DNA of 49,911 nt from Noviherbaspirillum soli (GTDB lineage Bacteria; Pseudomonadota; Gammaproteobacteria; Burkholderiales; Burkholderiaceae_D), in assembly GCF_015352955.1 (NCBI RefSeq), contig NZ_JACYOX010000039.1, forward strand, positions 1 through 49,911, read 5' to 3'. The notes under the pieces were generated by a model. That model made no database searches. It was not told where the DNA came from and worked only from the letters and a program-made list of their open reading frames with translations. Made by a program: the position numbers and the translations under genes. Positions 1-49,911 of this stretch are shown one piece after another. Position 1 is the first letter of the stretch. Each line of letters begins with the position of its first letter.

Positions 1-849
1 GCGCTATGGCGGCGCCGACGTACTGTCGTCGAGATTGGTTCTGTCATGAGGTGTCCACTTAACATAGGTGGACACGATCATCCCTATCTGCCCCGGCTGT
101 CACAAGGTGAGTTCGCCAGGCGCTTACGATATGTCGAGCGTAGTCGAGGTCCATGTAACGTCTATCAAACGTCCGGAGTTTTTTCATTGGATGGCATTTT
201 CTAAAACGTCTCCCAGGCGGCAAGTGCCTATTTTCTAAAATATAGCTCTCAAGATCGCGATAAGGCGCAGACAAGTGGCCGTCGTTACTTGCTAACTGCA
301 TTTCGTTCGATTTCTCAAAGATATAATTTACTGCTCGACGTTTGTAACATTTAAATTCCGCCTCGCGTGCTAAAACGGCGATTCTGGGGGTGAAAGGAAG
401 ATAGAAAGACTTTCTGCTATAGCCGCTGGCGTACTGTTACGCACTCTGTCATGCCAACGTATTCATGCACACTTCTAATATCTGCTTCTTACCTCAAGAA
501 AAAGATATTCAAACCACTCTTACCGTGTTTCGCAATCCGGGTGGCTTGACTATCTGACGCATTGCCTTTGACAACTTGATGCGATTCGGAGTGCTTGATT
601 CAGCATGCTGCTGAGCGGCTCGCTAGACAATCTGACTTATTAATGAGTCTCGCATCGCTGACCACGCAGAAAAACATCATCCAACCACTTCTACGATACA
701 GATCGTTTTGCGAATGCCATGATTAGTCCAAAATACAGGGTTTCCCTCTTTAAGTATCGGGCTTGTCAATAGTCTTTTTATGGGATAGTCTCCACCCCAC
801 AAAAAGTCGTTCCTGCAATGTTCACTATCTTTTTGAGGAATTTAGCCCA
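1..849. other. AT-rich stretch without a convincing gene
   Basis: This stretch is visibly AT-richer than the rest of the window. The only ORF of any length (minus strand, 59-301) has no ribosome binding site and no recognisable motif. I see an inverted repeat at 51-75 and two copies of ATTTTCTAAAA near 200 and 232, and nothing else. Together with the H-NS gene that follows, the composition suggests an old island edge or degraded mobile DNA, but this is inference. Confidence 0.5.
51..75. repeat. Perfect 8-bp inverted repeat, 9-nt spacer
   Basis: GTGTCCAC (51-58) and GTGGACAC (68-75) are exact reverse complements around a 9-nt AT-rich spacer. There is no T-run, so a terminator is unlikely. It could be abutted insertion-sequence ends (some IS termini carry TGTCCAC-like sequence), an excision scar, or an operator. 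No transposase is visible in the window. Confidence 0.5.
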
Positions 850-1137
850 ATGGCAACGTTTAAAGAGCTGCAAGATCAAATTGCTAAACTCAAGCAAGAC
901 GCTGAAGAGGTTCGGTCAAAGGAGATTGGCAGTGCAATTGCCCAAATTAAGAGCCTGATGAACGATTACGATATCACTGTCCAAGATATCGAAAGCTCAG
1001 GACGCCGAAAAGGTAGCAAAGCTGTTTCACTCTCTAATGTCCAGTTCAAAGATGAGTCTGGAAACACTTGGTCTGGACGTGGACGGATGCCAGCCTGGCT
1101 GAAAGGCAAGGATAAGGAAAAGTTTAGAGTGAGCTGA
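850..1137 (+). CDS. H-NS family nucleoid-associated protein
   Basis: This 95-residue protein belongs to the H-NS/MvaT-like silencers common in Burkholderiales. They oligomerise through an N-terminal coiled coil and bind AT-rich DNA. Residues 1-45 form a charged helix with heptad-like spacing. The C-terminus carries WSGRGRMPAWL at residues 74-84, the minor-groove-reading motif of the family. The ATG at 850 is preceded by GAGGA with good spacing. An upstream in-frame start at 763 would add 29 residues unlike the family, so I reject it. The gene sits in AT-rich DNA, the usual target of such proteins, which suggests a role in silencing local foreign DNA. Confidence 0.9.
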   Translation: MATFKELQDQIAKLKQDAEEVRSKEIGSAIAQIKSLMNDYDITVQDIESSGRRKGSKAVSLSNVQFKDESGNTWSGRGRMPAWLKGKDKEKFRVS

Positions 1138-1543
1138 CTTTTCAGGTCAAGCCAAACCTACCAACAAGGAATCATGATTTTCCTGCTGCTATCCGCCAGA
1201 GTTTGGTCTAACCTGAGTTCTCCGTAAGGGCACGGCATAGGTTCAGCGCTATACGAAGTGCCGTGTTTGCAGGCATCCATCGTTACTGCGCTTTTGCCAG
1301 GAGCATTGAGCACAATGCTCTCTACTCACGTATTAGAGCGTCGGCAACAGCTATCAATATAAATCGGCGGTTGCTACCATCCGACCTAGTAGCAAGTTTA
1401 CGAATACATGTTTCTTTAAAGACATCGTGAATATCGACGAGCAGCAACGCGATCTACTCTTCCAGAACTGCTGCCACTAGGTGCAATCACGAAGAAGTGA
1501 TTACTCAGCAGTAGAAGACCCTCACTAGCTCCGAAAAAGAAGT

Positions 1544-1566
1544 CCCGCAACCGAAACGGTTGCGGG
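1544..1566. terminator. Orphan stem-loop, 10-bp perfect stem
   Basis: CCCGCAACCG (1544-1553) pairs with CGGTTGCGGG (1557-1566) around an AAA loop. The T-rich tail is better on the minus strand (five T within the next 12 nt) than on the plus strand. No gene ends nearby on either strand. Confidence 0.5.
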
Positions 1567-2021
1567 CTTCCCTGTCTCATCGCTTCCCATTAGGTATGGA
1601 TTTTTGTAGAACCGATATTGAACTCAATAGTCGACCATGTCTACATGCAGTGCAACATGAGTATCAGTACAATTTCATTTTTAAGTTTAAATCACATTCG
1701 CTTCCTTAACATGGATTACTCATTTGCTAATGATTGCAGGGTGGGGATCCACAGGTAGATCTCTTGTGCAGTAGTCCGTGTCAGGGCCTTAGGAGTGCAA
1801 GCATGCTTTGTTTAAATATTGTGCCTCATCCTTGGGTTTGTTTCATCAGCCAGACTTCAACCAGGACATGATTAACCGAAATTTTCGGTGTGATGTACGG
1901 CGTTCAGAAGTCTTTTGCTCATTATTTAAAAAAGCATCCATCTAACGGTAGACAAAACATGCAGTTTATTGCATTATCCACGCACAAAAATCCATATCCA
2001 ATGGGGTAGCTGAGAAGACAG

Positions 2022-2052
2022 AAAACCCGCGGTCGCTGAGATCGCGGGTTTT
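2022..2052. terminator. Bidirectional intrinsic terminator
   Basis: AAAACCCGCG (2022-2031) pairs with CGCGGGTTTT (2043-2052). Flanking A and T runs make it functional-looking on both strands. The nearest gene upstream on plus is the H-NS gene, 0.9 kb away, so it may end an unrecognised transcript. Confidence 0.55.
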
Positions 2053-2185
2053 GCTTTTATGCGGCGGTTTGAAGCCGAATTCGGGACGACATGGCGAGAG
2101 CTAAAATGTTGACATGGACTTGATCCATTGCCAAAGCCTCCGGGCTGATCAAGGCATGCCACATCCTGTTGGAAAGGAATGGACG

Positions 2186-2247
2186 AAAAAAAACCCGCTG
2201 ACCACGTCAGCGGGTAAATCCATCCTTTGAGAGGCTGGAGGAGACAG
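2186..2247 (-). ncRNA. Anti-Shine-Dalgarno small RNA, copy A (about 61 nt)
   Basis: Read on the minus strand, the predicted transcript starts CUGUCUCCUCCAGCC near 2247. A perfect 10-bp terminator stem follows (ACCCGCTGAC 2193-2202 / GTCAGCGGGT 2206-2215, loop CAC) and then eight U. The CUCCUCC stretch mimics the 3' tail of 16S rRNA and could pair with Shine-Dalgarno sequences. There is no ORF. The RNA at 35123-35186 has the same start sequence, the same promoter-to-start distance and the same layout, so the two are paralogous. From memory it resembles the Rfam family called Betaproteobacteria toxic small RNA; that match is not tested here. Confidence 0.75.
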
Positions 2248-2252
2248 GAAGA

Positions 2253-2282
2253 ACTATAAGCAATTTCCTACGCTAAACGAAA
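2253..2282 (-). promoter_or_regulatory. Sigma70-type promoter of small RNA copy A
   Basis: On the minus strand TTTCGT (2277-2282) and TATAGT (2253-2258) are separated by 18 nt. The predicted start is 6 nt downstream at the CUGUCUCC 5' end. The second copy has the same 18-nt spacing and the same 6-nt distance. Confidence 0.65.
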
Positions 2283-2559
2283 TTCCCTGTTTTCATACCA
2301 GTTATTCTGGCGATGAATGACTGTGGCTCAGTTACCTTCTCTCTGCCGGCGCTTTATGCTGTTGCCTTGTGGCTGCCTTTCGGCGATTTCAGTAAAGCTA
2401 CGGCGCAAAAATAAGATGTCTTTCCGAACTGCACGCCGTATTCGATTTTTCGGGCGCATGCATACACTGCGCTCAGGAGTCGGTATCATCGCGGTTCCTG
2501 CGCCTTGCTTCAGCGTGCCGGACGGCCAGCGCGGTTTTTCAATCCACAAATCCAGGACC

Positions 2560-2766
2560 ATGGTGAAAAGACAAAAGGGGCTGACCATTATTCAATTGAT
2601 GGTGCTTCTGCTTATTGCAGGCATCGTCGGGTCGCTGCTATTGAAGATCATCATCGAACATCGCTGCCAGAGCGATCCGTCAGCATCCCTCTGTATCAGG
2701 CATGCAAGCGCCGCAGGGTTGGAAATGCCCGGGCAACTCAGCAGGCAATCAGTTCAATCAGCGTAA
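2560..2766 (+). CDS. Small type IV pilin-like (prepilin leader) protein
   Basis: A 68-residue protein with a short basic leader, MVKRQKG, followed by LTIIQLMVLLLIAGIVGSLL. This is the pattern of a class III prepilin signal cleaved after Gly7 by a PilD-type peptidase. Position +5 of the mature protein is Gln rather than the usual Glu, as in some minor pseudopilins. After the hydrophobic helix only about 35 residues remain, with two Cys, so there is no pilin globular domain. The start is uncertain: AGGA lies only 2 nt before the ATG, and the frame is open further upstream. The 3' end overlaps the convergent phosphoesterase gene by 29 bp. No pilus genes are nearby; it may be a remnant. Confidence 0.5.
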   Translation: MVKRQKGLTIIQLMVLLLIAGIVGSLLLKIIIEHRCQSDPSASLCIRHASAAGLEMPGQLSRQSVQSA

Positions 2767-3877
2767 TTTCGGAAGGCGCGCCAAACCGTTTCGGCGGGCC
2801 CCAGTAACCCGTACCGCGACTGGTGTACACCCAAAGCTCGCCCAGCCTGTGCAGCCCGGCGACGAAAGGCTGCTGCAGCCTGACAAAAAAATTCCACGGC
2901 ATGAACTGGCCGCCATGGGTGTGGCCGGACAATTGCACATCAAAGCCGGCTTCGGCCGCTGCCGGCGCACTGCGGGGTTGGTGCGCCAGCAGCACTCTGA
3001 CCGCCGCGTGGGTTGGTGCGCCGGCGATGGCTGCATGCGGGTCGCTTCGATGCGCAGAGTCGAAATGGCCGGCGCCGTAGTCCGTGACACCGGCGACGAC
3101 CGCCGTCGCGCCCTGGTGCTCCAGCACGACATGGCTGTTGAGCAGGACTTCAATGCCCAGGCGGCGCAACTCGGCAATCCAGGCATGCGCGCCGGAATAA
3201 TACTCATGGTTTCCGGTGACGAAATAGCTTCCGTGGCGGGACACCAGATCCTCCAGCGGCGCGACATGCGGCGCCAGTTCCCTTACGCTGCCATCGACGA
3301 GATCACCGGTGATCGCAACCATATCGGGCTGCTGACGGTTGACTGCCGCGACGATACGCCGCAGATAATCCCGGCGTATCGTCGGCCCGACATGGATATC
3401 GCTGATCTGGACGATCCTGAATCCCTGCAACGCAGGCGGCAAGTTCCTGACCGGAATGCTTACCCGGGTAACCGCGGCAGTACGGCGCGCATTGGAAAAG
3501 CCGAGCAGGGTGATCAGAAAGCCAAGCACCGTAACCGCCAACGCGGATTGGTGGCGCCAGGCAGCCAGGTCCAGCCGTCCCGGCCAGACAAGGTCGGCTG
3601 CGAATGTGCCAAGAAGGGTCAGTTCCCGAATGAATGCCAGGATCAGCAGCGTGGAAGAAAAGCCCATGCCGGCCCATGCCAGCCAGGTGACCAGGCGTGT
3701 CGTCCGGTGCCCGAAGCCGGCCAGCCGGGAAGCCAGCCCGATCCCCATGGGCATGAGCAGCACCGAGTTCAATAGCGCCAAGCCCAGCGCCGCCGACAGC
3801 ACTGGCCACTGGCCGAGTTCGGGCAGCAGGCGCCAGGCGATCAAACCGTGCAGGAACAGCGACAGAAAACGCAGCAT
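2738..3877 (-). CDS. Membrane-anchored metallophosphoesterase (YaeI/YkuE type)
   Basis: A 379-residue calcineurin-like phosphoesterase. The first 135 residues contain about four hydrophobic segments. The catalytic domain follows with the full motif set: DIH at 160-162, GDLVDG at 191-196, GNHE at 222-225, AHQP near 299 and GHTHGGQ at 318-324. These residues bind the two-metal centre. Relatives such as YkuE and YaeI act on membrane phospholipid derivatives, including UDP-diacylglucosamine; the substrate here is unknown. I chose the ATG at 3877; the open frame extends to a TTG at 3934 with no ribosome binding site. The gene stands alone. Confidence 0.85.
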   Translation of the reverse strand: MLRFLSLFLHGLIAWRLLPELGQWPVLSAALGLALLNSVLLMPMGIGLASRLAGFGHRTTRLVTWLAWAGMGFSSTLLILAFIRELTLLGTFAADLVWPGRLDLAAWRHQSALAVTVLGFLITLLGFSNARRTAAVTRVSIPVRNLPPALQGFRIVQISDIHVGPTIRRDYLRRIVAAVNRQQPDMVAITGDLVDGSVRELAPHVAPLEDLVSRHGSYFVTGNHEYYSGAHAWIAELRRLGIEVLLNSHVVLEHQGATAVVAGVTDYGAGHFDSAHRSDPHAAIAGAPTHAAVRVLLAHQPRSAPAAAEAGFDVQLSGHTHGGQFMPWNFFVRLQQPFVAGLHRLGELWVYTSRGTGYWGPPKRFGAPSEITLIELIAC

Positions 3878-3989
3878 CGAACCCAATCGCTTTGATTGAA
3901 ATCTTGCAGATGGGGCGGATGTACGCTGCTGCAAGGCCGGCGCCGGAGCGCATCGCGGGCTACATTCCGTGCCGGGCGCCTGTAAGCGT

Positions 3990-4871
3990 CTATGCCAGGC
4001 TCAAGCGCTGACTGCCTTGCCAGATTGCGCCGGCGGGCAATGTAACAGGCGCCGCGGCGCAGGCAGCCTCGACGCACAGCATGTGTTGCCAGTCCTGGTC
4101 CGGCATGTCCGGCAGGGAGTGGGCCTTGTCGGGGCCCGGATTCCAGACCACGGTGTCGGAAAAGCCCTGCTGGCTGATCTGCAGCGGCGCACGCCCTTGT
4201 TCGATCAATTGCAGGCTGGCAGGCGGCGCCATGTAGACCCGGTCAACTTCGCCCGGAATGGGCAATTGCGCTTCCTGCTGCGTCTTGACGACGCAATGGT
4301 CGGTCGCATCCTGGTAGGACACACCCTGCAGCCCAAGCAGGCGGATGTTGCGGATGTCATCAACCCGCAGATAGGTGTGCAGCGCCGTGCTGAAGGCAAA
4401 CGGCTGGTTGCCGGTGTTGGCAATGGACAAGCGCACTTCCAGGCTGTCCGGCCCCTGAAGCACGGTCACCGTCGCAAGGAAAGGATGCGGCCATTGCGCC
4501 AGGCTGGCCTGGTCGTCGCGCAGGGTCAGGACCAGCGTGTTGGCGTCGTGCTTGACAAGCGTCCACGGCAGGTTGCGGGCAAAGCCATGCTTGACCAGCG
4601 GACCACGATCGGAGAATTGCGGCAGGCAGACCGGGATGCCGCCGCGTATCGCGGCCGCTTTCTCTCCGGCGTGTCTGAGGCCGCCGGTAGTGGCAGACAG
4701 GTAAAGTCGCTCCCGGCCGTCGCTCGCGCGCCAGGACAGCACCTGCGCGCCCTGGGCGGCTATGAATGCCTGGCCTGTGGTATCCGTTGCAAGCCTGATG
4801 CCCGGCAAGCCATCCAGCAGGTCGGGAAATGTAGCGAGGTCGGGGAATGATGGGGGCGGTGCAAGATGCAA
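3990..4871 (-). CDS. D-hexose-6-phosphate mutarotase (YeaD-like)
   Basis: An aldose-1-epimerase-fold protein that interconverts alpha and beta hexose 6-phosphates. RGGIPVCLPQFSDRG (from residue 76) and the catalytic-type His95 in KHGFARNLPW match the YeaD family; ALHTYLRV and GEVDRVY are further family landmarks. I place the start at a TTG (4869-4871) because AGGAG lies 6 nt upstream, giving 293 residues, close to the family length. An in-frame ATG at 4919 would add 16 residues and lacks a Shine-Dalgarno sequence. No sugar genes flank it, so a housekeeping role is likely. Confidence 0.85.
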   Translation of the reverse strand: MHLAPPPSFPDLATFPDLLDGLPGIRLATDTTGQAFIAAQGAQVLSWRASDGRERLYLSATTGGLRHAGEKAAAIRGGIPVCLPQFSDRGPLVKHGFARNLPWTLVKHDANTLVLTLRDDQASLAQWPHPFLATVTVLQGPDSLEVRLSIANTGNQPFAFSTALHTYLRVDDIRNIRLLGLQGVSYQDATDHCVVKTQQEAQLPIPGEVDRVYMAPPASLQLIEQGRAPLQISQQGFSDTVVWNPGPDKAHSLPDMPDQDWQHMLCVEAACAAAPVTLPAGAIWQGSQRLSLA

Positions 4872-5027
4872 TCTCTTCTCCTGAAAATGGGTGCAGGGGC
4901 GCGGTAATGGGCTCTTCATGCCGGGCGCACAGGATAGCAGCCGGCGGCCTGCACTGGTTCTGCGTCGGGGCAAGCAGCCTGCACGCGGCGGCCCCGCCGC
5001 GCAGTGCCGAGTGCGATACTCAGCCCC

Positions 5028-5738
5028 ATGGTCACGGCGACTTTCCATTTTCACGACGAACTCAATGATTTCCTACCGGCGGCGCGCCGCCATCGGGCCT
5101 TCGCCACGCCCTGTGCCCGTGCCGCCACCGCCAAGCACATGATCGAAGCGCTGGGCGTGCCGCATACCGAGGTCGGCCTGGTGCAGATCAACGGGGCCGC
5201 CGCCGGGCTCGACCAGATGCTGCAGGAAGGCGACCGGGTAAGTGTCTTCCCCGGCAGTTTGCCGCCGCCGTCGCCGGTGCTGTTCGTGGCCGATGCCCAT
5301 CTCGGCGGCCTCGCCCGTCTGCTGCGCATGGCTGGCTTCGATACGCTATATGACAATGCCTTTCACGACGCCGAGATCGCGGCCATCTCGGCGCAGCAGC
5401 AGCGCATCGTGCTCACGCGCGACCGCGACCTGTTGATCCGCAAGGAGATCATGCATGGCTGCTATGTCCGTGCGCTCAAGGCGGAGCCGCAGGCGCAGCA
5501 GGTGCTGGCGCGTTATCGCCTGGCGCGGCAGGCCAGGCCTTTCACGCTGTGCCTGCATTGCAATGCGCCCTTGCGCCCGGTTGCCAAGACCGAGGTGGAG
5601 GCGGAACTGCCGCCGCAGGTACGCGCGCTGCATCAGACGTTCCGGCGCTGCGACGTATGCGCCCGCGTCTATTGGAAGGGCAGCCACTGGCAGCGCATGG
5701 ACAGCCTGTTGCGCCGCATCCTCGATCGGCCGGCGTGA
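5028..5738 (+). CDS. Mut7-C RNase domain protein with ubiquitin-like N-terminus
   Basis: A 236-residue two-domain protein. Residues 1-80 look like the ubiquitin-like domain that precedes Mut7-C in bacteria. Residues 85-230 carry the Mut7-C (PIN-like RNase) features: FVADAHLGGLARLLRMAGFDT, spanning 86-106 with a candidate metal-binding Asp, then VLTRDRDLL at 128-136. A zinc ribbon follows, with Cys175/Cys178 and Cys208/Cys211. The family is predicted to cleave RNA, but its substrate is not established. The ATG at 5028 is preferred over a GTG at 5004. The 3' end is 8 bp from the convergent stress-protein gene. Confidence 0.85.
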   Translation: MVTATFHFHDELNDFLPAARRHRAFATPCARAATAKHMIEALGVPHTEVGLVQINGAAAGLDQMLQEGDRVSVFPGSLPPPSPVLFVADAHLGGLARLLRMAGFDTLYDNAFHDAEIAAISAQQQRIVLTRDRDLLIRKEIMHGCYVRALKAEPQAQQVLARYRLARQARPFTLCLHCNAPLRPVAKTEVEAELPPQVRALHQTFRRCDVCARVYWKGSHWQRMDSLLRRILDRPA

Positions 5739-5746
5739 AAACGCCT

Positions 5747-6511
5747 CTAGCGATACAGCAGCGCGGCGATGCGGCCGGCTTCCAGCACCGTGCGCGTCGT
5801 TCCCTGATGCAGCACATCCCTGAACTGAGGATGCACATTCGCGCCCAGCACCAGCAGATCGCTGCCGTGCGCATCGGCCAGCGCAAGCAGCGCATGTCCG
5901 GCATCGACATCCACCGTTTGCTGCACCAGGTCGACGGCGACGGCGTGATGACGCAGATAGAGTGCAATGGCAGCCCCCGGCCCGGTTTCCTGATCCGGCA
6001 CGCCGATAGGGGAGTTGACCACCGCCACCGTGGCCTTGCCTGCCTGATGCAATAGCGGCAAGGCGGCATGCACCGCCCTTGCGGCGATGCGGCTGCCGTT
6101 CCAGGCGACCAGGGGCTGGAACGGCATGCCATGCACATGCGCGCCGAGCGGCGCGATCAGCACCGGGCAGGCGCTGTTTCTGGCAACGAACTCGCAGAAA
6201 TCGACATGCATGGCCGCACCCGGATCATCCGGCGGACGACGGCCGAGCACGATCAGATCGCAGTAGCGTCCGCTGTCGCTCAACGCCGCTGCCAGGTCGC
6301 CTTCCAGCATTCTGGTTGCAAACGAAGCCACGCCGGCGCGCCGCATCGCGCTGCCAAATACCTGCAAGGCTTCCGGCGCCTGCGCGTCGGCACCCGATGC
6401 TGCGCCGATCAGATGGCCGCCCTGCGCGATGGCGACGTCGGCGGCCAGCGCCACCGTTGCCGCCAGCAGAGGCGAATGGTCGAGATAGACGGTGATCACC
6501 TTGTAAGCCAT
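5747..6511 (-). CDS. Tandem universal stress protein (UspA family)
   Basis: A 254-residue protein with two Usp folds, about 1-140 and 150-254. Each has the LIVLG / LLVLG strand; the second shows GANVH followed by HQGTTRTVL, a diverged form of the ATP-binding G-x2-G-x9-G-S/T motif. The ATG at 6511 has GGAG six nt upstream; upstream ATG and TTG codons are poorer. Tandem Usp proteins are typically induced on oxygen limitation or growth arrest. The divergent region to the PfkB gene holds an FNR-like box placed 41.5 nt from a plausible start for this gene. It opens the stress cluster that runs to 10.8 kb. Confidence 0.9.
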   Translation of the reverse strand: MAYKVITVYLDHSPLLAATVALAADVAIAQGGHLIGAASGADAQAPEALQVFGSAMRRAGVASFATRMLEGDLAAALSDSGRYCDLIVLGRRPPDDPGAAMHVDFCEFVARNSACPVLIAPLGAHVHGMPFQPLVAWNGSRIAARAVHAALPLLHQAGKATVAVVNSPIGVPDQETGPGAAIALYLRHHAVAVDLVQQTVDVDAGHALLALADAHGSDLLVLGANVHPQFRDVLHQGTTRTVLEAGRIAALLYR

Positions 6512-6539
6512 CGCATGCTCCATGCCGGGTCGAGATGCC

Positions 6540-6582
6540 AGCCTACGCCTGCGCCGTTGCAAACCGCATTGCGCCGAATCAA
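6540..6582 (-). promoter_or_regulatory. FNR/ANR-like box with -10, USP promoter
   Basis: On the minus strand TTGATTCGGCGCAA (6569-6582) matches TTGAT-N4-ATCAA at the left half completely and the right half as CGCAA, a common degenerate form. TAGGCT (6540-6545) fits a TAnnnT -10 box. The box centre lies about 41.5 nt upstream of the start this -10 predicts, the class II activator position. Inference from pattern only. Confidence 0.5.
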
Positions 6583-6651
6583 GGCCGGCGCTGCTTGCCT
6601 TGCGCGCAACGCGCCTGCATGATGACTGTCTCTCATGCTGTGAGCGATGTC

Positions 6652-7593
6652 ATGCAGCCCAAACTGATTTGCGTAGGGAACACCACTCTGGACAGGGTCT
6701 GGCTGATCGACCGCCTGCCTTCGGGCGGCGGCAAGTTTCCGGCACATGACTATCTGGAACTTGGCGGCGGCATGGCGGCCAATGCCGCCGTGGCCGTTGC
6801 CAGGCTGGGCGGCGCATGCGCCTACTGGGGGCGCGCCGGCGACGACAGCGCGGGCAGGGTGATGCTGGCGGAAATGGCCGCTTATGGCGTGGACGTCAGC
6901 CAGTTCAGGCTGATACCGGATGCCAGGTCATCGGTGTCGGGCATCATGGTCGGTGGCGATGGCGAGCGCATGATCGTCAACTTTCGTGGCGAAGGGCTCG
7001 ATACCGATCCCGGCTGGCTGCCAATGGCGCAGATTCCCGGCTGCGACGCGCTGCATGGCGACGTGCGCTGGCCGGAGGCGGCGGCGCTCTGCTTCGCCGC
7101 GGCACGCATGCATCGCATCCCGACGGTGCTCGATGGCGAGATCGCCAGCGCCGAGGTATTTGGCATGCTGCTGCCGCTGGTGGACCATGCGATCTTCTCG
7201 GAGCCCGGATTGCGCGCCTTTGCCGGCGGCGCAACCGATAGCGACGAGGCGCGCCTGACAGCGCTGCGGCGGGTGCGCAGCCTGGGATGCCGGGTCGCGG
7301 CGGTGACCCGGGGCCGTGAAGGCGTCTTGTGGATCGATGAAGCCGGCGTGCATCGGCAGACCGCCTTTGCGGTGGAGGTGGTCGACACCACCGGCGCCGG
7401 CGATGTATTCCATGGCGCCTATGCGCTGGCCATTGCCGAAGGCAGCATGGTGGATGTGGCAATGCGATTTGCCAGCGCGGTGTCGGCGCTCAAATGCACC
7501 GGCAAGGGCGGTCGGGCCGCGATCCCGACACGGGAACGCACGCTGCAATTCATCAGGGAGCGTGAAGGGGCTGGCCCGGCCCCAGCCCCGTGA
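6652..7593 (+). CDS. PfkB/ribokinase-family carbohydrate kinase
   Basis: A 313-residue kinase. GGGMAANAAVAVARLGG from residue 38 is the first PfkB signature. DTTGAGDVFHGAYA from residue 245 is the second, with catalytic Asp251 and the anion hole. The sugar is not predictable; the family includes ribokinase, fructokinase and minor phosphofructokinases. The start is uncertain: ATGs at 6619, 6622 and 6652 are all weakly supported, and 6652 is where family homology begins. It is divergent from the stress-protein gene and convergent with Hsp20, which suggests stress regulation rather than a catabolic operon. Confidence 0.85.
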   Translation: MQPKLICVGNTTLDRVWLIDRLPSGGGKFPAHDYLELGGGMAANAAVAVARLGGACAYWGRAGDDSAGRVMLAEMAAYGVDVSQFRLIPDARSSVSGIMVGGDGERMIVNFRGEGLDTDPGWLPMAQIPGCDALHGDVRWPEAAALCFAAARMHRIPTVLDGEIASAEVFGMLLPLVDHAIFSEPGLRAFAGGATDSDEARLTALRRVRSLGCRVAAVTRGREGVLWIDEAGVHRQTAFAVEVVDTTGAGDVFHGAYALAIAEGSMVDVAMRFASAVSALKCTGKGGRAAIPTRERTLQFIREREGAGPAPAP

Positions 7594-7621
7594 AGGCATC
7601 TGCCTTCTTCGACGCAGGCTC

Positions 7622-8077
7622 CTAGCTGATGGAAAGCTGCTTGGCGCCGCTGCCGCCGCCACGCTTGGGCAGCGTCAGTTCCAGCACGCCGTTCTCGTAG
7701 CGCGCGTTGGCCTTGGCATCGTCGATGTCGCTGCCCAGCGTGAAGCTGCGCGACTGGCGACCATAGCTGCGCTCGCTGCGCACCACGGTCTCGCCTTCCT
7801 TCTCTTCCTTCTCGGAACGCGACTCGGCGCTGATGGAGACCTGATTGCCTTCAATCGAGACCTTGATGTCTTCCTTTTTCATGCCGGGAATGTCGGCCTT
7901 TACCGTATAGGCTTCCGGCGTTTCCGATACGTCCATCCGTATCGATGGCATGGACTGCCCGCCGCGTCCGAAAGGCTGCATGCCGAACTGTTCGAACAGT
8001 TCCTGCAGGCCGCCGAAGGGACGGTCAAAACGGGTCAGGTCAGTGAAAGGGTCAAAGCGTGTAAGTTTGTTCGCCAT
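7622..8077 (-). CDS. Hsp20/alpha-crystallin small heat shock protein
   Basis: A 151-residue ATP-independent holdase. Residues 1-42 form the variable Phe-rich N-terminus and 45-138 the alpha-crystallin domain, with MDVSETPEAYTVKADIPG, EDIKVSIEGNQVSI and the GVLEL hallmark at 130-134. The C-terminal QLSIS has an I-x-I-like docking motif. GAGGAGA upstream of the ATG at 8077 fixes the start. A sigma70-like promoter lies at 8167-8194 on the minus strand, and an FNR-like box lies further upstream in the shared divergent region. I see no ROSE-type thermometer. Confidence 0.95.
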   Translation of the reverse strand: MANKLTRFDPFTDLTRFDRPFGGLQELFEQFGMQPFGRGGQSMPSIRMDVSETPEAYTVKADIPGMKKEDIKVSIEGNQVSISAESRSEKEEKEGETVVRSERSYGRQSRSFTLGSDIDDAKANARYENGVLELTLPKRGGGSGAKQLSIS

Positions 8078-8166
8078 GATGTTCTCCTCGTTAACGCATG
8101 AAGGGTTTATGTTGAATGCCTCATCCGCCACGGATGGCGGCGCATCAGGTCCGCTGCCTCGTCTCG

Positions 8167-8194
8167 AATATAGGTTCGGCGATGTCAAAATCAA
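8167..8194 (-). promoter_or_regulatory. Predicted hsp20 promoter
   Basis: On the minus strand TTGATT (8189-8194) and TATATT (8167-8172) are 16 nt apart, giving a start near 8160 and a leader of about 80 nt. The FNR-like box centred at 8235.5 would then lie near -75. Confidence 0.45.
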
Positions 8195-8228
8195 TTGATC
8201 TGCATGCGCTCCTGCGGCACTTTTGCGC

Positions 8229-8269
8229 TTGATCTGGCGCAGGCCTCTGCCGCGCCGGCTGGCTATGCT
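8229..8269 (+). promoter_or_regulatory. FNR/ANR-like box with -10, phosphoribosyltransferase promoter
   Basis: TTGATCTGGCGCAG (8229-8242) matches an FNR/ANR half-site followed by the same degenerate CGCAR half seen at 6569-6582. TATGCT (8264-8269) is a TAnnnT -10 box. The predicted start at about 8277 puts the box centre at -41.5, the class II position. The two boxes share 12 of 14 bases. Confidence 0.5.
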
Positions 8270-8307
8270 GAAATTTTCGGCATGGAGCCCAGTCTCCCGC
8301 AATCGCC

Positions 8308-8964
8308 ATGAAACAAGGAAAGCAGGGACGTCGCTTTCACGACCGCGATGATGCCGCGCGCCAGCTCGCGCAACAGCTGCGCCGTTACCGGGGGACGAGG
8401 CCGCTGGTGCTGGCCATACCGCGCGGCGCCGTTCCGATGGGGCAGCGCATTGCCAGCGAACTGCAGGGTGAACTCGATGTGGTGCTGGTGCGCAAGCTCG
8501 GCGCGCCGTTCAGCGAGGAATATGCGATTGGCGCGGTGGACGAGAGCGGCTGGGTGTACCGCTCGCCGCTGGCCGCTGCCGCCGGCGCCAGCGAGGCCTA
8601 TATTGAACATGAGACCGCGCGCCAGATGGCGCTGCTGCGCCAGCGGCGCGACCGCTACACGCCATTGCGGCCCAGGGTCGATCCGGCCGGCCGCATCGTG
8701 ATTGTGGTGGACGATGGTCTCGCGACCGGAGCCACCATGATTGCCGCGCTGCATGCGGTGCGCGCCGGCAAGCCGGCCCGGCTGATCTGCGCGGTGCCGG
8801 TGGCCGCGGCCGACAGCCTGGGCAAGGTGCAGGCACTGGCCGACGAGATCGTGTGCCTGCATGCGCCCGAGGACTTCGCGGCGGTCGGGCAGTTCTATGA
8901 CAACTTCGACGCTGTCGACGATGAGGAGGTGGCAGCGATCCTGGCCAGCCAGGACAGCGCCTGA
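8308..8964 (+). CDS. Phosphoribosyltransferase-family protein
   Basis: A 218-residue type I phosphoribosyltransferase fold. VIVVDDGLATGAT at 131-143 is the PRPP-binding loop. LAIPRGAVPMG at 35-45 and VRKLGAPFSEEYAIGAV near 61-77 match the stand-alone PRTase subfamily often encoded with stress genes. Substrate and reaction are unknown. It is divergent from hsp20, and the region between holds an FNR-like box at -41.5 of a plausible promoter. The start lacks a strong ribosome binding site but agrees with family length. Confidence 0.85.
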   Translation: MKQGKQGRRFHDRDDAARQLAQQLRRYRGTRPLVLAIPRGAVPMGQRIASELQGELDVVLVRKLGAPFSEEYAIGAVDESGWVYRSPLAAAAGASEAYIEHETARQMALLRQRRDRYTPLRPRVDPAGRIVIVVDDGLATGATMIAALHAVRAGKPARLICAVPVAAADSLGKVQALADEIVCLHAPEDFAAVGQFYDNFDAVDDEEVAAILASQDSA

Positions 8965-8993
8965 GGCTGCCCGGTCCATTCCCGACAGCGTGC

Positions 8994-9440
8994 TTACTTG
9001 CGCAGCCGGCGCTCGTGGGCCATCTGGCCCGACATGGCTTCCGTGATCAGCGACAGCTCCAGCGCCAGCAGCCGCACGATGTCGTCCGCGGTCACCATGC
9101 CGTACAGGGCGCCGTTCTCGCTGACCACGGGCATGCGCCGCACGCCGTGGGTGCGCATCAGGCGCAGGGTTTCGACGAAGCCGGCATCTTCCTTCACTGT
9201 CACCAGCGGCGTGTTCATGATGTCGCCGGCGGTAAACAGGGTGGCGTCGAGCTGCAGGGCCATGGTCTCCACCACGATGTCGCGATCGGTGACGATGCCG
9301 ACCGGCGTCCTTGTCCCCGAGCGCGTTTCCACGACTATCACGTCGCCGATATGGTGCTTGCGCATCAGGGCCGCCGTGTCAGGCAGAGAGAGCTCGGGGT
9401 CGCAGCAGACCACGTCGAGCTTGCAGCATTCATTGATGGG
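8994..9440 (-). CDS. Two-CBS-domain protein
   Basis: A 148-residue protein made of two CBS motifs (about 8-62 and 75-130), with the strand-turn patterns HHIGDVIVVE, GIVTDRDIV, GVRRMPVV and GMVTADDIV. Stand-alone CBS pairs usually bind adenine nucleotides as energy sensors; the partner is unknown. GGGAG upstream supports the ATG at 9440. It is convergent with the phosphoribosyltransferase (29 bp apart). Mycobacterial Hrp1 is a comparable stand-alone hypoxia-induced CBS protein. Confidence 0.88.
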   Translation of the reverse strand, partial: PINECCKLDVVCCDPELSLPDTAALMRKHHIGDVIVVETRSGTRTPVGIVTDRDIVVETMALQLDATLFTAGDIMNTPLVTVKEDAGFVETLRLMRTHGVRRMPVVSENGALYGMVTADDIVRLLALELSLITEAMSGQMAHERRLRK

Positions 9441-9498
9441 CATCTCGTTACTCCCGGCAGCCACCCTTTCGGCCATCTGGCAAGCTTCGGCTTGCGCC

Positions 9499-9504
9499 TA
9501 TAAT
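9499..9504 (+). promoter_or_regulatory. -10 element TATAAT upstream of small acidic gene
   Basis: A consensus TATAAT about 90 nt before the gene at 9593. The -35 position (TCTGGC, 17 nt upstream) is poor, which may indicate an activator. No FNR-like box is found in this intergenic region. Confidence 0.4.
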
Positions 9505-9592
9505 GCAGACGGATCCTGACGCCGATCCGGCTGGCCAGACCCTGCCAGCCAGCCTTCGATTCCATGCATTCATCACCCCAACGGGAGGTTTT

Positions 9593-9907
9593 ATGACTGA
9601 AGAACACATGGGCGCAAACAGTGCGTCCTCCGGTGCGCAAATGAATCTTGAACGGATTAACCTCCTGGTCTCTGATCTGGAACAAGAGCTGGAGAGGGCG
9701 CCCGACCGTGAGGAAGTGCAGCGTCTGCGGCATGAACTGGAGGTGCTGCGCACGGCGCTCAATGCTTCTGCCGGGCGCACTGCAACCGACGAAGACCTCC
9801 ACTCGGCACGCTCGTCATTCCAGCGCATGTCGGCGGCGGTGGAAAATGAAGTGCTGAAGGACAGCCCTTATATCGCGGAGATCGGCCGCATACTGGGCAT
9901 GGTCTGA
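9593..9907 (+). CDS. Small acidic helical protein (DUF4404-like)
   Basis: A 104-residue, acidic, helix-rich protein with LEQELERAPDREEVQRLRHELEVLRTAL forming a likely coiled coil (about 26-56). It resembles the DUF4404 family from memory; the function of that family is unknown. GGGAGG seven nt before the ATG fixes the start. It is divergent from the CBS gene and extends the alternating-strand layout of the stress cluster. Confidence 0.7.
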   Translation: MTEEHMGANSASSGAQMNLERINLLVSDLEQELERAPDREEVQRLRHELEVLRTALNASAGRTATDEDLHSARSSFQRMSAAVENEVLKDSPYIAEIGRILGMV

Positions 9908-10020
9908 AGTGCAGTCCGGGCGCTTTTGCGCCTGAACAACCCAGGCGCAGTGCGTAGGCAAATCCACGAACCCGGGCTTCCCTTGCGCGTCCATATGGCT
10001 GTATTCACACGACAGGAGCC

Positions 10021-10788
10021 ATGATGACGCGATTCAATGACAAGGTAGTGATTGTGACGGGCGCCGGTTCAGGCATAGGCGCCGCCACCGCCCGGCGTTT
10101 CGCCGGCGATGGCGCCACGGTCGTACTGGCCGGCCGCACCCGGCACAAGCTGGACCAGGTTGCCGCCAGCCTGCCGGCCGGCAAGGCGGTCGTGCGGGTG
10201 ACCGATGTGTCGCAGCAGGCCGAGGTCGAGGCGCTGGTGGCGGAGACTGTGCAACAGTTTGGCCGTCTGGATGTGCTGGTCAACAATGCCGGCGTCGCGG
10301 TCGAGGGCAAGATTACCGACTCCAGCGTGGACGACTGGAAAAAAGTGATGTCGACCGATCTCGACGGCGTGTATTACGCCTGCCGCGCCGCCATCCCACA
10401 ACTCATCATCACCGGCGGCGCCATCATCAACGTGGCCTCGGTTTCCGGCCTGGGCGGGGACTGGGCGCTGTCCATCTATAACGCCGCCAAGGGCGCGGTC
10501 TGCAATTTCACCCGCGCGCTGGCGATGGACCATGGCCGCGACGGCATCCGCGTCAACGCGGTCTGCCCCAGCCTGACCCGCACCGACATGACCGAGGACA
10601 TGTACCAGAAGCCGGAACTGATGGCCAAGTTTGCCGAGCGCATTCCGCTCGGGCGCGGCGCAGAGCCGGAGGAGGTAGCCGACGTGATTGCCTTCCTTGC
10701 CAGCCATGATGCACGCTTCGTCAATGGCGTGAATCTGCCGGTGGATGGCGGGCTGACCGCGTCGAACGGGCAGCCGCCGATGAGTTGA
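10021..10788 (+). CDS. Short-chain dehydrogenase/reductase (SDR)
   Basis: A 255-residue classical SDR that oxidises or reduces an unknown alcohol/ketone with NAD(P). Visible are TGAGSGIG at 13-20 (cofactor loop), NNAG at 88-91 and the catalytic Ser140, Tyr153 and Lys157 (YNAAK). Arg39 and Arg41 after the second strand favour NADPH. AGGAG precedes two consecutive ATGs (10021 and 10024), so either could be used. It lies downstream of the stress cluster and is followed by a hairpin shared with the convergent leader-peptide gene. Confidence 0.9.
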   Translation: MMTRFNDKVVIVTGAGSGIGAATARRFAGDGATVVLAGRTRHKLDQVAASLPAGKAVVRVTDVSQQAEVEALVAETVQQFGRLDVLVNNAGVAVEGKITDSSVDDWKKVMSTDLDGVYYACRAAIPQLIITGGAIINVASVSGLGGDWALSIYNAAKGAVCNFTRALAMDHGRDGIRVNAVCPSLTRTDMTEDMYQKPELMAKFAERIPLGRGAEPEEVADVIAFLASHDARFVNGVNLPVDGGLTASNGQPPMS

Positions 10789-10797
10789 ACACGGCGA

Positions 10798-10831
10798 GCC
10801 AGGCGCTGGTTTTGCAAAGCCTGCGCCTGGC
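10798..10831. terminator. Stem-loop between SDR and leader-peptide gene
   Basis: GCCAGGCGC (10798-10806) and GCGCCTGGC (10823-10831) are perfectly complementary around a 16-nt loop. There is no clear U-run; it may end the SDR transcript and block readthrough from the convergent small gene. Confidence 0.4.
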
Positions 10832-10873
10832 ACGACTTCTCACGGAGCGGTGCCCGGCACTTTCCAGATCTCC

Positions 10874-11068
10874 TTATGCATCGGTGTCGCAAGGAGGTCG
10901 GGCTTCTTGTCTTTTGGGATCAGTCAGCAGCATGCTCGCGCCGCCTGCTGTGACCTGTTCAAGCTGGCTCTGTTTGAGATTTTCGTCCGGTATCCTGGGC
11001 TGGGGCTCCAAGCCAATTTTCCGGGCGCTGGATTTCCTGCTCGCCTTTGATTTGCTGGAATGGGTCAT
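10874..11068 (-). CDS. 64-residue peptide with double-glycine-type leader
   Basis: The ATG at 11066-11068 is preceded by AGGAG with 6-nt spacing, so translation is likely. The N-terminal 28 residues are basic and Ser/Lys-rich. Residues 30-44 (ENLKQSQLEQVTAGG) resemble the leaders recognised by C39-peptidase ABC exporters and found on RiPP precursors. Counting back from a cut after VTAG, Leu-12, Leu-7 and Val-4 all fit; a cut after GG shifts them by one. The remaining core of about 20 residues has one Cys and is rich in Pro, Arg and Asp. No modification enzyme, immunity gene or C39 transporter is in the window, so the peptide is an orphan here. The upstream 290 bp to the livK start contains no other gene. 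Confidence 0.6.
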   Translation of the reverse strand: MTHSSKSKASRKSSARKIGLEPQPRIPDENLKQSQLEQVTAGGASMLLTDPKRQEARPPCDTDA

Positions 11069-11357
11069 ATGCTCTCCTGAAGGGTTGGCTGGGATCGCAG
11101 GCTGCGATACCCAGTACCATTTCAGTTGCAGACCCGGTGCACGCTATCCGAAAAAGGCTCAGTTTTTTTGCGGGCGAGCCTGCTTGCGCCGGCAAGTGAC
11201 GGCGCCTGCGAGCATTGGTATTGGTGTCACTGAACCGCTCGGCCCCGAAATGCGCTTTAGCCTCTAGAATGTCGGCTGATTGCCATAGCGCATCCGCCCG
11301 GCAGCCGGAATTGCCTTCCGACTGATACCGGCCACACCCAGATACCAGGAGCACTCG

Positions 11358-12560
11358 ATGAACTTCAAGCATGCAGCGGGATATGCCGTGCTGATCGCGA
11401 CAAGCTGTCTTGCGGGCGCCGCCGCGGCAGCCGACGCCATCCGGATAGGCGAGATCAACAGCTACAAGGCGCAGGCCGCTTTCCTTGAGCCGTACAAGAA
11501 GGGCATGGAGCTGGCGCTGGAACAGGTCAATGCCGGCGGCGGCCTGCTCGGCCGCAAGGTCGAGCTGCTTACGCGTGACGACAATGCGAACCCCGGCGAT
11601 GCGGTCCGGGTAGCGGAAGAGCTGGTCTCGCGCGAGAAGGTGGATGTGCTGATGGGCACCTTCCTCTCCAACACCGGCCTTGCCGTGACCGACTTTGCCA
11701 AGCAGAAGAAATTCTTCTTCCTCGCCGCCGAGCCGCTGTCGGACAAGATCGTCTGGCAGAACGGCAACCGCTATACCTTCCGCCTGCGGCCCTCGACCTA
11801 CATGCAGGTGGCGATGCTGGTGCCGGAAGCGGTCAAGCTGAAGAAAAAGCGCTGGGCGCTGGTGTATCCCAACTATGAATATGGCCAGTCTTCGGTGGCC
11901 ACCTTCAAGAAGCTGATGAAGCAGCAGCAGCCCGATGTTGAATTCGTCGAGGAGCAGGCGCCGGCGCTGGGCAAGATCGATGCCGGCGCGGTGACGCAGG
12001 CGCTTGCCGACGCCAAGCCGGATGCCATCTTCAATGTGCTGTTCGCGGCCGACCTCGCCAAGTTCGTTCGCGAAGGCAGTACCCGCGGTTTGTTCAAGGA
12101 CCGCGCCGTCGTCAGTCTGCTGTCGGGCGAGCCGGAATACCTCGACCCGCTGAAGGATGAGGCGCCGGCCGGCTGGATCGTCACCGGCTATCCATGGCAG
12201 AGCATACAGACAGCGGAACACAAGGCATTCTTCGACGCCTATCAAAAGAAGTACGGCACCTATCCGCGCCTGGGTTCCGTGGTCGGCTATTCGGCGGTCA
12301 TGTCGATGGCCGCCGGCATCAGGAAGGCCGGCAGCACCGACAGCGAGAAGCTGGCGGATGCCTTCAAGGGGCTGCCGGTGGAAACGCCCTTCGGCAACAT
12401 CACCTACCGCGCACAGGATCATCAGTCCACCATGGGCGCCTATGTCGGCACGCTGGCGGTCAAGGGCGGCAAGGGTGTGATGGAAAACCCGACCTACAAG
12501 GATGGCGCGAAATTCCTGCCGCCGGACGCCGAAGTCAAAACCCTGCGTGCAGCCGAATAA
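11358..12560 (+). CDS. ABC transporter substrate-binding protein (Leu/Ile/Val type)
   Basis: A 400-residue periplasmic binding protein of the Peripla_BP_6 family. A Sec signal peptide (MNFKHAAGYAVLIATSCLAGAAAA, about 24 residues) precedes IRIGEINSYKAQAAFLEPYKKGMELALEQ. The fold is type I with family motifs (GLLGRKVEL, NPGDAVRVAEELV, YGQSS). In family relatives the ligand can be amino acids, urea, amides or aromatic acids. It is the first gene of a four-gene importer cluster; the permease starts 122 bp downstream. Confidence 0.92.
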   Translation: MNFKHAAGYAVLIATSCLAGAAAAADAIRIGEINSYKAQAAFLEPYKKGMELALEQVNAGGGLLGRKVELLTRDDNANPGDAVRVAEELVSREKVDVLMGTFLSNTGLAVTDFAKQKKFFFLAAEPLSDKIVWQNGNRYTFRLRPSTYMQVAMLVPEAVKLKKKRWALVYPNYEYGQSSVATFKKLMKQQQPDVEFVEEQAPALGKIDAGAVTQALADAKPDAIFNVLFAADLAKFVREGSTRGLFKDRAVVSLLSGEPEYLDPLKDEAPAGWIVTGYPWQSIQTAEHKAFFDAYQKKYGTYPRLGSVVGYSAVMSMAAGIRKAGSTDSEKLADAFKGLPVETPFGNITYRAQDHQSTMGAYVGTLAVKGGKGVMENPTYKDGAKFLPPDAEVKTLRAAE

Positions 12561-12682
12561 GCCGGATGATTTTCGGCATGCCCGGCATGGCGCGCTGGAT
12601 TGCGCCCATGCCGGTTGCGTGGTCCCATCCGGCCTGGCAAGTCGCAAGGCTTGTGTGATGCGGCCTCAGGCATGATGCTCCC

Positions 12683-14584
12683 ATGACGCTTTCCAGTTTT
12701 CTCATCCAGCTGCTCAATGGCCTGGCCGGCGCTTCCTCCCTGTTCCTGGTGGGAGCCGGACTGTCGCTGATCTTCGGCATCACCCGCGTGGTCAACTTCG
12801 CCCACGGCTCGCTGTACATGCTGGGGCTCTACATCGCTTACTCGCTGACCGAGTGGCTGACTGCGCAGCTCGGCGCGGGCCCGCTGGGCTTCTGGGGCGG
12901 CGTGCTGCTGGCAGCCGCGGCGGTTGCGGCGATCGGCGCGCTGGTGGAGGTGCTGCTGTTGCGCCGTATCTACCGGGCACCGGAGCTGTTCCAGCTGCTG
13001 GCCACCTTTGCGCTGGTGCTGGTGATCAAGGACGCGGCGCTCTACGTCTGGGGGGCGGAGGAATTGCTGGGTTCGCGCGCGCCCGGCCTGTCAGGCTCGG
13101 TTGAACTGCTCGGGCGCCGCTTCCCGCAATACAACCTGCTGCTGATGTGGATAGGCCCGCTGGTGCTGGCCGGGCTCTGGCTGCTGCTCAACAAGACTCG
13201 CTGGGGCGCATTGATCAGGGCGGCTACCCAGGACCGTGACATGGTCGCAGCGCTTGGCGTGAACCAGGCCTGGCTGTTTACCAGCGTGTTCGCGCTGGGC
13301 GCCTTCCTGGCCGGCCTGGGCGGCGCCCTGCAACTGCCGCTGGAGCCGGCCAGCCTGAACCTCGACCTGCAGACCATAGGCGACGCCTTCGTCGTGGTCG
13401 TGGTCGGCGGCATGGGCAGCATCCCCGGCGCCTACCTTGCAGCCCTGCTGATCGCGGTGACCAAGGCGGTGTGCGCGGGCATCGGCACCGTGCAGCTGTT
13501 CGGTGCCGATGTATCGTTTTCGAGGCTGACCCTGGTGGTGGAATTCCTGATCATGGCGGTGGTGCTGGTATGGCGTCCGTGGGGGCTGCTGGGCCGGCCG
13601 CAGGCCGCCAGCCGCAATCCGGCCGACATCGAAGCGCCACTGCGACCGGCACAACCTGTGCTGCGCCTTGTCGCCTGGCTGCTGCTGGCCCTGCTGCTGG
13701 CGCTGCCGCTGGCCGGCCACAGCTTTCCCTATGCGGTCACGCTGTCGATCGACCTGCTGATCGCGGCGCTGTTTGCCACCAGCCTGCATTTCATCATGGG
13801 GCCGGCCGGCATGCATTCCTTCGGCCACGCCGCCTATTTTGGCCTGGGCGCCTATGGCGCGGCGCTGTTCTTCAAGGCGCTGGCGATGCCAATGGAAGTC
13901 TCGCTGCTCGCCGCGCCGCTGGTCGCCGGCCTGGGCGCGCTGCTGTTTGGCTGGTTCTGCGTGCGCCTGTCCGGCGTTTACCTGGCGATGCTGACGCTGG
14001 CGTTTTCGCAGATCGTCTGGTCCATCGTCTACCAGTCCGATGAGGTCACCGGCGGCAGCAACGGCATCGTCGGCATCTGGCCGGCGGCCTGGCTGGCGGA
14101 CCGTGGCGCGTATTTCTACCTGACGCTGGTGCTCTGCGCCGGCTGCATCTGGCTGATGCGGCGCATATTGTTCTCGCCTTTCGGCTACGCGATGCGCGCC
14201 GGCCGCGACTCGCCCTTGCGCAGCGAAGCCATCGGCATCCATGTCAAGCGGGTGCAGTGGATGGCGTTCGTGCTGGCCGGCCTGTTCTGCGGCGTGGCGG
14301 GCGCCCTGTTTGCCTTTTCCAAGGGCAGCATATCGCCGGAAACGATCTCGGTCGGCCGCTCGGTGGATGGCCTGGTGATGGTGCTGCTGGGCGGCGTGCA
14401 GACCTTGTCCGGTCCCATCGTCGGCGGCGTGCTGTTTACCTGGCTGCAGGATCTGCTGGCACGTGAAACCGAATACTGGCGGGCGCTGCTGGGCGGCGTG
14501 ATGCTGCTGCTGGTGCTGGCTTTCCCGCAGGGCGTGGTCGGTTCCATCCGCAGCCGCTTCGAACGCCAGGAGGCCACGTCATGA
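12683..14584 (+). CDS. Fused LivH-LivM branched-chain-type ABC permease
   Basis: A single 633-residue polypeptide carries both inner-membrane permease domains usually made as two proteins. Residues 1-300 match LivH (SLIFGITRVVNFAHGSLYMLG, then GGMGSIPGAYLAALL); residues 320-633 match LivM (MGPAGMHSFGHAAYFGLGAYGAAL, RLSGVYLAMLTLAFSQI, GGVQTLSGPIVGGVLF). The joint at about 305-325 is a short hydrophilic linker with no internal stop or start. The stop overlaps the LivG start by 4 bp (ATGA), so the downstream ATPases are translationally coupled. Such fusions are known in proteobacteria but are the minority form. Confidence 0.93.
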   Translation: MTLSSFLIQLLNGLAGASSLFLVGAGLSLIFGITRVVNFAHGSLYMLGLYIAYSLTEWLTAQLGAGPLGFWGGVLLAAAAVAAIGALVEVLLLRRIYRAPELFQLLATFALVLVIKDAALYVWGAEELLGSRAPGLSGSVELLGRRFPQYNLLLMWIGPLVLAGLWLLLNKTRWGALIRAATQDRDMVAALGVNQAWLFTSVFALGAFLAGLGGALQLPLEPASLNLDLQTIGDAFVVVVVGGMGSIPGAYLAALLIAVTKAVCAGIGTVQLFGADVSFSRLTLVVEFLIMAVVLVWRPWGLLGRPQAASRNPADIEAPLRPAQPVLRLVAWLLLALLLALPLAGHSFPYAVTLSIDLLIAALFATSLHFIMGPAGMHSFGHAAYFGLGAYGAALFFKALAMPMEVSLLAAPLVAGLGALLFGWFCVRLSGVYLAMLTLAFSQIVWSIVYQSDEVTGGSNGIVGIWPAAWLADRGAYFYLTLVLCAGCIWLMRRILFSPFGYAMRAGRDSPLRSEAIGIHVKRVQWMAFVLAGLFCGVAGALFAFSKGSISPETISVGRSVDGLVMVLLGGVQTLSGPIVGGVLFTWLQDLLARETEYWRALLGGVMLLLVLAFPQGVVGSIRSRFERQEATS

Positions 14585-15348
14585 GCCTGCTGCAGGTGCG
14601 CAACCTGAGGAAGTCCTATGGCGGCGTGGCGGCTGTCGCCGATGTGTCGTTCGACCTGCCGGCCGGCCAGCTGCTGGCATTGATCGGGCCGAACGGCGCC
14701 GGCAAGACGACCTGCTTCAACATGGTCAATGGCCAGTTGCGGCCGGACGCCGGCTCGATCCGCTTCGACGGCCATGAACTGACCACGATGGCGCCGCGCG
14801 CGATCTGGCGCCTGGGTGTCGGCCGCACGTTCCAGATCACCGAGACCTTCAGTTCCATGACGGTGGTGGAAAACGTGCAGATGGCGCTGCTGTCGCGCGA
14901 GCGGAAGATTTTCCATCTGTGGCGTCCGGCCGCCGGCTTCCACCGCGACGAAGCATTGCAATTGCTGTCGCAGGTCGGCATGGAAAGCCAGGCTGACCGG
15001 CCTTGCAGCGTGCTGGCATATGGCGATGTGAAACGGGTCGAACTGGCCATCGCGCTGGCCAACGCGCCGCGCCTGCTGCTGATGGACGAGCCGACCGCCG
15101 GCATGGCGCCGCAGGAACGCCATGCGCTGATGGCGCTGACCAGAAAGCTGGTAGCGGAGCGCAATATCGCGGTGCTGTTTACCGAGCACAGCATGGATGT
15201 GGTGTTTGCCTATGCCGACCGGATCATCGTGCTGGCCCGCGGCAAGCTCATTGCCGAGGGCGACGGCGCATCGATACAGGCGAATCCGAAAGTGCAGGAA
15301 GTCTATTTTGGCGCCGGCACCCTGGGCAGGAAGCGGAGTCCGGCATGA
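14581..15348 (+). CDS. livG: ABC transporter ATPase LivG
   Basis: A 255-residue ATP-binding subunit that powers the fused permease. Walker A GPNGAGKT at 36-43 and Walker B LLLMDEP at 165-171 are intact. The signature segment reads LAYGDVKRVELAIAL at 145-159 instead of the usual LSxGxQ, so Ser and Gln are replaced. The H-loop His lies in FTEHSMDVVF. The gene overlaps the permease and LivF by 4 bp on each side. Confidence 0.93.
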   Translation: MSLLQVRNLRKSYGGVAAVADVSFDLPAGQLLALIGPNGAGKTTCFNMVNGQLRPDAGSIRFDGHELTTMAPRAIWRLGVGRTFQITETFSSMTVVENVQMALLSRERKIFHLWRPAAGFHRDEALQLLSQVGMESQADRPCSVLAYGDVKRVELAIALANAPRLLLMDEPTAGMAPQERHALMALTRKLVAERNIAVLFTEHSMDVVFAYADRIIVLARGKLIAEGDGASIQANPKVQEVYFGAGTLGRKRSPA

Positions 15349-16058
15349 GCGATCCCATGCTGAAGGTGGAGCGCCTCGATGCCTGGTATGGCCGGGCCCA
15401 GGTGCTGTTCGACCTCGCACTGGAAGTGCGGCCGGGCGAGGTGGTGGCGCTGATGGGCCGCAATGGCGCCGGCAAGTCCACCACGATGAAGGCGGTGATG
15501 GGCCTGCTGGAACGGCGTCGCGGCGTCATCCGCTTCATGGGCCATGATATCGCCGCAATGCAGCCGTTCAGGATTGCCCGCCTGGGACTGGGCTTCGTAC
15601 CGGAGAATCGCCGCATCTTCACCGACCTGACCGTGCTGGAGAACCTGGAGATCGGCCGCCAGCCGCCGCGCCCCGGCATTCCGGCATGGACCATCGACAG
15701 GCTGTTCCGGCTATTCCCGAATCTGGGCGGCATGCCCGGGCGGCGTGGCGGACAGATGAGTGGCGGCGAGCAGCAGATGCTGACGGTGGCGCGCACGCTG
15801 ATGGGCAATCCCTACCTGGTGCTGCTGGACGAACCCTCGGAAGGCGTGGCGCCGGTGATCGTGGAGCAGATGGCGCAGATGATTCTTGAACTCAAGGAGG
15901 CCGGCGTTTCCATCCTGCTGTCGGAGCAAAACCTGCATTTTGCCGAACTGGTCAGCGACCGCGCCTATGTGCTGGAAAAGGGGCAGGTGCGTTTTGAAGG
16001 CAGCATGGAAGCGCTGGCTTCCAGCCAGGACGTCAGGAAGGCTTACCTGGAAGTCTGA
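15345..16058 (+). CDS. livF: ABC transporter ATPase LivF
   Basis: A 237-residue second ATPase of the importer. Walker A GRNGAGKS at 38-45, canonical signature MSGGEQQML at 138-146 and Walker B VLLDEPSEG at 159-167 are present. LGFVPENRRIF at 82-92 is typical of LivF. It pairs with LivG to form a heterodimer with one degenerate and one canonical signature. ATGA overlap with livG fixes the start. Confidence 0.94.
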   Translation: MSDPMLKVERLDAWYGRAQVLFDLALEVRPGEVVALMGRNGAGKSTTMKAVMGLLERRRGVIRFMGHDIAAMQPFRIARLGLGFVPENRRIFTDLTVLENLEIGRQPPRPGIPAWTIDRLFRLFPNLGGMPGRRGGQMSGGEQQMLTVARTLMGNPYLVLLDEPSEGVAPVIVEQMAQMILELKEAGVSILLSEQNLHFAELVSDRAYVLEKGQVRFEGSMEALASSQDVRKAYLEV

Positions 16059-16152
16059 GCCTGGTTCGACACGGACGGCGCCGCCCGGGTACACTTGCTC
16101 GCCCGCCGCGGCGGGACCAGCACTTCATCATCACTGACTACCGAAAGCCGCC

Positions 16153-16479
16153 ATGATCCACGAAATGCGTATCTACCATTGCGCGCCCGGCCGCCTGCCG
16201 GCGCTGAATGCCCGCTTTGAAAACATCACCCTGAAGTTCTGGGAAAAATACGGCATCAAGCCGCTGGGTTTCTGGACCACCCTGGTCGGCCCCAGCAACC
16301 AGTCGCTGACCTACCTGCTGCAATGGGACAGCCTGGCCGAGCGGGAGCAGAAGTGGAATGCCTTCGCCAGCGACCCGGAATGGCTGGCCAAGCGCGCCGA
16401 GACCGAAGCGCAGGCCATTATCGTTGAACGCATAGAGAACAGCTTCCTGGTGCCGACGTCGTATTCGCCTTTGCGCTAA
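16153..16479 (+). CDS. NIPSNAP-family protein
   Basis: A 108-residue ferredoxin-like-fold protein with the NIPSNAP pattern MIHEMRIYHCAPGRLPALNARF at the start and WDSLAEREQKWNAFASDPEW near 55-76. Bacterial members often accompany catabolic or uptake clusters; the biochemical role is undefined. It lies 94 bp after livF on the same strand and may share its transcript. A terminator shared with the convergent glucanase follows. Confidence 0.85.
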   Translation: MIHEMRIYHCAPGRLPALNARFENITLKFWEKYGIKPLGFWTTLVGPSNQSLTYLLQWDSLAEREQKWNAFASDPEWLAKRAETEAQAIIVERIENSFLVPTSYSPLR

Positions 16480-16492
16480 GGCCAATGAAAAA

Positions 16493-16510
16493 CTCCGCCC
16501 GAAGGCGGAG
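16493..16510 (-). terminator. Terminator between NIPSNAP and glucanase genes
   Basis: CTCCGCC (16493-16499) and GGCGGAG (16504-16510) pair around CGAA. The A-run before it gives a U-run on the minus strand, so it chiefly ends the glucanase transcript and may act in both directions. Confidence 0.75.
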
Positions 16511-16537
16511 TCGACGTTGCTGGGCTTGCTGCTGCGC

Positions 16538-19500
16538 CTACTTGCGGGAAGACAGCCACCACAAGGTATTGGTGTCGGTCGACGGCGTTGAATTGTCCTT
16601 CAGCACATCCGCGACCACGCCCTCGGGATTCAGCGAGGAATTGGGATACACGCTGGAGCGGGTATTGTTCCTGTAGGTTTGCTGTTGCTGCTCCAGCGCA
16701 TCCATGTAGCTGGCGTAGCGCTGATAGGCTCCCGCCGGGTCATTGATGCCGTTGGCTGCGACCGGCAACTGGCGCCAGCTGTACAGCACCCGCAGCCTTC
16801 CCGCGCAGACAGCGCCGGGATTCGGCGGGATCGGCACGCCATTTCCATCCAGCTGCGGCTTGGTGACATCCCAGCCGGCCAGGAAACATGCTGCGCTCTG
16901 GTCAGGCGGCGTATTGATGATCCTGGCGAAGAGGTCGGTGTTGCTGTCCTCGAGCCTGCGCAGCGTGGCGCTGTGGGCCCGGGCCCAGGCCGGCGATATC
17001 ACGAACTCCGAAATCGGGCTGATCGGGAGCAGGTTGATGCCGATGCGGTTGGCAAGCAGCGGGCCGAAGAAGGTATTCGTTTCAACGATGTTGGCGCGCA
17101 GGATGTTCATCACCGGTTCATCGCCCGGGCGGATCTTCATCGTCGAACTGCCGTTGGCCAGCTTGACGCTGACATCGACCTCGGGATGATCAAGGTCCTT
17201 CAGGTAAGGCGTGTCCGGAGTGACCTGGTAAAAGGCCTGGGCAGTCCTGATTTCGGCTGCCGTCATGATCGCGGCCATGGCCTGGAACGGCGAATTCTTA
17301 ATCACGGCTCCCCATGTGGCCAGCGCATAGTTCGCGTTGATGGATTCGCTGGATGACTCGGTATTGCCGCCGTTGGGGTCCGGCCCGGTATCGGCGATGT
17401 TCTGCAGCCGGTACCAGTCAAAGGTACGCATGATCGGGAAGTGCATGTCGTCCAGGCTGGGATTGGCGATGTCGCGCACCAGCAGATTGACCTTGTCGAC
17501 ATGCGCCGGCAACCACGGCTTGTCCCTGTCCGTATCCAGAGCGGCGACGACCGAGGCGGCATAGACGTAATAGCCGTAATGGAACATGTGATCGACATAG
17601 GCGCGGTTGTTATAGTCCTTGTCGTAGTTCTGCAGTCCGAGCGACGTGATCGTGCCGCCATTGGTCGTGTCATACACGAAGGTGTCGTTGACGCCATCTG
17701 TCAGGGGGTTGACCTGCCGGCCGCTTGCATCGACGCCATCCAGCCAGAGCGCAAGCGACTGCTTCAGATAGGCGACCAGCGTGTCGCGGCTGGCGGTGTC
17801 GCCGACGTTTTCGGCAATGAGGGCAAGACGGCTCACATTGTGCAAGTATTTTCCGCAAATGTAGGAGTCCGCGTTGCACGCGGCGAGGAAGTTCGTGGTG
17901 AGCAGCTTGGTGTCGTTGACCAGCGATGCCTTGACTCTTGGCAGATCGGCAGACTTGATGTCGCCATTGCCCATCCAGAGCTGTTTGGCTTCAGCGCCAT
18001 TGCGCAGGATGCCGGGAATGCCCAGTTGCTGCGCCCACTCGTCGCCGGCGACGGCGCTCATCGCGCCGAAGTTGGACCGGTAGGTCAGCCCATCGATTCT
18101 GGCTGGATTGCGCAGCGAGGGAATATGCGTTGCGTCGAAGCCCATCATCAGCAGATCGGCGCCCCGGGCGGTCGCGCCATCCATGCGTTCCGTGTCCCAC
18201 CTGTACCTGATCAGGCCGGTGGCATTGCCATCGTATTCGAGAAAGATCTCGGAGCGGATGGGGAAAGTTGCCGCATACCGGTCCAGGATGGCACGGCGCG
18301 CCTTGAAGGAGGGAATGTCGGAGATGCCGGTGACTTTCGAGCCCCACTCCTCCTGAGCGACATCATCCACCAGCGCGCTGCGTATCGTTCCAGAGTAAGC
18401 CTCCCTAGCCACGTAGGAGCGCGAAGGCGTGTCCCATTCCAGGGTGATCGGGCTGGAGGAATAGACCACCATTTCCTTCAGGGACAACAGGGGAATGGAA
18501 GGATTGCCGTCATTGGTGCCAGGTTTTGCCCGTGCCCGGTCGGGAGTCTGGTAGACGAAGCGGAACTTGGTGCCGGTTAATGTCGGCGTCAGGCGCTGCC
18601 GGTTGTTTTCGACAAAGGTCTGCAGCGGCTCTTCCCCGACTGCGACCGCCTGGATGCCATTGTCGCTTTCCTGCTGGTCGTACGCATATTGCACCGGATC
18701 GAGCGGCAGGCCGAATGCGTCCTTGAGCGTGCGGGCGCGGCTTCCCTGGCCCACTTGCACCACGGGACGCAAACCTGCATAGCGCATGGTCACATAGGGA
18801 GATCCTTCCGCCGCCAGCAGCTGCATGAATTGGCTGCCGGTACTGTTGCGCCAACTGGTGGACACGGTCAACTCGTCGAAGTGATCGACCTGGCGGGACA
18901 GGCGTCCTCCGGCAGGCTGCGCATAGGTCAGCCGCATATCCTGGCTGCTGTTGGGCGCGATATGGTAGAGCAGGGTATCGGCCACGTATGGATTTCGGAG
19001 ATCGTAGACGTCCGCGTTGCCGGCGATACCGTAGGCGATATAGCGGCGTGTTGCAAAGCTGACGGACACCATGCCCATCCTGTCGTCGATGCCCAGCTTG
19101 TTGGGGAAGGCGAAGATGTTCGACTGTTCGGTCTCGCCGCCCTTGTTGCGCGGATCGCTGTCGTCACCGTTGGGCATGAAGTAGGCATCGAGGTTGAGCG
19201 GGCTCTGGTAAAGAAGGCCCTTGAACCATTTGCCGGTCGGCATCCGGTTTTCCGTGCCGGCAGGCAGGGTGATCAGCTTGCGATCGATGTTGCCAGGCTG
19301 CCAGGGATTGGCAAGAGCTCGGTTGGATCCAAGCACGATCCTGGGGTCCGTGGTCGATATCGGGCCCAGCGTGTCATTGGACGATGATTTTGCCGCAGCA
19401 AGCATGGTGGCTGATGGCGGACTAGCCGACATGGGAGACCGTAAGGGCACCAGCGGAATACTGCCGACTGCCACGCTGCCCGCCAGCGCCGGCGTCGGCC

Positions 19501-19621
19501 TGGGTAACTCGATTCTTGGGGAGGCATTGCCGTCCGCTTGACTGATCGAGCCGTCAGAACAGGCGGCAAGCAGCAAGGCAGCGCTTGTTGATGCAAGCGC
19601 AAGAAAAAAAGGCTTTTTCAT
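16538..19621 (-). CDS. Secreted GH81 endo-beta-1,3-glucanase lipoprotein
   Basis: A 1027-residue glycoside hydrolase family 81 enzyme that would cleave beta-1,3-glucan such as laminarin or fungal wall glucan. The N-terminus MKKPFFLALASTSAALLLAAC is a lipoprotein signal with Cys21 in an LLAAC lipobox, so the enzyme is probably anchored and surface-exposed. Family landmarks are the YNNRAYVDHMFHYGYY segment and the NTESSSES stretch near residue 754, where GH81 has its conserved catalytic glutamate pair. GGAGAA upstream supports the ATG at 19621. No GH partner or transporter is adjacent. In Oxalobacteraceae such enzymes fit attack on fungi. Confidence 0.88.
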   Translation of the reverse strand: MKKPFFLALASTSAALLLAACSDGSISQADGNASPRIELPRPTPALAGSVAVGSIPLVPLRSPMSASPPSATMLAAAKSSSNDTLGPISTTDPRIVLGSNRALANPWQPGNIDRKLITLPAGTENRMPTGKWFKGLLYQSPLNLDAYFMPNGDDSDPRNKGGETEQSNIFAFPNKLGIDDRMGMVSVSFATRRYIAYGIAGNADVYDLRNPYVADTLLYHIAPNSSQDMRLTYAQPAGGRLSRQVDHFDELTVSTSWRNSTGSQFMQLLAAEGSPYVTMRYAGLRPVVQVGQGSRARTLKDAFGLPLDPVQYAYDQQESDNGIQAVAVGEEPLQTFVENNRQRLTPTLTGTKFRFVYQTPDRARAKPGTNDGNPSIPLLSLKEMVVYSSSPITLEWDTPSRSYVAREAYSGTIRSALVDDVAQEEWGSKVTGISDIPSFKARRAILDRYAATFPIRSEIFLEYDGNATGLIRYRWDTERMDGATARGADLLMMGFDATHIPSLRNPARIDGLTYRSNFGAMSAVAGDEWAQQLGIPGILRNGAEAKQLWMGNGDIKSADLPRVKASLVNDTKLLTTNFLAACNADSYICGKYLHNVSRLALIAENVGDTASRDTLVAYLKQSLALWLDGVDASGRQVNPLTDGVNDTFVYDTTNGGTITSLGLQNYDKDYNNRAYVDHMFHYGYYVYAASVVAALDTDRDKPWLPAHVDKVNLLVRDIANPSLDDMHFPIMRTFDWYRLQNIADTGPDPNGGNTESSSESINANYALATWGAVIKNSPFQAMAAIMTAAEIRTAQAFYQVTPDTPYLKDLDHPEVDVSVKLANGSSTMKIRPGDEPVMNILRANIVETNTFFGPLLANRIGINLLPISPISEFVISPAWARAHSATLRRLEDSNTDLFARIINTPPDQSAACFLAGWDVTKPQLDGNGVPIPPNPGAVCAGRLRVLYSWRQLPVAANGINDPAGAYQRYASYMDALEQQQQTYRNNTRSSVYPNSSLNPEGVVADVLKDNSTPSTDTNTLWWLSSRK

Positions 19622-19743
19622 GCAGTTCTCCGTGGAAACCCGCTTACGGACATGCTTTGATAGCGGGTGGGAACTGATATGTACCGGCTTGTTCTGGAAA
19701 GATCCTGTGGCCTGAGAGCCGGAAAGACGAGGCCTGCTCCCTG

Positions 19744-19980
19744 CTATTCCCCGCTGGCCTGATATTCCGCCGCTGCCTTGGCGGCCCACAGCGCCTTGTT
19801 ATAGCTGTCGTAAGGGTCTTCGTAGCTGTCCGCGCTGCCATCGTCAGCGATGAAATGGAGATACCAGCCATCGTTGCGCCCTTCGATCATGATGTCGCCA
19901 GGGCGGCCATGGCGCTCGACGGTGTCGCCGGCTTCCAGCGTGACGATCCGCACGCCGCGGTGCTTGATCAGGCCGGGCAT
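19744..19980 (-). CDS. Hypothetical 78-residue protein
   Basis: I do not recognise this protein. It has a strand-rich start (HRGVRIVTLEAGDTVERHG), then WYLHFIADDG and a helix YNKALWAAKAAAEYQ. There is no signal peptide or membrane segment. Its ATG at 19980 follows the stop of the PQQ dehydrogenase frame by only 4 bp, so the two were probably co-translated. A longer frame to 20028 would overlap that gene and is unlikely. Confidence 0.65.
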   Translation of the reverse strand: MPGLIKHRGVRIVTLEAGDTVERHGRPGDIMIEGRNDGWYLHFIADDGSADSYEDPYDSYNKALWAAKAAAEYQASGE

Positions 19981-19984
19981 CGCG

Positions 19985-21132
19985 TCAGGACCCCGGCGCC
20001 AGGCGCAGCAACTGGCCCGGGGATGCATCGGTCAGCACATACAGAAGGCCATCGGGGCCTTCGCGCACATCTCGGATTCTTTGTCCCACGTCCTGCAGCA
20101 ATTTTTCCTCCTTCACGACGCGGCCGTCGCGGATCTCGAGCCGGTCCAGGTACCGGAATTTGAGCGAACCGACAAACAGGCTGCCCTGCCAGGCGCTGCC
20201 ATAGCGGTCGCTCCTCAGGAATGCCATGCCGGACGGCGCAATCGACGGGGTCCAGTAATGCAGCGGCTGCTCCATGCCGGCCTTTTCGGTGAGACCGGCG
20301 CCAATCGGCCCGCCGCCATAGTTTTCGCCGTACGTGATCACAGGCCAGCCGTAATTCCTGCCAGCCTCGGGGCGGTTGATCTCGTCGCCGCCTTGCGGCC
20401 CGTGCTCGTGCGTCCACAGCCGCCCCTCGGGACCGATGGTGGCGCCCTGCACATTGCGATGGCCGTAACTCCAGATCTCGGGCAGGGCACCGGCCTTGCC
20501 AACGAAAGGATTGTCGGCCGGCACGGTGCCGTCCTTGTTGATCCGCACCACCTTGCCATGATGGTTGTCCAGCGTTTGCGCATCCTGCATGCGCCGGAAG
20601 CGTTCGCCCAGCGTCAGGAACAGCTTGCCGTCCGGGCTTTCTACGATGCGGCAGCCGAAATGGTGGTTGCTGGCGAACTTCGGCTTCTGGCTGAACAGCA
20701 CCTTCAGGTTTTCCAGGCGGCGTTCATCCTCGGACAGCCGTGCCACGGCAAGCGCGGTGGAATTACCCGGGCCATTTGCCGCCGGTTCGGAAAAGCAGAA
20801 ATAGACCAGGCGGTTGCCGGTAAAGCCACTGTCGGCCAGCACATCGAGCAGGCCGCCCTGGCCGCCGGCGTCGATCCTGGGCAGACCGGCCAGCGGCGCA
20901 CCCACGTTGCCATCGGGCTGAATCAGGCGCATCGCGCCCCCTTTTCCGTCACTAGCATGCGCCCCCTGTCGAGGAAGGCCAGGCCCCATGGGTGATCGAG
21001 CTGCTTGCCGAGGACTTCGACGCGCACGGCCTGGGCATGGGACGCGCCATGCGCGAGCAGGATGGCTGCCGCCAGCGCTGGCCAGCGAAGCTGGCGAGCT
21101 TTCGGCGCGGTTTCGTAGTCGCATGCATTCAT
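19985..21132 (-). pseudogene. Frameshifted PQQ-dependent sugar dehydrogenase (Asd/YliI type)
   Basis: Two frames together make one periplasmic beta-propeller enzyme that oxidises aldose sugars with pyrroloquinoline quinone. The N-terminal frame (20923-21132) starts MNACDYETAP, has a signal peptide ending GASHAQA and runs through LDHPWGLAFLDRGRMLVTEKG before stopping. The C-terminal frame (19985 to about 20940) continues MRLIQPDGNVGAPLAGLPRIDAGGQGG to the end with all family motifs (NHHFG, SYGHRNVQG, EINRPEAGRNYGWP). The switch lies in a run of five C on the plus strand (20937-20941); one more base would restore a full-length gene of about 382 residues. It may be a real loss, programmed slippage or a sequencing error. 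Confidence 0.8.
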
Positions 21133-21157
21133 CGTTTTTCGTCTGCCTGATAAGCAA

Positions 21158-21188
21158 ATGCCGTCAGCCCCGGTCGGGGTGACGGCAT
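21158..21188 (-). terminator. Hairpin after the HTH gene
   Basis: ATGCCGTCA (21158-21166) and TGACGGCAT (21180-21188) are perfectly paired, with an inner CCCC/GGGG stem. Only a weak T-rich tail follows on the minus strand. It separates the HTH gene from the dehydrogenase. Confidence 0.5.
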
Positions 21189-21232
21189 GATAGCGCACGA
21201 CGGTTGCGGCCAACGCTGGCCGATGGCAAAAG

Positions 21233-21559
21233 CTAGCTGTTGGCCTGCTTGTCGCCTGCCGGCTGCGCCGGCGCTGGCTTGGGCTTGCCCTGGGCATCGC
21301 TGAGCCGGTATTTGGTGCGGCGGTCGCCCATCAGGTCGCGCAGTTCGCGCACGCTCATCGTGCTGACTTCATGCATCCTGATCAGCATCGAGGCGCCGAC
21401 CGGCAGACGGCGGTGGCGGATCTTGCTGATCACGGGCGGTGCCACCTCCAGCGCGCGGGAGAGTGCGGCATCGTTCTTCAGGTTCAGGCGCTCGATCAGG
21501 ATGTCGAGCAGGTGGTTGGGATTGTAGGATTCCTGGGTTACAAGGTTTTCGGACGCCAT
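21233..21559 (-). CDS. Small HTH (Xre-like) DNA-binding protein
   Basis: A 108-residue protein. Residues 15-70 look like a lambda-repressor-type helix-turn-helix: LLDILIERLNLKNDAALSRALEVAPPVISKIRHRRLPVG, in which AALSRALEV and PVISKIRHRR are the turn and recognition helix. The tail is Pro/Lys/Gln-rich and disordered. Members of this type are common in Oxalobacteraceae without known function. The AT-rich region upstream carries repeated AAGACA motifs that could be its own operators (inference). Confidence 0.7.
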   Translation of the reverse strand: MASENLVTQESYNPNHLLDILIERLNLKNDAALSRALEVAPPVISKIRHRRLPVGASMLIRMHEVSTMSVRELRDLMGDRRTKYRLSDAQGKPKPAPAQPAGDKQANS

Positions 21560-22026
21560 GGCTAAATCACTTTCAAAATGTCAGGTTGGGAATGGTGTGC
21601 TGTGCTGTCTTAAAGACATCGTTCAGCACACAAAATTTCCTTGTCGCTAATTTTATTTTTGATTAAAAACAATAACTGCGTGCAATTTTTGAAGGTCGCC
21701 AATTCCTGAGCCGGATTAATATCACCTGCATTCACTACCAGCGCTTTCTGTGTTGCCTGCCGCTTTCCGGAAATGTTTGCGACACTGTTGTCGTGTCTTC
21801 AATGGTGTTCCGGAACAATGTTAAATTACAACAAATTGCATTAAGACACAATCGCGCTCCTCCTTTCCGTTTGATCGTCCGCAACCTTCCTGTAATTCTT
21901 TGTCAGGAATCAAGGCGTACCAGTACCGGTTCGCTCATGCCGGCAAAATTGATCGCCTTCATAATAGGTTTCTGTACCAAATATTCATTCAGCGACCGTC
22001 GTCGGCGTCGCGTTATGGAGGCTGTC
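21560..22026. promoter_or_regulatory. AT-rich divergent intergenic region with AAGACA repeats
   Basis: This 467-bp region separates the divergent HTH and YedK-type genes. It contains the perfect palindrome TGTCTTAAAGACA (21606-21618), nested in TGTGCTG (21601-21607) / CAGCACA (21624-21630). Further copies of the half-site lie at 21794-21799 (TGTCTT) and 21843-21848 (AAGACA, within TTAAGACACA), plus a GACAC/GTGTC hairpin around 21781-21797. I see no LexA-like box and no gene. The repeats fit an operator array, most simply for the adjacent HTH protein. Confidence 0.4.
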
Positions 22027-22752
22027 ATGTGTGGACGCATCACCCAGCACAGAAAACCGCTGGACTATGTCAAGGTATTGGGACTGCCACTCAGGATGAG
22101 CGAGGAGGCGGCCAGCCGTCAGCCGTCATACAACACGCCGCCTGGCACCACGCCCTGGCTGATTCATGCAATGAGCGGGGACGGGCCCATGGTCGACGCG
22201 GTCCGGTGGGGTTACCGGCCCAACTGGGCGGCCGAAAAAGGCATTCCCATGGCGATCAACGCGCGCATCGAAAAGGCGGCCACTGGCAAGTATTTTCGTC
22301 ACATGTGGCTGCACGGTCGGGTGCTGGTGCCGGCCGACGGCTGGTATGAGTGGACTGGCAAGGCAGGCAACAAGCAACCCTGGTACATCCATCGCAAGAC
22401 GGATGAACCGCTGTTCCTGGCAGCGATCACGAATGTGCGCCCGGACCGCGAGAATCCGGAGGGAAGCGGCTTTGTCATCGTCACGGCCGCCGCCGACGCA
22501 GGGATGGTCGACGTGCATGACCGCCGTCCTGTCGTGCTCGGGCCGGAGGATGCGCGGCTATGGATGGACCCCGACCTGCCGGCCGAGCAGGCCGAGCAGC
22601 TGGCGCGCTCGATGGCGGTGCCAGCAGAGGAATTTGACTGGTATCCGGTGAGCCGGGACGTCAACCGGGTCGGCAACAGCGACCCGCACCTGATCGAGCC
22701 GGTGGAACTGGACGGGCAGGGGGCAACGCCCGGTCAGGATTTGCGCGACTGA
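22027..22752 (+). CDS. yedK: Abasic-site processing protein (YedK/HMCES, SRAP family)
   Basis: A 241-residue SRAP protein that covalently traps abasic sites in single-stranded DNA through its N-terminal cysteine. Cys2 follows the initiator Met directly, which fixes the start; GGAGG lies 5 nt upstream. Asn78 (NARIEKA), Glu108 (WYEW) and His164 (VHDRRP) occupy the other active-site positions. HDRRP replaces the more usual HDRMP. The protein acts at replication forks. It is convergent with the MscS gene, and the last 19 bp of the two coding regions overlap. Confidence 0.93.
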   Translation: MCGRITQHRKPLDYVKVLGLPLRMSEEAASRQPSYNTPPGTTPWLIHAMSGDGPMVDAVRWGYRPNWAAEKGIPMAINARIEKAATGKYFRHMWLHGRVLVPADGWYEWTGKAGNKQPWYIHRKTDEPLFLAAITNVRPDRENPEGSGFVIVTAAADAGMVDVHDRRPVVLGPEDARLWMDPDLPAEQAEQLARSMAVPAEEFDWYPVSRDVNRVGNSDPHLIEPVELDGQGATPGQDLRD

Positions 22753-23879
22753 TACGCCGGCGCGGCCTTCCGGGCTATCAGGTCCTCGCCGGCGGTGTCG
22801 GCGCGCAGCCGCGGCAGGCAATCGGGATAGGCGCGCTGCACGAAGTCGAGCAGTCCTTCCCGCACCTTGCAGCGCAGGTCGAAGGTGCGGCCCGCATCCG
22901 AGGCGCTGACCAGCACCCGCACCTGCATTGCGCGTTCATTCGCATCCGTGACCTGCACCACGCAGACCCGCCCGTCCCATTCCTCCAGTTCGCTGCACAG
23001 GCGCTGCGCCTCCGCGCGCAGCGGCGCCAGCGGCAGGCGGTAATCCACCCAGATGGTGACGGCGCCCAGCAGGTCGGCGCTGCTGCGCGTCCAGTTCTGG
23101 AAGGGATGTTCGATGAACCATTGCAGCGGGACGATCATGCGGCGCTGGTCCCAGATGCGCACCACCACATAGGTGCCGGTGATTTCCTCGATCTGGCCCC
23201 ATTCGTTTTCGACGATGACCACATCGTCCAGGCGGATAGGCTGGCTGATGGCCAGCTGCATTCCGGCCAGCAGATTGCCCAGCACCGGCTTGGCGGCGAA
23301 ACCCACCACCAGGCCGGCCACGCCCGCCGATGCCAGCAGGCTGGTGCCGATCTGCCGCAGCAGGGGCAGCGTCATCAGCGCCATGCCGGTGCCGATCAGG
23401 ATGATCAGCACATTGACCGACCTGGCCAGCACCCGGGTCTGGGTATGGATGCGGCGGGCGGCCAGGTTGTCGGCGCGGTCGATCGGATTGAGTTCGACGA
23501 TGGTGTCGGCGATCGACTGCACCGCCCGGGTGGACAGCCAGGTCAGCGAGGCAATCGTCAGCAGCGCCGTGATGTGCAGCAGCAGCGGCGCAATGCGCAG
23601 CGTCGATTCGCTGTCGCGGAAAATGATCTGAAGCAGCAGGAAGAATATGGCCACGCGGAGCGACTGGCGGCATTGCCTGAGCAGGCGGCGCGAAAACGGA
23701 AAGTGGCGTGCCAGGCGCTGCAGCACCGGCATGCCGAGCCGGTCGCCGATCATGACAACCAGCAGCACCACGATTACCTGCAGCAACACATCAAGCCAGG
23801 CATAGCGCTGGCTATCGGGCAGCCAGGGCAGGGCAAGCATCAGTTGCCGGTGCAGCCAATCCGGCAGGTAGTCGCTCAT
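22734..23879 (-). CDS. MscS-family mechanosensitive channel
   Basis: A 381-residue inner-membrane channel protein. Four hydrophobic segments (about 27-45, 75-92, 97-118, 150-190) precede the MscS pore helix and beta domain, seen as SLLASAGVAGLVVGFAAKPVLGNLLAGMQLA, GQIEEI and MIVPLQWFIEHPFQNWTR. The core agrees with YnaI/YbdG-like medium-size members. Such channels release solutes on hypo-osmotic shock. The ATG at 23879 has AAGGA upstream; an in-frame ATG at 23912 lacks one. Confidence 0.9.
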   Translation of the reverse strand: MSDYLPDWLHRQLMLALPWLPDSQRYAWLDVLLQVIVVLLVVMIGDRLGMPVLQRLARHFPFSRRLLRQCRQSLRVAIFFLLLQIIFRDSESTLRIAPLLLHITALLTIASLTWLSTRAVQSIADTIVELNPIDRADNLAARRIHTQTRVLARSVNVLIILIGTGMALMTLPLLRQIGTSLLASAGVAGLVVGFAAKPVLGNLLAGMQLAISQPIRLDDVVIVENEWGQIEEITGTYVVVRIWDQRRMIVPLQWFIEHPFQNWTRSSADLLGAVTIWVDYRLPLAPLRAEAQRLCSELEEWDGRVCVVQVTDANERAMQVRVLVSASDAGRTFDLRCKVREGLLDFVQRAYPDCLPRLRADTAGEDLIARKAAPAYQSRKS

Positions 23880-24145
23880 CGGTTTCCTTGTTTGCTTTTC
23901 ATCGCGGTGCATTGTTTGCTAGCAGCCCGACAAACTAGTTGAAGGTGTCAGTCGCCGTCTGTTCGTTGCCGTACAAAGTCTCCAGGAAGCTGGTTTCACG
24001 AATCTTCTGTTTTCGTATTTAACGAACAAATAATCAATTTAACTTCGCTTTTTTAAAGCAATGCCGCCCCGTATGATGCAGTGTTCAAAACCGAATCGGC
24101 TGGTGTGACCGCCTTCACACTGAATGCTAACGAGAGGAGCAGCAA

Positions 24146-25096
24146 ATGAAAAAGGTAGTCATGGGCGTCATGGTCGCCGTCATGGCGGTCAGCATCGGCT
24201 TGTCCAGCGCGGAAGCCAAGCGCATGGGCAGCGGCAGCTCGGTCGGGAAACAGTCCCAGAGCGTCAACCAGGCTGGCCCGTCGCAGTCGGCGGCGCCGGC
24301 GCAGTCCGCGGCGGCGCCCGCAGCGGCGCGTCCCGCCACGCCAGCCGCAACGCCTCCCAAGCCGGCAAGTCCGTGGAAAGGCATGCTGGGCGGCGCATTG
24401 CTGGGTCTAGGACTGGGCGCACTGCTCTCCAGCATGGGCATAGGCGGCGCGCTGGCCAGCATGATCAGCACGATCCTGATGGTCGGATTGCTAGTGATGG
24501 CGGGCCTGTTCATCTACCGCATGGTGCGCAGCAAGTCGCAGGGCGGCCAGGACAGCGCGGGCCTGCGTCCGGCCTATGCCGGTGCACAGGGCATGCAGCA
24601 ATCGGTGACGCCGGAGATCGGCTCGCATCTTGAGCAAGGGCGTCCGTCCGCACTGCAGTCGCAAGAGCCAGTGTTCGGCGGCGCAGCCGCCGCTGCCACC
24701 CAGGCCAGCGCACCGTGGGGAGTGCCAGCCGACTTCGACACGCAGGCTTTCCTGCGCCATGCGAAGACCTACTTCATCCGGCTGCAGGCCGCATGGGACA
24801 AGGCTGACACCAACGACATCCGTGAATTCACGACGCCGGAGATGTTTGCCGAACTGCGCATGCAGATCCAAGAACGCGGCGCGTCGCCCAACCACACCGA
24901 CGTCGTCACGCTCGACGCACAGTTGCTGGGCATCGAGAACAGCGGCGCCGACCACCTGGCCAGCGTCAAGTTCAGCGGCATGATCCGCGAGATGGAAAAT
25001 GCGCCGGCCGAGCCGTTCGCCGAAGTCTGGAACCTGACCAAGCCCGCATCCGGCCAGGGTGGCTGGACGCTGGCTGGCATCCAGCAGTTGTCCTGA
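24146..25096 (+). CDS. Secreted/membrane Tim44-like domain protein
   Basis: A 316-residue protein. Residues 1-24 are a Sec signal peptide (cut after SSAEA). An Ala/Pro/Gln-rich linker runs to about 72 and a Gly-rich hydrophobic segment (MLGGALLGLGLGALLSSMGIGG, then TILMVGLLVMAGLFIYRMV) to about 132. The C-terminal 120 residues form the Tim44-like domain (FLRHAKTYFIRLQAAWDKADTNDIREFTTPEMFAEL). In bacteria this domain is linked to membrane association; the role is unknown. GAGAGGAG precedes the ATG. A double-hairpin terminator follows. Confidence 0.88.
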   Translation: MKKVVMGVMVAVMAVSIGLSSAEAKRMGSGSSVGKQSQSVNQAGPSQSAAPAQSAAAPAAARPATPAATPPKPASPWKGMLGGALLGLGLGALLSSMGIGGALASMISTILMVGLLVMAGLFIYRMVRSKSQGGQDSAGLRPAYAGAQGMQQSVTPEIGSHLEQGRPSALQSQEPVFGGAAAAATQASAPWGVPADFDTQAFLRHAKTYFIRLQAAWDKADTNDIREFTTPEMFAELRMQIQERGASPNHTDVVTLDAQLLGIENSGADHLASVKFSGMIREMENAPAEPFAEVWNLTKPASGQGGWTLAGIQQLS

Positions 25097-25105
25097 CCTC
25101 CAGCA

Positions 25106-25172
25106 GCCGGCGCCCGAGGCGCCGGCCTGTCGGCCTTGGAAACCGTCCACGCAAAACGTGGGCGGTTTTTTT
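25106..25172 (+). terminator. Tandem hairpin terminator of Tim44-like gene
   Basis: GCCGGCGCC / GGCGCCGGC (25106-25126) is followed by AACCGTCCACG / CGTGGGCGGTT (25141-25167) and a run of seven T. This is a strong rho-independent terminator. Confidence 0.85.
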
Positions 25173-25232
25173 ATGAGCGGAAGCAGGATTGGTATAAGGT
25201 AGGCGCACAACTTTCAAGACCATATCCTCTCC

Positions 25233-26246
25233 ATGACCACACCGCTGAACCGAACCGATCCCGTCGTCGTCGCTTCCTACATCCTGACCGGAATCATGCT
25301 GTGGCTGGTGCTGTACAAGGGCCTGCTGGCGGCGCTGTTTTCCGGACTGCTGGTCTATGCTCTGGTACACCTGCTGGCGCCGGTGCTGGGACGCCAGATC
25401 AGCGACCAGCGCCAGCGCATGATTGCGGTGGCGCTGCTGAGCGGGCTGATCGTGGCCGTGCTGGCCGGCGGGGTCTGGGCCATCGTCGGCTACGTCTCCG
25501 ACCCGGAGCAGATCGCGCTGCTGCTGCAGAGGACCGCCGACATCATCCAGGCATCACGCGCGCAACTGCCGGGATGGGTGCGCGACCATCTGCCCACCAA
25601 TGTGGACGCGCTGCGCGACATGATGACGCGCTGGATGCGCGACCACGCGGTGGAAGCCCGCAGCATGGGCGAGCAGATAGGCAGGGTGGTGGCGCATATC
25701 CTGATCGGCATGGTGGTAGGCGCGATGGCGGCGCTGTACGACACCACCGAGCCGAAGAATTACAAGCCGCTCGCCGCCGCGCTGCATGCGCGCGTGGTCT
25801 CGCTGGCCAAGGCCTTCGAGCAGATCGTGTTTGCCCAGGTACGCATCGCCGCCATCAATGCCGCCTTCACCGCGCTGTTCCTGTTCGTCGCGCTGCCGCT
25901 GGCCGGCGTGCGCCTGCCGCTGTCCAAGACCATGGTCGCCATCACTTTCGTGGCCGGCCTGCTGCCCGTGATCGGGAACCTGATCTCCAACACCGTGCTG
26001 GTGGTGGTGGGCTTGTCGCATTCGCTCAATGTCGCCATTGCTTCGCTGGTGTTCCTGATCACGATACACAAGCTCGAATACTTCCTGAACGCCAAGATCA
26101 TCGGCACCCATATCGATGCCCGCGCCTGGGAACTGCTGGCGGCGATGCTGGTGATGGAAGCGGTGTTCGGCGTGCCGGGCGTGATTGCAGCGCCGGTGCT
26201 GTATGCCTACCTGAAGCGGGAGCTGGATGAAACGGGTCTGGTGTGA
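25233..26246 (+). CDS. AI-2E family transporter (PerM/UPF0118)
   Basis: A 337-residue polytopic membrane protein with about eight hydrophobic segments. The long cytoplasmic/periplasmic insertion at 100-190 and the C-terminal ITIHKLEYFLNAKIIGTHIDARAWELLAAMLVMEAVFGVPGVIAAPVL are the family hallmarks. Members have been linked to autoinducer-2 export or Na+/H+ exchange; the substrate here is not predictable. The gene stands alone between terminators. Confidence 0.9.
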   Translation: MTTPLNRTDPVVVASYILTGIMLWLVLYKGLLAALFSGLLVYALVHLLAPVLGRQISDQRQRMIAVALLSGLIVAVLAGGVWAIVGYVSDPEQIALLLQRTADIIQASRAQLPGWVRDHLPTNVDALRDMMTRWMRDHAVEARSMGEQIGRVVAHILIGMVVGAMAALYDTTEPKNYKPLAAALHARVVSLAKAFEQIVFAQVRIAAINAAFTALFLFVALPLAGVRLPLSKTMVAITFVAGLLPVIGNLISNTVLVVVGLSHSLNVAIASLVFLITIHKLEYFLNAKIIGTHIDARAWELLAAMLVMEAVFGVPGVIAAPVLYAYLKRELDETGLV

Positions 26247-26298
26247 TTGGTATGCGTGGTGGGACTGGCGTGGCGCACCGCGGCGGGCGCGGTGCGAA

Positions 26299-26319
26299 GG
26301 AGCCGCCGCCGGCGGCTCC
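26299..26319. terminator. Hairpin between convergent genes
   Basis: GGAGCCGCC GCC GGCGGCTCC is a perfect 9-bp stem with a 3-nt loop, lying between the AI-2E gene and the small convergent gene. It has no U-run on either strand. Confidence 0.4.
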
Positions 26320-26337
26320 CTGATCTGCCGTGATCGC

Positions 26338-26589
26338 TCAGGGCATGGGCGTGGGATCGCCCAGGGTCTTGATGCTGGTGATGGCGTAGCCCTTGGCGCT
26401 GATCTGCTGCAATGGCTCGTCGATCGAGAAGTCGGCCAGCGAAGGCTGTCCGTCGGCGACCTCGACGCCGCGGTCGGCCTCTTCCCAGTCGACGCTGATC
26501 GCTTCCTCCGGAATCGGCTTGCCTTCCGGCACCGCCAGGTAGGAGAAATGACCATTGCTTTCAGGGCGTCTGTAAATGTCCAGCCTCAT
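26338..26589 (-). CDS. Small conserved protein (DUF6139-like)
   Basis: An 83-residue acidic protein starting MRLDIYRRPESNGHFSYLAVPEGKPIPEEA. From memory this resembles DUF6139, a small Burkholderiales family of unknown function. It has no signal peptide or membrane segment; it ends PTPMP. It stands alone, 89 bp downstream of the TerC stop and on the same strand. Confidence 0.75.
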   Translation of the reverse strand: MRLDIYRRPESNGHFSYLAVPEGKPIPEEAISVDWEEADRGVEVADGQPSLADFSIDEPLQQISAKGYAITSIKTLGDPTPMP

Positions 26590-26678
26590 GATCCTGTCCT
26601 TTCAAAAGTGAGCGTCCGGATTTGACGTGGACGCACGGAAAAGGTTGCGCTCGCCGCAACGCCTCACTGCCCTGGCTG

Positions 26679-27398
26679 CTATCGACGCGAATGACGTTTG
26701 CGCATGCGCATGTTGAGCAGTTCCACCAGCAGCGAAAACGCCATGGCTGTGTAAATGTACCCCTTGGGCATGTGATAGCCAAATCCATCGGCGATCAGCA
26801 CCACGCCGATCACGACCAGGAAAGCCAGCGCCAGCATCTTGATGGTCGGGTGGGCCGACACGAATCGGCCGATCGGGCTGGCGAACAGCATCATCAGGCC
26901 GACCGATACGATCACTGCGGCAATCATCACGGCGACTTCATTGACCATGCCCACGGCGGTGATGATGGAGTCCAGCGAAAACACCAGGTCGATCACCATG
27001 ATCTGCAGGATGATCGCGCCAAAGGTGGCCTTCACCGCCTTGCCGGCGCCATGCTCCTCATCGCCCTCGATGGTCTGGTGTATCTCGCCCACGCTCTTCC
27101 ACAGCAGGAACAGCCCGCCCAGTATCAGCACCAGGTCGCGACCGGAAATGTCCTGGCCGAGCACCGAGAAAAGCGGGGCGGTCATGCCGACGATCCAGGC
27201 CAGCGTCAGCAACAGGCCAATGCGCATGAACATGGCGGCAAACAGGCCGATGCGACGGGCTGCTTCCCGCCTTTCCACAGGGAGCTTGTCGACCAGGATG
27301 GAAATGAAGATGATGTTGTCGATTCCCAGCACCAGTTCCAGCGCGGTCAGGGTAGCGAAGGCGATCCACATCTGCGGGTCGGTGAGCAGTTCCATCAT
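26679..27398 (-). CDS. TerC-family integral membrane protein
   Basis: A 239-residue protein with about seven transmembrane helices. ALELVLGIDNIIFISILVDKLP near 18-39 and DLVFSLDSIITAVGM near 130-145 carry the conserved acidic residues of the TerC/Alx family. These proteins are tied to metal (Mn2+) handling, often supplying exported enzymes, and to tellurite resistance. GGAGA favours the second in-frame ATG (27398) over that at 27404. No yybP-ykoY riboswitch-like leader is visible in the short upstream region. Confidence 0.92.
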   Translation of the reverse strand: MMELLTDPQMWIAFATLTALELVLGIDNIIFISILVDKLPVERREAARRIGLFAAMFMRIGLLLTLAWIVGMTAPLFSVLGQDISGRDLVLILGGLFLLWKSVGEIHQTIEGDEEHGAGKAVKATFGAIILQIMVIDLVFSLDSIITAVGMVNEVAVMIAAVIVSVGLMMLFASPIGRFVSAHPTIKMLALAFLVVIGVVLIADGFGYHMPKGYIYTAMAFSLLVELLNMRMRKRHSRR

Positions 27399-27424
27399 GG
27401 GCATTCTCCGTTAGTCAGTTCAAT

Positions 27425-27454
27425 AAAAAAGGCGCCATCCGTGTGGATGGCGCC
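27425..27454 (-). terminator. Terminator of the YccA-like gene
   Basis: GGCGCCATCC (27431-27440) and GGATGGCGCC (27445-27454) pair around GTGT. On the minus strand a run of six U follows. It separates yccA from the TerC gene downstream. Confidence 0.88.
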
Positions 27455-27492
27455 TGCCGGCACGGGCGCTGGATGACGCCCGGCCGTACTGC

Positions 27493-28167
27493 TTATTCCT
27501 TGCTGGTGAAGCCCAGCAGGTGCAACAGGCTGGTGAACAGGTTGAAGATGGAAACGAACAGGGACAATGTCGCCAGCACATAGTTGGTCTCGCCGCCGCG
27601 CACGATGTTATTGGTCTCGTACAGGATCATGCCAGACATCAGCAGCACGAACACTGCCGAAACCGCCAGCGACAGCGCCGTCATGTTCAGAAACAGCGCC
27701 GCCAGGCCAGCCAGGAAGGCCACCAGCACGCCCACCATCAGGAAGCCGCCCATGAAGGACAGGTCACGCTTGGTGGTCAGCGCATAGGCCGACAGGGCCA
27801 GGAAGATCGCGGCGGTGCCGCCCAGTGCGGTCATCACGACCTGGCTGCCATTCGGCATCTTCAGGTACATGCTGATGATGGGACCCAGCGTATAGCCCAT
27901 GAAGCCGGTCAGGGCAAACAGGAAGACCACGCCCATGCCGCTGTCGCGGTTTTTCGTTACCAGGAACATCAGGCCGAAATAGCCGAGCAGGGTCAGCAGG
28001 ATGCCGGGATGAGGCAGTCCTAGCGCAGCGGATGCGCCAGCGGTGACGGCGGCAAATCCGAGGCACATGGACAGCAGCAGGTAGGTATTGCGCAGCACCC
28101 GGTGCGCCGCGCCGTCCATCACGGTGCTTGCGCCGCCATGGCGCAACGCAGTGTAACGATCATTCAT
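27493..28167 (-). CDS. yccA: Bax inhibitor-1 family membrane protein (YccA-like)
   Basis: A 224-residue protein with seven hydrophobic helices. It matches YccA/YbhL (LRNTYLLLSMCLGFAAVTAGASA, GVVFLFALTGFMGYTLGPIISMY, ETNNIVRGGETNYVLATLSLFVSIFNLFTSLL), including the conserved C-terminal Asn/Tyr residues. E. coli YccA inhibits the FtsH protease; related proteins act as pH-sensitive calcium leaks. AAGGAG precedes the ATG at 28167. Its own terminator follows, so it is monocistronic. Confidence 0.93.
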   Translation of the reverse strand: MNDRYTALRHGGASTVMDGAAHRVLRNTYLLLSMCLGFAAVTAGASAALGLPHPGILLTLLGYFGLMFLVTKNRDSGMGVVFLFALTGFMGYTLGPIISMYLKMPNGSQVVMTALGGTAAIFLALSAYALTTKRDLSFMGGFLMVGVLVAFLAGLAALFLNMTALSLAVSAVFVLLMSGMILYETNNIVRGGETNYVLATLSLFVSIFNLFTSLLHLLGFTSKE

Positions 28168-28584
28168 GGCCCAGCTCCTTGTCGAGTCAATGTTGAAGAA
28201 CCGCCACCGGAATCGGCCGGCAGTCGTTGAAACAGCAAGATGTTAGAGTGACCAAGCTAATGTTAAAAGCGAAGATAACGGAATGATTTATTCGTAAAAT
28301 ACGAAGTATTGAGATATGGCGACATCAGTTGGCATCGCAACCTTTCAGCATAGGCGCTACTGCCGGACGATGACAGGCTTGCTATCGACGTCATGCCTGG
28401 CTTGCCAGGGCCAGCAGCGCCAGCACGGCGCATACAAGCAGTCCATTCAGGGCAAGCCGGATCAGGGGAGAGGAATCCATGGATGAGGAATGTTGTCGTA
28501 AAGCCAGCATGTTGCTGTGCCGTGGAAATTGTTTCCGTTCGGCAGCGCACATAGCCTGGCCAGCACCGCCTGTCGCCTGCTGGC
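28168..28584. other. Intergenic region upstream of yccA
   Basis: A 417-bp stretch, AT-richer near 28250-28310, where AATAC and GTATT form a small inverted repeat. It should hold the yccA promoter, but I cannot pick one with confidence. A possible 29-residue hydrophobic peptide is encoded on the minus strand (28391-28480). The longer minus ORF 28263-28550 shows no protein-like features. Confidence 0.4.
28391..28480 (-). CDS. Possible 29-residue single-span membrane peptide
   Basis: ATG at 28478-28480 to TGA at 28391-28393 encodes MDSSPLIRLALNGLLVCAVL followed by ALLALASQA. It has one hydrophobic helix with a short polar N-terminus, the usual layout of bacterial small membrane proteins. There is no good ribosome binding site, so it may be chance. 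It lies downstream of the dehydratase gene on the same strand. Confidence 0.25.
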   Translation of the reverse strand: MDSSPLIRLALNGLLVCAVLALLALASQA

Positions 28585-29502
28585 TTATCCCTCGCCTGTC
28601 CCTAGTCTATGCATCAGCATCGGTACTTCAGCCGCCAGGTCGCGCGTCAGATAACCGAGCGGCCCGGAGCGCCGCGCCAGCGCGTCGCCGGCGCGCGCAT
28701 GCAGTGCCACCCCCCATGCGCCAGCCTGTGCGAGCGTGGCGCCGCGGGCGGCGAGGCCGACGATGATGCCAGCCAGCGTGTCGCCCGAGCCGGAAGCGGC
28801 AAGGCCGACATTGCCGCCCTCATGCTTCCAGGTCTCGCCCTCGGGCGCGGCGATGATGGTGGTCGGCCCTTTCAGCGCCACGGTGGCCTGCCATCGCCGC
28901 GCCATGCGCCGGGCCATGCGCATCGGGTCCGCGCTGACTTCCTCCTTGGAAGCGCCCGACAGATGCGCCATTTCGCCGGCATGCGGCGTCAGCAGCACAT
29001 CCGCGCCGCCATGCCCGAGAAAGCCGGTTCCGCCATCCGTATCAGCATCGCAGACCACGCCCATGGCCGCCGCGTCGAGCACGAGCCGAACGCCGTCCAG
29101 CATGGGCAGCAGCGCACGGACGAATTCGCAGATCGCGGGTTCGTCCTGCATGCCCGGACCGATCAGCACCGCATCGAGCCGGCCGCGCATGCTGGCCAGC
29201 GCCCGTGCGGCGGCCGCGTCTATTCCGCCGTCGTCGGTTTCGGGCAGGCCGATCACGCGCGACTCGGGGATCGCCAGCGCCACCAGCTGGGCAACGCTCT
29301 CGCCCGTGGCGATCGCGAGCTTGCCGGCGCCGGCGCGCATGGCCGCCGTCGCCGCCAGGATGACGGCGCCCGGCATCTGGCGCGAACCGCCTATCACCAG
29401 CAGGCGGCCGCGTTCTTCCTTGTCGCCTTCATCGCTGGGCATGGGCAGCGGCCAGTCGCGCAGCAGCGCATCGTCGATCAGGGTCAGGTCCGGTTGGGTC
29501 AT
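28585..29502 (-). CDS. nnrD: ADP-dependent NAD(P)HX dehydratase
   Basis: A 305-residue ribokinase-like enzyme that repairs hydrated NADH/NADPH using ADP. LLVIGGSRQMPGAVILAATAALRAG-type start, LIGPGMQDEP, LLTPHAGEMAHL and NVGLAASGSGDTLAGI, with the catalytic Asp, are all visible. Only the dehydratase domain is present; the epimerase half often fused in bacteria (NnrE/YjeF N-terminal) is not in this window. The ATG at 29502 follows TGAGG; a TTG one codon earlier is less likely. It starts 7 bp after the histidine phosphatase stop, so the two form an operon. Confidence 0.93.
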   Translation of the reverse strand: MTQPDLTLIDDALLRDWPLPMPSDEGDKEERGRLLVIGGSRQMPGAVILAATAAMRAGAGKLAIATGESVAQLVALAIPESRVIGLPETDDGGIDAAAARALASMRGRLDAVLIGPGMQDEPAICEFVRALLPMLDGVRLVLDAAAMGVVCDADTDGGTGFLGHGGADVLLTPHAGEMAHLSGASKEEVSADPMRMARRMARRWQATVALKGPTTIIAAPEGETWKHEGGNVGLAASGSGDTLAGIIVGLAARGATLAQAGAWGVALHARAGDALARRSGPLGYLTRDLAAEVPMLMHRLGTGEG

Positions 29503-29509
29503 CAATGCC

Positions 29510-30289
29510 TCAGGATTTTGGCGCGGCCGGCACGTCCGGCTCGCTGGTAACGGGCGCGCCGGCTTCCTGCAGCGGCACGACGAAGTTCACCAGGCGCGGG
29601 GCCAGCTTGCCCTTGCGTCCCAGCGCGCGGTCGAATGCATAGGAAGTGATGGAGCAATTGGGCACGTCGCCCATGCGGTCGACGTCCAGGATGGTTTGCT
29701 CGTCCATCCGCTCCAGCAGATAGCGGAAGCAATTGACGATCACCTGATGGCCTACCACGACCACGTTTTCGCTGCGGTGCTCGCGCACGATGGTGTCGAG
29801 CACGCTGCGCAGCCGCAGGATCACGTCGCACCAGCTTTCGCCGCCGGGCGGCCGGAAGTAGAACTTGCCGACATGGGCGCGCTGCTCGCCCAGTTCCGGG
29901 TACTTCTGCAGGATGCCGTGCCGGGTCAGCCGGTCCAGGATGCCGAATTCCTTCTCCCGCAGGCGTTCGTCGGCGACGAAGGACACATCGTCCGGGTCGA
30001 TGCCGCCATGCTCCAGGATGCGCCGCGCAGTCGCTCTCGCCCGCGCATAGGGCGAGGTCAGGATCACGGTGGGCCGCTGGTCTTCGGGCAGCGAAGCGAA
30101 CCACAGGCCAACCGCGGTCGCCTGCTGCTCGCCGAGATCGGACAGGGGCACATCGACGTCACGCTCGGCAATGTCGATCAGCGGCAGCCCTGCTGCTTCG
30201 GCCGCGTCACGCGCCACATTCCCGGCGCTCTGGCCATGACGGATGATCCACAGGTTGCTTGGCCATTTCTGTTCGTTCTCTGGTGCCAT
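29510..30289 (-). CDS. Histidine phosphatase (phosphoglycerate mutase-like)
   Basis: A 259-residue branch 1 histidine phosphatase. The phospho-acceptor His18 lies in IIRHGQSAGN; Glu151 (GGESW) and His181 (VVGHQ) complete the catalytic set. SPYARARATA near 80-90 supplies the second Arg. The substrate is unknown; phosphoglycerate mutases, cobalamin phosphatases and protein phosphatases share the fold. The long C-terminal tail is Pro/Ala-rich. The ATG at 30289 is preceded by GGAG. It is first in a two-gene operon with nnrD, hinting at nucleotide or cofactor repair. Confidence 0.88.
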   Translation of the reverse strand: MAPENEQKWPSNLWIIRHGQSAGNVARDAAEAAGLPLIDIAERDVDVPLSDLGEQQATAVGLWFASLPEDQRPTVILTSPYARARATARRILEHGGIDPDDVSFVADERLREKEFGILDRLTRHGILQKYPELGEQRAHVGKFYFRPPGGESWCDVILRLRSVLDTIVREHRSENVVVVGHQVIVNCFRYLLERMDEQTILDVDRMGDVPNCSITSYAFDRALGRKGKLAPRLVNFVVPLQEAGAPVTSEPDVPAAPKS

Positions 30290-30427
30290 TTCCCTATTCT
30301 CCTCGGTGTCCTTCAATGACTCCCGGCCGGCATGCAAAGTTTCGCAGCGGCCGAGGCGGCACGCCGTTTGTTATGCAGGCGCAAGCGTTGGGGCAGCGCA
30401 TCGGATGCGTTCAAGGGAGGCAAAACG

Positions 30428-30535
30428 ATGCAGGAAAAAAGGATGTCAATTATTCATGTTTTCCTACAGTACATCGCGCTTCTGTCCTATATGAACGCCT
30501 CATGGCCGCTGCTAATCTGCGTTCCATGGACATAA
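30428..30535 (+). CDS. Possible 35-residue hydrophobic peptide
   Basis: ATG at 30428 is preceded by GGGAGG with 8-nt spacing. The product begins MQEKRMSIIHVFLQYIALLS and has one weak hydrophobic span. It lies just upstream of the GlsB/YeaQ gene on the same strand and could be a leader peptide or chance. No family is recognised. Confidence 0.25.
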   Translation: MQEKRMSIIHVFLQYIALLSYMNASWPLLICVPWT

Positions 30536-30569
30536 GCCCTTATGTCACTCAACCACTCAGGAGGAAATC

Positions 30570-30839
30570 ATGAACTTCATTATCTGGCTCGTCGTAGGTG
30601 GCATCATCGGTTGGCTCGCAAGCATCGTCATGCGTACCGACGCACAACAAGGCATGTTCCTCAACATCGTCGTTGGCATCATAGGTGCCATGCTGGGCGG
30701 CTTCCTGCTTGCACCGATGTTTGGTACCGGCACCATCAACCAGAATGATTTCAGCCTGTCTTCGCTGTTTATTTCCTTCCTCGGCGCGATCGTCCTGCTG
30801 ATGATTGTCAACCTGTTCCGCCGCGGTTCGGTGCGCTAA
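30570..30839 (+). CDS. GlsB/YeaQ/YmgE-family stress membrane protein
   Basis: An 89-residue protein with three hydrophobic helices: MNFIIWLVVGGIIGWLASIV, MFLNIVVGIIGAMLGGFLLAP and LFISFLGAIVLLMIVNLF. The Gly-rich helices and the RTDAQQG loop are typical. The family (transglycosylase-associated) is general-stress induced, often RpoS-dependent; its molecular role is unknown. AGGAGGA before the ATG predicts strong translation. It has its own terminator. Confidence 0.92.
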   Translation: MNFIIWLVVGGIIGWLASIVMRTDAQQGMFLNIVVGIIGAMLGGFLLAPMFGTGTINQNDFSLSSLFISFLGAIVLLMIVNLFRRGSVR

Positions 30840-30871
30840 GCACGGCAGCAAGCAATACCCTCATTACCCTG

Positions 30872-30903
30872 ACCTGACGCGCCTTGCGGCCGTCAGGTTT
30901 TGC
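30872..30903 (+). terminator. Terminator of GlsB/YeaQ gene
   Basis: ACCTGACG (30872-30879) and CGTCAGGT (30891-30898) pair around an 11-nt loop, followed by TTTTGC. A moderate intrinsic terminator. Confidence 0.7.
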
Positions 30904-30956
30904 TCATGGAAGCGCCCGCTGACGGCGTACCGTTAAAACCTTGAATGGAGATTGCC

Positions 30957-31553
30957 ATGCCTGCCGCAAAGAAGACCGCCGCAAAGAAGACCGCCGCGAA
31001 AAAAACTGCTGCCAAGAAGAGCGCCAAGGTTTCCAGAACCGACGCCATCGCCCTTCTGACGGCGGACCACAAGCGCGTCAAGAAGATGTTCAAGCAGTTC
31101 GACAAGATTAAAGAGGATGGCACATCCGCCGACAAGCAGGCGCTGGCGCAGCAGATCTGCGCCGAACTGACGCTGCATGCCGAAGTCGAGGAACAGATCT
31201 TCTATCCCGCCACGCGGGAAGCGATCGATGATGACGACATGCTCAACGAAGCCGAGGTGGAACATGCCAGCGCCAAGGACCTGATTGCCCAGATTGAAAG
31301 CGGCGATCCGTCCGACCCGCTGTGGGATGCCAAGGTGTCGGTGCTGGGCGAATATGTCGACCATCACGTACAGGAAGAGGAAGAGGAAATGTTCAGGAAG
31401 GCCCGCAAGGCCAAGATGGACCTGGAAGCGCTGGGCCAGCAAATCGCGGCGATGAAGCAGTCGCGCGATGGCGCGGAAGCGGCGGCGCCGGCTTCGGCCC
31501 CCAACCAGCCTGGCAGGAAAGCCGGCAAGGCTGGCACCAGCGCACGTCTCTGA
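30957..31553 (+). CDS. Hemerythrin-domain protein with histone-like Lys/Ala tail
   Basis: A 198-residue protein. Residues 5-27 are built from AAKKT/AAKKS repeats, like histone H1 or AlgP tails, which suggests nucleic-acid binding. A hemerythrin HHE domain follows (about 32-155): LLTADHKRVKKMFKQF, ELTLHAEVEEQIFYP, EVEHASAKDLIAQI and YVDHHVQEEEEEMF supply the His and carboxylate ligands for a di-iron oxygen or NO sensor site. The tail is Ala/Pro/Lys-rich. GGAG supports the ATG at 30957. The combination suggests redox-linked DNA protection, which is inference. Confidence 0.88.
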   Translation: MPAAKKTAAKKTAAKKTAAKKSAKVSRTDAIALLTADHKRVKKMFKQFDKIKEDGTSADKQALAQQICAELTLHAEVEEQIFYPATREAIDDDDMLNEAEVEHASAKDLIAQIESGDPSDPLWDAKVSVLGEYVDHHVQEEEEEMFRKARKAKMDLEALGQQIAAMKQSRDGAEAAAPASAPNQPGRKAGKAGTSARL

Positions 31554-31614
31554 TTGTCTGCACTTTTTCCGGCAGGCGCAGCGGCAGTCGCCGCGGCAAC
31601 GCCATCCGGGTCAG

Positions 31615-31638
31615 TCCGGCGCCAGGCAAGGCGCCGGA
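31615..31638. terminator. Hairpin downstream of hemerythrin gene
   Basis: TCCGGCGCC (31615-31623) and GGCGCCGGA (31630-31638) pair perfectly around a 6-nt loop. No U-run; about 60 bp after the stop. Confidence 0.4.
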
Positions 31639-31785
31639 TGACGTCCCCACTTTTACTTTCCACGAATCCAACAAATATCCTGATTTGAGTTAGGATGTGC
31701 GCCTTTCCAGTGGCGCGTTCAGCCCGATGCGCCGGCCCATTTTCATAACTCAAGTGGAGCGCAGACGCGCCCGAAGGAATTTCCC

Positions 31786-32352
31786 ATGTCGGAACAGGCA
31801 TTTACTGAACAGGACTGGCGCCGTTTTCTGCTCAGTCTCGGTGAAGATCCCGATCGCTCCGGTCTGGCGGACACGCCGACGCGTGTCGCCAAGGCCTGGA
31901 AACACTGGACCTCCGGCTATGACCAGGACCCGGCCGAACTGCTCAAGGCATTCGACGACGGCGCCGAGGAATACAACGAGCTGATCGTGGTGCGCAATAT
32001 TCCGGTCTACAGCCATTGCGAGCATCATCTGGCGCCATTCTTTGGCAAGGCAATCATCGGTTATGTGCCCAGCGGGAAAATCGTCGGACTGTCCAAGCTG
32101 ACCCGGCTGGTCGATTGCTTCGCCAAGCGCCTGCAGGTGCAGGAACGGCTGACGATACAGATCGCCAACGCGCTGATGACCCACCTGGAGCCCAAGGCGG
32201 TCGGCGTGGTGCTGCGCTGCCGCCACATGTGCATGGAAAGCCGCGGCATCCGATCGCCCGGCGAAGAAACCGTCACTTCCTCGATGCTGGGCGAATTGCA
32301 GCCCAACCTCGGCATGCGTACCGAGTTCCTGGCACTAGCGCGCGAAGACTGA
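31786..32352 (+). CDS. folE: GTP cyclohydrolase I
   Basis: A 188-residue type IA enzyme that converts GTP to dihydroneopterin triphosphate, the first step of folate (tetrahydropterin) synthesis. Zinc ligands Cys78 and His81 (HCEHH) and Cys149 (CRHMCMESRG) are present, as is the substrate-binding GLSKLTRLVD at 101-110. It lacks part of the long N-terminal helix seen in E. coli FolE. It is monocistronic here; other fol genes are absent from the window. Confidence 0.96.
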   Translation: MSEQAFTEQDWRRFLLSLGEDPDRSGLADTPTRVAKAWKHWTSGYDQDPAELLKAFDDGAEEYNELIVVRNIPVYSHCEHHLAPFFGKAIIGYVPSGKIVGLSKLTRLVDCFAKRLQVQERLTIQIANALMTHLEPKAVGVVLRCRHMCMESRGIRSPGEETVTSSMLGELQPNLGMRTEFLALARED

Positions 32353-32433
32353 CGCATCGCAAAAAGGCCGCCGCATTGCGAACCAATGCGGTGGCGCTGC
32401 ATCTGAGTCTCCATTCCTTTCGATGGAGGCCAA

Positions 32434-32793
32434 ATGCAAGCCCTGACTCTCACAATCCAGAGCGCCATGCCCTCGGCGCCGGTGCTGAACCTGGAACTGG
32501 GCAGCCTGCCCGAACAGAGGCTGGCCGGCCGCTGCAGCATCCGGGCCGCGGATGGCCAGGACGAAGTGCAGGTGGAAGGGCGTTTCCAGCGCTATTCCAC
32601 GCCCGGGCATGCTGAGATCCTGATCTTCCTGCTCGGTTATCACGAGAACGATCCCGACCATGTGCCGGCGCTGGACATTGCGCTGCGCATGCGCCCCGAC
32701 TGGGGCGGCGGCAGCGGCAACTTCATCCTTGGCGGCATGGCGGTGGCCAATGCCAGTGTCGAGAATGTGGTGGTGCCGGCATCTGAATTGTAA
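32434..32793 (+). CDS. Hypothetical 119-residue protein
   Basis: I do not recognise the family. The protein is beta-rich with no signal peptide: LNLELGSLPEQRLAGRCSIR, EVQVEGRFQRYSTPGHAEILIFLLGYHEND and GGGSGNFILGGMAVANASV. GATGGAGG precedes the ATG. It lies between folE and the murein peptidase, on the same strand. Codon use matches its neighbours, so it is likely real. Confidence 0.7.
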   Translation: MQALTLTIQSAMPSAPVLNLELGSLPEQRLAGRCSIRAADGQDEVQVEGRFQRYSTPGHAEILIFLLGYHENDPDHVPALDIALRMRPDWGGGSGNFILGGMAVANASVENVVVPASEL

Positions 32794-32869
32794 ATTTCCC
32801 GCAGGCCCGGGCGTCCCTCGGGTAAACTTCCGCGCTCCGTCCGTACAACCGAATCACCGAACCACCGTC

Positions 32870-33493
32870 ATGACTTCGCGCCGTTCCTTCATCAAGAAAA
32901 GCCTGTTCCTTACCGCCGGCGGCCTGTTTGCCGATGCCGGCCTGTCCGCTCCCGCGTCCGCCATGCAGCCGCCGCCGGATATCTTCGACGCCGAAGTGCT
33001 CGACATGGAATTCTGGGTCAAGCCCAGGGTGATCGAGGTCGTGCGCCCGGCCAGCGGCGAGCGCGCCAGGCTGCTGTACTGGAAGGATGGCGAGGTGATC
33101 GATTCGGCCTACCAGCAGCTGTGCCATCTGCTGCGCGATGTCAACGGCGGCGGCAAGACCGCGCCGATGGATCCCAACCTGCTGGAAACCATGTGGGGAA
33201 CCCAGGCCTTCGTAGCCCGCTACGGCATCACGGCGCCGCTGGAAATCCTGTCGGGCTACCGCACGCCGGAGTCGAATCAGCGGCTGCGAGAGCAGGGCGT
33301 GCCGGCAGCACGCAAATCGCTGCACATGGATGGCAAGGCGGCAGACATCCGGGTGCCGCATCTGGATGCGATCGTGCTGGGCGGCCTGGTGCGCAGCTTC
33401 CGGCAGGGCGGCGTGGGCTTCTATTACCGCAGCGACGCCCGCGGCGGCTGGATCCATGCCGATACCGGCCTGCAGCGCACCTGGAAAGGCTGA
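32870..33493 (+). CDS. Tat-exported M15/DUF882 murein endopeptidase (MepK-like)
   Basis: A 207-residue periplasmic zinc peptidase. The N-terminus MTSRRSFIKKSLFLTAGGLF is a Tat signal (SRRSFIKKS). The catalytic domain has ILSGYRTPESNQRLR near 127-140, then His152 and Asp159 in SLHMDGKAADIRV and His196 in WIHAD, the zinc triad. E. coli MepK (YcbK) cleaves peptidoglycan 3-3 crosslinks; this protein is of similar size. The stop directly abuts that of the convergent ferredoxin gene. Confidence 0.9.
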   Translation: MTSRRSFIKKSLFLTAGGLFADAGLSAPASAMQPPPDIFDAEVLDMEFWVKPRVIEVVRPASGERARLLYWKDGEVIDSAYQQLCHLLRDVNGGGKTAPMDPNLLETMWGTQAFVARYGITAPLEILSGYRTPESNQRLREQGVPAARKSLHMDGKAADIRVPHLDAIVLGGLVRSFRQGGVGFYYRSDARGGWIHADTGLQRTWKG

Positions 33494-33793
33494 TCAGGCG
33501 AGCTTCGCTGCCCGGTTCTCCAGCGTGACGTCGGCATCGGGGTAAGCCACGCAGGGCAGTATGTAGCCTTCGCGCTTTTCGTCAGCGGACAGGCCGGGCC
33601 ACTCGATGCGGTAATGCACGCGGCCCGCGGTCATCTGGCAGATGCAGGCGCGGCAGGTGCCGTTGCGGCAGGAACTCGGCAGCCTGATGCCGGCCGCCTC
33701 GGCCGAGCGCAGCAATGGCTGGCTGTCGGCGGCATCGAAGCGCCAGCCATGCGGACTGATGGTCACCGCGAACGTCCTTTCGTCGTCTGCCAT
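33494..33793 (-). CDS. Plant-type [2Fe-2S] ferredoxin
   Basis: A 99-residue ferredoxin. Cys42, Cys47, Cys50 and Cys81 follow the C-x4-C-x2-C-x30-C pattern of plant-type [2Fe-2S] clusters (SSCRNGTCRAC, then LPCVAYP). An extra Cys52 is present. The start overlaps the flavoprotein stop by one base (TGATG), so translation is coupled and the ferredoxin is probably a redox partner of that flavoprotein. Confidence 0.93.
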   Translation of the reverse strand: MADDERTFAVTISPHGWRFDAADSQPLLRSAEAAGIRLPSSCRNGTCRACICQMTAGRVHYRIEWPGLSADEKREGYILPCVAYPDADVTLENRAAKLA

Positions 33794-35046
33794 CACGCAC
33801 CCCTTTCCGCCAGCCAGCGCAGCATGCCCTGCGCCGCGCTCCTGCCGCTGGCCATGCAGGCTGTCAGCAGATAGCCGCCGGTGGGGGCTTCCCAGTCCAG
33901 CATTTCCCCGGCACAGAACACGCCCGGCAGGCAACGCAGCATCAGCCTCTCGTCCAGCGCTTCAAAGCACACCCCGCCGGCGCTGCTGATGGCTTCATCG
34001 ATGGGCCGTGTCGCAACCAGCCGCAATGGCAGCGACTTGATTGCCGACGCCACCTGGCGCATGTCGTTCATCTGTTCCCGGTCCAGCACCTCACGCAGCA
34101 GGCCCGCCTTGACGCCGGTCACGCCGGCCCGGCTTTGCAGGTGGCTGGCCAGCGAGCGCGAGCCGCGCGGATGCTGCAGTTCGGACGTCAGCCGCTCCAG
34201 GCTTTTGCCGGGCGCCAGATCCAGGCGCAGCAGCGCGCTGCCCTCTGCGATCAAGGCGTCGCGCAGCGGCGCCGACAGGGCATAGACCAGGCTGCCTTCC
34301 ACGCCGCTTTCGGTGATCACGAATTCACCGGGCCGTGTCAGCGTGGCGCCATCGGCAAGCAGGCATGTCGCCGTGACCGACTTGACCGGCTGCCCGGCGA
34401 AACGCTCGCGGAAATGGTCGCTCCAGCGCACGTCGAAACCGCAGTTGGCAGGCAGCAGCGGCGCCACCTCGACGCCCGCAGCCTGCAGCCAGGGCAGCCA
34501 GGCGCCATCCGACCCCAGCCGCTTCCAGCTGGCCCCGCCCAGCGCAAGCAGCGTCGCGCCGGCACGTACCCGTATCTCGCCATCGGCGGTGGCAAAGCGC
34601 AGTGCGCGGTCTTCCCAGCCCAGCCAGCGATGCCGCATATGGAAGCGAACGCCGGCCGCACGCAAGCGGTGCAGCCAGGCGCGCAATAAAGGTGCAGCCT
34701 TCATTTCCGTGGGGAAGACCCGGCCGGATGTGCCGACGAAGGTATCGACGCCCAGACCATGCGACCAGGCGCGCAATGCATCGGCGTCGAAGCCGGCCAG
34801 AAGCGGCGCTACTTGCATCTGGCGGCTGCCATAGCGGCCCAGAAAACGCTCCGCCGGCTCGGAATGGGTCAGGTTCAGCCCGCCGCGGCCGGCCAGCAGG
34901 AATTTGCGGCCTACCGATGGCATGGCGTCGTAGAGATCGACCTCGACGCCGGCCGCTGCCAGCGTTTCGGCCGCCATCAGGCCAGCCGGCCCGCCGCCGA
35001 TGATGACGACCCGCCTGGGCGCGTCGCCGTAATGACTGTCTTGCAC
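33793..35046 (-). CDS. HI0933/YhiN-family flavoprotein
   Basis: A 417-residue FAD-dependent oxidoreductase. The dinucleotide-binding motif VVIIGGGPAGLMAAETLA is at 13-30. GRGGLNLTHSE near 54, LALGGASWKRLGSDGAWLP near 170 and the C-terminal GVCFEALDERLMLRCLPGVFCAGEMLDWEAPTGGYLLTACMASGR match the family (TIGR03862-like subgroup). The reaction is unknown; a distant relative, BaiN, reduces bile acid intermediates. It is upstream of and coupled to the ferredoxin gene. The small RNA copy B lies just upstream of it, on the same strand. Confidence 0.9.
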   Translation of the reverse strand: MQDSHYGDAPRRVVIIGGGPAGLMAAETLAAAGVEVDLYDAMPSVGRKFLLAGRGGLNLTHSEPAERFLGRYGSRQMQVAPLLAGFDADALRAWSHGLGVDTFVGTSGRVFPTEMKAAPLLRAWLHRLRAAGVRFHMRHRWLGWEDRALRFATADGEIRVRAGATLLALGGASWKRLGSDGAWLPWLQAAGVEVAPLLPANCGFDVRWSDHFRERFAGQPVKSVTATCLLADGATLTRPGEFVITESGVEGSLVYALSAPLRDALIAEGSALLRLDLAPGKSLERLTSELQHPRGSRSLASHLQSRAGVTGVKAGLLREVLDREQMNDMRQVASAIKSLPLRLVATRPIDEAISSAGGVCFEALDERLMLRCLPGVFCAGEMLDWEAPTGGYLLTACMASGRSAAQGMLRWLAERGA

Positions 35047-35122
35047 GTGCCTGTTCCTTGTTGCGTCAGTAGAGATGGCCGGGACGGCAGTTTAGCAGGG
35101 CCGTGGTCCACGGGAGGCGGGC

Positions 35123-35186
35123 AAAAAAAAGCCCGCTCTGGGAGCGGGCTGAATCTATATCAAATGAGGAGACATAGAGGAGACAG
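35123..35186 (-). ncRNA. Anti-Shine-Dalgarno small RNA, copy B (about 64 nt)
   Basis: On the minus strand the predicted transcript begins CUGUCUCCUC and repeats GUCUCCUC 10 nt later, giving two anti-Shine-Dalgarno elements. It ends in a terminator stem AGCCCGCTC (35130-35138) / GAGCGGGCT (35142-35150) with loop TGG and eight U. The layout, promoter spacing and 5' sequence match copy A at 2186-2247; the terminator stems differ in sequence, so the copies are diverged rather than recent duplicates. No ORF. Confidence 0.75.
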
Positions 35187-35191
35187 AACGA

Positions 35192-35221
35192 AGTATAGAA
35201 AGCCTGCGTCCTGTCCGCCAA
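35192..35221 (-). promoter_or_regulatory. Sigma70-type promoter of small RNA copy B
   Basis: On the minus strand TTGGCG (35216-35221) and TATACT (35192-35197) are 18 nt apart, and the CUGUCUCC start lies 6 nt beyond the -10 box, exactly as for copy A. Confidence 0.65.
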
Positions 35222-35274
35222 TTCCGATTTGCGATATCAGTTATGTTGCCGCTGAATACTGTGCGCTGCTTGCA

Positions 35275-35778
35275 TTACGCCGCGCGGCGCCGGCCGCGCT
35301 TGGGCGCGAGCATGGTCTGGCGGCAGTTCGGCTGGCCGCACAGGCACTGGTAGGCGCGCTTCACCGCTGGCGTATGCCGGCCTTCCAGCACCAGGCCGTA
35401 GTCATAGTTCAGTTCCTCGCCGCGCTGGATGTCGCGCAGGGTGTAGATGAAGATGCGGTTGTTTTCCTCGCGTGCCTCGCAGTTAGGCGCGCAGCTGTGG
35501 TTGATCCAGCGGACATCGTTGCCGCCGCTGGCGCCATCGATCATCTTGCCATTGCCGAGGGCGAAGAAAAACGTGTGGTAAGGATTGTCGGGGTCCAGCC
35601 CGGTGCGCTTCTCCGCCTCCTTCTCGGTGATGATTTCACCAATGTATTCCGACACCAGCTTGCCGGCAGGGATCTTGCGTCTTGCGAATACGCCGTTGCC
35701 ATGGATCTTGGAATGGCGCACGACGATGGAGGGTATCGGTTCCGGGACAGGCACGGCGGCGGGCTTGGATCGGGTCAT
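35275..35778 (-). CDS. SET-domain protein lysine methyltransferase
   Basis: A 167-residue protein consisting almost only of a SET domain with a post-SET motif. GNGVFA at 27-32, RWINHSCAPNC at 90-100 (SAM and knot region) and GEELNYDYG at 120-128 with the catalytic Tyr are intact. CLCGQPNCR at 145-153 gives the post-SET zinc cysteines together with Cys100. It should methylate lysine with S-adenosylmethionine; the target is unknown. Bacterial SET proteins modify ribosomal, histone-like or host proteins. The C-terminus is Arg-rich. Confidence 0.9.
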   Translation of the reverse strand: MTRSKPAAVPVPEPIPSIVVRHSKIHGNGVFARRKIPAGKLVSEYIGEIITEKEAEKRTGLDPDNPYHTFFFALGNGKMIDGASGGNDVRWINHSCAPNCEAREENNRIFIYTLRDIQRGEELNYDYGLVLEGRHTPAVKRAYQCLCGQPNCRQTMLAPKRGRRRAA

Positions 35779-36281
35779 TGAACTTGGCTTGGTGATGGCG
35801 TCATGGACGGGTTGAAAGGAGGACGACTGCGACAGGAAAAATTGTAAGACAAAGTTTCAGACCGGATGCAGCACATACGGAAATGCCATGATAAATTTTC
35901 TGTCCCGGCCTTGTTTTAATGCATCGCGATGATAACCCGGCATGCCTTCAAGAACAGGCGTGAAAAACGACATGAGCGCATCATGTTTGCGTTCGCCGTA
36001 ACCAGCGATCCGGCCAGTGACGAGAGCATCAATGCTTGATGCAATGATTCGGATAATATGCAAATATGAATCCGGTTTTCATCGCGGTGCCAAGGGCGCG
36101 CGCGGCACTTCGCAGTGGTGGGCTCATGCGCGTCGGATGCACGGCGTGGCTCTGGAAATAGATCAAGTTTTCCGACAGGGCCAATGCTGATAAAAGAAAG
36201 AACGCGTATTATTGAATTGCGGGGCAGAAAGCCAGCTTCTGCACAAGCGTTAGCTGACGATAGATTCACTTCAAAGGAACC
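35779..36281. other. Intergenic region upstream of prkA
   Basis: About 500 bp, AT-richer than the flanks, between the divergent SET and prkA genes. TATTAT (36207-36212) is a possible -10 box for prkA. TGGAAATAGATCAA (36153-36166) is a weak FNR-like match (8 of 10 defined bases) about 60 nt upstream of the start this would give. The minus ORF at 35857-36063 lacks a ribosome binding site. Confidence 0.35.
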
Positions 36282-38210
36282 ATGCAAATGAAAATCTTTG
36301 AGAACTATGCGGCACGATATGAAAGGACCCGTGAGGAAGAGATGTCGGTCCAGGAGTATCTGGATCTTTGCAAGCGCGACCGCATGGCTTACGCCACCGC
36401 GGCTGAAAGGATGCTGGCAGCCATAGGCGAGCCTGAGCTCCTGGACACCCGGCATGATCCGCGGCTGTCCCGCATCTTCGCCAACAAGGTCATCAAGATT
36501 TACCCCGCGTTTCGCGAGTTCTACGGCACCGAGGAAGTTATCGAGCAGGTTGTTTCCTACTTCCGCCATGCGGCGCAAGGCCTGGAAGAGCGCAAGCAGA
36601 TCCTGTATCTGCTGGGCCCGGTCGGCGGCGGCAAGTCGTCGATCGCCGAAAAGCTCAAGTCCCTGATGGAGAGCGTTCCGTTCTATTGCATCAAGGGTTC
36701 CCCCGTCAATGAATCGCCGCTCGGCCTGTTCAATGAACAGGAAGACGGCGTGATCCTGGAAGAGGATTACGGCATCCCGCGCCGCTATCTGCGTTCCATC
36801 CCCAGTCCCTGGGCCGTCAAGCGCCTGCACGAGTTCAACGGCGACATCAACCGCTTCCGCATCGTGCGCCGCTATCCCTCGGTGCTGCGTCAAGTGGCCG
36901 TGGCCAAGACCGAGCCGGGCGACGAGAACAACCAGGACATCTCGTCCCTGGTCGGCAAGGTCGACATCCGCAAGCTGGAAGACTATTCGCAGGATGATCC
37001 GGATGCCTACAGCTATTCCGGCGGCCTGTGCCTGGCCAACCAGGGCCTGCTGGAATTCGTCGAGATGTTCAAGGCGCCGATCAAGGTGCTGCATCCGCTG
37101 CTGACCGCCACCCAGGAAGGCAACTACAAGGGCACCGAAGGCTTTGGCGCGATACCGTTCGACGGCGTCGTGCTGGCCCACTCCAATGAATCGGAGTGGA
37201 AGGCCTTCAAGAACAACAAGAACAATGAAGCGTTCCTGGACCGGATCTATATCGTCAAGGTGCCGTACTGCCTGCGCGTGACCGACGAGATCAAGATCTA
37301 CGACAAGCTGGTGCGCAACTCCTCGCTGGCCGATGCGCCCTGCGCGCCCGGCACGCTGAAGATGATGGCCCAGTTCGCGGTGCTGTCGCGCCTGAAGGAG
37401 CCGGAGAACTCCAGCATCTTCAGCAAGATGCAGGTCTATGACGGCGAGAACCTGAAGGACACCGATCCCAAGGCCAAGTCGCGCACCGAATATGCCGACT
37501 ATGCCGGCGTGGACGAGGGCATGACCGGCCTGTCCACTCGCTTCGCGTTCAAGATCCTGTCCAAGGTCTTCAACTTCGACAGCACCGAGGTCGCGGCCAA
37601 CCCGGTGCACCTGCTGTATGTGCTGGAGCAGGCGGTCAGCCGCGAGCAGTTCCCGCCGGAGACGGAGCAGAAATACTATTCCTACATCAAGGAATACCTG
37701 GCGCAGCGTTACGTTGAGTTCATCGGCAAGGAGATCCAGACCGCCTACCTCGAAAGCTATTCCGAATATGGCCAGAACATCTTCGACCGCTACGTGACCT
37801 TCGCCGACTTCTGGATACAGGACCAGGAATTCCGTGACCCCGACACCGGCGAGAGTTTCAACCGCGACTCTCTGAACAGCGAACTGGAGAAGATCGAGAA
37901 ACCGGCCGGCATTTCCAATCCCAAGGACTTCCGGAACGAGATCGTCAACTTCGTGTTGCGCACCAGGGCGCAGAACAATGGCAAGAACCCGGCATGGACG
38001 GGGTATGAGAAATTCCGCACGGTAATCGAGAAGAAGATGTTCTCCAATACCGAGGAACTCCTGCCCGTGATCTCGTTCAATGCCAAGGCCAGCGCGGACG
38101 ACGCCCACAAGCACAAGGAGTTTGTCGAGCGCATGGTCGCCAAGGGCTATACGCCGAAGCAGGTGCGGCTGCTGTGCGAATGGTATTTGCGGGTAAGGAA
38201 GTCTTCGTAA
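36282..38210 (+). CDS. prkA: PrkA-family serine protein kinase (YeaG)
   Basis: A 642-residue AAA+-type protein kinase. Walker A GPVGGGKS at 112-119 lies in the N-terminal AAA domain, and the C-terminal PrkA domain (about 400-640) is complete. E. coli YeaG is nearly the same length (644). The family acts in starvation and stationary-phase stress, with AAA protease activity also reported. Two ATGs two codons apart (36282, 36288) follow AAGGA; either may start. It begins the prkA-yeaH-spoVR cluster, seen widely in proteobacteria. Confidence 0.95.
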   Translation: MQMKIFENYAARYERTREEEMSVQEYLDLCKRDRMAYATAAERMLAAIGEPELLDTRHDPRLSRIFANKVIKIYPAFREFYGTEEVIEQVVSYFRHAAQGLEERKQILYLLGPVGGGKSSIAEKLKSLMESVPFYCIKGSPVNESPLGLFNEQEDGVILEEDYGIPRRYLRSIPSPWAVKRLHEFNGDINRFRIVRRYPSVLRQVAVAKTEPGDENNQDISSLVGKVDIRKLEDYSQDDPDAYSYSGGLCLANQGLLEFVEMFKAPIKVLHPLLTATQEGNYKGTEGFGAIPFDGVVLAHSNESEWKAFKNNKNNEAFLDRIYIVKVPYCLRVTDEIKIYDKLVRNSSLADAPCAPGTLKMMAQFAVLSRLKEPENSSIFSKMQVYDGENLKDTDPKAKSRTEYADYAGVDEGMTGLSTRFAFKILSKVFNFDSTEVAANPVHLLYVLEQAVSREQFPPETEQKYYSYIKEYLAQRYVEFIGKEIQTAYLESYSEYGQNIFDRYVTFADFWIQDQEFRDPDTGESFNRDSLNSELEKIEKPAGISNPKDFRNEIVNFVLRTRAQNNGKNPAWTGYEKFRTVIEKKMFSNTEELLPVISFNAKASADDAHKHKEFVERMVAKGYTPKQVRLLCEWYLRVRKSS

Positions 38211-38401
38211 GCAGGCAGGCTTTCCTGCTCGCGGGCTTGCATGACTGGCCCTGCTCTTGCTAGTTTATGGGGTAGGGCCAGACGTATCTTCCGCTGACGC
38301 CCGTCGCGCGCCATCGGAACCCGGCAATGCCGGGCGGATGATGTGGTAGACCGGAAGCGACGGTTCCGCGTTTGCCTCGGTAGCATGAGCAGGAGACCAT
38401 A

Positions 38402-39670
38402 TTGACTTACCTCATCGATCGGCGTACGCAGAGCAAGAACAAGTCCGCAGTCAACCGCGAACGCTTTTTGCGGCGCTACAAAGGTCAGATCAAGCAAGCG
38501 GTGGAGCGTGCCATCAAGGGGCGCTCTATTACCGATATCGCCAGCGGCGAAAAGATTTCCATCCCGGCAAAGGATGTGAACGAGCCGACCTTTGGCCATT
38601 CCCATGGCGGAATCTGGGAAGTCGTCAATCCGGGCAACGAGGAGTATGTAAAGGGCGACCGGGTGGCGCGTCCGCGCGGTGGCGGTGGTGGCGGCGGTGG
38701 CGGGAAATCGGGCAATAGCGAAGAAGTTACGCAAGATGATTTCGTCTTCGAACTGAGCCGCGAAGAATTCATGAATTACTTCTTCGAGGATCTCGAGCTT
38801 CCGAACATGGTCAAGAAGCAGCTCGCTTCCACCACCGAATTCAAGAGCCACCGCGCCGGCTATACCACCTCAGGCACGCCGGCCAATATCCATGTGCTGC
38901 GCTCCCTGCGCGGTGCGCTCGGGCGGCGCATCGCGATCGGCGGCAAGCATGGCAGGCGCCTGGCACGGGCCGAGGAAGAACTCGAGAACCTGTTGCTGAT
39001 GGCAGAGGAAGACCATCCGGAAGTGATCAAGCTGCGGCACGAGATATCGCACCTGAAAACCCGGATCAATGCGATTCCCTTCATCGATCCTTTTGATTTG
39101 CGCTACAGCAACCGGGTCAAGACGCCCAAGCCGTCCAGCCAGGCAGTAATGTTCTGCGTGATGGACGTGTCGGGTTCAATGGATGAGCAGCGCAAGGACA
39201 CCGCCAAGCGATTCTTCATCCTGCTGTACCTGTTCCTGACGCGCGCCTACGACAAGATCGAGGTGGTGTTCATCCGCCACCATACCGCCGCCACCGAGGT
39301 GGACGAGCACGAGTTCTTCAATTCCCGCGAGTCCGGCGGCACGGTGGTGTCGTCCGCATTGCATCTGCTGCAGCGTATCCTGCATGAGCGTTATCCCAGT
39401 GGCGACTGGAATGTGTACGTGGCGCAGGCGTCCGATGGCGACAACTGGGACAAGGACTCGGTCAATTGCCGCCAGATACTGAGCAGCGCGATCCTGCCGG
39501 CGGTCCAGTACTACGCCTATGTGGAAATCACCGACGGCGCGCCGCAGAATCTGTGGCATGAATATGCGCAGGTGGCGACCCAGCATCCGCATTTTGCAAT
39601 GCAGAAAATCGAGTCGCCGGCGGATATCTACCCGGTGTTCCGCGAGTTGTTCAAGAAGCAGCCGAAATGA
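38402..39670 (+). CDS. yeaH: YeaH/YhbH family protein (DUF444), VWA domain
   Basis: A 422-residue cytoplasmic protein. It starts at a TTG: MTYLIDRRTQSKNKSAVNRERFLRRYK matches the start of the family exactly, and GGAG lies 7 nt upstream. A run of nine Gly (93-101) separates the N-terminal part from the rest. The von Willebrand A-like domain has the MIDAS sequence DVSGS at 255-259. The family partners PrkA kinase and is thought to be a stress effector. It is 191 bp downstream of prkA and 10 bp before spoVR. Confidence 0.94.
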   Translation: MTYLIDRRTQSKNKSAVNRERFLRRYKGQIKQAVERAIKGRSITDIASGEKISIPAKDVNEPTFGHSHGGIWEVVNPGNEEYVKGDRVARPRGGGGGGGGGKSGNSEEVTQDDFVFELSREEFMNYFFEDLELPNMVKKQLASTTEFKSHRAGYTTSGTPANIHVLRSLRGALGRRIAIGGKHGRRLARAEEELENLLLMAEEDHPEVIKLRHEISHLKTRINAIPFIDPFDLRYSNRVKTPKPSSQAVMFCVMDVSGSMDEQRKDTAKRFFILLYLFLTRAYDKIEVVFIRHHTAATEVDEHEFFNSRESGGTVVSSALHLLQRILHERYPSGDWNVYVAQASDGDNWDKDSVNCRQILSSAILPAVQYYAYVEITDGAPQNLWHEYAQVATQHPHFAMQKIESPADIYPVFRELFKKQPK

Positions 39671-39680
39671 GGGCAGCCCC

Positions 39681-41219
39681 ATGAGCCAAGTGATAGACAA
39701 GCCCGTCCATGCACGCCGCCTGCCGGAGCAGTCGGAATGGACCATTGAACTGATCGAACAGGCGCACGAGGAAGTGCGCCGCGTCGCCGCCGAGTTCGGC
39801 CTCGACACCTACCCGAACCAGCTCGAGATCATTACCGCCGAGCAGATGATGGATGCCTACGCCTCCGTCGGCATGCCGGTGTCCTATAACCACTGGTCCT
39901 TTGGCAAGCATTTCCTGACGACGGAAAAAGGTTACCGGCGCGGCCAGATGGGCCTGGCCTACGAGATCGTCATCAATTCCAATCCCTGCATCGCCTACCT
40001 GATGGAGGAAAACAGCCTGATGATGCAGACGCTGGTGATTGCCCATGCGGCCTATGGCCACAATTCCTTCTTCAAGGGCAATTACCTGTTCCGCACCTGG
40101 ACCGACGCGGAAGCCATCATCGACTACATGCTGTTCGCCAAGAACTACATTGCCGAGTGCGAGCGGCGCCATGGCGTCGAGGAAGTCGAACTGCTGCTGG
40201 ACTCCTGCCATGCGCTGCAGAACTACGGCGTGGACCGCTACAAGCGGCCGGCCAAGCTGTCGATGATGGAGGAAAACGCCCGCCAGGCCGAGCGCGAGCA
40301 ATATCTGCAGAGCCAGATCAATGATCTGTGGCGCACCTTGCCGCGGCGTGAAGAGTCGTATTCCTCGATTGCCACCCCAGCCGCACGCTTCCCCAGTGAA
40401 CCGCAGGAAAACCTGCTGTATTTCATCGAGAAGTCCGCGCCCCTGCTGGAACCGTGGCAGCGCGAGATCGTGCGCATTACCCGCAAGATTTCGCAGTATT
40501 TCTATCCACAGCGCCAGACCCAGGTAATGAACGAGGGCTGGGCCACCTTCTGGCATTACACCATCCTGAACCAGCTCTATGACGAAGGCATACTGAGCGA
40601 CGGCTTCATGATGGAATTCCTGCAAAGCCATACCAACGTGGTCTACCAGCCGCCGATCAACAGCCCGTACTACAGCGGCATCAATCCCTATGCGCTGGGT
40701 TTCGCGATGATGCGCGACATCCGCCGCATCTGCGAAAACCCGGATGACGAGGACTGCCACTGGTTCCCCGACATCGCCGGCAGCGACTGGCGCAAGACGC
40801 TGGACTTCGCGATGCGCAATTTCAAGGATGAAAGCTTCATTGCGCAATACCTGTCGCCGCGGCTGATCCGGGAATTCCACTTCTTCTCGGTGCTGGACGA
40901 CGACCATGACGACAAGCTGACCATCTCCGCCATTCACGACGATGCCGGCTACCGCTATGTGCGCCAGCAGCTTGCTGCGCAGTACAACCTGGGCAATCGC
41001 GAACCCAATATCCAGGTGTGGGCTGTCAACACCCGGGACGACCGTTCACTGACCTTGCGCCATACCCAGTTCCAGCGCCGGCCATTGAGCCAGCAGACCG
41101 ACGAGGTGCTGAAACATGTGGCACGCCTCTGGGGTTTCGATGTGCGCCTGGAAACGGTCGATCCGAAGGGCAAGGTGCTGTCCACGCACGAGTGTCGTAC
41201 CGACAAGCGTTACCGCTGA
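39681..41219 (+). CDS. spoVR: SpoVR family protein (YcgB)
   Basis: A 512-residue protein. YPNQLEIITAEQMMDAYASVGMPVSYNHWSFGKHF near 40-75, YGHNSFFKGNYLF, and MNEGWATFWHYTILNQLYDEG are family signatures rich in His and Glu that could bind metal. In Bacillus the homologue affects spore cortex; in non-sporulating bacteria it functions with PrkA and YeaH in an unknown stress process. The ATG at 39681 is preferred by homology; the frame is open upstream. A strong terminator follows. Confidence 0.95.
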   Translation: MSQVIDKPVHARRLPEQSEWTIELIEQAHEEVRRVAAEFGLDTYPNQLEIITAEQMMDAYASVGMPVSYNHWSFGKHFLTTEKGYRRGQMGLAYEIVINSNPCIAYLMEENSLMMQTLVIAHAAYGHNSFFKGNYLFRTWTDAEAIIDYMLFAKNYIAECERRHGVEEVELLLDSCHALQNYGVDRYKRPAKLSMMEENARQAEREQYLQSQINDLWRTLPRREESYSSIATPAARFPSEPQENLLYFIEKSAPLLEPWQREIVRITRKISQYFYPQRQTQVMNEGWATFWHYTILNQLYDEGILSDGFMMEFLQSHTNVVYQPPINSPYYSGINPYALGFAMMRDIRRICENPDDEDCHWFPDIAGSDWRKTLDFAMRNFKDESFIAQYLSPRLIREFHFFSVLDDDHDDKLTISAIHDDAGYRYVRQQLAAQYNLGNREPNIQVWAVNTRDDRSLTLRHTQFQRRPLSQQTDEVLKHVARLWGFDVRLETVDPKGKVLSTHECRTDKRYR

Positions 41220-41273
41220 TGAAAGTTCGGCGAAGTAACATGTAATTCCTGCCGTTTTGCCGGCACATTCTTC

Positions 41274-41300
41274 CGGGCGCCTCTGGCGCCCGTTTCTTTT
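41274..41300 (+). terminator. Terminator of prkA-yeaH-spoVR
   Basis: CGGGCGCC (41274-41281) and GGCGCCCG (41285-41292) pair around TCT and are followed by TTTCTTTT. A strong intrinsic terminator closing the three-gene cluster. Confidence 0.85.
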
Positions 41301-41420
41301 GCCTCTGGCATGACGCTTTTTCTCGTGGCACGGTGTTTGCAAATAGCTAACAGGCTTGCGGCGCGGGCATGAACCACTGTTGCCTGCGCCGGCAACTTCT
41401 CCATAACGAAAGGAAGCGAC

Positions 41421-41881
41421 ATGAACAACGACGACGTCATCTCGACATTGAACGACCTGATTGAAACCTGCAAGGATGGCGAGCAGGGCTTCCGTACCTG
41501 CGCCGAGGACATCAAGGATACGCAGATGAAATCCTTCTTTACGTCCCGCGCCCAGTCCTGCGCCGAAGCGGCCGCCGAACTGCGCAGGAAGTGCGCACGC
41601 TGGGCGGCAATCCGGAAACCAGCAGCAGCATCGCCGGCGCGCTGCACCGCCGCTGGGTCGACATCAAGGGCCTGGTGACCGGCAAGGACGATGAAGCCAT
41701 CCTGAACGAGTGCGAGCGCGGCGAGGACGTTGCCAAGCGCAGCTACGAGACGGCGCTGGGCAAGGCGCTGCCGGCCAATATCAAGACCATCGTCGAGCGC
41801 CAGTACAACGGCGTGATGAAGAACCATGACCAGGTCAAGGCCATGCGCAACCAGGTACGCGCTGCCAAGGGCAATGCCTGA
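41421..41881 (+). pseudogene. Frameshifted DUF2383/PA2169-family four-helix protein
   Basis: Two frames make one ferritin-like four-helix-bundle protein of about 153 residues. The first (from 41421) encodes MNNDDVISTLNDLIETCKDG through FFTSRAQSCAEAAAEL; the second continues QEVRTLGGNPETSSSIAGALHRRW to ALPANIKTIVERQYNGVMKNHDQVKAMRNQV and ends at 41881. The switch is between 41582 and 41588, in CTGCGCAGGAA, where one extra C would restore the frame. The rest of both halves is well conserved, so a recent mutation or a sequencing error is likely. GAAAGGAAG precedes the start. The function of the family is unknown; it is often stress-induced. Confidence 0.8.
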
Positions 41882-41959
41882 AGCTTGAGATGTGAAGCAT
41901 GACGTACCCGGCGGGCGGTCCAGGCGACCGCCCTGCTGCGGTAAAATAGCGGCCTGCCG

Positions 41960-41984
41960 ACCGGTTGCATGTAGCGCAACCGGT
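41960..41984 (+). promoter_or_regulatory. Leader hairpin upstream of FAD protein gene
   Basis: ACCGGTTGC (41960-41968) and GCAACCGGT (41976-41984) are perfectly paired around a 7-nt loop, 24 nt before the start codon and just after a possible -10 (TAAAAT, 41942-41947). It is either an operator palindrome near +1 or a 5' UTR hairpin. Confidence 0.4.
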
Positions 41985-42007
41985 GCATTTCCACCGGATT
42001 CAAGCGC

Positions 42008-43627
42008 ATGCTGCGACTCATCGATGTACAACTCCCCCTCGACCATCCCGAACCTGCATTAAAGCAAGCGGTGCTTGCGCGCCTGGGCATCCCTGCCGAC
42101 GCGCTGCTCGGCCTGCATGTATTCCGGCGTGGTTATGACGCCCGCCGCAAGAGCGCCATTTCCCTGATCTATACCGTCGATGTCGAGGTGCGCGATGAAA
42201 CCGCGCTGCTGCGGCGCCATACCGGCGACCGTACCGTGCAGCCCACGCCGGACACCAATTATCGCTACGTGGCCAAGGCGCCACCCGGCCTGGCCAGGCG
42301 GCCGGTGGTGATCGGCATGGGGCCGTGCGGCCTGTTTGCCGGCCTGATCCTGGCGCAGATGGGTTTCAGGCCCATCATCCTGGAACGCGGCAAGTCGGTG
42401 CGCGAGCGGACCAAGGACACCTTCGGCCTGTGGCGCAAGCGGGTGCTGCATCCGGAGTCGAACGTGCAGTTCGGCGAAGGCGGCGCCGGCACCTTTTCCG
42501 ACGGCAAGCTGTGGACCCAGGTGAAGGACCCCAAGCATTACGGCCGCAAGGTGCTGACCGAGTTCGTCAAGGCCGATGCGCCGCCCGAAATCATGTATGT
42601 CAGCAAGCCGCACATCGGCACCTTCAGGCTGGTGAAGATGGTGGAGCTGATGCGCGCCACCATCGAGGAGCTGGGCGGCGAGATCCGTTTCGAGACCCGG
42701 GTCACCGACATGGAAATCGACAATGGCCAGATGCGCGCGCTGCATCTGTCCAGCGGCGAACGGCTGGAGGCCGACCATGTCGTGCTGGCGGTGGGGCATA
42801 GCGCCCGCGACACCTTTCAGATGCTCTATGACCGCGGCGTGCATGTGGAAGCCAAGCCGTTTTCGATCGGCTTCCGGATCGAGCATCCGCAGTCGCTGAT
42901 AGACCGCTGTCGCTTCGGCGCGAATGCCGGCAATCCCATCCTCGGCGCGGCCGACTACAAGCTGGTGCATCACAGCGGCAACGGCCGCTCGGTCTACAGC
43001 TTCTGCATGTGTCCCGGCGGCACCGTGGTGGCGGCCACTTCCGAGCCGGGCCGCGTGGTGACCAACGGCATGAGCCAGTATTCGCGCAACGAGCGCAATG
43101 CCAATGCCGGCATCGTGGTCGGCATCACGCCTGACGATTATCCAGGCCATCCGCTGGCCGGCATCGACTTCCAGCGTCACTGGGAATCGCGCGCCTTCGA
43201 GCTCGGCGGCGGCGACTACAGCGCGCCCGGCCAGCTGGTCGGCGACTTCCTGGAGCAAAAATCGTCCACGCAATTCGGCACGGTGCTGCCTTCCTACAAG
43301 CCGGGCGTCAAGCTGGGCGACCTGTCGACCGCGCTTCCGGACTATGCGATTGCCGCGATGCGCGAGGCGCTGCCGATGTTTGACCGCCAGATCAAGGGCT
43401 TTGCGATGCGCGACGCGGTGCTGACCGGCGTCGAGACCCGCACCTCGTCGCCGATACGCATCCGGCGCCATGACGACAGCCTGCAGAGCATCAATACCCG
43501 CGGCCTGTTCCCGGCCGGCGAGGGCGCGGGCTATGCCGGCGGCATCATGTCGGCCGGCATCGACGGCATCCGGGTGGCCGAGGCAGTGGCGCTGTCGATC
43601 ACGGGCGTGGCGCGCACGGCGTCATAA
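42008..43627 (+). CDS. NAD(P)/FAD-dependent oxidoreductase (COG2509-type)
   Basis: A 539-residue flavoprotein. Residues 1-80 form a small N-terminal domain; the FAD-binding motif VVIGMGPCGLFAGLILAQMG is near 99-118, with ESNVQFGEGGAGTFSDGKLWTQ near 149-170 and RGLFPAGEGAGYAGGIMSAGIDGIRVAE near the C-terminus. This is a widespread family of uncharacterised FAD-dependent dehydrogenases. FCMCPGGTVVAATSE carries a conserved Cys pair. The stop overlaps that of convergent corA by 6 bp. Confidence 0.9.
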   Translation: MLRLIDVQLPLDHPEPALKQAVLARLGIPADALLGLHVFRRGYDARRKSAISLIYTVDVEVRDETALLRRHTGDRTVQPTPDTNYRYVAKAPPGLARRPVVIGMGPCGLFAGLILAQMGFRPIILERGKSVRERTKDTFGLWRKRVLHPESNVQFGEGGAGTFSDGKLWTQVKDPKHYGRKVLTEFVKADAPPEIMYVSKPHIGTFRLVKMVELMRATIEELGGEIRFETRVTDMEIDNGQMRALHLSSGERLEADHVVLAVGHSARDTFQMLYDRGVHVEAKPFSIGFRIEHPQSLIDRCRFGANAGNPILGAADYKLVHHSGNGRSVYSFCMCPGGTVVAATSEPGRVVTNGMSQYSRNERNANAGIVVGITPDDYPGHPLAGIDFQRHWESRAFELGGGDYSAPGQLVGDFLEQKSSTQFGTVLPSYKPGVKLGDLSTALPDYAIAAMREALPMFDRQIKGFAMRDAVLTGVETRTSSPIRIRRHDDSLQSINTRGLFPAGEGAGYAGGIMSAGIDGIRVAEAVALSITGVARTAS

Positions 43628-44587
43628 CCAGCCCGACTTGCGAAAGCGCCGGTACAGGTAGAGGCAGATGCCCACCATGGCGGCCAGCGCCGTCGGATAG
43701 CCGTATTTCCAGTGCAGCTCGGGCATGTGCTCGAAGTTCATGCCCCAGATGCCGGCGAAGGCGGTGGCGACCGCGAAGATGGCGGCCCAGGCGGCAAGCC
43801 GCTTGTTGACCTCGCTCTCGTCGATGGCCACCATCGACAGGTTGACCTGGATGGCCGTGTTGATCGTGTCGCGGATCGCGTCGATGGAAATGTTGATGCG
43901 GTGCAGATGGTCGTAGACGTCGCGGAAGTAGTCGCCGCAATCCTGCACCGCGCGCGGCACCCGGCCGCTATGCAGCTTGCCGGCGGTCGCGGTCAGTGGG
44001 TTGACCGCGTGCCGGAAGCGCAGTACTTCGCGCTTCAATTCATACAGTTGCTCGATGTTGGCGCGCTGCGCGTCCTTCTCGAAGATCTGTTCCTCTATCG
44101 TTTCCAGGCGGTTTTCCATCGCGTCCATCACCGGGAAATAGCGGTCCACCACTGCGTCCATCAGCGCATACAGCACGAAGCCCGAGCCGTTGCGCAGCAG
44201 CTCCGGCTCGCGTTCGCAGCGGGCGCGCACGTCATGGAAACCGTGGCTGCTGTCGCGGCGCACCGACAGCACATAGTTCGGACCGACAAACACGGCCAGT
44301 TCGCCAATGTGCAATTCGCCGTCGACGATCTCTACAGGCCGCATCACGGCAAAAAGCGATTCGCCGTATTCCTCGATCTTTGGCCTCTGCTGCCCGACCA
44401 GAGCATCCTCGACAGCCAACGGATGCAGCTTGAATTCCGCGCGCATGCATTCCAGCTCTTCAACGGTGGCATCGGCCATGCCGACCCAGACGAAACTGTC
44501 GGGCAGGGCGAGGGCGTCGCTGATTTCCTCAACCGGTATATCCCCGAGCTTCTTGCCGTTCTGATAGGCAACGCAATTGATCAGCAT
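43622..44587 (-). CDS. corA: Magnesium/cobalt transporter CorA
   Basis: A 321-residue pentameric Mg2+ channel protein. Two C-terminal transmembrane helices are separated by the diagnostic GMNFEHMPEL loop (GMN selectivity filter and MPEL). The long N-terminal cytoplasmic domain and stalk helix (about 160-255) are intact. The gene is monocistronic; no Mg2+ riboswitch-like leader is visible in the short region upstream. Confidence 0.96.
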   Translation of the reverse strand: MLINCVAYQNGKKLGDIPVEEISDALALPDSFVWVGMADATVEELECMRAEFKLHPLAVEDALVGQQRPKIEEYGESLFAVMRPVEIVDGELHIGELAVFVGPNYVLSVRRDSSHGFHDVRARCEREPELLRNGSGFVLYALMDAVVDRYFPVMDAMENRLETIEEQIFEKDAQRANIEQLYELKREVLRFRHAVNPLTATAGKLHSGRVPRAVQDCGDYFRDVYDHLHRINISIDAIRDTINTAIQVNLSMVAIDESEVNKRLAAWAAIFAVATAFAGIWGMNFEHMPELHWKYGYPTALAAMVGICLYLYRRFRKSGWL

Positions 44588-44653
44588 CCCGCAACTCCGC
44601 AGTATCGATAAGCCATGAGCTTACATGGGCAGTATTGCAGGGAGCAAAGAAAA

Positions 44654-44673
44654 AAGGACCGCAAGCGGTCCTT
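44654..44673 (-). terminator. Terminator of the phasin gene
   Basis: AAGGACCG (44654-44661) and CGGTCCTT (44666-44673) pair around CAAG. On the minus strand the stem is followed by a run of U, giving a good intrinsic terminator. Confidence 0.85.
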
Positions 44674-44693
44674 GTCAATGCGCGGCGGGCGGA

Positions 44694-45254
44694 TTACTTC
44701 TTCGCGCGGCCAGCGGCTTTTTCAGCTGCCTGGGAGAACTGGTTCACCACGTTGGTGGCGTTGGCGTTCATCGTGTCGGCTGCCTGGCGGGTGGTCTTGG
44801 TCAGCTGCTCGTAGGCGGCATTGGCGTTGGCGATCGCGGTCTTCAAAATGGCAATCGCGTTTTCCGATCCCGGCGGCGCGTTCTTGGCGATGTCCTCGAT
44901 CAGCGCGGTGACCTTGCGCGTGGTCTCGGCGATCTGGGCTTCGGCGGCGCGGGTGAATTCGGCCTGGGCGTTGGAAGCGATGCTGGCCAAGTTGCGGCTG
45001 TAGGCAATCGCGGTCTCTGCGCTCGGCGGGTTCTGGGTGCTGACGGCAAAGAATTCCTGCGGGTCCTTGGCGGCCATCAGGCGCTGCGCCGTGGCGGTGG
45101 ACTGCTCCAGCGATGCCTTGGCGGCGTTGACATTCAGTTCCACCAGCTGGGCGATGCTGGCGAAAGCCTTGTTGGTGAGTTCGGTGACGGCAGCGATCTG
45201 CTGGTCGAAGTTGGCTTTGGCTGCGTTGGAAATCTGGTCGTTATTGGGAAACAT
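44694..45254 (-). CDS. phaP: Phasin (PHA granule-associated protein)
   Basis: A 186-residue, almost wholly helical, Ala-rich protein of the phasin family. FDQQIAAVTELTNKAFASIAQLVELNVNAAKASLEQS near 16-52 is the family signature. Phasins coat polyhydroxyalkanoate granules, so this organism probably stores PHA. The C-terminal AAEKAAGRAKK is basic. GAGGAGAA upstream sets the start. It has a consensus-like sigma70 promoter and an inverted repeat at the predicted transcription start. Confidence 0.94.
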   Translation of the reverse strand: MFPNNDQISNAAKANFDQQIAAVTELTNKAFASIAQLVELNVNAAKASLEQSTATAQRLMAAKDPQEFFAVSTQNPPSAETAIAYSRNLASIASNAQAEFTRAAEAQIAETTRKVTALIEDIAKNAPPGSENAIAILKTAIANANAAYEQLTKTTRQAADTMNANATNVVNQFSQAAEKAAGRAKK

Positions 45255-45336
45255 GTGATTCTCCTCGTGTGAATGAAGCTGTTATCAGCGCTGGCACAGC
45301 GGCGAAAAAGACTTGCTACAACAGAAAACCAGTTTA

Positions 45337-45351
45337 TTGTGCAGCGCAACA
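45337..45351. promoter_or_regulatory. Candidate PhaR-type operator at phaP start
   Basis: TTGTGCAGCGCAACA is a near-palindrome (TTGTGC / GCGCAA) that overlaps the predicted phaP start (about 45350). PhaR repressors of PHA producers bind TGC/GCA-rich palindromes at phasin promoters. The assignment is by position and resemblance only. Confidence 0.4.
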
Positions 45352-45356
45352 TGACC

Positions 45357-45384
45357 ATTCTAACTGTTTGATTTTGTGTGTCAA
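45357..45384 (-). promoter_or_regulatory. phaP sigma70 promoter
   Basis: On the minus strand a perfect TTGACA (45379-45384) and TAGAAT (45357-45362) are 16 nt apart, giving a start near 45350 and a leader of about 95 nt. This is one of the best promoter matches in the window. Confidence 0.7.
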
Positions 45385-45420
45385 GCACTAAATGGTGCGG
45401 CGCACAAAAACGCTGCGGCG

Positions 45421-46242
45421 TTACGGAGCCTGAGTGAATGCACAAGCCGTGCCTGCATTGCTGCGACGTTCTCCCAGGCAGTTGCGATATGCCTTGATCT
45501 GCCGCAGGTAAAGCTGGCGCGCCTCCCGCTCCGGCAATGCGGCCAGCCGTTGCGCCAGTTCGCGGCTGAACTGGAAATGCTGGTAATCGAGTGGCGTGTC
45601 CCAGTCGCCGCCCCATACAGTGAAGCCGGCCGCGGCGAACAGGCCGATCACGTCTTCGGCCATGCCGGACCGGGGCGGCTTGCCGGGCCGTGCGGCACGC
45701 CGGTTCAGGTAGGCCGCCCCGGCCGGCGGGCTGACCCGCACCGTGCCGTTGTCGCCCGGCTGCAGGAAAGGATTCTGCGCCGGATTGATATCGATGGCCA
45801 GGCCATAGGCATGCAGCGAGGGCGGACCGCCACCAGTGACCGCACGCTGGTTGAAGGCCGACGTATTGTTGTCGCGCATGGACGCTTCGTCGTCGCCGCC
45901 GTAATGGTCGATCAGCCGTGCCTGCGCCAGCGGAAAGCGGCGCCGATGCAGCGCATGGAATAGCTGGCTGACTTCCGGCGCGACGGCGTCCAGCACCATC
46001 AGTTCGCCGTCGTCACGCTTTGCGCCGGAAAAATCGATATAGGGAAAGCGCACTACGGTCAGCCGGTCGCAGCCGACCGGCGCCTGCTTGCGCAGCACGC
46101 GGCTGGCTTTCAGCCGTTCGCAGGCCGGCTGGTCCAGCGCGGCCAGCGCCGGCGCGGCCGGCAGCGCAGCGGTCGTCAATAGCAACGAGAAAAGACGAAC
46201 GAACAAGGCACGATCCAATGAAAATCCATACAAATGTTTCAT
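45421..46242 (-). CDS. Exported M15-type D,D-peptidase (VanY/M15C-like)
   Basis: A 273-residue protein with an N-terminal signal segment (VRLFSLLLTTAALPAAPALAA). The zinc site appears as His144 and Asp151 in SLHAYGLAIDINPAQNPF and His222 in DYQHFQF. It resembles peptidoglycan peptidases of the M15C group rather than the MepK-like protein at 32870. Start choice is uncertain: the ATG at 46242 has no Shine-Dalgarno sequence, and the frame is open to 46341. It is divergent from the acyl-CoA synthetase gene. Confidence 0.82.
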   Translation of the reverse strand: MKHLYGFSLDRALFVRLFSLLLTTAALPAAPALAALDQPACERLKASRVLRKQAPVGCDRLTVVRFPYIDFSGAKRDDGELMVLDAVAPEVSQLFHALHRRRFPLAQARLIDHYGGDDEASMRDNNTSAFNQRAVTGGGPPSLHAYGLAIDINPAQNPFLQPGDNGTVRVSPPAGAAYLNRRAARPGKPPRSGMAEDVIGLFAAAGFTVWGGDWDTPLDYQHFQFSRELAQRLAALPEREARQLYLRQIKAYRNCLGERRSNAGTACAFTQAP

Positions 46243-46287
46243 AAATGAAATTTTGTGAACGAACGTGCGGTTTTGCCAACCCCGTCC

Positions 46288-46293
46288 TATAAT
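46288..46293 (+). promoter_or_regulatory. -10 element TATAAT for the acyl-CoA synthetase gene
   Basis: A consensus TATAAT 37 nt upstream of the start at 46331. No good -35 at 16-18 nt spacing, so an activator may be needed. Confidence 0.45.
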
Positions 46294-46330
46294 GTTCCGC
46301 AGCCTGTTTAAGACAAGAGAGAGCGAGACA

Positions 46331-47989
46331 ATGAACACCACTCACTACAAGCACTGGCCGGCGGGCCTGCCTTACACTTTAACGCCGCCGGAAACCAGTC
46401 TCTACGTCAACCTGGAAATTTCGGCGCGCCGCTATCCCGGCAAGACCGCCCTGATCTTTTACGACGCCAAGCTGACCTACGCCGAGTTCGATGCACAGGT
46501 GCGGGCGCTGGCCGGCTACCTGCAGCAGGACTGCGGCGTCCAGCGCGGCGACCGGGTGCTGCTCAACATGCAGAACAGCCCGCAATTCATCATCGCCTAT
46601 TACGCCATACTGCGCGCCGATGCGATGGTGGTGCCGGTCAACCCGATGCTGATGACGGACGAGCTGCGTCACTACGTCGAGGACAGCGGCGCGAAGGTCG
46701 CCATCACCTCGCAGGAAATCTTTTCCCGGCTGGCGCCGCTGGTCGGCAGCACCGGCCTGAAGCATGCGATCGTGTCCGCCTATTCCGACTACCTGCCCGA
46801 GCACACCGAACTGGCGGTGCCGGACTGGGTCAAGGCGCCGCGCGCCGCGCTGCAGGGCGAAGGCGTGGCGTCCTGGCATGATGCGCTGCAGGCTGGCCGC
46901 ACGCCGGCGCCGCACCAGGCCGGGCCGGCCGATCTCGCCGTGATGCCTTACACCTCCGGCACCACCGGCAAGCCCAAGGGCTGCGTGCACCTGCACCGCT
47001 CGGTGATGGCATCGGCCGTCTCCAGCATCGCCTGGTCGATCGCCTCGGTGCCGGACCAGGTCACGCTGGCGGTGCTGCCGTTCTTCCATGTGACCGGCAT
47101 GCAGGTCAGCATGAATGCGCCGATCTTCAACGGCGGCAGCATCGTGGTGCTGCCGCGCTGGGACCGCGATGTTGCCGGCCAACTGATCACCCGCTATGGG
47201 GTGACCACCTGGACCAGCATCCCGACCATGATGATCGACTTCCTGTCCAATCCGCGGCTGTCGGAGTATGACGTCTCCAGCCTGCGCCGGGTGTCCGGCG
47301 GCGGCGCGGCGATGCCGGCGGCGATCGCGCAGAAGCTGCTGGACCTGACTGGCCTGCAGTACATGGAAGGCTATGGGCTGTCTGAAACCATCGCGGCAAC
47401 CCACACCAATCCGCCGCAAATGCTCAAGCAGCAGTGCCTGGGCATCCCGCTGTTCGGCGTCGATTCCCGCATCGTCGATCCGGCCACGATGGCCACGCTG
47501 CCGCCGGGCGAGGTCGGCGAGATCATCATGAACGGGCCGCAGGTGTTCGAGGGTTACTGGAACGACCCGGCCAAGACTGCCGAGGCGTTCACCGAGATCG
47601 ACGGCAAGCGCTTCTTCCGCTCCGGCGACCTGGGCTACATGGACGAGGATGGCTTCTTCTTCTTCACCGACCGCTTGAAGCGCATGATCAATGCATCCGG
47701 CTTCAAGGTCTGGCCGGCGGAGGTGGAGGCGATGATGTACCAGCACCCGGCGGTGCAGGAATGCTGCATCATCGCTTCGCGCGACCCGTATCGCGGCGAA
47801 ACCGTGAAGGCGGTGATCGTGAAGAAGCCCGCGGCCGAGGCCACGGCGGAAGACATCATGCAGTGGGCGCATGCCAAGATGGCAGCCTACAAGGTGCCCA
47901 AGATGGTGGAGTTCGTCGATGCGTTGCCCAAGTCCGCCACCGGCAAGGTGATGTGGCGCGCACTGCAGGAAAAGGAGATGGGCAAGTAA
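46331..47989 (+). CDS. Acyl-CoA synthetase (AMP-forming)
   Basis: A 552-residue ANL-superfamily ligase that activates a carboxylic acid, probably a fatty acid, with ATP and CoA. YTSGTTGKPKG at 207-217 is the AMP-binding loop; YMEGYGLSET near 342-352 and the YRSGDLG-like FFRSGDLGYMDEDG segment follow. The catalytic C-terminal Lys lies in KSATGKVMWRAL. The GYWNDPAKTAEAFT stretch is typical of long- or medium-chain enzymes. The stop codon TAA is part of the terminal repeat of the MITE-like element that follows, so the original 3' end may have been altered. Confidence 0.92.
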   Translation: MNTTHYKHWPAGLPYTLTPPETSLYVNLEISARRYPGKTALIFYDAKLTYAEFDAQVRALAGYLQQDCGVQRGDRVLLNMQNSPQFIIAYYAILRADAMVVPVNPMLMTDELRHYVEDSGAKVAITSQEIFSRLAPLVGSTGLKHAIVSAYSDYLPEHTELAVPDWVKAPRAALQGEGVASWHDALQAGRTPAPHQAGPADLAVMPYTSGTTGKPKGCVHLHRSVMASAVSSIAWSIASVPDQVTLAVLPFFHVTGMQVSMNAPIFNGGSIVVLPRWDRDVAGQLITRYGVTTWTSIPTMMIDFLSNPRLSEYDVSSLRRVSGGGAAMPAAIAQKLLDLTGLQYMEGYGLSETIAATHTNPPQMLKQQCLGIPLFGVDSRIVDPATMATLPPGEVGEIIMNGPQVFEGYWNDPAKTAEAFTEIDGKRFFRSGDLGYMDEDGFFFFTDRLKRMINASGFKVWPAEVEAMMYQHPAVQECCIIASRDPYRGETVKAVIVKKPAAEATAEDIMQWAHAKMAAYKVPKMVEFVDALPKSATGKVMWRALQEKEMGK

Positions 47990-48150
47990 TACCGATCACT
48001 ATCCATAACGTCCCAGATGAAACGGATGGATTTTTGCGTATGGCAAGACGGGTGAGGAATCAATAGCCCAGCTATTGACGACGATCCCAATGCAGCCAGA
48101 CGGAAAAAGCCGCCGTTTCATGGCACGTTATGGGTTGGGATTGGTATAAG
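47986..48150. mobile_element. MITE-like palindromic element (about 165 bp)
   Basis: Long imperfect terminal inverted repeats of about 35 bp flank a non-coding centre. The left arm (47986-48024) includes ATCCATAACGTCCCAGATGA; the right arm (48113-48150) includes CATGGCACGTTATGGG. Outer ends read GTAATACCGATC and, inverted, CTTATACCAATC. The centre has a perfect palindrome TCAATAGC CCA GCTATTGA (48060-48078). There is no transposase. Ends of the type TTATACCAAT are seen on non-autonomous elements in other proteobacteria (from memory). Its left end supplies the stop codon of the upstream gene. Confidence 0.65.
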
Positions 48151-48157
48151 CCGCGGC

Positions 48158-48183
48158 CCCGCTGACGGCCAGCCGTCAGCGGG
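48158..48183. terminator. Strong hairpin after the MITE-like element
   Basis: CCCGCTGACGG (48158-48168) and CCGTCAGCGGG (48173-48183) form an 11-bp perfect stem with loop CCAG. No U-run; it may still end the synthetase transcript or belong to the repeat. Confidence 0.5.
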
Positions 48184-48231
48184 CTGCGGGGCAGGCGCGT
48201 AAAATGCCGGTTTCGCCGCGCGCCCGCCTTC

Positions 48232-49722
48232 ATGACCATACTGCTTTCCACCCTCAACGCCCGCTACGCCCACGCTTCGCTGGGCCTGCGCTATCTGCTC
48301 GCCAACATGGGCGAACTGCAGCCCATCACCTCGCTGCAGGAATTCGTGATCGGCGCCCGCACCACCGACCTGGTGGAAAAGCTGCTGGCCCACAAGCCCC
48401 GCATCATCGGCTTCGGCGTCTATATCTGGAATGTCGAGGAAACCACCAGGCTGGTGGCCTTGCTCAAGCGGGTTGCGCCGGAAGTGGTGATCATCCTCGG
48501 CGGGCCGGAAGTCTCGCACGAGCATGGCGAACAGGAGATCGTGCGGCTGGCCGATTACCTGGTGACCGGCTGGGGCGACGTCACCTTCCCGCGCCTGTGC
48601 CGCGAGGTGCTGCACGGACCCAAGCCATTGATGAAGGTGCATGCGGGCGAGCAGCCGCCGCTGTCGGACATCGCGCTGCCCTATGAACTCTATACCGACG
48701 AGGACATCGCGCACCGCACGCTGTATGTGGAAGCCTCGCGCGGCTGCCCGTTCAAATGCGAGTTCTGCCTGTCGTCGCTGGACAAGACCGCCTGGCCATT
48801 CGAGCTGGAGCGCTTCCTGGCCGAGCTGGAAAGCCTGCATGCCCGTGGCGCGCGGCTGTTCAAGTTCGTGGACCGCACCTTCAACCTGAATGTGAAGACC
48901 AGCCTGCGCATCATGCAGTTCTTCCTCGACAAGCTGGAAGCCCATCCCGATGATCCGGTCTATGCCCACTTCGAAGTGGTGCCCGACCATCTGCCGGATG
49001 CGCTGAAGGAGAGCATCCTGCGTTTTCCGGCCGGCACGCTGCAGTTCGAGATCGGCATCCAGTCCTTCAATCCGGAGGTGCAGACGCTGGTGAGCCGGCG
49101 CCAGAACAACGAAAAGGCGGCCGAGAACATCCGCTGGCTGTGCCAGCATTCGGAGGCGCATCTGCATGTGGACCTGATTGCCGGCCTGCCCGGCGAGGAC
49201 CTGGAAAGCTTTGCGCGCGGCTTCAACAAGCTGTGGGCGCTCAAGCCGCATGAAATCCAGTTCGGCATCCTGAAGCGGCTGCGCGGCACGCCCATCATCC
49301 GCCACACCGAGGCCTTCGGCATGGTGTATGACCCGCATCCGCCGTACACCATCCTGGCCAACGACCGCATCGACTTCGCCACCATGCAACGCCTGGTGCG
49401 CTTTGCCCGCTACTGGGACCTGGTCGCCAACTCGGGCCGCTTCGCCCATACGCTGGACATGGTGCTGGGCGAGGCGCCGTTCGAGCGCTTCATGGCGCTG
49501 TCGGACTGGCTGTATGCCAATACCGATGCGACGCACCGCATCGCGCTGGACCGGCTGGCTGGCCTGGTCACGCGCTGGCTGGTGCTGCAGGGCTGGCCGG
49601 AGCCGGAGGTGCGCATGGCAATGGCACGCGACTATGCCGGCAAGACGCGGCATGCCGAGCCGGAAGGCAAGAAGGCGGCGCCGCAGCGGCAGGCGCGGCA
49701 CCTGGAGAAGACGGCGTCGTAG
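48232..49722 (+). CDS. B12-binding radical SAM protein (DUF4080-type)
   Basis: A 496-residue enzyme. Residues 1-140 form a B12-binding-like Rossmann domain (ILLSTLNARYAHASLGLRYL, then IILGGPEVSHEH). The radical SAM core begins at about 160; Cys172, Cys176 and Cys179 (CPFKCEFC) bind the 4Fe-4S cluster. FEIGIQSFNPEVQTLVSRRQNN and HVDLIAGLPGED are typical of the superfamily. The C-terminal part resembles DUF4080. Substrate unknown; relatives methylate or rearrange unreactive carbons. The C-terminus is basic and low-complexity. Confidence 0.9.
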   Translation: MTILLSTLNARYAHASLGLRYLLANMGELQPITSLQEFVIGARTTDLVEKLLAHKPRIIGFGVYIWNVEETTRLVALLKRVAPEVVIILGGPEVSHEHGEQEIVRLADYLVTGWGDVTFPRLCREVLHGPKPLMKVHAGEQPPLSDIALPYELYTDEDIAHRTLYVEASRGCPFKCEFCLSSLDKTAWPFELERFLAELESLHARGARLFKFVDRTFNLNVKTSLRIMQFFLDKLEAHPDDPVYAHFEVVPDHLPDALKESILRFPAGTLQFEIGIQSFNPEVQTLVSRRQNNEKAAENIRWLCQHSEAHLHVDLIAGLPGEDLESFARGFNKLWALKPHEIQFGILKRLRGTPIIRHTEAFGMVYDPHPPYTILANDRIDFATMQRLVRFARYWDLVANSGRFAHTLDMVLGEAPFERFMALSDWLYANTDATHRIALDRLAGLVTRWLVLQGWPEPEVRMAMARDYAGKTRHAEPEGKKAAPQRQARHLEKTAS

Positions 49723-49750
49723 GGGGGGCAGCTGTGGTTGCTGTAGTGAC

Positions 49751-49798
49751 TGCAGTTGCAGTTGCAGTTGTAGTTGCCGTTGCAGTTGCAGTTGCAGT
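49751..49798. repeat. Hexanucleotide tandem repeat (TGCAGT)x8
   Basis: Eight units of TGCAGT, of which units 4 (TGTAGT) and 5 (TGCCGT) carry one change each. Degenerate units extend upstream to about 49733. It lies 28 bp after the radical SAM stop codon and is non-coding by my reading. Confidence 0.9.
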
Positions 49799-49824
49799 GA
49801 AGTCCCGTTGAGCGCGCCGTGTCA

Positions 49825-49910
49825 GCGGTGCCCGGAGCGGATAAGGTGCGGCGTCTGTCTGAGCCAAGCTTTGCTTGGCGAGTTTAGCCGCGCCCCGCTC
49901 CGGGTACCGC
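49825..49910. repeat. Long palindromic element at the window edge
   Basis: GCGGTGCCCGGAGCGG (49825-49840) pairs with CCGCTCCGGGTACCGC (49895-49910), with one G-T wobble. An inner GCCAAGC TTT GCTTGGC stem (49863-49879) completes a long cruciform-like structure. The window ends one base later, so its extent is unknown. It resembles an intergenic palindromic repeat. Confidence 0.6.
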
Positions 49911-49911
49911 T

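Follow-up and report, generated by a model that had tools for sequence, protein, structure and literature searches.

Within the window, i.e. the whole analysed stretch of 49,911 nucleotides from Noviherbaspirillum soli, two small RNA genes are found on the minus strand, here called copies A and B (Table 1). Copy B is flanked by a SET-domain protein gene (PF00856) and a TIGR03862 flavoprotein gene (flanking genes at 35275-35778 and 33793-35046), all three being on the minus strand. Reading 3' of the predicted -10 hexamer TATACT one finds 5 nt, a C (35186), TGTCTCCTC (35185-35177) and a second TGTCTCCTC (35174-35166), and the gene closes with a terminator consisting of a stem and eight T, the end being at 35123. 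Both the doubled tract and the eight-U terminator had been described in an earlier, sequence-only reading of this DNA, and both are present. Copy A repeats this geometry (an 18-nt spacer, TATAGT at 2258-2253, 5 nt, CTGTCTCCTC at 2247-2238 and eight T), and copies A and B account for the two exact CTGTCTCCTC sites in the window. The common 18-nt promoter spacer noted earlier can be read directly in both sequences; the distance between the -10 hexamer and the tract is indeed equal in A and B, but it measures 5 nt from the hexamer to CUGUCUCCUC and not the 6 nt given earlier, a value that applies to UGUCUCC. Copy B is predicted to form two hairpins (z = -6.64); tract 1 stays unpaired, and tract 2 falls within the loop of the first hairpin.

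Table 1. Features of the two small RNA genes and their upstream regions (window positions)
Feature	Position	Strand	Basis or detail
Copy B small RNA (RF02278)	35123..35186	-	cmscan 73.0 bits, cut-off 50; fold
Copy B parts			5' tract; first hairpin, its loop bearing the second tract; terminator hairpin; eight U
Copy B anti-SD tract 1, UGUCUCCUC	35177..35185	-	predicted unpaired up to UGUCUCC (fold, sequence)
Copy B anti-SD tract 2, UGUCUCCUC	35166..35174	-	CUCCUC predicted in loop 1 (fold, sequence)
Copy B predicted promoter	35192..35221	-	TATACT 35197-35192, weak TTGGCG 35221-35216, 18-nt spacer
Copy B upstream box, candidate LysR-type regulator site	35218..35264	-	model R1, E 1.3e-6 (training member)
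Copy B box arms	ATTCA 35257-35253, ATAACTGATAT 35244-35234, AATT 35223-35220	-	
Copy A small RNA (RF02278), part of second tract missing	2186..2247	-	cmscan 2186-2246, 50.7 bits
Copy A upstream box	2280..2326	-	model R1, E 1.3e-5 (training member)
Copy A box arms	ATTCA 2318-2314, ATAACTGGTAT 2305-2295, AATT 2284-2281	-	

Copy B belongs to a known sRNA family, namely RF02278 ('Betaproteobacteria toxic sRNA'). In a cmscan search of the whole window both copy B (73.0 bits, E = 6e-13) and copy A (50.7 bits, E = 2.4e-7) reached the gathering score of 50 bits, and copy B displays the structural characteristics of the family, i.e. two hairpins, a free 5' CU tract, a CU tract in loop 1 and a U-run. 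The Rfam consensus carries CUCCUC twice, once in loop 1 and once at the 5' end, which makes the double tract a feature of the family; alignment to RF02278 leaves copy A without an intact second tract. Since both anti-SD tracts are part of the consensus, copy B is a typical copy and copy A the diverged one, the reverse of the earlier view in which B had diverged. Nor is the RNA a new one, for expression and growth effects of RF02278 members have been published for Burkholderia cenocepacia (PMC5688073). Other families scored below their cut-offs for copy B and were rejected: RF02837 anti-hemB (25.8 against 49.5 bits; 23.6 for copy A), RF02877 NmsRb (23.9 against 52) and the Trp leader (31.9 against 41).

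The genome of N. soli contains 11 RF02278 matches, 7 of them above the family cut-off, and a twelfth copy, missed in that search, is located in a 3'UTR. The sequence-only reading had proposed a multicopy family of anti-SD small RNAs and had named a genome with only these two matches as the outcome that would speak against it; the family is thus multicopy as proposed. All 11 matches start with [UC]GUCUCC, and copy B is the only one among them in which GUCUCCUC occurs twice within the first 40 nt. At a larger scale, matches were recovered from 48 of 60 genomes (own included) and from 188 of 300 genomes of the order. Copy number ranges from 0 to 21 per genome within the window's family (own genome plus 35 relatives), the counts for relatives being lower bounds in both surveys because of stricter filters, and amounts to at most six, mostly one or two, among the counts listed for genomes outside that family in the 300-genome survey. 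Three to five copies have been reported for Burkholderia (PMC5688073) and four for Herbaspirillum seropedicae (PMC7011215). Some copies are clustered: three stand in tandem with a 185-bp spacing (G017:C1 961093-961529), five over-cut-off copies lie within 15 kb (G008:C113 125971-140862), and in N. soli two matches are arranged tail-to-tail, 150 bp apart (L002/L009, G000:C7 21384-21659), with a further hairpin containing CAGGAGACAG between them.

The tract has the same sense as the 16S anti-SD sequence and is therefore expected to pair with mRNA rather than with 16S. Genes preceded by complementary ribosome-binding sites (RBSs) were collected from the own genome: the pattern GAGGAGACA-N2-9-ATG occurs at 20 sites and its AAGGAGACA form at 25 (reversed control 0 in both cases), the AAGGAGATA form at 4 (reversed control 0) and the AAGGAGAAA form at 17 (reversed control 2). 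The AAGGAGACA form was rejected as a negative control because it contains the same 8-nt seed complement, so that AAGGAGATA and AAGGAGAAA were taken instead. As a broader label, 'uptake or catabolism', would have had to be assigned partly by eye, only receptors and permeases recognizable by Pfam name (TctC, Peripla_BP_6, NMT1_3, SBP_bac_5, DctP, Lactate_perm) were counted. Such organic-solute receptors and permeases make up 16 of the 45 AGGAGACA-RBS genes and 0 of the 18 controls (Fisher 0.003), where L105, L115, L116, L268 and L279 were not scanned against Pfam and count as non-receptors, control L287 is likewise unscanned, and 3 of the 21 control sites were omitted for having no ORF over 10 aa. 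The enrichment may partly reflect the RBS habits of uptake genes. TctC-type receptors by themselves represent 9 of the 45 genes with [AG]AGGAGACA-N2-9-ATG and none of the 18 with AAGGAGATA or AAGGAGAAA. For eight hand-picked partners, predicted duplexes with copy B reach -15.8 to -25.0 kcal/mol for six AGGAGACA genes as compared to -11.5 and -12.4 for two controls; the values for copy A are -13.3 to -26.8 versus -10.6 and -10.2.

This putative target pattern agrees with the published targets of NcS27 (PMC10987360) and S17 (PMC11722255), and the work described on these relatives points to pairing with the ribosome-binding sites of metabolic mRNAs. A dose-dependent general brake on translation, exerted by an RNA that acts on ribosomes, as the sequence-only reading had suggested with ribosome association as its check, would suit the many copies with an anti-SD tract and a family that was named for its toxicity in E. 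coli (PMC5688073). It is nevertheless most improbable, given that the tract corresponds in sense to the 16S anti-SD and is complementary to the Shine-Dalgarno sequence of mRNAs, that the effects described are gene-selective (PMC10987360, PMC11722255), and that overexpression of S17S in E. coli is described as hardly toxic, leaving exponential growth unimpaired (PMC11722255).

The most informative element shared by copies A and B is one that the sequence-only reading lacks, namely a conserved box of ~45 bp that precedes 6 of the 11 own copies at a fixed distance from the -10 hexamer (the boxless ones being L006, L008, L009, L010 and L011). In an alignment of the upstream regions of 71 sRNA copies (the 11 own ones plus 60 from relatives), ATAWCNGATATNNNNAANNGNAATT was found with at most four mismatches in 43, in all of them except L081 at position -58 or -59 relative to [UC]GUCUCC. 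The left arm ATTCA lies outside this selection pattern and is nevertheless strongly conserved over the 42 rows with a full flank (L060 was dropped for its short flank): A in 42/42, T in 42/42 and the following positions in 34/42, 32/42 and 35/42, with a mean information of 0.06 bits further upstream. Judged by eye, the six boxed own copies have 22 nt between the end of AATT and the -10 hexamer. Between the own genome and G003, ungapped comparison of five ortholog pairs gave 79-98% identity for the box, 55-90% for the spacer and 18-39% for the DNA further upstream.

A search model (R1) was built from 38 of the sRNA upstream regions, with L068, L072, L096 and L097 (half of the eight rows with four mismatches) omitted, and was run against four genomes of the genus. 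Its own-genome matches at E<=0.001 were six sRNA promoters, all training members, and one other site (G000:C22:52374-52415), situated between a divergent LysR-type regulator (LTTR) gene and a small-protein gene; the same arrangement of LTTR gene, box and small-protein gene is present in G002 and G003. These LTTR-adjacent sites are external to the training set, which held sRNA upstreams alone. A weight-matrix scan of the window ranked copies B (45.5) and A (42.9), both training members, far above the next-best site (3.3), and the untrained LTTR-adjacent site of the own genome scored 42.2. Left-arm conservation, the R1 search and the weight-matrix scores together argue against the box being a chance or compositional match. 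A scan of named genomes with the exact pattern matched N. pedocola alone, probably because GGAATT was fixed in that pattern.

With R1 at E<=0.01, matches were obtained in 30 of the 60 genomes (own included), that is in 29 of the window's family and in G042, which contributed the one weak match (E 0.0095) among the 24 other-family genomes searched. A match to the LTTR (at least 67% identity) is present in the own genome and in 29 of the 35 family relatives. Box and regulator go together: the box is present in 29 of 30 genomes counted as LTTR-positive and in 0 of 6 without the LTTR (Fisher 3.6e-6, ignoring shared ancestry), and the sRNA counts are 2-21 with the LTTR versus 0-1 without (Mann-Whitney 1.4e-4, again ignoring shared ancestry). 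In 23 of these 30 genomes a box precedes the LTTR gene by 15-155 nt, where the expectation for sites placed at random in a genome of 5 Mb is 0.009 genomes with an LTTR-adjacent box; beside 11 paralogous LTTR genes no box was found. The candidate regulator (L174) carries HTH_1 (68.8 bits) and LysR_substrate (105.1 bits) domains, both above their cut-offs, and remains below the NCBIfam cut-offs for BsrA (217.2 against 480 bits) and LeuO (168.2 against 262 bits). A divergent regulator gene with its site in between is the usual arrangement for LTTRs. Their sites are commonly 50-60 bp long and extend to the -35 region (PMC8407307). Taken together, the LTTR most likely binds the box, adjacency and co-occurrence being what marks it as a candidate site.

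The box also stands upstream of other genes. The 107 family box matches comprise 57 with [CT]GTCTCC immediately downstream, 24 next to the LTTR gene and 26 others, many of which stand before small ORFs, some of these presumably corresponding to DUF3563. By eye, AATT and -10 are 22 nt apart in the small-protein promoter, as they are in the sRNA promoters. Several of the box-linked small proteins, including the LTTR-divergent one, end in a PNLAAELR-like motif; a C-terminal motif resembling PNLAAELRxLAxRD was noted in L174, L181, L216, L219, L225, L228, L239, L248 and L249. Neither of the two small proteins searched, the LTTR-divergent one among them, had a Pfam match, and for the small protein of L174, the one searched from the motif group, there was no Pfam or NCBIfam match. 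On the small-protein side of 11 of the 30 LTTR loci read (own, G002, G003, G005, G015, G017, G018, G019, G028, G030 and G033) there is a [CT]GTCTCCTC hairpin with a terminator-like end. The own instance (L182, G000:C22, near 51895) is an RF02278-like hairpin with UGUCUCCUCCUCCC after the LTTR-divergent small-protein gene, unlisted by the RF02278 search.

That the box is a structural promoter element, AT-rich and UP-like or bent, which was spread by duplication of sRNA genes and has no dedicated regulator, might be concluded from its AT-richness, its position adjoining a weak -35 region and its occurrence in the paralogs. We hold this to be highly unlikely, since the box also precedes small-protein genes that are no sRNA copies, consists of a specific dyad with fixed arms, and is missing from the six LTTR-negative genomes of the family as well as, G042 apart, from the 24 other-family genomes. 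A more serious competitor, yet still an unlikely one, is a different transcription factor that controls both the sRNAs and the small-protein genes via the box, the LTTR gene being a mere neighbour. The adjacent box faces the small-protein gene and not the LTTR, and G001 (N. pedocola) has 14 box matches while lacking this LTTR: at its locus the box, the small-protein gene and the transporter are kept, the LTTR is missing, and a 67% paralog is encoded elsewhere in the genome (G001 was counted as LTTR-positive; with the opposite assignment, one of seven LTTR-negative genomes has boxes). Furthermore, 7 of the 30 LTTR-positive genomes lack a significant box beside the LTTR gene; weaker sites exist in four of them (G032 20.8, G017 16.4, G007 13.9 and G020 10.3), and the weight-matrix scan gave no adjacent site of any strength in G004, in G012 and, at its paralog, in G001. 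G001, the genomes without an adjacent box and the five boxless own copies thus make another factor at the box possible. What speaks against it is the co-occurrence of box and LTTR across the 36 genomes, the 0 of 11 LTTR paralogs with a box and the divergent layout that is usual for LTTRs.

The reading that we prefer, at a probability of roughly three in four, is that copy B is an independent RF02278 sRNA that blocks mRNAs with AGGAGACA, and that the box of the paralogs is most likely bound by one LTTR. Copy B would be transcribed on its own. Its two anti-SD-like tracts, UGUCUCCU at the 5' end and the one in the loop, are predicted to pair with the AGGAGACA-type RBSs of mRNAs, which would block the translation of many targets involved in the uptake or catabolism of organic substrates, a repression for which the precedent is the literature on relatives. 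In many paralogs, A and B included, the promoter has a weak -35 region that adjoins the ~45-bp box, at which we infer binding of the LTTR, activation rather than repression, and an effector; the family membership, the box, its fixed geometry, the co-occurrence and the adjacency are computed. The LTTR, with its gene divergent from a small-protein gene, its own copy of the box beside it and, in several genomes, a further such sRNA apparently following, would thereby switch the paralogous sRNAs and the small proteins as one set.

Outside the window's family a different candidate site emerges. TGCRNYGCANMA occurs in 23 of 30 upstream regions of copies from other families (L125-L151, L062, L063 and L073), against a mean of 0.14 and a maximum of 1 in 200 shuffles, and constitutes the core of YTKNTGCRNYGCANMAR, a palindrome deduced for Ralstonia eutropha PhaR (PMC12849132); a related motif has been reported for Sinorhizobium meliloti (PMC12542648). 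Among 68 upstream regions of the window's family 40 have the box only, 10 the PhaR-like site only, 3 both and 15 neither; upstream of copies A and B there is no PhaR-like site. The PhaR-like sites lie 34 to 135 nt before [UC]GUCUCC, and the far ones suggest processed precursors as in S17. It is tempting, though somewhat against the odds, to regard RF02278 as the post-transcriptional arm of a circuit for carbon storage or status, with a PhaR-controlled ancestral copy in most Burkholderiales and a capture by LysR in the window's family. In such a circuit, PHB-binding PhaR would act at TGCRNYGCANMA, the sRNA would rise with PHB and the uptake of organic substrates would be shut down; the LysR box would have spread together with the paralogous sRNAs (2-21 of them) and a group of small proteins, and one operon would combine a small protein with a 3'-UTR anti-SD sRNA in the manner of the alphaproteobacterial CcaF1-CcsR loci.

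Several described systems resemble this one in part. The RF02278 'double-hairpin RNAs' ncS03, ncS05, ncS27 and ncS62 of B. cenocepacia conform to the same sequence-structure model, with two hairpins and multiple copies, and have, like copy B, two CU-rich tracts complementary to RBSs (PMC5688073); the three to five copies in Burkholderia contrast with the 11 matches here and the up to 21 in the window's family. A common upstream motif is mentioned for three B. cenocepacia copies (Fig. S3 of PMC5688073), and the box was not seen in the three promoters (L125, L126 and L130) of the best-scoring genomes of family f31. S17 of Bordetella pertussis has the same kind of conserved 5' region, pairs at RBSs and has a small ORF upstream in its precursor; it is described as being released by RNase E from that 190-nt precursor, whereas A and B have a predicted -10 at the start of the sRNA (PMC11722255). 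The NmsR sibling sRNAs of Neisseria (PMC5362039; RF02877) are likewise paired anti-SD sRNAs on metabolic mRNAs, but are arranged in tandem and RelA-dependent, and copy B scores 23.9 against the RF02877 cut-off of 52.

The LTTR-divergent locus also resembles the CcaF1-CcsR1-4 operon of Rhodobacter sphaeroides (PMC10253847), in which a small-protein gene is followed by the sRNA(s), although that operon has a DUF1127 protein and an RpoH promoter, whereas a Pfam search found neither DUF1127 nor any other match in the LTTR-divergent small protein, which has a candidate LysR-box promoter. The candidate LTTR obtained its best NCBIfam scores, both below cut-off, with BsrA (PMC8407307) and LeuO; P. aeruginosa BsrA is described as having its strongest ChIP enrichment at a noncoding-RNA gene, and its SELEX motif as quoted there is unlike the sRNA upstream box. 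No paper that links a LysR regulator or PhaR to the RF02278 family was among the matches listed, and the main texts of PMC4603805 and PMC5688073 name neither. In the literature searched we have not come across the box, its candidate regulator, the small proteins that would be co-regulated, the PhaR-like sites or the growth in copy number that goes with the regulator.

Alphaproteobacterial CcsR-like RNAs are marked by CCUCCUCCC. What regulates the accumulation of the RF02278 sRNAs was stated as unknown in the B. cenocepacia study (PMC5688073); with a defined box, one candidate LTTR and a list of sRNAs and small-protein genes, their control becomes directly testable. Copy B is one of about a dozen copies of a known sRNA that is predicted to cover the RBSs of nutrient-uptake genes. 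Outside the window's family the PhaR-like sites would tie RF02278 to PHB storage, and within that family, if our reading is true, an enlarged group of anti-SD sRNAs answers to one regulator, and the sRNA family is expanded where that regulator is present.
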